Position numbers and translations under genes: made by a program | The notes under the pieces: generated by a model | What the model was told of the DNA's origin: nothing | The model's database searches: none | What the model saw: the letters and a program-made list of their open reading frames with translations, nothing else | Shown here: positions 1 to 35,526 of the stretch, in pieces | How the letters are laid out: every line of letters begins with the position of its first letter | Numbering within the stretch: the first letter of the stretch is position 1 | Assembly (NCBI GenBank): GCA_024639325.1 | Contig: JAHEIO010000018.1 | Location: forward strand, 21,928-57,453 | Reading direction: 5' to 3' | Length of the DNA stretch: 35,526 nucleotides | Origin: Gammaproteobacteria bacterium | GTDB taxonomy: Bacteria; Pseudomonadota; Gammaproteobacteria; Arenicellales; JAANXG01

Positions 1-36
1 GTAGGAGGCGCGCCCCGCGCCGATTGATCGCGGCGG
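1..36. repeat. REP-like palindromic repeat starting GTAGGAG
   Basis: The window opens with GTAGGAG followed by a small hairpin, GGCGC (7-11) and GCGCC (17-21) around GCCCC, and a GC-rich tail. The same GTAGGAG plus GC hairpin layout occurs at 26124-26167 in the opposite orientation. Short palindromes of this kind, with a GTAGGAG head, are common intergenic repeats in gammaproteobacteria. It sits just downstream of the last gene of the large operon, where it could act in mRNA 3' end protection or termination. It may extend past the left edge of the window. Confidence 0.5.
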
Positions 37-43
37 AGAGTGG

Positions 44-1087
44 TTACTGCTTGTTCTGGAAATACCCGGTCAGTTTGGGCTCACTGCCGAAAATAGCGGG
101 CTGGCCACCGGTGTGTATGTACAACATCCGCCTGCCCTTGGCAGGCCTGGATGCGCGAGCGAATTGGAGCAATGCCGCCATGGATTTCGCGGTATAGGTC
201 GGGTCAACGATCAGACCCTCCTTGCGGGCCGCGAGATCCATCGCTTCCATTGTTGGTGGATTCGTCCGGCCATAACCAGGCGGCAGGAAGTCGTCGACCA
301 GTTTGACATCCGAATCTTCAACCGGTGATTCGACGCCGAGCAAACCGGCGATTGCCCCACAATGATGAACTATCCTGCTGCGCTGTGCCGCCGCATCCCG
401 GCGCACGCACACACCGGTTACGGACGCGGTGCTCCCCAATGCCTTTAAACCGAAAAGTAATCCCGCGTGCGTGTGGCCGCTTCCGGAAGCTACCACGATG
501 TCGTCGAATGCGAGACCGGCACGATCACTCTGCGCCAGGATTTCCTGAGCGCACATCACGTAGCCAAGCGAGCCGAGCGGCGGATGACCGGGTGCAAGCG
601 GTATGATGTAGGGTCGACGCCCCCGGCGCTTCAGTTCTTCCGCGATCTCTCCCAGACGCCTGTCCGCTCCGGTTTCGTCCTCGCCCTCGTCGAAATAGTG
701 AAGGTGCGCGCCGAGCATCCTGTCCAGAAGTACGTTGCCCGAGTTTCGGTACACCGCATCGACTCCGGGCACACGATCCTCCAACTGGATGTGACACGCC
801 ATGGACAGCTTGCACGCCGCGGCCGCCGCGAGCCTGACGAAATTCGACTGTACCGCACCCGTAATCAGTACCGTGTCCGCTTCACGCGACACCGCTTCTC
901 CCAGATAAAACTCCAACTGCCTGACCTTGTTCCCGCCAAACGCCAACCCGGTGCAGTCGTCGCGTTTGATATACAAATCGACGCCCCCACAGTGAGCCGA
1001 CAGGTTGCGCATTGGCTCTAGGGGGGTGGGTTTATGCGCGAGCTCTACGCGCGGCATTGACTCCAATCGACCCAGATTTTCAGACAT
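44..1087 (-). CDS. PLP-dependent D-cysteine desulfhydrase / L-cysteate sulfo-lyase-like enzyme
   Basis: A 347-residue fold-type II PLP enzyme of the ACC deaminase/D-cysteine desulfhydrase family. The PLP lysine is K54 in KRDDCTGLAFGGNK, and a phosphate-binding loop is seen at about 202-210 (SGSGHTHAG). Family members release ammonia and pyruvate from small amino acids; one branch (CuyA) releases sulfite from L-cysteate. The usual QSNH substrate-site motif reads QSNF here (80-83), and the usual GSGGT reads GSGHT, so the substrate may be unusual. The preceding gene encodes a TauE/TSUP exporter, a pairing also known for cuyA-cuyZ sulfite export, which favours a sulfur or sulfonate role. I chose the ATG at 1087, which gives an 8-base gap to the upstream gene. 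An ATG at 1108 would overlap that gene and adds seven residues. Last gene of the operon. Confidence 0.8.
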   Translation of the reverse strand: MSENLGRLESMPRVELAHKPTPLEPMRNLSAHCGGVDLYIKRDDCTGLAFGGNKVRQLEFYLGEAVSREADTVLITGAVQSNFVRLAAAAACKLSMACHIQLEDRVPGVDAVYRNSGNVLLDRMLGAHLHYFDEGEDETGADRRLGEIAEELKRRGRRPYIIPLAPGHPPLGSLGYVMCAQEILAQSDRAGLAFDDIVVASGSGHTHAGLLFGLKALGSTASVTGVCVRRDAAAQRSRIVHHCGAIAGLLGVESPVEDSDVKLVDDFLPPGYGRTNPPTMEAMDLAARKEGLIVDPTYTAKSMAALLQFARASRPAKGRRMLYIHTGGQPAIFGSEPKLTGYFQNKQ

Positions 1088-1095
1088 ATCTCTAT

Positions 1096-1854
1096 TTATC
1101 CCGTCCAATATTGTTTGGCCACATCAATCAATAAGAGTAAAGCGGTCGCTGCAAGGACAATGGTAATGATACTCTTGAACGCGCGTTCGCTGATTCTCGG
1201 TTCGAGAATTCTGCCCACCACCACACCCGCAATCGTGGCCGGCAGCAACTGCAGCGCCCAGCTGATTCCATCGTCGCCGATTCCCGGCGTGAACGACTGA
1301 AACGCGAGGGCGGCGGTATAGGACGGCACGAACATGGTGAGAATGGTTGCGCGGATGCGCGCTTTGGAAAAGCTCTGCGTAACCATCCAAGCCGCAGGTA
1401 CCGGACCCGGCATGCCGAGACTCGAACTCATTGCACCGGAGATCACGCCCATACCGGAGGCTATACGCGAGCTGTAAGCGGGTCCTTCACGCCTTGTGGT
1501 GCGCTCGAAGGCTCCGGCGACCGTCAGCGCCATAAACGCCACGGCCACACCGGCCAGCAGTTTCAGCATGACGATATCGATGCGGATGAATACCACGATA
1601 CCAAGCGGTAGGCCAACAAGCGTGCCCAAAAGAAACAGCTTCAACACCGGCCAGTCTGCCTGCCGAAACAAGGTAGGCGACAGCATCAGCGCGATGGCCA
1701 AGCTCAGCATGATCGACACCTGTATGGCGGAGGAGCTGTTGAGGGCGTAGAGCAGCACGGGTCCGGCAATGACGCCGAAACCGATGCCCGTCGCGCCCTG
1801 AAGTAACGAGGCAACCAGGACCGCTGCCTGCACGAGCCACCAGGTCGCATCCAT
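1096..1854 (-). CDS. TauE/SafE (TSUP) family membrane transporter
   Basis: About 252 residues, almost entirely hydrophobic, with roughly eight predicted membrane segments. An N-terminal GATGIGFG segment is typical of the TSUP/TauE family. These inner-membrane proteins export small anions, notably sulfite, sulfoacetate or other organosulfur compounds; some import thiosulfate or related anions. It is followed after 8 bases by the PLP desulfhydrase/sulfo-lyase-like gene, so a simple reading is that it exports the sulfite or sulfide released by that enzyme. I start at the ATG at 1854; a TTG lies one codon earlier and no strong ribosome site distinguishes them. Substrate is inference. Confidence 0.8.
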   Translation of the reverse strand: MDATWWLVQAAVLVASLLQGATGIGFGVIAGPVLLYALNSSSAIQVSIMLSLAIALMLSPTLFRQADWPVLKLFLLGTLVGLPLGIVVFIRIDIVMLKLLAGVAVAFMALTVAGAFERTTRREGPAYSSRIASGMGVISGAMSSSLGMPGPVPAAWMVTQSFSKARIRATILTMFVPSYTAALAFQSFTPGIGDDGISWALQLLPATIAGVVVGRILEPRISERAFKSIITIVLAATALLLLIDVAKQYWTG

Positions 1855-1903
1855 CAATCAGCTGGCGTACGCCCCGGAGCGATATACAGGCGGGATCGGT
1901 GGA

Positions 1904-2755
1904 TCAGGGCCGTGACGCCAATAATTCCCGGGCTCTCTTGTATACCGGTACGTCGATTACTTTGCCGTCCAGTGAGGTCGAACCCCGCCCCTTGCGTTCT
2001 GCTTCCTCGTACGCCGCAACGACGCGTGACGCGTAGTCTATCTCGTCCTTCGTCGGCGAGAACACCCGATTGATCGGATCCACCTGCGCGGGGTGGATGG
2101 CGAATTTACCCTTAAAGCCGATGTGCTTGGATGCGACCGCGTTTACTATCAGACCTTCCTTGTCCCGAAATTGGAAATAAGGGGTATCGAGAGCAAGCAC
2201 CCCTGCCGCCCTGGCGGCGATGCACAGGGTATTTCTGGCAAAGTCCACATTTCCGTCGCCTTCCAGCCTCTGGATGGCCATGTCATGGGTAAAGTCCTCG
2301 GCACCAAAAGCCACGGCCAAGATCCTCTCGCTGGCGCGGCATATCTCATAACAGTTCACTATTCCCAATGCGGTCTCGATCCACAGAACAAGCCCCAGTG
2401 TACCTGGACTCATTTCCTGCTTTCTCTCGAGTTCGGACAGGACGTCGCTGAGCCACAGGACGTCATCCGGCGTGTTTACCTTTCCAATCGACACCCCGCA
2501 AACTCCGGGGCGTACAACAGATTGCAGATCCTCTTCAGCCAACCCGGTGTCCCGTGCATTGATCCTGGGCAGGACCGGAATGCCGGTATTGATCAGAACG
2601 CCCATTTGTTCGCGAACCGTGCGCCTGGCTTCGGATTTGTCCGCGTCGGCCACCGAATCTTCCAGATCTGGAACGAACGCGTCGGGCCTGAAACCCGCCG
2701 CTTTCCCGATCATTCGGGGCTGATTTCCAGGAATGAAAAGAAGACTGCGATACAT
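1904..2755 (-). CDS. HpcH/HpaI-CitE family acyl-CoA lyase (malyl-/citramalyl-CoA lyase-like)
   Basis: A 283-residue TIM-barrel protein of the CitE/malyl-CoA lyase family, which cleaves or condenses beta-hydroxyacyl-CoA thioesters (for example malyl-CoA to acetyl-CoA plus glyoxylate, or citramalyl-CoA to acetyl-CoA plus pyruvate). Expected active-site features are present: VPDLEDSV near 28-35, the R64 region, E127 in WIETALGI, D154 in GAEDFTHDM, and GKFAIHPAQV late in the chain. E127 and D154 would hold Mg2+. No citrate lyase CitD or CitF gene is near, so it is probably a free-standing CoA lyase. A CoA-ligase pair that could make its substrate lies at 15679-17802. It starts 16 bases after the stress-protein gene. 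Exact substrate unknown. Confidence 0.8.
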   Translation of the reverse strand: MYRSLLFIPGNQPRMIGKAAGFRPDAFVPDLEDSVADADKSEARRTVREQMGVLINTGIPVLPRINARDTGLAEEDLQSVVRPGVCGVSIGKVNTPDDVLWLSDVLSELERKQEMSPGTLGLVLWIETALGIVNCYEICRASERILAVAFGAEDFTHDMAIQRLEGDGNVDFARNTLCIAARAAGVLALDTPYFQFRDKEGLIVNAVASKHIGFKGKFAIHPAQVDPINRVFSPTKDEIDYASRVVAAYEEAERKGRGSTSLDGKVIDVPVYKRARELLASRP

Positions 2756-2771
2756 GGATTCAACGGCGGGG

Positions 2772-3635
2772 TCAATGCACCATCAAGGTGACGACGTTAG
2801 AGTGAACCAACAGATACTGGGTGACACCGCCAAACACCAACTCCCGTGATCGCGCGTGGCTGAAACCGCCGACCACGAGCAGCTCGACTGAATTCTCCGC
2901 GCAGCAGTCCAGTATCGACTGCCCCACCGATTTGGTTTTCTTCGGGAGATAGTGCACTTTGATTTTAATGCCGTACAGGGCAAGGTATTCGGTAAGTTCA
3001 GGAAGACTGGCATTTCGCTTGTGCGACATGATAACGCTGACATCCTCCATCTGGTTCAACCAGGGCAGGGCCATTGCCAGTGCCCTGGAGGCCTCCAGGC
3101 TTTCATTCCATGCAAACGCTGCGCGTCCGACCTTGTGTGGGTTCCAGTCCGGCGGCACCATCAGGATAGGCCGACCGACGCGCATCAGCAGCGATTCCAT
3201 TCTTTCTCCAACGGGCGACCTCAGCAATATTCCTCTCCTGCGGGCCGGCCTGGCCGCGGCGATCACGTCGCAAAAGCGGCCGTGACGTATCAATATTTCC
3301 GCAACGCTCCCCGTCTCTTCCCGGAATACCGCCCTGACCTCGTCATCGCTCAGCGACTCACCGAATCTGATGCCATGTTTTTCGCAGTATTCGGTGAACT
3401 GATCGCGTAAGGCTCTTGCGTGTTCCTTGCCGATCTTTTTGGTTTCGTCGGCTACTTTTCTCTTCAGATTTTCGGATACGTAGTCGAGTTCGTAGGGCAG
3501 ATCGCCGCTCTTGGGCCGGATATGTATGCCCTTGATTTTTGCATTGAAGCGTTTGGCTACGATCAACGCCGTGTCCAGCACGGCGAAGCTGGCGTCGGTG
3601 CCGTCCAGGGGCACCAGAATAGACTTAACTGACAT
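2772..3635 (-). CDS. Universal stress protein, tandem UspA domains
   Basis: A 287-residue protein with two UspA-like folds. The first begins SVKSILVPLDGTDASFAVL; the second starts near residue 165 (HKVGRAAFAWNES) and ends in a segment containing VVGGFSHARSRELVFGG and TQYLLVHSNVVTLMVH, the C-terminal nucleotide-loop region of UspA proteins. Tandem forms act as ATP/AMP-binding stress or metabolic-state proteins in the cytoplasm. A good ribosome site (GGAG) precedes the ATG at 3635. It sits between fhs and the CitE-like lyase with gaps of 20 and 16 bases, so it is probably cotranscribed with the catabolic genes. Its role there is not evident from sequence. Confidence 0.87.
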   Translation of the reverse strand: MSVKSILVPLDGTDASFAVLDTALIVAKRFNAKIKGIHIRPKSGDLPYELDYVSENLKRKVADETKKIGKEHARALRDQFTEYCEKHGIRFGESLSDDEVRAVFREETGSVAEILIRHGRFCDVIAAARPARRRGILLRSPVGERMESLLMRVGRPILMVPPDWNPHKVGRAAFAWNESLEASRALAMALPWLNQMEDVSVIMSHKRNASLPELTEYLALYGIKIKVHYLPKKTKSVGQSILDCCAENSVELLVVGGFSHARSRELVFGGVTQYLLVHSNVVTLMVH

Positions 3636-3655
3636 GAATCTCCATTACTGACTAT

Positions 3656-5323
3656 CTAGAATAGACCTTCTACTTCGCCCGAATCATTGATAAGGATGCT
3701 GTTGGCGGCGGGGACCCTCGGCAATCCCGGCATGGTCATGATCTCACCGCAAATAACGACCATGAACCCGGCCCCGGCGGACAGCCTCACTTCCCGCACC
3801 GGCAGCACGTGCCCGGAGGGCGCCCCTTTGAGGTTGGGGTCGGTTGAAAAACTGTACTGCGTTTTCGCAATGCAGATCGGGAAGTGGCCGAAGCCGTTTT
3901 CCTGGTATTCGCTGATCTGGGATCGCACTTTCTTGTCGGCTATAACGTCATCCGCGCCATAGATGCGGGTCGCCACGGTTTTTATCTTGTCCCACAGCGG
4001 CATATCGTCGTCATAGATGGGAGCAAACTGGCTGTTGCCGCTGTCCGCGAGGTCGGCCACATGGACAGCGAGTTGCTCCGTACCGGCACCGCCGTTGGAC
4101 CAGTGCGTGCATTCGAAGGCTTCCGTGCCATAATCGGCGGCGGTCTCACGAACCGCGGCCACCTCAGCGTCCGTGTCGGCGACAAAGCGGTTGATAGCCA
4201 CCACCGTCGGCACGCCGAAGGATTTGACATTTCGGATGTGTCGCGCCAGGTTGGAACAGCCCTTTCTGACCGCTTCGACATTCTCGCTATTGAGGTTGTC
4301 CTTGCTTACCCCGCCGTGCATCTTCAAGGCTCGGATCGTGGCGACGATGACGGCGACATCCGGTTTGAGGCCCGCACTGCGGCACTTGATATCGAAAAAC
4401 TTCTCCGCCCCCAGGTCGGCGCCGAATCCCGCCTCGGTAACGACGTAGTCGGCGAGCTTCAGGGCCGCTTTGGTGGCGATTACTGAATTACAGCCGTGGG
4501 CGATGTTGGCAAACGGTCCACCATGGATGAAGGCAGGATTGTTTTCCAGCGTCTGCACCAGATTCGGCGCCATGGCGTCCTTCAGCAGTACGGCCATGGG
4601 GCCCGGTCCCTTGACCTGCTGCGCGCGAATTGGCTTGCGGTCCCGGGTGTAGCCGACGATGATTTTACTCAACCGTTCCTGCAGGTCGTCGAGATCACGG
4701 GAGAGGCAGAATATGGCCATTACCTCCGAGGCAACGGTGATATCGAATCCATCCTCGCGCGGGTAGCCGTTGGCCACACCGCCGAGGGAATTGACGATGG
4801 AACGAAGCGCCCGGTCGTTCATGTCGACGACTCTTCGCCATACGACACGTCTGCTGTCAAACCCCGCCTCGTTTCCCCAGTAGATGTGATTGTCCACCAG
4901 AGCGGACAACAGGTTGTGGGCGGCGCCGATGGCGTGGAAGTCGCCGGTGAAGTGAAGGTTGATCTCTTCCATCGGAACCACCTGCGCATAGCCCCCGCCG
5001 GCGGCGCCACCCTTCATACCGAAACAGGGTCCCAGGCTGGGTTCCCTCAGGCACACCAGAGACTTTTTTCCAATCCGGCTGAGGCCGTCGTGCAGCCCGA
5101 CCGATGTCGTGGTCTTGCCCTCCCCCGCGGGGGTTGGCGTGATCGCCGTCACCAGGATGAGTTTGCCTTCGGGTCTCCCCTCGAGCGATTTGATGAACTC
5201 CTGCGACAGTTTCGCTTTGCTGTTACCGTAAGGCTCGAGCGCGTCGGACGGAATGGCCAGTTTTTCGGCGACTTCTGTGATCGGCTGCGTGGTGGCAGCT
5301 CGGGCAATTTCGATATCGCTCAT
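3656..5323 (-). CDS. fhs: Formate-tetrahydrofolate ligase (10-formyl-THF synthetase)
   Basis: A 555-residue enzyme making 10-formyl-THF from formate, THF and ATP in the cytoplasm. The sequence is clearly of this family: the nucleotide loop [12 protein letters not shown] at 63-74, then [20 protein letters not shown] and [19 protein letters not shown]. Length matches the usual 555-560. A longer frame reaches 5374, but the extra 17 residues do not look like family sequence, so I start at the ATG at 5323. The neighbours are a formyl-THF hydrolase-like domain and a formyl-CoA transferase-like gene, so its likely job is to capture formate released from formyl-CoA. A 97-base gap separates it from the upstream gene; I see only a weak hairpin there (CGGTT/AACCG) and no recognisable riboswitch. 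Confidence 0.96.
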
Positions 5324-5420
5324 GTTTTCTCGAGTTGCGTTTCGTTGGTTGATTGAGGTCGGTTCAAAGCCCAACCGCCTGGGTGGAATTTATAGGCGGA
5401 TTGGCACAGAAATAATGGTG

Positions 5421-6329
5421 CTATCCAAACCGGTCACCGACGGACAAATTGCTTGACGCGGCATACTCGGTTGCCGACACCTTACCCGCATCGGCGCGAA
5501 CTCGCATCACCCGGATTGCACCCTGCGATGCGGCAACGGTAAAACTTTCGTCATCGATGGCAACGACTTCCCCAGGTTGCCCGCTATCCCCTGACAGCCG
5601 GGAGTCGTAGATTTTGACCTCAACGCCATCCCTTGTTGTCCAGGCACCGGGTTGCGGATTGGCGGCGCGGATAGTGTTGTATACCTCCTGCGCGCTCCCG
5701 GTCCAGTCGATCTCGGCCTGTTTTTTTCCGAACCAGGATTCATAGGACCCCTCGTCCAGATTTTGTTCGATCCTCGGGGCGTCGCCCCGTTTCACCCTCT
5801 CGAGGGACTCCATCATGGCATCCACTCCCATGGGGAAAAGTTTTTTGAAATACACGTCGCCCAGTGTCTCGTCCGGCCCGATGTCGCAAGTTTTCTGCAT
5901 CAGGATGGGTCCTTCGTCGAGACCGTCATTGGGCCAGAAAATGCTCAGTCCCGTGCGGGTCGAACCCATGGCGATGGGCCAGTTGATGGAAGACGGTCCC
6001 CGATGCATCGGCAGCAGCGACGGGTGATACTGGAATGATCCCAGCCTGGGCGCATTGATCACGGCATCCGGAACGAACAGCAGCACATAGGCCATCATGC
6101 ACACGTCCGCATCGAAGGACTTCATCAACTCAAGCGATTCGCCCGTCTTCCATGAAGCAGGCTGGTGTACCGGCAGACTGTGCTCCAGCGCCAGTTCCTT
6201 CAGCGGATCGACGGGCCTGCCTTCCTTGTCGGGCGCAACACAAACCGCGACGACGTTTTCACCCTGTTCCAGCAGCCGTTCCAGAACGGCTCGTCCGAAG
6301 GCCTGTTGACCATGGACAACAATACGCAT
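5421..6329 (-). CDS. Free-standing 10-formyl-THF hydrolase/formyltransferase domain (ALDH1L1 N-terminal type)
   Basis: A 302-residue protein matching the N-terminal hydrolase half of animal 10-formyltetrahydrofolate dehydrogenase from end to end, including YHPSLLPMHRG at 101-111 and an SINWPI segment near 114-119. The catalytic pair falls at H102 and D138 (in NDGLDEGPIL), matching the H106 and D142 known for rat FDH. The C-terminal OB-like subdomain (NPQPGAWTTRDG and onward) is also present. There is no aldehyde dehydrogenase half. Known relatives bind 10-formyl-THF and either transfer or hydrolyse the formyl group. It is unlikely to be the housekeeping Fmt given its operon position between frc-like and fhs. 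A strong ribosome site (GGAGGT) precedes the ATG at 6329. Direct acyl transfer to or from formyl-CoA is an untested possibility. Confidence 0.85.
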   Translation of the reverse strand: MRIVVHGQQAFGRAVLERLLEQGENVVAVCVAPDKEGRPVDPLKELALEHSLPVHQPASWKTGESLELMKSFDADVCMMAYVLLFVPDAVINAPRLGSFQYHPSLLPMHRGPSSINWPIAMGSTRTGLSIFWPNDGLDEGPILMQKTCDIGPDETLGDVYFKKLFPMGVDAMMESLERVKRGDAPRIEQNLDEGSYESWFGKKQAEIDWTGSAQEVYNTIRAANPQPGAWTTRDGVEVKIYDSRLSGDSGQPGEVVAIDDESFTVAASQGAIRVMRVRADAGKVSATEYAASSNLSVGDRFG

Positions 6330-6354
6330 GCTTCTACCTCCTCGCTATATACCG

Positions 6355-7602
6355 CTAAACCGCGCCGGATTGCCTGATTTCGGAAATTTCGTCGTCCGAG
6401 TAGTGCAACACTTGCGAAAGAATTTCATCGGTGTGTTCCCCAAGCAGCGGCGAACGCGTCACCTGTGCCGGCGAATCAGACAATTTGACTGGACAGCCGA
6501 CCGTAAGATATTTGCCGCGCCCGGGATGATCCACTTCAACTATCGTCCCCGTCTCGCGCAGCGACGGCTCCTCGGCGAGCTCTTTCATTGACAGGATCGG
6601 CCCCACGGGTATGTCGAGGGGATTGCAGATTTCCATGACCTCGTACTTGGTTTTAGTCATGGTCCACTGCTCGATCGCATCGAACACGTCGTTGAGGTGC
6701 GGCAGCCTCGCCGCGGGTGTGGCGAAGTCCGGCGCTTCCCTCCATTCGGGCTTGCCGATGACGTCGCAGATCTTGCCCCATACCGCCGCCTGGGTAATGA
6801 AATAAGTGTATGCGTTGGGGTCGGATTCCCATCCCCTGCACTTCAGTATCCGGCCCGGCTGGCCGCCGCCCGAATCGTTCCCCGCCCGCGGCGTGGCCTC
6901 GCCAAACGGAACGCCCTCCCCGTACTGGGAATACTCTTTCAGCGGTCCGTGGTCAAGCCGCTGCTGGTCTCGAAGTTTGACGCGACAGAGGTTGAGCACC
7001 CCGTCCTGCATGGCGGCGAGCACCCTCTGACCCCGGCCGGTCTTTTCACGTTGAAACAGCGCGGTTACGATCCCCAGGGCCAGATTCAATCCCGTACCGG
7101 AGTCGCCGATCTGCGAACCCGTGACCAGCGGCGGTCCGTCGCGAAATCCGGTAGTCGATGCCGAACCCCCGGCGCACTGCGCGACATTCTCGTATACCTT
7201 GCAGTCCTCGTAGGGCCCCGGTCCAAAGCCCTTTACCGAGGCCATGATCATACGCGGATTGAGTTCCTGGATCCTGTCCCATGAAAAGCCCATGCGGTCG
7301 AGGGCTCCCGGAGCAAAATTTTCCACCAGCACGTCGCATTCCTTGACCAGCCGTTCGAGCACCTTTTTGCCGGTGTCGTTTTTTGAGTTGAGCGTCAGCG
7401 AACGTTTATTGTGATTGAGCATGGTGAAGTACAGGGAGTCCTCGCCTTCTACATCCACCAGCTGTTTGCGGGTCGCGTCGCCGCTACCCGGGCGTTCCAC
7501 CTTGATCACATCCGCCCCGAACCAACCCAGCAGTTGTGTGCACGTCGGACCCGATTGGACGTGTGTAAAGTCAAGGATCCTTACCCCTTCAAGCGCCTTC
7601 AT
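6355..7602 (-). CDS. frc: Family III CoA-transferase, formyl-CoA:oxalate CoA-transferase-like
   Basis: A 415-residue family III CoA-transferase that closely resembles Oxalobacter Frc along its length: [21 protein letters not shown] near 10-30, [31 protein letters not shown] and the glycine loop SGGGQPG. The catalytic aspartate is D167 in [10 protein letters not shown], equivalent to Asp169 of Oxalobacter Frc. Known members move CoA from formyl-CoA (or succinyl-CoA) to oxalate in the cytoplasm. Next to a ThDP lyase and fhs, it most likely regenerates an acyl-CoA from formyl-CoA and releases formate. The family also has many members for other acids, so oxalate specificity is likely but not proven. 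I start at the ATG at 7602; a TTG at 7611 is closer to the GGAGA and is an alternative. Confidence 0.83.
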
Positions 7603-7676
7603 TACTGTCAATATCTCCGAATTAAATTGAATCTATCAGCCCACGGGTGACAAAGCGGTTTATGGAAGCCGTTGGT

Positions 7677-9425
7677 TTACTTGTACATGGTCTGGGCCTT
7701 CGTACCCGGCGCGTATTCGTTCGGATCGACCCAGACATTGACGACCGCGCACTTCCCCGTGCGGGCAATTGCTTCGCGGGCGCGCTGCAGCGCGGGTTGA
7801 ATCTCCTTCGCCTCATGAACCTCTTCGCCGTAGCCGCCGATCATCTCTCCGAACTTGCTGAAGGGCACGTCGCCCAGTTTGTTGCCGACGTTGCCCCGCT
7901 CTTCACCGTACTTTGCAATCTGACCGTAGCGAATCTGATTCATGTGAGAATTGTTCCCGATCACCGCCAGGTAGGGCGCACCGAACCTCTGCGCCGTTTC
8001 CATATCGAACGCGGTCATCCCAAACGAACCGTCGCCGTACAGACACATGACCTCCTTGTCGGGATGAACAAGTTTCGCGGCCATCGCAAATCCCGTGCCT
8101 ACACCGAGCGACCCCAGGGCGCCGGGATCCATCCATTGCCCCGGATTTCTCGGTCGCACGGCCTGCGCCGAAATCGTCACGATGTCGCCGCCGTCACCTA
8201 TATAGATCGTGTCCTCCCCGAGGAACTCATTGATCTCCCAGGCCAGACGATACGGATGGATGGGATTCTGATCGGTGTTGAACATGGGCAGCAGTTTTTC
8301 GAGCTTGGTTGCCTCGATGTCACGCAACTGCTTCATCCACGCCTGCCGCGCCTTGCGCGCGCCGTCATCGATGCGGCCCGAAGCGGCCTGTGCGACCGCG
8401 GAGAGAATGGCTCCCGGATGGCCTGCGAGACCCAGACTGATATCACGGTTTTTGCCAACCGTGGCGTAGCTCAGATCGATCTGAACCAGCGTCGCCTCGT
8501 CTGAAATCCGCTTGCCGTAACCCATCCGAAAATCAAACGGCGTCCCGACGATCAGTATCACGTCTGCATTCTTGAACGCGTCGCTGCGCGTGCGGTCGAA
8601 ATGGTGCGGATCACCCTGCGGCAGCATGCCGCGGCTTGCGCCGTTGAGGTAGACGGGAATATCCAGAGCACGGACGAAGCTGATTGCCTCTTCGTGACCC
8701 CGGCAGGCCCATACCTGCTGCCCAATGAGGACCGCTGGGCGTTCTGATTTGACCAGAATGTCCGCCAACCTTTCGATATCTGCGGGATCGCCGATGGAAC
8801 GAACGGAGCTGCGATACGCACCGTGCCTCGGGATTCTGGCGGATTCGAGAGGAATTTCGCGATCCAGGATATCCCGCGGAATCTCCAGATACGAGGGTCC
8901 ATAGGCGCCGTTGAAACACTCCCTTGCCGCCATGGCGATCATATCGGCGACCCGTTCCGTGGAATACACGCCCGATGAGAATTTGGTAATGGGCGCCATC
9001 ATGTCCACGTGGGGCAGGTCCTGCAGGGAACCCATCTTGTGCTGGGTCAGTGAACTCTGGCCGCCAATGTGCAGCACCGGACTTTCCGACCGGAATGCTG
9101 TAGCGATACCCGTTACCGCGTTTGTGCAGCCCGGTCCGGCGGTGGTAACGACGCAGCCGAGCCTGCCCGTCTGTCTCGCGTATCCATCCGCGGCGTGGGC
9201 CGCCACCTGCTCGTGCCGGACATCGACGATGCGGATACCCTCATCGAGGCAGCCGTCGTAGATATCGATGATATGACCTCCGCACAGTGTAAATATCGTG
9301 TCCACGCCCTCATTCTTTAGCGCCCTTGCAACCAGGTGGCCGCCCGACACGATGCCTTCATCTCGACTTTTCTGCGCCAGCGTATCGGTGGCCGTATCGG
9401 ACAATTTCATTGCTTGCGTTGACAT
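7677..9425 (-). CDS. ThDP-dependent 2-hydroxyacyl-CoA lyase / oxalyl-CoA decarboxylase-like (acetolactate-synthase superfamily)
   Basis: A 582-residue three-domain ThDP enzyme. The catalytic glutamate is E72 in DVRHEQVAAHAADGYAR, and the ThDP/Mg motif runs from GDGSFG (464) to NN (491-492). Having E72 rules out a glyoxylate carboligase. The frame extends to 9503, but the ATG at 9425 has a very strong ribosome site (GGAGAGAGGAGAA) and avoids overlap with the regulator gene, so I use it. Beside an Frc-like gene the expected job is cleavage of oxalyl-CoA or a 2-hydroxyacyl-CoA to formyl-CoA. However, the ThDP motif is closer to acetolactate synthase/ILVBL (HACL2) proteins than to the GDSAFGFSG and GIYxG form of classical oxalyl-CoA decarboxylase. 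The C-terminus ends in a lysine-containing tail (APGTKAQTMYK) after the last domain. Substrate unresolved. Confidence 0.8.
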   Translation of the reverse strand: MSTQAMKLSDTATDTLAQKSRDEGIVSGGHLVARALKNEGVDTIFTLCGGHIIDIYDGCLDEGIRIVDVRHEQVAAHAADGYARQTGRLGCVVTTAGPGCTNAVTGIATAFRSESPVLHIGGQSSLTQHKMGSLQDLPHVDMMAPITKFSSGVYSTERVADMIAMAARECFNGAYGPSYLEIPRDILDREIPLESARIPRHGAYRSSVRSIGDPADIERLADILVKSERPAVLIGQQVWACRGHEEAISFVRALDIPVYLNGASRGMLPQGDPHHFDRTRSDAFKNADVILIVGTPFDFRMGYGKRISDEATLVQIDLSYATVGKNRDISLGLAGHPGAILSAVAQAASGRIDDGARKARQAWMKQLRDIEATKLEKLLPMFNTDQNPIHPYRLAWEINEFLGEDTIYIGDGGDIVTISAQAVRPRNPGQWMDPGALGSLGVGTGFAMAAKLVHPDKEVMCLYGDGSFGMTAFDMETAQRFGAPYLAVIGNNSHMNQIRYGQIAKYGEERGNVGNKLGDVPFSKFGEMIGGYGEEVHEAKEIQPALQRAREAIARTGKCAVVNVWVDPNEYAPGTKAQTMYK

Positions 9426-9471
9426 GTCGTTCTCCTCTCTCCTGCTTTCGATCTTTTGCACATCACTGGCG

Positions 9472-10161
9472 TCATGTGAGGTAGTCGACGTAATGTCGGA
9501 CATGCTCAGCCAGATTGAGAGCGTGGTCCCGGACCAGTTTTTCCACTAGTTCGGTCTGTCTTTTCTCCAGTGCTTCTATAATGCGCGTGTGATCAATGAT
9601 TGACTGCGATGCCCGATCACGCTCCTTGATCGTGCGGGCCCGAATGGATTTCATATGAATAAATAAATTATCGGTCAGAGCTATCAGCAGGCGAGATTTG
9701 CTGAGTTTGATGATGTTCTGGTGAAACCTGATGTTGGTCTCGGAGTATTCGTCGATTTGTCCGCGCGCTTCGGAAGAATCACTGTATGAATCCAGAAAGC
9801 CGTGAAATTCGCGAATCTCTTCATTCGTAGCGTTGAGCGTCGCCAGTCTGGCGGCCATGCTCTCCAGCGCAGCCCATACATGAATCATTTCAAGGATATC
9901 CGCCTTGCTTTTTCGCACTACGAAAGCACCCCGCCGGGGCACGGTCTGGACGAGCCCTTCCTGCTCCAGGCGCGACAACGCCTCCCTGACCGGCGTCCTG
10001 CTTACCCCCAGCTTGTCGGCCAGGGAACGCTCGTCGAGGCGCGGCGGTTCGGCGTCCGTATAAATATCCATCTCAGCGATGGCATCTTTCAGCGCGACAT
10101 AGACCTTGTCTTTGAGAACAAAGTTCGCCGCCAGCGGTGTCAGGGGTAATGAAGAGCGCAC
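9472..10161 (-). CDS. GntR-family regulator, FadR/FCD subfamily
   Basis: A 229-residue regulator. The N-terminal winged helix-turn-helix covers about 42-80 (DERSLADKLGVSRTPVREALSRLEQEGLV, continuing to PRRGAFV). An all-helical FCD ligand domain follows, with the metal/ligand pattern (ETNIRFHQNI and DHTRIIEALEKR, then DHALNLAEHV). FCD regulators bind small carboxylates and usually repress the operon they sit in. It begins with GTG at 10161 behind AGGA; the next in-frame ATG is inside the DNA-binding domain. Placed between the transporter and the catabolic genes, it probably senses the imported acid or its CoA product. Candidate operators are listed at 13366 and 18814. Confidence 0.92.
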   Translation of the reverse strand: MRSSLPLTPLAANFVLKDKVYVALKDAIAEMDIYTDAEPPRLDERSLADKLGVSRTPVREALSRLEQEGLVQTVPRRGAFVVRKSKADILEMIHVWAALESMAARLATLNATNEEIREFHGFLDSYSDSSEARGQIDEYSETNIRFHQNIIKLSKSRLLIALTDNLFIHMKSIRARTIKERDRASQSIIDHTRIIEALEKRQTELVEKLVRDHALNLAEHVRHYVDYLT

Positions 10162-10181
10162 CGCGTTAATTCCTAGACTCC

Positions 10182-11717
10182 CTAAGATTCATCCGCTTCC
10201 GGTCCATCATCCGCCGCGGCAGATTTTTTCTTGTGTTTCGTCATCTTTATCACCGGCAAAACAATCAACAGAACCGCCAGCACGAGGATGATGGCCGACA
10301 GCGGGCGTTCGACGAAGGTGGCTACGTTACCCTGCTCCGCGACCAGGCTTTGACGCAGAGCCCGCTCCGTCAGCGGACCCAGTACGATTGCCAGTACGGC
10401 TGGCGCGACCGGGTAGTTCAGTTTGCGCAGCAGGTAGAACACGACGCCGAATATGACAATCAGCCAGACATCGTGCAGATCCTGGGTCGGCGCGTAGCCC
10501 CCGACGATGCAGAGCACGAATATGATGGGCGCTAGGATCGTAAATGACAGCTTGAGAACCGACACGAAAAGCGGGATGAAGGCGATGTTGATGATCACGG
10601 TGAATAAATTGGCCATGTACAGGCTGCCGATCAGACCCCACACAAATTCCGGATGGTTGACAAACAGGAGCGGGCCCGGCCGCAGCCCCCAGATGATCAT
10701 CCCGCCCAGCAGAATTGCCGTGGTGGGTGAACCCGGAATGCCTAGAGTGATCATGGGCAGCATGGAACCGGTACTGGCGGCGTTGTTCGCCGTTTCCGGA
10801 GCGGCCACGCCGGTGATGTTGCCTTTGCCAAAACTATCCGGATCCTTGGACATGGTCTTGGCCACGCCGTATGCCATCAGGGATGCGGGGGTTGCTCCGG
10901 CCGCGGGCAGGATGCCGACGAAATAACCCAGAAACGAAGAACTGATGATCGACACGGTCGAACTTTTCAAACGCTTGAAAGCATCGAGTATTCTCGACGC
11001 CGTAAACGAGGCCTGTGAAACCCTCACGTCGCCCTGACTGGTTTCCAGGGTCCACAATATTTCGCCGATGCCGTATATGCCTATAGCCAGAACCAGAAAG
11101 TTGATGCCGTGGTAGAACCCCGGAATATCGAAGAAGATCAATCGGGGCTGACCGGAGATTTCATCCAGCCCGACCGCCGCGAACACCAGTCCCAAGGCGA
11201 TCGAAAAGATCGTCTTCGGGATGTCGTCTCCACCGAGACCGATGAAGGTGGCGAAGGCGAGCATCATCAGGGCAAATTCTTCCTGCGGTCCGAATTTAAG
11301 CGCAAAATCGGCCAGCGGGGGTGCGAACAGCGTGAACAGAATCACCGATATCGTGCCGCCGACGAAGGAACCGACCGCCGCCGCGACGAGCGCCCAGTCC
11401 GCTTTGCCCTGCATGGCCAGCGGACGGCCGTCGAATACCGTGGCTACGGCTGTCGACGCCCCGGGTATGCCCAGCATGATTGAACTGATTGCCCCGCCGT
11501 ACATGGCGCCGTAGTAGACCGCGGCCAGAAAGATGATCGCACCGGTGGGGGGCACCAGAAAAGTAACGGGCAGAAGGATTGCCACACCGTTGACCGAACC
11601 CAGCCCGGGCATGGCACCGACGAACAGCCCGATCACGCAGCCCAGCATCATCAACAAGAGGTTCTGTGGGGTTACCGCGGTCGCGAAACCCTGCATCAGG
11701 GCGTCAAATATTTCCAC
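10182..11717 (-). CDS. tctA: Tripartite tricarboxylate transporter, large membrane subunit TctA
   Basis: A 511-residue, twelve-segment membrane protein of the TctA family. It carries the family marker GAMPGLGSVNGVAILLP near 34-50 and a second internal copy, GILPAAGATPASLMAYG, followed by a stretch ending MLPMITLGIPGSPTTAILLGG. TctA forms the conducting part of a binding-protein-dependent secondary transporter that uses ion gradients to take up citrate, tartrate, tricarballylate or other carboxylates. It begins with GTG at 11717, 36 bases after tctB, and ends 20 bases before the GntR gene. The C-terminus is charged (KKKSAAADDGPEADES). Substrate cannot be told from sequence. Confidence 0.95.
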   Translation of the reverse strand: MEIFDALMQGFATAVTPQNLLLMMLGCVIGLFVGAMPGLGSVNGVAILLPVTFLVPPTGAIIFLAAVYYGAMYGGAISSIMLGIPGASTAVATVFDGRPLAMQGKADWALVAAAVGSFVGGTISVILFTLFAPPLADFALKFGPQEEFALMMLAFATFIGLGGDDIPKTIFSIALGLVFAAVGLDEISGQPRLIFFDIPGFYHGINFLVLAIGIYGIGEILWTLETSQGDVRVSQASFTASRILDAFKRLKSSTVSIISSSFLGYFVGILPAAGATPASLMAYGVAKTMSKDPDSFGKGNITGVAAPETANNAASTGSMLPMITLGIPGSPTTAILLGGMIIWGLRPGPLLFVNHPEFVWGLIGSLYMANLFTVIINIAFIPLFVSVLKLSFTILAPIIFVLCIVGGYAPTQDLHDVWLIVIFGVVFYLLRKLNYPVAPAVLAIVLGPLTERALRQSLVAEQGNVATFVERPLSAIILVLAVLLIVLPVIKMTKHKKKSAAADDGPEADES

Positions 11718-11753
11718 GGTGTCGTCTCATCGGCATTGTTAGTTGGTTGCCGG

Positions 11754-12257
11754 TCAGTAGATTATGCGATAGAGCGGATAAAACAAGGGTTCGGAATATC
11801 CCTTCGGCAAAAGAATCTTGAGCAGCGCCTCAAAAAAGAAAAACAAAAATATCGGGGTAGCGACGGACAGGGTCCCGGTCAACAACCAGGAGTGACGCCC
11901 GACAAATCGGATGTAAAAGAGCAAGAACAAAAATATGGCGAAGTAAATACCGATGACGTGAGTCAAACCCAACAGTGCAACGAGTGAACCGACCGTGATG
12001 AAGTTGATCCGCCGGGTGTTCCTATCCATGAACTCGACATCGGAGCGGGATTGGGGTGTCGCTCGCCGCCACCACCTGTAGACCGTGACCAGGCAGCACA
12101 GCAGCATCACCGCGGACAGCCAGAACGGCCATGCGCCGCCGCCCGGGCCTCGATCCGGTATCCAGCCGATTTCGAGCTCGGTGCTCTTCCACATCAGACC
12201 GACTGAAAGCAGCCCCATGAGTATCGCCATCAGCAATTCCGCCGTGCGAGTCGTCAT
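11754..12257 (-). CDS. tctB: Tripartite tricarboxylate transporter, small membrane subunit TctB
   Basis: A 167-residue protein with four hydrophobic segments and the TctB-like segment WIPDRGPGGGAWPFWLSAVML near 32-52. It is the small membrane partner of TctA. The ATG at 12257 follows a good ribosome site (AGGAGG). It lies between tctC (65 bases upstream) and tctA (36 bases downstream), the standard CBA order of this transporter class. Sequence conservation in TctB is poor, so the call relies partly on position. Confidence 0.9.
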   Translation of the reverse strand: MTTRTAELLMAILMGLLSVGLMWKSTELEIGWIPDRGPGGGAWPFWLSAVMLLCCLVTVYRWWRRATPQSRSDVEFMDRNTRRINFITVGSLVALLGLTHVIGIYFAIFLFLLFYIRFVGRHSWLLTGTLSVATPIFLFFFFEALLKILLPKGYSEPLFYPLYRIIY

Positions 12258-12322
12258 GAGGCCGCCTCCTGAACGTTCTGATTGAACACGTCGCGCGTGT
12301 CTTTCTCAGGTGATGCGAGTGG

Positions 12323-13312
12323 CTACTGAATCAGGCCCATGCCCTTGAGCAGCTCCTCGTGCTTGGCTTTCTCCGCGGTGTGATAAGCAGCGAGGTCTTC
12401 GCCAGCCAGCCACTCGTCACAGAAAATACCGTCGCTGGCGCAGAAGTCCTGCCAGTCCTTGGAATCGAACACCTGCTTGAACAGGTCGATGTAATAGGCC
12501 TGGGCGTCGGCCGACATCCCCGGAGGCGCGTTGATGCTGCGCTGCATGAAGTAAACCAGGTCCGGGTGACCGGCTTCGCCAGACGTCGGCACGTCCGGGA
12601 ACTGCTTCAGGCGATCCGGTGTAAATGCGACCAGCGGACGCGATTTGCCGGCCTCGAAGAAACCCAGCTGCTCCGACGGGTTGTTGACCGTGGAATCGAT
12701 GTGCTTCCCAATCAGGTTCTTGGCCACCGTGCCGCCACCCGGGAAGGGTACGTAGGTCACTTCGAATCCAAACTTGTTCTGCAGCATCCCGGTGAGCAGG
12801 GAGTCTTCCTGCCCCTGTCCGGTACCGCCCATCTTCCAGTCTTTGTTCTTTTCCTTCACCGTCATCACGTAGTCATCGAGCGACATGATGTCCGAATCGG
12901 AACTCACCCAGAGCAGGAAAGTATCCAGGGCCATGCGGCCTATCGGTGTAAAGGTGCTGATGTCCACACCCAGGCCAGGGTTCTGGAGCGGCGTAGTGTA
13001 GAAGCTGTTGAGAGTGATCATGACAATATGATCGTCGCCGCTTTTGTCCTGGAGATAGCGCAAAGCTTCCGCACCGGAGCCGCCGGGCTTGTTTATGGGA
13101 ATGAAAGGCTGATTGGAAAAATCGTTCTTTTGAATGATGCTTTGCATCAGCCGCGCCATCTGGTCTGCGCCGCCGCCCGTTCCGGCCATGATGATGAACT
13201 CGACCGGCTTTTTCGGCTCCCATGCAAATGCCGAACCGGCCGTTACAGCCAGTGAACACAGGGCGACCATAGGCAGAAGCACAAGTCTTCTTAAAATACT
13301 TGGTTTCGTCAT
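12323..13312 (-). CDS. tctC: Periplasmic solute-binding protein TctC (Bug family)
   Basis: A 329-residue binding protein with a Sec signal peptide: positive start (MTKPSILRRL), hydrophobic core, and a likely cleavage after SAFA at about residue 30. The mature part has Bug-fold features, VEFIIMAGTGGGADQMARLM and INKPGGSGAEALRYL, where the loops hold the carboxylate ligand. It captures substrate in the periplasm and delivers it to TctAB. A strong ribosome site (GGAGGAATCA) precedes the ATG at 13312. It is the first gene of the long minus-strand operon, so the promoter and main regulatory site should lie just upstream. Confidence 0.94.
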   Translation of the reverse strand: MTKPSILRRLVLLPMVALCSLAVTAGSAFAWEPKKPVEFIIMAGTGGGADQMARLMQSIIQKNDFSNQPFIPINKPGGSGAEALRYLQDKSGDDHIVMITLNSFYTTPLQNPGLGVDISTFTPIGRMALDTFLLWVSSDSDIMSLDDYVMTVKEKNKDWKMGGTGQGQEDSLLTGMLQNKFGFEVTYVPFPGGGTVAKNLIGKHIDSTVNNPSEQLGFFEAGKSRPLVAFTPDRLKQFPDVPTSGEAGHPDLVYFMQRSINAPPGMSADAQAYYIDLFKQVFDSKDWQDFCASDGIFCDEWLAGEDLAAYHTAEKAKHEELLKGMGLIQ

Positions 13313-13672
13313 TGATTCCTCCGCTTGGTAGGTAATTTAATGAATGTAATGTAGTTATGGCATCTGGTATACAATATGCCTAACGCTGAGTTTAACCTTA
13401 TTATTTCTCGGGTGTAAACTTTCGCCGCCGATAATCAGACGAGTTACAAAGCACTGAAACGATGATTGCAAATGGCCTGGCATCGTCTTTATAACGACCT
13501 GTTTTTGTAATTTTCCAATGAAAAGTTGTATAGGCGATCGTGCATTTGAGTCACCCTCGCGACCTGCGAGACCAGAAACACCCCTTATTCGCGGATCAAT
13601 ATAATTGATTTTTCTGGCAAAACGAGCTGCGTATCATTCCCGCTTTCTCCGAACCCCTTCTCACAATTAAGC
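13313..13672. promoter_or_regulatory. Divergent intergenic region between tctC and the FAH-family gene
   Basis: A 360-base, AT-richer stretch separating the minus-strand tctC operon from the plus-strand gene at 13673. It should contain both promoters. Near tctC there is an imperfect palindrome (13366-13380), and on the minus strand a weak TTAAAC / TATACC pair 18 bases apart overlaps it. I see no convincing promoter for the plus-strand gene and no small gene or structured RNA. Confidence 0.55.
13366..13380. promoter_or_regulatory. Candidate GntR operator upstream of tctC
   Basis: GGTATACAATATGCC is a 15-base imperfect palindrome (5 of 7 arm positions pair) centred at 13373, about 60 bases upstream of the tctC start. 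Its size and purine/pyrimidine layout resemble FadR-subfamily operators. A comparable site with the same arm length and GGT...ACC/GCC ends lies at 18814-18828 before the QOR operon. The match to this particular regulator is inference. Confidence 0.35.
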
Positions 13673-14443
13673 ATGACAAACTGGATACGATTCAGCCGAC
13701 GGGGAACCCCGGGTTTCGGCACGCTCGAACACGACACCGTCTCGGAGTACGAAGGGGATATGTTTGACGATCCCCGCTTGACTGACCGACGGTATGATAT
13801 CAACGAGGTAAAGCTTCTCGTACCTGTTCTTCCGTCGAAGATGATTGCCATGGCGAACAACTTCCACGCATTGATAGAGAAATTCGGGATGACCGTTCCA
13901 GAGGACCCGCTCTATTTCCTGAAAGCCAACAGCTCCCTCCATCCCACCGGCGACCCGATCGAGCGCCCTGCCGGATACCACGGCAAGATAGTTTTCGAGG
14001 GTGAACTGGGGATAGTAATCGGCAGATCCTGTAAAAATGTACCAGCCGAACAGGCCGGCAGCTATATTTTCGGGTACACCTGCATAAACGACGTGACGTC
14101 TATCGATCTGCTCAACAAGAATCCTTCTTTTCAACAATGGACTCGATGCAAGGCGGCTGACACCTTCGGTGTCTTAGGACCGACTATTGCGACGGGTCTA
14201 CATGCGGCGGATATCCGGGTGAAAACGCTGGTCGACGGCAGCGAGCGCCAGAACTATCTTATAACGGATATGGTATTCACCCCGACGGAACTGGTAAGTC
14301 GCGTATCCTGGGACATGACTTTGCTTCCAGGCGACATCATCGCTTGCGGCACGTCCGTGGGTGTCGGGTCCTTGAAGCCGGGCAATGTCGTAGAAGTGCA
14401 AATAGACGGGATCGGCACTCTGAAGAACGAGTTTGCAGGCTAG
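13673..14443 (+). CDS. Fumarylacetoacetate hydrolase (FAH) family enzyme
   Basis: A 256-residue cytoplasmic enzyme of the FAH fold. The metal-binding residues appear as E109 and E111 in VFEGELGIVIGR and D140 in YTCINDVTSIDLL, followed by an RCKAADTFGVLGP segment and a terminal GDIIACGTSVGVG stretch. Family members hydrolyse or decarboxylate acylpyruvates, oxaloacetate or related 1,3-dicarbonyl acids. It diverges from the tctC operon and is followed by a ketopantoate-reductase-like gene on the same strand, so it may act on an intermediate of the same pathway. The ribosome site is weak. Its 16-base palindrome at the stop codon is noted separately. Confidence 0.87.
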   Translation: MTNWIRFSRRGTPGFGTLEHDTVSEYEGDMFDDPRLTDRRYDINEVKLLVPVLPSKMIAMANNFHALIEKFGMTVPEDPLYFLKANSSLHPTGDPIERPAGYHGKIVFEGELGIVIGRSCKNVPAEQAGSYIFGYTCINDVTSIDLLNKNPSFQQWTRCKAADTFGVLGPTIATGLHAADIRVKTLVDGSERQNYLITDMVFTPTELVSRVSWDMTLLPGDIIACGTSVGVGSLKPGNVVEVQIDGIGTLKNEFAG

Positions 14444-14450
14444 CCTGCAG
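14435..14450. repeat. Perfect 16-base palindrome across the FAH-gene stop codon
   Basis: TGCAGGCTAGCCTGCA is an exact inverted repeat containing the TAG stop at 14441-14443. It has no loop, so a transcript hairpin would have to open its centre. It may be a protein site or chance; there is no T-run to make it a terminator. The rest of the 134-base gap before the next gene shows nothing else. Confidence 0.4.
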
Positions 14451-14577
14451 ATCAAGATGGATCCCGGGTATAGACGCAGGTGCAAGGTCAATTCGGGTTG
14501 AACAGCCGCGTATGATTTCAATGACGACTGGCCGAATAGCCGTTTTCAAACGGTAAAAATTATAGGGAGTGTATGAG

Positions 14578-15594
14578 ATGAAAATTTGTGTTGTCGGTGC
14601 CGGCTCCATTGGTGGGCTGCTGGGTGTGAAACTGTACAATCTTGGCGAAAAGGTCACGCTTATCGCGCGCGGGCCGCATCTCGAAGCGATCAGGAGCGAC
14701 GGCCTGAAGCTGCTCATGAGTGACGGCACTTTAGAGGTGGCACGGGGGATCCATGCAACCGACGACATGACCACGCTGGGGCCGCAGGATCTCGTCATAC
14801 TGGGCGTGAAAGCACACCAGATCGAGTCCATCGTTGATGACGTCGCGGGTCTGCTCGGTCCAGACAGCGTCCTTTTGACCACGCAGAACGGAATACCGTG
14901 GTGGTATTTTCAGAAACACGGCGGGAAGTACGAGGGTACGCCGGTCCGTTCGGTCGATCCGGACGGGCGGATCGCCGGTGGTATAAATCCGGACCACATT
15001 ATCGGCTGCATCGCTTACCCCGCAGCCGAAATTACCCAACCCGGCACGATCCATCACGTCGAGGGTATCCGATTCCCCATAGGCGAACTCGACGGCAGCG
15101 AATCCCTCCGCGCTCGGGAGATATCCGACCTTCTCACCCGCGCCGGATTCAAGTCTCCGATTCTTGCGGACTTCCGGTCCGAACTGTGGCTGAAACTCTG
15201 GGGCAACCTGACTTTCAACCCGATCAGCGCATTGACCCACTCCACGCTGGTAGACATTTGCCGCTACCCCTTGTCCCGGCGGCTTGCCGAACGGATGATG
15301 TCGGAGGCGCAGGACGTGGCGCACAATCTCGGGATCACCTTCCGTGTCTCTCTGGAGAAGCGAATACAGGGAGCGGAAAAGGTTGGTAAACACAAGACCT
15401 CCATGCTGCAGGACGTGGAATCGGGCAAAGCCATGGAAATCGATGCGTTGATCGGGGCCATTGCCGAACTCGGTGAATTAACGGGGACTCCGACACCGTC
15501 CATTGACGCCGTCTATGCGCTGATCAAGCTGCTGGACAAGACCGTCCAGGAAGAAGGCCTGTTCGTGAAAGGGCAACCCGTGAACCAAAGGTGA
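14578..15594 (+). CDS. Ketopantoate reductase (PanE/ApbA) family dehydrogenase
   Basis: A 338-residue NAD(P)H-dependent reductase of the 2-dehydropantoate 2-reductase family. The Rossmann motif is GAGSIG at 7-12. NGI appears at 104-106, and the catalytic lysine is likely K206 in ELWLKLWGNLTFNP. The C-terminal substrate domain contains KHKTSMLQDVESGKAMEIDAL. It is longer than typical PanE (about 300), and its genomic setting with CoA and FAH enzymes suggests a catabolic 2-oxo-acid reductase rather than pantothenate synthesis, though that cannot be excluded. I start at the ATG at 14578, which has GGGAG eight bases upstream; a GTG at 14569 overlaps that ribosome site. Confidence 0.82.
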   Translation: MKICVVGAGSIGGLLGVKLYNLGEKVTLIARGPHLEAIRSDGLKLLMSDGTLEVARGIHATDDMTTLGPQDLVILGVKAHQIESIVDDVAGLLGPDSVLLTTQNGIPWWYFQKHGGKYEGTPVRSVDPDGRIAGGINPDHIIGCIAYPAAEITQPGTIHHVEGIRFPIGELDGSESLRAREISDLLTRAGFKSPILADFRSELWLKLWGNLTFNPISALTHSTLVDICRYPLSRRLAERMMSEAQDVAHNLGITFRVSLEKRIQGAEKVGKHKTSMLQDVESGKAMEIDALIGAIAELGELTGTPTPSIDAVYALIKLLDKTVQEEGLFVKGQPVNQR

Positions 15595-15678
15595 CCGAAG
15601 CAGAGCATGCACATTCATCGGCCGAATCGCCCACGGCGGCAGGTTAGCCCGGTAAATGTTGAGGACAGCCGCGTTGGG

Positions 15679-16554
15679 CTATCGAGAAAGTGCCTTTGCC
15701 ATGGTCGAGCCGATGTTTATCGGTGAATCGGCGATATGGATGCCGCAACTGGCCAGCACCTCCAGTTTCTCATCGGCGGCGCCGGTGCCGTGCTGGACGA
15801 TTGCCCCCGCGTGGCCCATTCTGCGGCCGGGCGGGGCAAACCGTCCCGCCACATAGGCGACGATGGGTTTGGCGGGCTTGCTGGTCCGGACATAATCTGC
15901 CGCATCTTCCTCCTCGGAGCCCCCGATCTCTCCGATCAGCACCACGCCCTCCGTTTCCGGGTCCCGCATGAACAACTCCAGGCAGTCGGCAAAGCTCAGG
16001 CCGTGGACCGGGTCGGCGCCGACACCGATACAGGTGGACTGACCCAGGTCATGGGCCGTGGTTTGCGCCACGGCTTCGTAGGTCAACGTGCCGGTGCGGG
16101 AGAGAATTCCGATCTTGCCCCGTTGAAAGATCTCCTGAGGCATGATGCCGATACAGCATTCGCCCGGCGTAATGATACCTGGAGAGTTCGGACCGATCAG
16201 TCGCGAAGACGAGTTTTCCAGAGCGCGCTTGACCCCGACCATATCCAGGACGGGGATCCGTTCCGTCACGCAAACGATCAATCCGATACCCGCATCGATG
16301 GCTTCATGTATTGCCGTAGCCGCCTGGGCGCGCGGTACGAATATGACCGAAGCGTCGGCACCGGTACGGGACACGGCCTCGTCCATGCTATCGAACACCG
16401 GGAGGCCCAGGTGCTTCTTGCCCCCTTTACCCGGTCGGACCCCGCCAACCATTTGGGTCCCGCCCGACAATGCCTGCTCGGTGAAAAACGTGCCCTGCTT
16501 GCCCGTAATCCCCTGACAGATCACCCTGGTATTCTTGTCGACCAATACCGCCAT
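15679..16554 (-). CDS. Succinyl/malyl-CoA synthetase alpha-subunit-like protein (SucD/MtkB-like)
   Basis: A 291-residue CoA-ligase alpha subunit, close to SucD over its whole length. It has the CoA-binding [18 protein letters not shown] near 37-54, and the phosphohistidine H248 in [10 protein letters not shown]. The usual GPNCPG reads GPNSPG (S124). The reaction is ATP- or GTP-driven CoA activation of a dicarboxylate, with the beta subunit encoded immediately upstream (gap 6 bases). It is in an accessory operon rather than with TCA genes, and a CitE/malyl-CoA lyase-like gene is encoded nearby, so malate or another hydroxy-dicarboxylate is a reasonable substrate guess. Ordinary succinate activation remains possible. 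Confidence 0.83.
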
Positions 16555-16560
16555 GACCGG

Positions 16561-17802
16561 CTACCGCTGCGAACCCATAACGCGTTCCCACCACTTCCGT
16601 CGCACCGCGGTCTCCCGTTTCCGGGCCGATCGAACCGCCTTGTCGGCGGCGTCCGCAAGATTGTCGGCGAAGGTCAACGCCGGACCCATGTCCTGCAGCC
16701 GCCTTTTAGCGAAATTTGCATTCGTGCCGGCAAGCCGGACCACCAGGGGCGTCTCGACACGGCTATCACGATTGACCATGATCAGGGCATCGGCGATGGT
16801 GTCACACCGCATAATACCCCCGCCGAAAACGTTCACCAGGACACTGTCCACACCCGGATCTGACAACACCAGCTTGAATGCCTGCCTGACCCGCTCTACC
16901 TCGGCCACTGGCGGTACGTCCAGAAAATTCGCCGGCTCGCCACCGATCAGCTTGATGGCGTCCAGGGTGGCGAGGCTCAGGCCGGCACCGCTGGTGAGAC
17001 AGCCGATGTTTCCGTCCAGTTTGATGTAGTTCAGCCCGTGTTGCGCCGCTTCGAGTTCACCAACCTGCAGCTCCGACGGATCGCGTAATTTTTCCATATC
17101 CGCGTGACGGAATAGCGCATTGTCGTCCAGGGTAATGGTCGCATCGAGGGCGACCACATTTTGACCAACGTCAACAGCCAGGGGATTGATCTCGATCAGC
17201 GACGCATCCTTGGAAGTGAAAAAGTCAAACATAGCGCGCAGAATCCTGTCGAGTACGCCGGCCTGTTCGCCGTCAAGCGAAAGCTGATCTACAATTCTGG
17301 CCAGTCCATCCTGGCTGATGCCCTGCGGAATATCCAGAGGAAGTTTGAGGATCAAATCAGGACTGACCGATTCAACCTTTTCCCCGCCCGCTGCGGAGGC
17401 GATGATCGCCAGCCGACTCGTCTGTCTGTCAATCAGCATGGCGAGATAGAGCTCACGCTGTAAATCGCCGGCGTATTGTTCCACGTATACACGATGGACG
17501 ACCCGTCCCGTCGGGCCCGTCTGCGGTGTAACGAGCACACGATGGAGCATTTCCTGAGCGGCCTCTCGAACCTCATCGACGGATTTCGCTACACGCACGC
17601 CGCCCTGGTCGGTGCGGGCATTCTCGAACTTTCCTAAAAAGCGGCCGCCGGCATGTATCTGCGCCTTGACGACCCAACGGCCGGCATCGAGTTTTCGAGC
17701 AACTTCCGCGGCGTCGTCCGCCGACGAGGCAACACCGCCGGCAAGCACTGGAATACCGATGCTTTTAAAGATCTGCTTGGCCTGGTATTCATGTATGTGC
17801 AT
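16561..17802 (-). CDS. Divergent succinyl/malyl-CoA synthetase beta-subunit-like protein (SucC/MtkA-like)
   Basis: A 413-residue beta subunit, longer than SucC (about 388) because of a basic C-terminal tail (RKRETAVRRKWWERVMGSQR). The ATP-grasp domain begins MHIHEYQAKQIFKSIGIPV, with KAQIHAGGR near 46-54 and EINPLAV at 204-210. The ligase domain differs from SucC and MtkA in two places: the glycine run of FLDVGGGA reads FLDVPPVA (293-300), and the NIFGGI loop has one extra glycine (FGGGIM, 326-331). These lie in the part that contacts the CoA/dicarboxylate site in known structures, so the acid may not be succinate. Its stop and start positions put it 3 bases after the QOR gene and 6 before the alpha subunit. 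Confidence 0.82.
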   Translation of the reverse strand: MHIHEYQAKQIFKSIGIPVLAGGVASSADDAAEVARKLDAGRWVVKAQIHAGGRFLGKFENARTDQGGVRVAKSVDEVREAAQEMLHRVLVTPQTGPTGRVVHRVYVEQYAGDLQRELYLAMLIDRQTSRLAIIASAAGGEKVESVSPDLILKLPLDIPQGISQDGLARIVDQLSLDGEQAGVLDRILRAMFDFFTSKDASLIEINPLAVDVGQNVVALDATITLDDNALFRHADMEKLRDPSELQVGELEAAQHGLNYIKLDGNIGCLTSGAGLSLATLDAIKLIGGEPANFLDVPPVAEVERVRQAFKLVLSDPGVDSVLVNVFGGGIMRCDTIADALIMVNRDSRVETPLVVRLAGTNANFAKRRLQDMGPALTFADNLADAADKAVRSARKRETAVRRKWWERVMGSQR

Positions 17803-17805
17803 GGC

Positions 17806-18789
17806 TCAGCTCACCTGTAGCACGATCTTTCCGAAATGAGTACCGGATTCCATAGCTTTGTGCGCCTCCCCGGCCTTGTCAAGCCCATAGACCTCGTGCA
17901 CCAGTGGCACTATGGTTCGATTCGACAAATGAGGTAATACTTCTTCAGTGAACTTGCGGCTTATCTCGCCTTTCTCCGCGACCGGTCTGGGACGCAAAAC
18001 CGATCCGATGATCCGCTGCCGTTTGACCATCATCAGGGCGATATTGAGCTCCGCCTTGGGACCACCCATAACGCCGATCTCGATCAGTCTGCCGCCTACG
18101 GCGAGTGCTTTCATGTTACGCGCTAAGTACGGCCCTCCGATGTGATCCAGAATGACATTGACTCCTTTTTTATGCGTAAACCGTTGGATCTCCTCGACGA
18201 AATCCTGGATTTTATAGTCGATAACCAGCGTCGCACCCTGATCCCTGACCCGGCTCACTTTGCCGGTAGAAGCGGTAACGACAATGGGTGTATCGGGTTT
18301 CAATGTAGCGCACAGCTGGATTGCGGCCGTGCACACACCGCCTCCGCCGCCATGCAACAGGACCGTTTCTCCATTTTCAAGACGGCCGATCATGAACAGG
18401 TTGAGGTAGGCTGTAATATAGGTTTCGCAAACACATGCCGCCTCAACGAATGACATCGAATCGGGTATCGATATCAGATGCGCGGCATAGGCATTCACGA
18501 GCTCCGCATAACCACCGCCGCCTACGAGCGTCATGACCCGGTCGCCCACTTTCCAGCCGGTCACGCTGGCACCGAGTTGCTCGATCACACCGGCCACTTC
18601 CAGACCCAGGATTTCCGATTCTCCGGGGGGTGGCGGGTAATTGCCTTGTCGCTGGATAATATCCGGCCGGTTGACCGAGGTTGCCATAACCCGTATGAGC
18701 ACCTGATCGGCACCCTGCACGGGATCGGCGGTTTCGCCAAGGCGAAGCAGTTCCGGACCGCCAAACTCTTCCAGGAGTACGGCTTTCAT
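17806..18789 (-). CDS. NAD(P)H quinone oxidoreductase-like MDR protein (PIG3 type)
   Basis: A 327-residue medium-chain dehydrogenase/reductase without structural zinc cysteines, closest in pattern to human PIG3/TP53I3 and bacterial Qor. Features include the N-terminal MKAVLLEEFGGPELLRL, SVNRPDIIQRQGNYPPPPG, the nucleotide loop VLLHGGGGGVCTAAIQL near 144-160, and HFGKIVLQV at the end. Such proteins reduce quinones or alpha,beta-unsaturated carbonyl or acyl compounds with NADPH. It is first in a three-gene operon with the CoA-ligase pair. Role in that pathway unclear. Confidence 0.85.
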   Translation of the reverse strand: MKAVLLEEFGGPELLRLGETADPVQGADQVLIRVMATSVNRPDIIQRQGNYPPPPGESEILGLEVAGVIEQLGASVTGWKVGDRVMTLVGGGGYAELVNAYAAHLISIPDSMSFVEAACVCETYITAYLNLFMIGRLENGETVLLHGGGGGVCTAAIQLCATLKPDTPIVVTASTGKVSRVRDQGATLVIDYKIQDFVEEIQRFTHKKGVNVILDHIGGPYLARNMKALAVGGRLIEIGVMGGPKAELNIALMMVKRQRIIGSVLRPRPVAEKGEISRKFTEEVLPHLSNRTIVPLVHEVYGLDKAGEAHKAMESGTHFGKIVLQVS

Positions 18790-18813
18790 TGGTGGTTTTT
18801 CATGAGGCTAATC

Positions 18814-18828
18814 GGTGTACACTATACC
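18814..18828. promoter_or_regulatory. Extended -10 promoter with overlapping GntR-like palindrome, before the QOR operon
   Basis: GGTGTACACTATACC is an imperfect 15-base palindrome (5 of 7 arm positions). On the minus strand it overlaps TGGTATAGT (18829-18821), a good extended -10 element, about 32-40 bases before the QOR start. A repressor bound here would block transcription. Its layout parallels the site at 13366 before tctC, suggesting shared control. Confidence 0.38.
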
Positions 18829-18886
18829 AAAGACGATCGAACAACAAACAGTCACGCAGCCCTGCCCTAAAATGCGTATTGGAGTA

Positions 18887-19549
18887 CTACCAGGGCAGCA
18901 ATTCCCCCGTCATGTGCCGGAACTCGCCGCTCGACTCCAGCGACAATTCGTCAATGCGCTGCAACAAACCCCGCGCGGATTCGTCGGGCTGCACCGTACC
19001 TGAATGATTGGTCATGTCGGTACTTACATAACCCGGATGAAGCAGTATAACCGCGACACCTTGGGACTTGAGGTCGTGGGCCAGCGATACCCCAGCAATA
19101 TTCACCGCAGCCTTGGACATACGGTACCCGTAGTGGCCGCCTGAGGTATTATCGGTAATCGATCCCATCCTGCTGGTGATGATTGCCACCTTCGCGCCTC
19201 GATTCAGCATCGGCGACAGGGCGCTGGTAACCCGCAGCGGGCCCAGGGCATTCACCTCGATTTGCACACGCATGGCATCCCAGTCCAGGTTATCCAAGGA
19301 TTGCCGCGACAGGACCCCGGCATTGTTGATTAGCGTGTCAATCCTGATTCCGGCCAGTAAGGACGCAAGATCCTGCACCGACCAATCGGTGCCGACGTCG
19401 ATACCGTCCACTATGCGTGCGTCGAGTCGTCTGAGTTCAGGAGAAACGTGGCGGCAAATTGCAATAACATCGTCACCGCGCGCCGTCGTCTGTCGCGCGA
19501 GTTCAAGGCCAATCCCTCTGTTCGCACCTGTAATAACGGTTGTAGTCAT
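18887..19549 (-). CDS. Short-chain dehydrogenase/reductase (SDR)
   Basis: A 220-residue classical SDR. The cofactor motif is TGANRGIG at 7-14, the NNAG motif is at 75-78, the catalytic serine is in IITSRMGS (about 126) and the YRMSK catalytic pair is Y142/K146. No arginine or aspartate pattern lets me choose NAD or NADP with confidence. The family oxidises or reduces many small alcohols and carbonyls. The frame extends to 19624, but the extra 25 residues are not SDR-like, so I use the ATG at 19549. It diverges from the small membrane gene and the ACAD-kinase operon, so it could act on the same hydroxy or oxo acid. Confidence 0.88.
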   Translation of the reverse strand: MTTTVITGANRGIGLELARQTTARGDDVIAICRHVSPELRRLDARIVDGIDVGTDWSVQDLASLLAGIRIDTLINNAGVLSRQSLDNLDWDAMRVQIEVNALGPLRVTSALSPMLNRGAKVAIITSRMGSITDNTSGGHYGYRMSKAAVNIAGVSLAHDLKSQGVAVILLHPGYVSTDMTNHSGTVQPDESARGLLQRIDELSLESSGEFRHMTGELLPW

Positions 19550-19617
19550 CGTGTTCACTCGGAAAAGTATCGGTATTGAATATAGTTTGCTCGATGCCAG
19601 GGTATACAATCTCAACC

Positions 19618-19875
19618 ATGACAAAACGGCCGTTGACTCGATATATTATACAGGGCTCGAGGCGTTTGTCCGTTGTCATCGCAGCCGTTCTGATCATCCT
19701 GGGTTATCTTTTCCTTTTGAATTTTTTTGGGGAATTGTATGGTGCGGGAAACGGCTGGGACAATCCACTGCTGTGGTTTGCGTGCGCATTTTCAGCGTTG
19801 ACCGTGCTTGTCGCGATGTGTTGGGCGTTGACGAAGCTGGCCGGGCGCTTCGCCGGGCGCAAACCAGAAAACTAA
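19618..19875 (+). CDS. Small two-segment membrane protein, unrecognised
   Basis: An 85-residue protein with a basic N-terminus (MTKRPLTRYIIQGSRR), two hydrophobic segments (about 17-36 and 51-73) and a basic tail. I recognise no family. A TTG at 19576 would extend it by 14 residues. It ends 15 bases before the acyl-CoA dehydrogenase gene and points the same way, so it may be the first gene of that operon. Confidence 0.5.
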   Translation: MTKRPLTRYIIQGSRRLSVVIAAVLIILGYLFLLNFFGELYGAGNGWDNPLLWFACAFSALTVLVAMCWALTKLAGRFAGRKPEN

Positions 19876-19890
19876 ATTGAACAGAAACAG

Positions 19891-21093
19891 ATGGCCATGG
19901 CACCTTCAGTAGAGACACTCAGGCACAAATTGTCGTTGTTCATGCAAGAACGCGTTTACACGGCTGAAGAGGCCGTTCGAAATTTCATTGCGCAATCGCA
20001 AGACCGGTGGGTTATCCCTGACCTCGTTGAAAAACTCAAGGCCGAGGCCAGATCAGCGGGTTTGTGGAATCTGTGGTGCCCTCACCCCGAATACGGGGCG
20101 GGCCTCAACAACGCGCAATACGCACCGCTCGCCGAAATCATGGGACGATCCCTGATTGGCCCGGAGATATTCAATTGCAACGCGCCAGATACCGGCAACA
20201 TGGAAACTCTGATCGCGTTTGGATCGGAAGACCACAAGGAGACCTGGCTCAAGCCGCTCCTTGAGGGAAAAATCCGCTCCGCGTTCTGCATGACCGAACC
20301 GGACGTGGCGTCGTCGGACGCCACCAACATCCGCTGTTCCATCACCCGGCATGACAATGGGTACGTCCTCAATGGCCGCAAGTGGTGGTCCACGGGCGCG
20401 ATGGACCCGCGCTGCCGGATATTGATCGTAATGGGTAAAACAAATCCCGAAGCTGAGCGGCACAGGCAGCAATCCATGGTGCTGGTTCCCGTGGACACAC
20501 CGGGGGTGTCCATCGTGCGCCCCCTCCATGTGTTCGGATCCGACGACGCACCGCATGGCCATGCCGAGATCACCTTCGAAGACGTGCGCATCGATGCGGA
20601 TATGCTGCTTCTAGGGGAAGGGCGCGGGTTTGAGATTGCGCAGGCACGGCTGGGTCCCGGGCGCATTCATCATTGCATGCGCCTGATCGGCTGCGCACAG
20701 CGCTCATTGGAAATGATGTGCAAGCGCGCCCATGTCCGCGTGGCCTTCGGTAAACCCCTGTCCGAGCAGGGATCGCTGCGGGAAGACATCTCTCGATCGG
20801 CATGCGACATCGAGCAGGGCCGGCTGCTGACCCTTGCGGCGGCAAGAAAGATGGATGAGACGGGAAACAAGGCCGCCAGGGACCTTATCGGTATGGCAAA
20901 GATCACCGTCCCCGCCATGGCTCAGCGCGTTCTCGACCGTGCCATCCAGATTCACGGGGCGAAGGGGTTGTCGCAGGACACCTTTCTGGCAGACGCCTGG
21001 AGTTACGCCCGCACCATTCGGATCGCCGACGGCCCGGACCAGGTGCACATGGACGCACTCGCCCGGCAGCTGATCAAGGCCCATGCCGACTGA
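19891..21093 (+). CDS. Acyl-CoA dehydrogenase, ACAD10/11 type
   Basis: A 400-residue FAD enzyme of the acyl-CoA dehydrogenase fold. It has [17 protein letters not shown] for the FAD/substrate region, a [19 protein letters not shown] segment, and the C-terminal [10 protein letters not shown] motif characteristic of ACAD10/11, with D380 where most ACADs carry the catalytic glutamate. In ACAD11-like systems this enzyme works with an APH-fold kinase: a hydroxyacyl-CoA is phosphorylated and then phosphate is eliminated to the enoyl-CoA. The kinase is the next gene and overlaps this one by 11 bases. The substrate chain length is unknown. It starts [10 protein letters not shown]; the ribosome site is weak. 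Confidence 0.9.
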
Positions 21094-22141
21094 GCAGCCT
21101 GACAAGAATACGGTCGAATCACCGACCGTCGACTGCGGGGCCCTGTCGGCATGGTGCGAATCTCATATCGATGGATTCAAGGGACCCGTATCGCTGGAAA
21201 AATTCGCCGTAGGGCAATCCAATCCGACCTATCTGCTGCGCGCAAGATCGGGGCGCTACGTACTCCGCCGCAAGCCCCCCGGGGCGTTGTTGCAGTCCGC
21301 GCACGCGGTCGACAGGGAATATCGCGTTATGCGTGCGCTGGCGAATTCGGACATCCCTGTACCCAGGATGCATGCCCTGTGTGAAGATGACGACGTTACG
21401 GGCTCGATGTTTTTTGTCATGGAGTATCTGGATGGGCGCACTTTTCTGGATCCTGCGCTGCCCGAACTTCAGCCGGGGCAAAGACGGGATCTGTATGAGC
21501 AACAGGTCCGGATCCTGGCCGGCCTCGCCAGTCTGGATCCGTCCGCTTTCGGGCTCTCCGACTACGGCAAGCCGGGGAACTATGTGTCCCGCCAAGTCAG
21601 CCGTTGGACCCGGCAGTATCGCGCCACGGAAACGGGAGTCAACCCGGAGATGGAGCACCTTATTGAGTGGCTACCCGAAAATCTGCCGACGGATGAAGGT
21701 CAGGTGGCGCTGGTACATGGAGACTTCCGCCTCGACAACCTCCTCGTTCACCCTGCCCGTATGGAAATCATCGGAGTTCTCGACTGGGAGCTGTCGACGC
21801 TCGGGCACCCCTTCGTCGACTTTTCCTACTGGTCCACGATGCTGCGCCTGCCCCGGGATACGCATCACAAGGGGCTGGCCGGACTGGACCGCGGCGCTTT
21901 GGGTATACCCGAGGAACGGGAATTGATCGATCTCTACCGCACACTGTCAGGCACTGAAGTACCCGGCGGCTGGCCATTCTGGATCGCGTTTCACGCCTTT
22001 CGCTTCGCGGCCATCGTTCAGGGGGTCATGAAGCGGTACCTCGATGGCAACGCCTCCAGTGCACAAGCCGTGGAGGTGGGCCGGATGGCCGGGCCAGTGG
22101 CGCGGCTGGGGTGGTCCGCGGTGACGCAGCATAATGAATGA
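21083..22141 (+). CDS. APH-fold kinase, ACAD10/11 N-terminal-domain type (probable hydroxyacyl-CoA kinase)
   Basis: A 352-residue phosphotransferase of the aminoglycoside-phosphotransferase fold. It matches the kinase half of animal ACAD10/11 in several blocks: [29 protein letters not shown] at 212-219 (catalytic D214) and [10 protein letters not shown] at 234-243 for Mg2+. It is not an antibiotic-resistance enzyme by context. Related bacterial proteins (LvaA in levulinate catabolism) phosphorylate 4-hydroxyacyl-CoA. Translational coupling with the ACAD gene upstream (11-base overlap) and the MBL gene downstream (8-base overlap) supports a shared pathway. Chemistry here is inferred from the family. 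Confidence 0.88.
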
Positions 22142-23114
22142 TTATCGACGGAATATCCTGATGGAACCCTATCACGACAGCGTACACGGCATTACCACCA
22201 TCGATGCCCAATACATAAAACCCGGCATCGCGTCGCTGCAGCTCGTCGTCGAAAACGGACACGCGGCCTTCATCGATACCGGTACGACGAGATCGTTGCC
22301 TTTCGTCCAGGATGTACTCGCAGCCAAAGGTATCGTGAATACCGATGTCGACTACGTTATTCCAACCCACGTCCACCTCGATCATGCCGGCGGCGCCGGC
22401 GCCATGATGCGGGCATTTCCCAACGCCACCCTCATCATCCATCCAAACGGGGCAAGTCACATGGTGGACCCCGGCAAGCTGTGGCAGGGGACCCTGGGCG
22501 TGTACGGAGAGAAGGTCGCTAATGAGCTCTATGGTGAGGTGATACCCGTAGACGCGCAGCGCATACGGGTTGCCGACGACAACTTCGAACTCGACTTTCA
22601 CGGCAGAGAACTAAGGTTTCTTGACACCCCTGGACATGCACGCCACCACTTCTGCGTCATCGATACGGCTCACCACGTAATATTCTCCGGGGATACCATG
22701 GGCGTTTCTCTCAGAATGTTCGACGGTCCGAACGGTCCCTTTGTATTTCCTACATCGAGCCCCGTCCAGTTCGAACCGGAGAAACTGCATGCATCCATAG
22801 ATCGCCTCATGGCAACGGACCCGCGGCATATATTCGTCACGCATTTTGGAAGAATTGAAGCCAGCCGGCGGATAGCCGACTCACTGCATCGTCAAATAGA
22901 CGGTTACGTAGCGATCGCGAAAGGACTAGACGACCCTGCCGATCCCGCTGAACTCAGGAAACGCATCGCGAACTATATGCTGGAAGAGGCAAAGTCCCAC
23001 GGCGTGCCCCTTCCGGACGATCAGATTCGCGCCGGCCTCAAGATGGACGCCGACCTGAATGCTGACGGCCTTGCCATATGGATGGCGAGGCAGCGGAAAA
23101 AACAACCTCAGTAA
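22134..23114 (+). CDS. Metallo-beta-lactamase-fold hydrolase
   Basis: A 326-residue MBL-fold protein with the metal motif THVHLDHAGG (H79, H81, D83, H84), then DTPGHARHH, FSGDTMG and VTHFGR for the remaining ligands. It probably binds two metals and hydrolyses a thioester, lactone or similar bond. Length fits glyoxalase II-like or lactonase-like subgroups, not beta-lactamases. Overlap with the kinase gene suggests it acts on a CoA ester or lactone tied to the hydroxyacyl-CoA pathway (4-hydroxy acids readily form lactones); that link is inference. An internal ATG at 22161 is an alternative start. Confidence 0.85.
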   Translation: MNDYRRNILMEPYHDSVHGITTIDAQYIKPGIASLQLVVENGHAAFIDTGTTRSLPFVQDVLAAKGIVNTDVDYVIPTHVHLDHAGGAGAMMRAFPNATLIIHPNGASHMVDPGKLWQGTLGVYGEKVANELYGEVIPVDAQRIRVADDNFELDFHGRELRFLDTPGHARHHFCVIDTAHHVIFSGDTMGVSLRMFDGPNGPFVFPTSSPVQFEPEKLHASIDRLMATDPRHIFVTHFGRIEASRRIADSLHRQIDGYVAIAKGLDDPADPAELRKRIANYMLEEAKSHGVPLPDDQIRAGLKMDADLNADGLAIWMARQRKKQPQ

Positions 23115-23142
23115 ACGAGAGCTGGGTGCATATCGAATCGGC

Positions 23143-23158
23143 GCGAGGCGCGCCTCGC
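23143..23158. repeat. Perfect 16-base GC palindrome after the MBL gene
   Basis: GCGAGGCGCGCCTCGC is an exact inverted repeat 29 bases after the MBL stop codon. No T-run follows, so it is not a standard terminator; it may pause polymerase or protect the mRNA end ahead of the true terminator at 23205. Confidence 0.45.
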
Positions 23159-23204
23159 AAGGGCCATACGGATTCACACCGCACCTGAACGGGGACGGCC
23201 AAAA

Positions 23205-23236
23205 AAAACAGCCCGGGACAACACCCGGGCTGTTTT
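23205..23236. terminator. Bidirectional rho-independent terminator between the MBL gene and acs
   Basis: A 10-base GC-rich stem, ACAGCCCGGG (23208-23217) and CCCGGGCTGT (23224-23233), closes a six-base loop. A run of eight A lies on the left and TTTT on the right, so it works for the plus-strand MBL operon and, through the A-run, for minus-strand acs. The flanking genes are convergent, which fits. Confidence 0.93.
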
Positions 23237-23257
23237 GTCCGTCTCTAATTGCCGAGG

Positions 23258-25195
23258 TTATTTGTTGGCCCGGTTGTTCACCAGGTCGTCAACCACCGAA
23301 GGATCCGCCAGCGTGCTCGTGTCGCCGAGGTTGCTGAATTCGTTTTCGGCGATCTTGCGCAGAATGCGGCGCATGATCTTTCCCGAGCGGGTCTTGGGCA
23401 GACCGGGCGCCCACTGGATGAGGTCCGGGGTTGCGATGGGTCCGATCTCCGTACGAACATGCTTTACGAGTTCCTTGCGGAGCTCCTCCGACGGCTCGAT
23501 GCCCGCCATCAGCGTGACGTAGGCATAGATACCCTGCCCCTTGATGTCGTGCGGGTAACCCACCACCGCCGCCTCGGCCACCGCATCGTGCAGGACCAGC
23601 GCGCTCTCCACCTCGGCGGTGCCCATGCGGTGGCCCGACACGTTTATCACATCGTCCACGCGACCCGTGATCCAGTAGTATCCGTCCGCGTCTCTACGGC
23701 ATCCGTCGCCGGTGAAATAGTATCCCGGATACATCGCGAAATAGGTATCGAAGAATCGCTGTTGATCTCCGTATACCGTTCTCATCTGACCGGGCCATGG
23801 ACGCGTAATGACCAGGTTGCCCGAAGCCTCGCCTTCCAGCACCTGGCCCTGTTCGTCCAGCAGTGCCGGTTCAACGCCGAAAAAGGGCAGCGTTGCGGAG
23901 CCGGGTTTGAGGGCGGTCGCCCCGGGCAGCGGGGTAATCAGGATACCGCCGGTTTCGGTCTGCCACCATGTGTCTACGATCGGGCATCGATCCTCGCCAA
24001 CCACGTGGTAGTACCACTCCCAAGCCTCCGGATTGATCGGCTCGCCTACGGTACCGAGCACACGCAGGCTTTTTCGGCTGGTTTTGGTAACGTATTCGTT
24101 ACCGGACCCCATGAGAGCCCGCAGTGCGGTGGGGGCGGTATAGAAGATGTTCACCTGGTGTTTGTCGACGACCTGCCAGAAACGACTGGCGTCCGGATAA
24201 TTGGGCACACCTTCGAACATCAGCGTCGTGGCACCGTTGGTGAGCGGCCCGTAGACGATATAGGAGTGACCCGTGACCCAACCCACGTCCGCCGTGCACC
24301 AGTAGATGTCGCCGTCATGATAGTCGAAGACATATTTGTGCGTGATTGCGGTGTACAGGTTGTAACCCCCCGTCGTGTGAAGCACGCCCTTGGGCTGTCC
24401 CGTGGAACCCGAGGTGTACAGAATGAACAACGGATCTTCCGCGTCCATCTCTTCAGGGGTGCAGTCGGGGGACGCGCCGTCTATCAGTTCGTGATACCAG
24501 ACGTCCCGTCCGTCATGCCGGTTCACTTCCCCGCCCGTCAAGCGCACCACCACCACGTGCTCTACGCTCGGTGTGTTCTCGCAAGCCTTGTCGGAGTTGG
24601 TTTTAAGAGGAATCTTTTTCGCACCCCGGACGCCTTCGTCGGCGGTGATCAACACCTTGCACTCCGAATCGTTGATCCGGTCCTTCAACGCCTCGGGGGA
24701 GAATCCTCCGAAGACGATAGAGTGGATCGCGCCGATCCTGGCGCAGCTCAGCATGGCAACCGCGGCTTCCGGTATCATCGGCATGTAGATGCATACCCGG
24801 TCGCCTTTCTTGACGCCCAGGCTTTTCAGGCCGTTGGCGAACTTGCAAACTTCTTCGTGCAGTTCACGGTAGGTAATCGATCGATCGACCGTGGGATCGT
24901 CGCCCTCCCAGATTATGGCAATTTGGTCTCCGCGCGTGTCGAGATGCCTGTCGAGGCAGTTGTAGGAAACGTTCAGTTTACCGCCCTCGAACCACTTTAT
25001 CTCCGCCTTGTGGTAGTCATAGTCCATGACCTTGTCCCACTTCTTGGACCAGTGCAGAAATTCGTCGGCCTGCTCCGCCCAGAACCCTTCCGGATCATCG
25101 ATTGAGCGCTTGTACATTTCTTGGTATTTCGCAACGTCAATGTACGCTGCCTTGGCGATTTCAGCCGGGACCGGATAAGTTTTCTCTTCAGACAT
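23258..25195 (-). CDS. acs: Acetyl-CoA synthetase (AMP-forming)
   Basis: A 645-residue Acs, full length for the family (about 650). The AMP-binding signature [19 protein letters not shown] is present, as are [10 protein letters not shown] and the C-terminal SRS motif [10 protein letters not shown] with the acetylation-site lysine at K606. It makes acetyl-CoA from acetate, ATP and CoA via acetyl-AMP. A strong AAGGAG precedes the ATG at 25195. Its own promoter should be in the 376-base gap upstream. The nearby SSS symporter and CbrAB-like system suggest acetate uptake and carbon-state control. Confidence 0.97.
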
Positions 25196-25571
25196 TCTTT
25201 AGCTCCTTAGTTTTTTGGCATTCAACCTCGGGCAGGTTATTCGGGTCCACCTGCTTGTTTATCATAGGAGCGTCTGATTATTTGTGTCATTGCGAGGAGT
25301 GGAGCGATGCCGCAATCAGCAGTTCTTGTATGACACCAGTGCTGAATTGCTTCACTTCCTTCGCATTGACGAAATACCGAATAAATCAGAGTTTCCTGAG
25401 TTGTAGTCATTTGGACTACATGGGCATTGATAATGAATTAACCTGCGGTTTCACCGCCGGCTCGTAATTGTAAATGCTGCGTCGTTCAACGCAAAGGGCC
25501 CGGATTCGATGAACCCAGGCCGGTTGTAGCGGTCTCAATAATACCCCGTCCCGGCAAATTTTCGGCACAGA
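25196..25571. other. Intergenic region upstream of acs
   Basis: A 376-base stretch between acs (minus) and a hypothetical gene (plus). It contains an interspersed repeat at 25285-25320. I found no GTTAC/GTAAC pairs and no clear sigma-54 promoter here, so acs control is not explained by the motif seen at the symporter. Confidence 0.5.
25285..25320. repeat. Interspersed repeat with ATTGCG/CGCAAT ends
   Basis: A sequence beginning TGTCATTGCGAGGAGTGG and ending GATGCCGCAATC has a 6-base inverted pair (ATTGCG 25289-25294, CGCAAT 25311-25316). The same CATTGCGAGGAGcgaagcga theme is a widespread intergenic repeat in many proteobacterial genomes. It may be a small non-autonomous element. Only one copy was noticed in this window. 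Confidence 0.5.
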
Positions 25572-26000
25572 ATGCGCAAGGCCACCGAGTTCTTCAACCG
25601 GCACCTGAAATCCGACATCGTCGCGGTACTCGACGCATCCGCTGCGCTCGAGATCACGGAATTCCGGCTTTTTCAACTCGCATTCGAAGACTGGCATGGA
25701 AAATCCGCAAAAGTGGAATTCATGGAGCGCCAGTTCGCGGCTTACATGTTTGCACAACGCGTTCCGACCTGGGTACGGCATTTTTCACGGAAAATACTGA
25801 AGCTGCAGTCCCAGGGCTCGCTGGATCCCAAATCGTTCGGCATCTGGAAACGGCTGCCCAGCCGCCGGATGGTGCTGTTTGCAAAGGTCTATACCGCGGT
25901 GTTGCTGCTGGTTTTCGTGCTGGCGTTGGTATCGATTTACGCGCTTCCTGAAAACGTTCTTGCCATGTTCAAAGGCTGCTATTTCCCCCCCTGCTACTAG
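25572..26000 (+). CDS. Hypothetical protein with one C-terminal membrane segment
   Basis: A 142-residue protein. A charged N-terminal part is followed by one hydrophobic segment at about 103-124 (VYTAVLLLVFVLALVSIYAL) and a short tail ending CYFPPCY. I recognise no family and no catalytic motif. It stands alone on the plus strand between acs and the small membrane-protein genes. The ribosome site is weak, so the start is uncertain, but the composition looks like a real protein. Confidence 0.55.
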   Translation: MRKATEFFNRHLKSDIVAVLDASAALEITEFRLFQLAFEDWHGKSAKVEFMERQFAAYMFAQRVPTWVRHFSRKILKLQSQGSLDPKSFGIWKRLPSRRMVLFAKVYTAVLLLVFVLALVSIYALPENVLAMFKGCYFPPCY

Positions 26001-26209
26001 CCCGCATTTCTCACCAGGCGGCTATAGAATCTCGTCAAGCATGGCAAACATTGAGGTCTATGGATTTGTCCAAGAAACAGTGTGTCTTGGAAACGCCTAT
26101 CCCGGCGCTGGCGAGGGCACGGGCTCCTACGAATTTAATTTTTCGCGGCGGGGGCGCCGCTCCTACGCGTGGTTTAGAGGACGTTCGGGTCAAGAGCTTC
26201 GATTGACAA
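26001..26209. other. Intergenic region with REP-like repeat
   Basis: Between a plus-strand hypothetical gene and a convergent minus-strand small gene. Apart from the repeat at 26124-26167 it holds no recognisable gene or RNA; no clear terminator was seen. Confidence 0.5.
26124..26167 (-). repeat. REP-like repeat, two GTAGGAG units flanking a hairpin
   Basis: On the minus strand a GTAGGAG (26166-26160) leads into a hairpin, CGCCGC (26155-26160) with GCGGCG (26145-26150), then an AT spacer and a second GTAGGAG (26130-26124). This is the same head-plus-hairpin design as positions 1-36. It lies in non-coding sequence between convergent genes. Confidence 0.6.
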
Positions 26210-26392
26210 TCAGAAGATTTCGATACCCAGAACATCCACGATGAATACACGCAAAAAAAACAGTAAGGCGATGCAGCCGAAAAGCAGGCGGACGAAATCG
26301 CTCTCGCCCTCTTCATCCCGATAGGTGAGCCCGTGATATGCCACGAATCCCGTGATCGCTAAAAAGATGATGTTCTTGAGTGTCTCGTCCAT
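26210..26392 (-). CDS. Small membrane protein (60 aa), unrecognised
   Basis: A 60-residue protein with two hydrophobic segments (about 7-24 and 35-55) separated by an acidic loop (YRDEEGESDF). It starts 6 bases after the TPR gene ends and would be third in that operon. No family recognised. The coupling to two other membrane-associated genes supports it being real. Confidence 0.6.
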   Translation of the reverse strand: MDETLKNIIFLAITGFVAYHGLTYRDEEGESDFVRLLFGCIALLFFLRVFIVDVLGIEIF

Positions 26393-26398
26393 CGCCCG

Positions 26399-26977
26399 CT
26401 ATTGTTGATAGGTTCGTTGCTCCTCGTCGATTTCAGGCAACCTCAGCAAACGCTCCTCGACGGGCTTTGCCATCTCCAACTTCAAGTACTCCAGGCGTTC
26501 CTTCACAGTGGGAGGTTTTTCCGGCTGCTTCCGCAGAAAACGGGTAAGCCAGTGCGGTCCTTCTCCGATCTCCTCGTCCAGCTCGAGCGCTTTCTCATAG
26601 TCCTGCATGGCCAGTTCATACCGCCCCATCCTGTCGTACAGGATGCCTCGGTTCGCGAAAGTACCGCCGAAAAACGGCTGTAATTCCACCGCCCGGTCGA
26701 ACCACTGCAAAGCCTCCTCGTCGCGGCCAAGCTGCATGAGCGACCGCGCCTTGGCCCGGGCGAGGTACGGCGCCTCGGGATCCTGTTCGAGCGCGGTTTC
26801 ATACTCGTCCAGCGCTCTTTCATAGTCCCCATCCTCGAACAGTTTTTCCCCGGTGATGTACGCGTTCTGGCCAGGTGACGTTTCCCTGATAAAACTGTCA
26901 TAGAACGACCAGCCGATCCATGCCACGACCATGACTATGGCCGTGTATTTCAGGAAACTGTAGAGTTTTTCATCCAT
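26399..26977 (-). CDS. Membrane-anchored TPR protein
   Basis: A 192-residue protein with one N-terminal membrane anchor (about 9-28) and three TPR repeats from about 40 to 140, for example GEKLFEDGDYERALDEYETA, KARSLMQLGRDEEALQWFDR and GILYDRMGRYELAMQDYEKA. The repeat face should be periplasmic or cytoplasmic depending on anchor orientation; the positive-inside rule is not decisive here. TPR proteins scaffold complexes. Its first codons overlap the end of the upstream 77-residue gene by 8 bases. The partner is unknown; the symporter is just upstream but separated by a terminator. Confidence 0.8.
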   Translation of the reverse strand: MDEKLYSFLKYTAIVMVVAWIGWSFYDSFIRETSPGQNAYITGEKLFEDGDYERALDEYETALEQDPEAPYLARAKARSLMQLGRDEEALQWFDRAVELQPFFGGTFANRGILYDRMGRYELAMQDYEKALELDEEIGEGPHWLTRFLRKQPEKPPTVKERLEYLKLEMAKPVEERLLRLPEIDEEQRTYQQ

Positions 26978-27203
26978 GCTCAGGGATGCCCAGTCGTGAC
27001 AGATTGAACAGCACGGAAAACAGGAAGCAGATGACCGCCGATATGAAGCGGGCGCGCTTTTTCTGCGCCTGGATTTCCTCTTCGCTCAACTCCTGACCCA
27101 GTTTTTTCTGCTTACGCCTTACGCTGAATGTCCAGATCAGATTGCTCACCGGCCAGTACAGCAGGATCGCCAGCAGCAGGATCCACAGGATGAGAGCGGT
27201 CAT
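26970..27203 (-). CDS. Small two-segment membrane protein (77 aa), unrecognised
   Basis: A 77-residue protein with hydrophobic segments at about 3-24 and 51-68 and a basic, Lys/Arg-rich loop between (RRKQKKLGQEL and QAQKKRARF) that should face the cytoplasm. It is coupled to the TPR gene. No family recognised with confidence. Confidence 0.65.
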   Translation of the reverse strand: MTALILWILLLAILLYWPVSNLIWTFSVRRKQKKLGQELSEEEIQAQKKRARFISAVICFLFSVLFNLSRLGIPEHG

Positions 27204-27232
27204 AAGGCCATTTTAATCAAACAAGACAAAAA

Positions 27233-27256
27233 AAGGGGAGGGTTTCCCCTCCCCTT
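27233..27256 (-). terminator. Rho-independent terminator downstream of the symporter gene
   Basis: Read on the minus strand: GGGGAGGG, a four-base loop (GAAA), CCCTCCCC, then TTTTTTT. The 8-base stem (27235-27242 with 27247-27254) can be extended by A-T pairs. It lies just after the symporter stop and before the 77-residue gene, so it separates the symporter from the small-gene operon. Confidence 0.93.
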
Positions 27257-27279
27257 CGAATCACATCGAGCCTTCGATC

Positions 27280-29256
27280 CTAGACGGTTTCGCGGGCTTC
27301 ATGATGATCGCCGATGTCTTCGTAAAGCGCCTGAACTTCTGTCGTAGGCACCGTAGACATTTCCATCTTATAGGCCAGGAACCACATCATGAACACACCC
27401 AGTGCCCACCACAGTACCTGCCAGGCCCAAATGGACGGCATGCCAAAAATCCACGTGGCATAGTCATTGGGATCACCAAAAATGGTATTTCCAATGACGG
27501 CGCCCGGGCCGATGCCGAAGAAGAACCAGACCAGGGTGATGATCCACGCGACCGGAATAAGCCCTTTCTTGTGATCCGGCAGAGCGGCGTGCTCACGCAG
27601 GAAGCCGTGGAACTTCATCTTGTGGTCCATGTCCGCGGAGTTCTGCGTTACGGCGGACACCAGGACCACGATCCCCAGGTTGAAGAAAATGCCCCAGCCC
27701 GCTGAATGCATGGTCAGCGGCCAGCGCCCCCAGGCGGTGATTCCCAGACTCTGTCCGACCGTCTCGGTGCAGATTACCGCAATGATGCCGGCAATCAACC
27801 CAAGGTTCAGGGCTGGCCGGGTAAACCACGGAAAGTAGCAAACAGCCATCAGCGAGGGCCACATCTGGAACCCGAAAGCGACCGCCAGGCCGCCGAGCAG
27901 CACCAGTGCGTCCTTGGACGTCGTGGCGACGACCAGCGCGGCGAGCACGATGATCAACACGCCAAGCCGGCCAAAGAACTTCTGCTGTGCGTGGCTGGCT
28001 TGCGGCATGAGGAAGTGCTTCAGCAGGTCGCGTGTCAGCATGCCACCGGCAGTCGACATATACGCCGCACCCGTGGACTGCATCGCGGCCAGAGCGCAAA
28101 CCGACAGCAGACCGACAAGCCACGGTGCCACGTCGGCCATCAGATGGATAAACTGCGGAACCAGCATGCCCTGCTTGCCCTCGGACTCCATCAGATCCTT
28201 GCCGCCGAGACCCGCCTGCATGACGTTGTTCACGTGCTCCGGATACGCCTCCATGAAGCCCAAATCGGCGCCCAGCAAGTGGGCGCCCAGGCCTTGGAAG
28301 GCGGTGAAAAAGAACAGGATGAATCCGATGCCGAACGCCGATGCCCACACCTGCTGGGGTGCGAACGGACGCGGATCGGTATTGGAGAAGGCCCACATAG
28401 TGAACGCCGGGGACGAGTGGATGCCCATCAGCGCGAACATGTAGGTCAACACCATCATGCCGGTCCAGGCGCCGCCGACCGCGCTCGGGCCGCTCGACAC
28501 GAACTGAATCACGCCGGGTATCGCAATGTAGTGGCTGTGGCCGTCTGGCGTCACCTTTCCTGCGGTATTGCTGGGATCGATATCGTATTGCGCCAGTGCG
28601 GCAATGCCTTGATTCAGGTTTTCCCATCCGCCCACGTAGCCGATGGCGATGATGCCAATGGCGATAATGCCGCCCGCGAGCAGAATACACTGCACGGTGT
28701 CAACGTATGCCACCGCGCGCAATCCGCCGGATGCCACGTAGATGAACACTACCGCGGACAGCAGCCACATGCCTACATCGACGCCAAGCAGGCCGTCGGT
28801 CAGCACGTTGAACAGGAAGCCCGAGGCGCGCAGTTGAAGCCCGAGATAAGGAACCGAAAAGCACAACGCCACGACGATGATCAACAGGCGAATGAGATCC
28901 GATTTCAGATAGTGTGACATCATCTCGCCCGGTGTCACGAAACCGAAGCGCTTGCCCAGCATCCACTGGCGTTTGAGAAACATCACGCCCGTGAACGGGA
29001 TGGTTATGGCATAAAACGAAGCATAGGCGTACTGGAACCCGTCACGATAAATCAGGCCCGGATGTCCCATGAATGTCCAGCCGGAGAAGGATGTTGCGGT
29101 TGCAGCGAGCACGAATACCCACAGCGACAGTCGCCGACCGGCGATGAAGTAGTCGCTTGCGGTCTTCGCGGTCATCGCTCCCTTGATGCCCCAGAAAATA
29201 CAGTAGGCCCAATAGAGGATGACGAACACGAACAACCATATCATTTTTGCATCCAT
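27280..29256 (-). CDS. Sodium:solute symporter (SSS family), large form
   Basis: A 658-residue SSS-family transporter with about 13-14 membrane segments. Typical parts are SDYFIAGRRLSLWVF near 35-48, TATSFSGWTFMGHPG near 54-67 and the loop GLRAVAYVDTVQ. It is longer than acetate permease ActP (about 550). Acs and a CbrA/CbrB-like pair nearby suggest acetate, pyruvate or another short carboxylate, but substrate is inferred. The frame runs to 29373; I use the ATG at 29256 because it has a strong GGGGGAG and the SSS sequence starts there. A sigma-54 promoter and four GTTAC/GTAAC sites lie upstream, so the adjacent NtrC-type regulator probably activates it. Confidence 0.9.
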   Translation of the reverse strand: MDAKMIWLFVFVILYWAYCIFWGIKGAMTAKTASDYFIAGRRLSLWVFVLAATATSFSGWTFMGHPGLIYRDGFQYAYASFYAITIPFTGVMFLKRQWMLGKRFGFVTPGEMMSHYLKSDLIRLLIIVVALCFSVPYLGLQLRASGFLFNVLTDGLLGVDVGMWLLSAVVFIYVASGGLRAVAYVDTVQCILLAGGIIAIGIIAIGYVGGWENLNQGIAALAQYDIDPSNTAGKVTPDGHSHYIAIPGVIQFVSSGPSAVGGAWTGMMVLTYMFALMGIHSSPAFTMWAFSNTDPRPFAPQQVWASAFGIGFILFFFTAFQGLGAHLLGADLGFMEAYPEHVNNVMQAGLGGKDLMESEGKQGMLVPQFIHLMADVAPWLVGLLSVCALAAMQSTGAAYMSTAGGMLTRDLLKHFLMPQASHAQQKFFGRLGVLIIVLAALVVATTSKDALVLLGGLAVAFGFQMWPSLMAVCYFPWFTRPALNLGLIAGIIAVICTETVGQSLGITAWGRWPLTMHSAGWGIFFNLGIVVLVSAVTQNSADMDHKMKFHGFLREHAALPDHKKGLIPVAWIITLVWFFFGIGPGAVIGNTIFGDPNDYATWIFGMPSIWAWQVLWWALGVFMMWFLAYKMEMSTVPTTEVQALYEDIGDHHEARETV

Positions 29257-29368
29257 TGTTAGTTGCTCCCCCTTTGATTGATTGAAGGTTGGTTTTAGTG
29301 AACATCCCTGACCATGCTCGGGTACGAGTCCGTCGCATGAGTTCCTTGGAATATCGAAGCTCTTCGAG

Positions 29369-29384
29369 AGCAATTATCGTGCCT
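29369..29384 (-). promoter_or_regulatory. Sigma-54 (RpoN) promoter of the symporter gene
   Basis: On the minus strand the sequence AGGCACGATAATTGCT fits the -24/-12 consensus: GG and GC are exactly ten bases apart (GGCACG-N4-TTGC). It lies about 113 bases before the ATG at 29256. The neighbouring regulator carries the GAFTGA loop needed for sigma-54 contact. Confidence 0.75.
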
Positions 29385-29460
29385 GTTTTCAGAATAAACA
29401 AATTTTTTATAGTTATTAACAGTTTGAAGTAAAGCGCTTAGGCGGCATGAGCACGAAATT

Positions 29461-29496
29461 TTGTTACAAATCGTAACAACGTAACTTAGAGGTAAC
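29461..29496 (-). promoter_or_regulatory. Cluster of four GTTAC/GTAAC subsites upstream of the sigma-54 promoter
   Basis: TTGTTACAAATCGTAACAA (29461-29479) is an inverted repeat, followed by two more GTAAC copies at 29481 and 29492. The cluster is 77-112 bases upstream of the -24 element, the usual distance for an NtrC-class enhancer. GTTAC half-sites have been described for CbrB in Pseudomonas; the match to this regulator is inference. Confidence 0.6.
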
Positions 29497-29586
29497 ATGG
29501 TGCGCTGCACCAAACCTGGCCCGTACCTCTCAACGGGGTCCACGACGACGGCGCAGCGCAGGCGACGACAAACGCCGGGCTGGAAG

Positions 29587-30927
29587 TCACGTTTTGTTGT
29601 TTCGTGGCAGTCCCAGACGCTGACGCTTTTCCCACAGTGTCTTCCGGCTTATGCCCAGACGTCGTGCGAGTTCCGTCTCGGTCACCCCCGCTTCGTTTGC
29701 CCTGACGAAGTCCCTGAAGTACTGATCCAGTGAACCGGGCTGCGCAGGGCTGACGGCCGCTCCCGACGGACTGTTGCTGACATCCAATGGCAGATGCGCG
29801 CTGTCTATCACTACCCCGTCGCACAGGATGGCCGCGCGTTCGATCGCGTTCTCCAGCTCGCGCACATTTCCCGGCCAGCGGTACTTTTGAATTGCCTCCC
29901 TGGCCCTGTCGGACAACTCTGCCGGTGGCCTGTTGAGTTGTGCGCACATGCGCACCACGAGTTGATCGGCAAGCGCCAGCACATCCTTCCCGCGCTCTCG
30001 AAGCGGCGGCAGGGCAATCTCAATCACGTGCAGCCTGAAGTACAGGTCCTCCCTAAAGCGGCCGTCTCTGACATGCTGCGCAAGGTCCTGGTGGGTTGCG
30101 GCCAGCACACGGACGTCGACCTTTCGGGCGGTCGTCGAACCCAGCCGGCGCACCTCGCCGTCCTGCAACGTGCGCAGCAGTCCCGACTGCGCAGTGGGCG
30201 GAAGTTCGGCGATCTCGTCCAGGAACAGCGTGCCGCCGTGGGCCGCCTCGACCAGCCCGGAACGGGCGCCGACCGCACCCGTGAAAGCGCCCTTCTCATG
30301 ACCGAACAACTCCGACTCGATGAGCTCGCTCGGTATGGCGCCACAATTGACGGTAACGATGGGTGCATCTTTTCTGGGGCTGGCCTCGTGCAGCGCCCGG
30401 GCGACGAGTTCCTTTCCCGTGCCGGACTCGCCGAGAATCAGCACGTTGGTATCCGTAGGCGCGACCTTATCGATCCGTTCAAACACCTCTTTCATGGAAG
30501 CGCAGTTTCCGATCATGCCGCTGATCGGGTACTCCCTCTGAACATCCGATTTGAGCGCCGCGTTTTGTCGTTGCAGGCGGCTTTCCGTTACGATCCGTTT
30601 TACCACCATGATCAGCTCATCGTGGTCGAACGGCTTCGCGATATAGTCCACCGCGCCCATCCTCATCGATTCGACGGCGGACTTGACGCTTGCATAGCTG
30701 GTCATGATCAGTACCGGGGTTCCGTTGACTTTGCTGATGATGTCGGTACCGGCGGCCCCGGGCAGCCGCAAGTCCGCAATGATCAGGTCAAACGTCCTGG
30801 CGTCGTGCTCGGCTTCGGCCTCCTTCACGGAGCCCACCGCGACGACATCATATTTATAACGATTCAGCAGGCGCTTCAGCGCCGACCTGATGACGGCTTC
30901 GTCGTCGACTACCAGGATACGTATCAT
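29587..30927 (-). CDS. NtrC-family sigma-54-dependent response regulator, CbrB-like
   Basis: A 446-residue regulator with all three NtrC domains. The receiver has the phosphorylation site D52 ([10 protein letters not shown]) and K98 in IAKPF. The AAA+ domain has Walker A GESGTGKE (166-173) and the GAFTGA sigma-54 loop (213-218). The C-terminal Fis-type HTH is [20 protein letters not shown] near 417-437. Its start overlaps the sensor gene by 4 bases, so the two form a pair. The likely target is the downstream symporter promoter. CbrB-like regulators control carbon/nitrogen balance; I use that name for resemblance and context only. Confidence 0.92.
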
Positions 30928-33893
30928 TGATTCGCCGCCATTTGCTGCTGCCCACTGTCCTCGGCGCGCTGCAGCCTGATCAGGACCGACGTGCCTTGAC
31001 CCGGGGTGCTGCGGATGGTGATCTGTCCGCCGTGGTCACGCACGATGCTGTAGCACAGCGCCAGCCCGAGCCCGGTCCCCACCCCGGGCTCCTTGGTGGT
31101 AAAGAACGGATCGAATACGCGATCCAGATCCTTTTCCTCGATACCGCTGCCCGCGTCTTCGACGCAGATGTCTACCCTGGCATCATCTTCCTTTACGGTC
31201 ACGCTCACTTTGTCATCGGATTGCGACGCATCGCAGGCATTGATCAGCACGTTGACAAATACCTGCAACAACCTCTGTCGGTCGCCCCACACATGAATAT
31301 CCTCGGCACAGAAAACATCGATGCGCAGGTGTTTCGCCCGTTCACCCAGTTTGACCAGCTCAATGGCCTCGGCAATGCAGGCCGAAAGCTCCAGCGTCCT
31401 GTAGTCGGTGTCTATTTGTCCGCCGTGGCTGAACCCGACCAGGGACCGCACGATATTCCCGATCCTCCGGGTCTGCTCCAGTATCTGGTTAACCGCGTTT
31501 TTGGTATCCCGGTCTTTGCTTTCATCACGAACGTTCTGGGCCAGACACGCGATGCCCGTAACCGGATTTCCAATCTCGTGGGCGACCCCCGCGGCAAAAC
31601 GGCCGATGGATGCCAACCGCTCGCTGTGCATGAGTTCGGCTTCGAGCAATTGAGTCTCGGTCAGATCTTCGATAATGACGACCACCCCAGTTTGCCGCCG
31701 TTCAGTCTGTTCCGGCTGCACGGACGGGATCCTGTCGAGCCGGGCCTTGTGAAGGTTGAACCACCTAGAATTGCCGTCGACGATTCTGCGCACCTTGTTT
31801 GCCCCGCTTTCCTCTGCGCGGAGGAACTGCTGCAGCAATTCTCCCCACGGGTCCGGAAGATCTTCGATCTTGAGGCCGGTGGTCTCGTCGGCACGAAGCC
31901 CTGACATTTTCACCATGGCCTGGTTCCAGATCACGACCTCTCCGTCCGGACCCAGTGAGCAGACTCCAATCGGCAGATCCTGCAGTACCTGCCGGTGATA
32001 TCGCCGCAATGTATCCAGCTCCGCGGCGACGCCCCTCAATTCCATCCTCGAATCCTCTAGACGGGTTTCGATGATTCTGATGGTGTCGGCGAGCACGTTC
32101 TGAGTTGCATGATCGACCCGCAGTTGCTGATTGACCAGGGCGCGCGCCATCTCGGGCCCAAGCAATCCGGACAGATTCCGCTCGATTCGGTCCCGCAGCC
32201 GCCTCAGTTCCGCGGGATTGGCCTCCTCGGGGCGCATACCCAGGTCTTCCAGCGCACGCGAGACCTCCTTTTGGGCCATATCCGTTCCTACCATGCGCCC
32301 GAGCTGTTGTGAGATTTCTCCCGTGGACCGCGCTCTCAACACGCCGCCACCGGTGGCCTGCAGTTCACGGGTGCACGCATTCGCCGCCTCTATTTCCTCG
32401 GGTTTTTGTCGCGTAAGCAGCGAGACGACGACGAACAGAAACGAATTCACCGTCAGCGACCAGAAGGTAACGAAAGTCCACTTGTCCTGACCCGTGTACT
32501 CCAGCCAGGGGGTCAGAGTAAACCCGGTACGGAGCTGCCCCGCCTGCTCGAGCAGCGGAACGATGAGCGTGGCGAGCCACACCAGAACACCGCCCGCGAG
32601 ACCGGCAAGGAAACCGTGCTGATTGGCTCGAGACCAGTACAACACCCCGACGACGCCGGGAAGAAACTGTGCCACCGCGACAAACGAAATCAGACCCAAC
32701 TGTACCAGTCCCTGGTTGTGCTCCAGGACCACGTAAAATCCGTAGCCGGCCAGGATGATTGCAGCGATGACGATGCGCTTTCCCCACAGCAGCCACCGAT
32801 ATAGGTTCACGGCGGGGTCGGGGTAACTGGCCGGTAGAATGATATGGTTGAGGCACATGGCCGACAGGGCCACGGTGGTGACGATAACCATTGCACTGGC
32901 GGCCGATACGCCGCCGATAAAAGCAACGATTGGCAACCAGTTGGACCCGCTGTTGAGCGTGATTCCGAGTACGTAGTAGTCCGGACTGGTTGGCGCATCG
33001 ATGACCTGACCCGCCCATAGGATCGGGGGTATGGCCAGGTTCAACAGCAGCAACAGGAGTGGGAAGGCCCAGCTCGCGAAGGGCAGCGCACGGGGGTTCA
33101 TGTTTTCCGTAAACGTCATATGGAACTGTCTTGGTAACAGGAATGCCGCGGCAAATGAAAGAAAAATAATGCTGATCCACGGGCCTTCCCGTACGGGTTG
33201 GTACAGTGCCTGCAGCGCCTCCGGGTTGGCATCCAGCCAGGCGTTCATTCCCCCCAGCCCCCCGAATACGCCGAACACGGCAAAAAAACCAACCACTAGC
33301 AGCGCCAGCAGTTTCACCAGTGACTCGAACGCGATCGCCACCACGAGTCCTTCATGTTTCTCCCTGGAAGAAATGTGGCGGGCGCCAAAGAGTATGGCGA
33401 ACAGGGTGAGGATGACACAAAATCCGAGCGCCAGAACCTTTGGGGCCGCCTCCTGGGTGAGTACCCGCATGGATTCCGTAACGGCTCTGATCTGCAGCGC
33501 AATATACGGCAGGGTCCCGGCCAACATGAACAAAGTCACGACAATGCCGGCAAGCTGACTTCGGTATCTGAACGCAAACAGATCGGCCGGCGAAGTCAAC
33601 TGGTATTCGCGCACCAGCCGAAGGATGGGTTGCAGCAGCACCGGTAGCAAGATGAATGCGATCGTCACTCCCACGTAGACAGCGAGGAAGTTGTAACCCT
33701 GGGATTCGGCGAATCCGACGCTGCCGTAGTAACTCCACGATGTCGCGTAAACACCCAGGGATAAAACGTAGGTCACGGGATGGTATATTATCCGCTTCGG
33801 AACCTTTCCGAGTTCCGTCGCATAGGCAAGAAGAAACAGCAGCGACAAATAGCCGATTACGGCCAGAAAAAGATAAGTCAGGCTAAAAGTCAT
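30924..33893 (-). CDS. SSS-domain sensor histidine kinase, CbrA-like
   Basis: A 989-residue hybrid of a transporter and a kinase. Residues about 1-500 form a 13-segment sodium:solute symporter domain; about 540-620 is a linker resembling the STAC domain; a PAS domain (LPIGVCSLGPDGEVVIWNQA) follows; then HisKA with phospho-acceptor H772 in AAGVAHEIGNP and the ATPase with N885 (NACDAS), DAGSG (913) and GTGLGL (939). This is the CbrA/MxtR architecture. It may sense uptake of its own substrate or act as transporter and sensor together. It overlaps the small upstream gene by 11 bases and the regulator gene by 4. Confidence 0.94.
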   Translation of the reverse strand: MTFSLTYLFLAVIGYLSLLFLLAYATELGKVPKRIIYHPVTYVLSLGVYATSWSYYGSVGFAESQGYNFLAVYVGVTIAFILLPVLLQPILRLVREYQLTSPADLFAFRYRSQLAGIVVTLFMLAGTLPYIALQIRAVTESMRVLTQEAAPKVLALGFCVILTLFAILFGARHISSREKHEGLVVAIAFESLVKLLALLVVGFFAVFGVFGGLGGMNAWLDANPEALQALYQPVREGPWISIIFLSFAAAFLLPRQFHMTFTENMNPRALPFASWAFPLLLLLLNLAIPPILWAGQVIDAPTSPDYYVLGITLNSGSNWLPIVAFIGGVSAASAMVIVTTVALSAMCLNHIILPASYPDPAVNLYRWLLWGKRIVIAAIILAGYGFYVVLEHNQGLVQLGLISFVAVAQFLPGVVGVLYWSRANQHGFLAGLAGGVLVWLATLIVPLLEQAGQLRTGFTLTPWLEYTGQDKWTFVTFWSLTVNSFLFVVVSLLTRQKPEEIEAANACTRELQATGGGVLRARSTGEISQQLGRMVGTDMAQKEVSRALEDLGMRPEEANPAELRRLRDRIERNLSGLLGPEMARALVNQQLRVDHATQNVLADTIRIIETRLEDSRMELRGVAAELDTLRRYHRQVLQDLPIGVCSLGPDGEVVIWNQAMVKMSGLRADETTGLKIEDLPDPWGELLQQFLRAEESGANKVRRIVDGNSRWFNLHKARLDRIPSVQPEQTERRQTGVVVIIEDLTETQLLEAELMHSERLASIGRFAAGVAHEIGNPVTGIACLAQNVRDESKDRDTKNAVNQILEQTRRIGNIVRSLVGFSHGGQIDTDYRTLELSACIAEAIELVKLGERAKHLRIDVFCAEDIHVWGDRQRLLQVFVNVLINACDASQSDDKVSVTVKEDDARVDICVEDAGSGIEEKDLDRVFDPFFTTKEPGVGTGLGLALCYSIVRDHGGQITIRSTPGQGTSVLIRLQRAEDSGQQQMAANQ

Positions 33894-34080
33894 CGGTTCG
33901 TCGAGTCAAAGAATGCCAGGCACTGAGAACTATGACGAAAAACCAGAGCAGATATATGAGGTACCATGGACTGTTATCCCGCGCCCAGGAAAAGATGAAC
34001 GGCGTGGCAAACAACAACAGCGTAATCGCGACGACAAGTATGAGTCGCTCCCGCGGATGACGGCTGGGCGTGGTTTTCAT
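33883..34080 (-). CDS. Small two-segment membrane protein upstream of the sensor kinase (CbrX-like position)
   Basis: A 65-residue protein with a basic head (MKTTPSRHPRERLI), two hydrophobic segments (about 13-28 and 38-55) and a charged tail (RRTDDF). It overlaps the sensor gene by 11 bases. A small membrane protein in this position is also found before cbrA in pseudomonads (CbrX), suggesting it supports the sensor. A TTG at 34101 would add seven residues; no ribosome site is clear for either. Confidence 0.68.
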   Translation of the reverse strand: MKTTPSRHPRERLILVVAITLLLFATPFIFSWARDNSPWYLIYLLWFFVIVLSAWHSLTRRTDDF

Positions 34081-34106
34081 AACGAAGGGCAAGATTAGCA
34101 AATTAT

Positions 34107-34121
34107 GTTACGAAACGTAAC
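34107..34121. promoter_or_regulatory. GTTAC-N5-GTAAC inverted repeat between the sensor operon and the Mrp operon
   Basis: GTTACGAAACGTAAC has the same 5-5-5 layout as the site at 29463-29477. It lies 26 bases before the small gene that leads the sensor operon and about 122 bases before mnhE. A further GTAAC is at 34184-34188. Likely an autoregulatory site for the CbrB-like protein. I found no sigma-54 promoter for the sensor operon. Confidence 0.55.
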
Positions 34122-34243
34122 AAACAATTCAAAGTTAACCGTACCAATCATCAAATGGAATGTGTGGATCCGCCCGACGGCGTGTAACATTGCGGTAATA
34201 TTCGAAAAAATAACCGCCGTACAGGAACGCTATTGATCGGTCC

Positions 34244-34750
34244 ATGGCACGCTCGCTCTATCTGTTAATCTTTCTGGCAATCATTTGGCTGTTGCTGTCC
34301 GGCCACTACACTCCCCTCCTGCTTGGCCTGGGCGCGGCATCCTGCCTGCTCGTTTGGTACATCAGCGAACGCATGGATCTGGTCGACCACGAGGAACATC
34401 CCCTCCACCTTCACCCGATCAGGCTCATTCTGTACTGGGGTTGGCTGGGCGGTGAAGTCGTCAAATCCAATATCGACGTCGCGCGGCGCATCATCGATCC
34501 CAATCTCCCTATTCAGCCAAAGCTGTTGAGGGTGCGCACCTCGCAAAAGACGGAGCTGGGACAGGTAATCTATGCCAATTCCATTACGCTGACGCCCGGC
34601 ACCGTGTCCATCGACCTCGAGGGCTATGAGATCGAGGTACATGCACTGGCGGCCGATCCCGCGGAAGCGCTGCTGGACGGGGAAATGGACAGGCGCGTCA
34701 GCGCTGTCGAACGCCCCCAACCCGAGGACCCGAGGTCCGGACAGCGATGA
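34244..34750 (+). CDS. mnhE: Na+/H+ antiporter subunit E (MrpE/MnhE)
   Basis: A 168-residue MnhE-family membrane protein. Typical segments are an N-terminal WLLLSGHYTPLLLGLGAASC region and YWGWLGGEVVKSNIDVARRI near 64-83, followed by the conserved SITLTPGTVSIDLEG. It is one subunit of the multi-subunit Mrp antiporter that exchanges Na+ (or K+) for H+ in the inner membrane. It is first of a coupled series E-F-G, with the F gene starting 4 bases before its end. Confidence 0.93.
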   Translation: MARSLYLLIFLAIIWLLLSGHYTPLLLGLGAASCLLVWYISERMDLVDHEEHPLHLHPIRLILYWGWLGGEVVKSNIDVARRIIDPNLPIQPKLLRVRTSQKTELGQVIYANSITLTPGTVSIDLEGYEIEVHALAADPAEALLDGEMDRRVSAVERPQPEDPRSGQR

Positions 34751-35037
34751 TATATATGATCACCGCCCTGGGCATCGTCGTCGGCATGGCGCTCGCCCTG
34801 TACCGCGGGCTGGACGGACCGACATTGTACGACCGCATACTCGCCGTGAACGTGTTCGGCACGATGACCGTACTGATGATCGCGGTGCTTGGATTTCTCA
34901 TGGAGCGGCCGGATTTTCTCGATATCGCATTGGTGTATGCATTGATCAACTTCATAGGCACAATCGCGGTACTCAAATTCTTCGAGTATCAGGACCTGGG
35001 CAAACAGTCCTCCACACACCGGAATGAAAACGAATAG
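34747..35037 (+). CDS. mnhF: Na+/H+ antiporter subunit F (MrpF/MnhF)
   Basis: A 96-residue, three-segment membrane protein with the family pattern YRGLDGPTLYDRILAVNVFGT near 20-39 and DIALVYALINFIGTIAVLKF. It is the small F subunit of the Mrp complex. It overlaps mnhE by 4 bases and is followed directly by mnhG. Confidence 0.92.
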   Translation: MIYMITALGIVVGMALALYRGLDGPTLYDRILAVNVFGTMTVLMIAVLGFLMERPDFLDIALVYALINFIGTIAVLKFFEYQDLGKQSSTHRNENE

Positions 35038-35349
35038 ATGAGCGTTGTTCTGGATATCGCCACCGCGCTGTGTCTGATCGGCGGTGCCGCGTTCATCATC
35101 ATCGGGGGCATAGGCCTGATCCGGTTGCCCGATTTTTTCACCCGCCTGCACGCCGCGGGCTGTGGTGAGACACTCGGTGCGTGGCTGGTGCTGCTGGGGC
35201 TGCTGTTTCAGTCCGGTTGGTCGCTCAACTCGGTGAAGCTGATCATGATATTCGTCCTTCTGGTGCTCACCGGCCCCACCGCAACGCATGCCCTGGCCAA
35301 GTCGGCGCTCCACGGCGGTTTGAAGCCAAAACACCTGGAGCGGGATTGA
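35038..35349 (+). CDS. mnhG: Na+/H+ antiporter subunit G (MrpG/MnhG)
   Basis: A 103-residue, three-segment membrane protein with GGIGLIRLPDFFTRLHAAGCGETLG near 22-46 and LVLTGPTATHALAKSAL, both typical of MnhG. It begins the base after mnhF ends. Its TGA shares a base with the next start codon. Confidence 0.93.
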   Translation: MSVVLDIATALCLIGGAAFIIIGGIGLIRLPDFFTRLHAAGCGETLGAWLVLLGLLFQSGWSLNSVKLIMIFVLLVLTGPTATHALAKSALHGGLKPKHLERD

Positions 35350-35526
35350 TGGAGGCGCTGGTCGATCTGGCTCTACTGGCATTGTTGACCGTGCTGGCCA
35401 TTGGCATCGTGCGGCTGCGGTCCCTGTTCGGTGCCGCCATGCTGTTCGGAATATACAGCCTGTTGTGCGCCCTGATATTCGTGGTGCTCGATGCGGTCGA
35501 CGTCGCGTTCACGGAAGCCGCGGTGG
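35349..35526 (+). CDS. Partial antiporter subunit, DUF4040/MbhD-like (MnhB N-terminal part)
   Basis: The first 59 codons of a membrane protein (MEALVDLALLALLTVLAIGI and onward, then RLRSLFGAAMLFGIYSL) running off the right edge. The arrangement after E-F-G and the sequence fit the DUF4040 subunit of Mrp-type operons in which B is split. It starts with ATG overlapping the mnhG stop by one base. Confidence 0.65.
   Translation, partial: MEALVDLALLALLTVLAIGIVRLRSLFGAAMLFGIYSLLCALIFVVLDAVDVAFTEAAV

Follow-up and report, generated by a model that had tools for sequence, protein, structure and literature searches.

In ALDH1L1, the N-terminal domain strips the formyl group from 10-formyl-THF, and the thiol arm of 4'-phosphopantetheine carries it (PMC8748788). 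The isolated hydrolase domain has been studied with mercaptoethanol, the thiol being proposed to attack the formyl group; moreover, ALDH1L1 hydrolases have Ile104 where the transferases have a catalytic Asn, and the I104N variant is left with less than 10% of the hydrolase activity (PMC4388273). For HypX, formyl transfer from 10-formyl-THF to CoA was proposed from the structure, without a direct assay (PMC6802093). This was the sole related proposal in our literature search, which covered subscription journals thinly and returned neither a formyl-CoA:THF formyltransferase nor a protein of the present kind in oxalate operons. The accessible portions of the accounts of published oxc-frc modules (C. 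necator oxc-frc, E. coli YfdE) mention no such gene beside them.

The protein described here, FT, is the 302-residue product (ATG start) of the ORF at 5421–6329 on the minus strand of the window, i.e., the whole 35,526-nucleotide stretch of gammaproteobacterial DNA that was analysed. Formyl_trans_N and Formyl_trans_C are its sole Pfam domains; Pfam found neither an ACP/carrier nor an aldehyde dehydrogenase domain, and the protein ends after Formyl_trans_C. The top solved relatives are the ALDH1L1 hydrolase domains (4qpd, 193 bits, E 5.7e-56), with the Met-tRNA formyltransferases (FMTs) behind at 146 bits. FT shares about 39% identity with zebrafish ALDH1L1 and 27–33% with FMTs from related genomes. 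The HxSLLP motif (HPSLLP, as in ALDH1L1), the catalytic His and Asp, and the equivalents of Ser108 and Tyr200 are all present; H102, S104, D138 and Y196 (H106, S108, D142 and Y200 in ALDH1L1) are invariant in 63 orthologues. The Pfam domains, the PDB matches and this alignment confirmed the view of an earlier note on this DNA that FT is a free-standing ALDH1L1-type domain with H102 and D138 intact and no dehydrogenase half. Residue 100, which corresponds to Ile104 of ALDH1L1 and to the Asn of the transferases, is Gln in 58 of the 63 proteins, including that of the window, and Cys in five divergent ones; FT therefore lacks the Ile by which the ALDH1L1 family is recognised. We also observed two divergent FT copies around fhs in a single operon of one genome, G023, in the order Frc-FT-Fhs-FT (L052, 2626–3540 and 5484–6431). 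The copies differ at the residue two places ahead of the catalytic His, with Cys in the upstream one and Gln in the downstream one.

The AlphaFold2 model of FT (pLDDT 96) has an intact formyltransferase fold. It matched FMT (Z 35.8), the ALDH1L1 hydrolase domain (4qpd, 1s3i, 2bw0; Z 34.6, 2.0 Å over 290 residues), ArnA (Z 33.4) and, more loosely, the N-terminal domain of HypX/HoxX (6j1f; Z 22.6, about 21% identity), so that the predicted fold alone would not permit a choice among the four. The differences lie elsewhere. Unlike ALDH1L1, FT has Gln for Ile104, stands without the carrier and dehydrogenase domains and is encoded beside oxalate enzymes. HypX belongs to the same fold family and has a proposed reaction of 10-formyl-THF with CoA to give formyl-CoA, but it holds CoA in a C-terminal enoyl-CoA hydratase-like fusion, its triad is modified (Asp80), and its role is in the maturation of hydrogenases. 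Fmt shares the two-domain Formyl_trans_N/C architecture, whereas FT scores below the fmt cut-off and has no Asn before HxSLLP, and a separate methionyl-tRNA formyltransferase-like gene is found elsewhere in the genome of the window (G000:C281). By its sequence, FT would be a variant of the ALDH1L1-type formyltransferase. A branching of ALDH1L1 inside the FT diversity was set aside, as it rests on two partial animal sequences and a long branch.

The minus-strand order in the window is tctC-tctB-tctA-gntR-ThDP enzyme-frc-FT-fhs-usp-HpcH/HpaI-tauE-PALP. FT starts 25 nt past frc, with an AGGAGG Shine-Dalgarno sequence, and fhs, the next gene on its strand, begins 97 nt after it. The frc product (6355–7611, minus strand) was assigned as formyl-CoA:oxalate CoA-transferase (Frc) by TIGR03253 (699 bits, cut-off 504). 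The ThDP enzyme (7677–9503, minus strand) was placed in the 2-hydroxyacyl-CoA lyase/oxalyl-CoA decarboxylase group from its PDB match, the oxc model and synteny; its ORF start overlaps gntR, so that translation probably begins at an internal codon. Its best PDB match was a 2-hydroxyacyl-CoA lyase (265 bits), and the oxc model gave 227 bits, under the cut-off of 557. Canonical OXC has Glu121 at the position where AcHACL has Gln (Q128) (PMC13327070), and in our reading of the alignment the window enzyme keeps the HACL-type Gln. With either activity, HACL-like or OXC, formyl-CoA is the expected product; oxalyl-CoA and glycolyl-CoA are among the candidate substrates.

The fhs gene (3656–5323, minus strand) encodes formate-THF ligase (Pfam FTHFS, 890 bits); its ORF runs from 5374, and the ATG at 5323 is the likely start. 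On the same strand lie a GntR/FCD regulator (9472–10161; Pfam), whose gene directly precedes that of the ThDP enzyme in many FT loci, the tripartite tricarboxylate transporter tctC-tctB-tctA (10182–13312; Pfam TctA and TctC, synteny), a candidate substrate uptake system, and a universal stress protein gene, usp (2772–3635; Pfam, synteny), often found after fhs in FT operons. Promoter and terminator scans of the operon returned no more sites than shuffled sequence did. No carrier domain was found by Pfam in the window proteins scanned, and a carrier-protein partner for FT was accordingly rejected. A ketopantoate-reductase-like protein (14569–15594, plus strand) is a candidate CoA-acylating glyoxylate dehydrogenase or oxalyl-CoA reductase, by analogy with ApbA2/PanE2 (PMC7486775). 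Near the operon there are also genes for an HpcH/HpaI protein of the CitE/malyl-CoA lyase type (1904–2755, minus strand; Pfam) and for the alpha and beta subunits of a succinate/malate-CoA ligase-like enzyme (15679–17802, minus strand), and a plasmid version of the operon has PEP carboxylase and sucCD genes nearby (L133, 1–3046); these neighbours suggest serine-cycle carbon assimilation from oxalate. The operon ends (44–1857, minus strand) with a TauE-type sulfite exporter and a PALP enzyme that resembles the D-cysteate sulfo-lyase CuyA but scores 357 bits, under the 450-bit cut-off. These two genes, which a second genome of the genus (L042) also has, may form a sulfonate branch.

Orthologues of FT occur in more than 90 loci, which rules out chance. 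We scored 78 loci, from public genomes of Gamma- and Alphaproteobacteria and some Binatia; these were the best matches, with close relatives over-represented and ORFs crudely called. Frc is immediately upstream of FT in 62 of the 78, and a ThDP enzyme lies at most three genes upstream in 58. The order ThDP enzyme-Frc-FT recurs among the genomes of relatives, with fhs adjoining FT in some only. In the scored set, fhs is immediately downstream in 39 of the 50 Frc-FT loci in which a downstream gene was called. The recurrent partners are the oxc-type, frc, fhs, usp and tripartite tricarboxylate transporter (TTT) genes, and FT is genomically linked to enzymes that produce or consume formyl-CoA. In four loci (L036, L048, L049 and L050) a ThDP-FT pair stands without adjacent Frc, which is encoded elsewhere in those genomes. 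As in the described oxc-frc modules, Frc in FT operons scores above the equivalog cut-off, and a canonical OXC is often present. None of this association with oxalate operons figured in the earlier note.

The slot upstream of Frc is filled by two different ThDP enzymes, a canonical oxalyl-CoA decarboxylase or a 2-hydroxyacyl-CoA-lyase-like one. In many alphaproteobacterial loci the slot enzyme is only ~24% identical to that of the window, while Frc is near 80% identical; the two such enzymes scored (in L055 and on plasmid CP031587) are canonical oxalyl-CoA decarboxylases, at 997 and 937 bits against a cut-off of 739. This exchange beside a nearly constant Frc argues, without proving it, for oxalate as a substrate of the window operon as well. 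The Paracoccaceae plasmid CP031587 carries gntR-oxc-frc-fmt_2(FT)-fhs_2-usp-TTT, with PEP carboxylase and a sucCD-type ligase nearby. Its FT (L133, 8001–8918; LA6_005544) is labelled methionyl-tRNA formyltransferase (fmt_2), probably a misannotation, and FT is usually mislabelled as a tRNA-formylating protein. Next to FT in L049 we also found a Pfam-confirmed gene for AceK, the isocitrate dehydrogenase kinase/phosphatase (7841–9613), with similar ORFs in L036, L040, L048, L050 and L051, which suggests a link to glyoxylate-bypass control.

In terms of gene content, FT follows formyl-CoA metabolism, and fhs often accompanies FT but is dispensable, as seen from the co-occurrence of Frc and from fhs-less genomes with oxc-frc-FT. 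Among 60 relatives, Frc was present in 19 of 20 FT genomes and in 15 of 40 FT-less ones (Fisher p = 1.7e-5), and the corresponding counts for fhs were 19 of 20 and 31 of 40 (p = 0.14); in a phylum sample of 299 genomes, Frc was found in all six FT genomes besides that of the window, compared with 21 of 298 overall (p = 6e-8), all these tests counting related genomes as independent and FT-positive genomes being few. The genus-level version, which avoids that dependence, gave Frc in 4 of 4 FT genera and in 11 of 153 (p = 1.5e-5). Even where FT lies outside a recognisable oxalate or Frc neighbourhood (11 genomes), Frc is encoded elsewhere in nine, and fhs in all 11. In one genus, three genomes with a completeness rating of 100% (two of them single contigs, the third in ~20 contigs) carry OXC-Frc-Frc-FT but have no fhs. 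A strict pairing of FT with fhs, which is widespread anyway, was rejected on these grounds. The futile pair with Fhs that the earlier note had raised fares poorly for similar reasons: fhs adjoins FT in part of the loci, its co-occurrence is at p = 0.14, and three FT genomes are without it. The alternative offered there, formyl transfer between formyl-CoA and THF, has become a candidate supported by context, as FT stands beside a formyl-CoA-making enzyme and Frc, and Frc co-occurs with it even when unlinked.

With moderate confidence, we propose that FT is a reversible 10-formyl-THF:CoA formyltransferase of oxalate (formyl-CoA-forming) operons, built on the ALDH1L1-type fold and catalysing formyl-CoA + THF ↔ 10-formyl-THF + CoA. 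CoA ends in a pantetheine thiol, the same as that of 4'-phosphopantetheine. THF would be bound as in ALDH1L1, and H102, itself holding D138, would orient the formyl oxygen, with Q100 assisting like the Asn of the transferases. CoA or formyl-CoA would be the thiol partner, the CoA thiol standing in for the phosphopantetheine (or mercaptoethanol) of ALDH1L1. We favour this reaction because of the conserved gene context and the co-occurrence with Frc, because Q100 is an amide, like the transferase Asn, and because of the thiol chemistry of ALDH1L1 and HypX. The Cys at position 100 of the five divergent FTs counts against it.

The main rival, to which we assign a rather low probability, is that FT is a 10-formyl-THF hydrolase that frees THF in place of PurU. 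Formate from oxalate would, via Fhs, trap folate as 10-formyl-THF, and FT with Fhs would form a regulated cycle, which accords with the fhs gene so often following Frc-FT. The closest solved relatives of FT are hydrolase domains with the same H/S/D set and Tyr200. Among the relatives, moreover, none of the 20 FT genomes has PurU, against 12 of the 40 FT-less ones (p = 0.005), although PurU is phylogenetically clustered, mainly in two families, and most FT-less genomes lack it too; the absence would suit a hydrolase and to that extent counts against a CoA formyltransferase. FT itself is not PurU-like, an identity rejected since the NCBIfam profile search listed no match to TIGR00655. Nevertheless, a hydrolase agrees poorly with the persistence of oxc-frc-FT in the three complete fhs-less genomes and with the tracking of Frc, not fhs. 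Ile104, needed for full hydrolase activity in ALDH1L1, is replaced by Gln; moreover, a thiol is the proposed attacking group in the isolated ALDH1L1 domain, and for a free-standing enzyme CoA could be that thiol.

It is improbable, more so than hydrolysis, that FT formylates some other acceptor made in these operons (an amine, sugar nucleotide, amino acid or protein). The fold is common to ArnA and the sugar N-formyltransferases, but no sugar or amine biosynthesis gene recurs beside FT. Some FTs outside oxalate operons do follow a pterin-4a-carbinolamine dehydratase gene (L120, 6562–6894; L124, 5369–5701; also L121 and L131; Pfam-confirmed in L120), which would be compatible with another acceptor. 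The CP031587 annotation, by which FT would be a second methionyl-tRNA formyltransferase, is very improbable. TIGR00460 (fmt) is the top NCBIfam match and FMT structures superpose with a Z of about 35; that match, however, scores 150 bits where the cut-off is 201.5, the Asn of FMT is Gln, the genome has its other FMT-like gene, and the operon context is of another kind. We rejected this identity on the score, the motif and the separate gene.

The direction of the proposed CoA formyltransferase reaction may depend on the state of the CoA-ester pool. Since a formyl thioester lies higher in energy than 10-formyl-THF, folate loading from formyl-CoA should be downhill, and in an excess of formyl-CoA, FT would load folate without ATP. 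The Frc/OXC cycle only recycles the CoA-ester pool, and any drain must therefore be refilled; possible drains are FT itself, to folate, and the reduction of oxalyl-CoA to glyoxylate by a PanE-like enzyme, maybe that at 14569–15594. A drain of formyl-CoA to THF would starve Frc unless the pool is refilled; it therefore offers no obvious gain in energy, which counts against the proposal. Under a drain of oxalyl-CoA to glyoxylate, FT could work in reverse; together with Fhs it would then serve as a formyl-CoA synthetase, refilling the pool needed by Frc at a cost of one ATP. Folate loading is the better match for the genomes without fhs, and the common order oxc-frc-FT-fhs is compatible with both directions.

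FT is real and conserved and, in the searchable literature, apparently undescribed. The balance tips slightly towards the wider view that an undescribed 10-formyl-THF:CoA formyltransferase is common in proteobacterial oxalate operons, where it would join oxalate-derived formyl-CoA directly to the folate pool and could, together with Fhs, form a THF-mediated formyl-CoA synthetase that primes Frc. The bookkeeping of oxalotrophy has two gaps, the entry of formyl-CoA into one-carbon metabolism and the refilling of CoA esters when oxalyl-CoA is drained for assimilation; if the proposal is true, a stand-alone formyl-CoA/10-formyl-THF enzyme fills both. With FT, the step postulated for HypX and ALDH1L1 could then be tested in a simple system, synthetic formate and formyl-CoA pathways would gain a useful component, and the misannotation as Met-tRNA formyltransferase would be corrected. 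The probable movement of formyl groups between CoA and folate by FT would tie oxalate breakdown to one-carbon metabolism.
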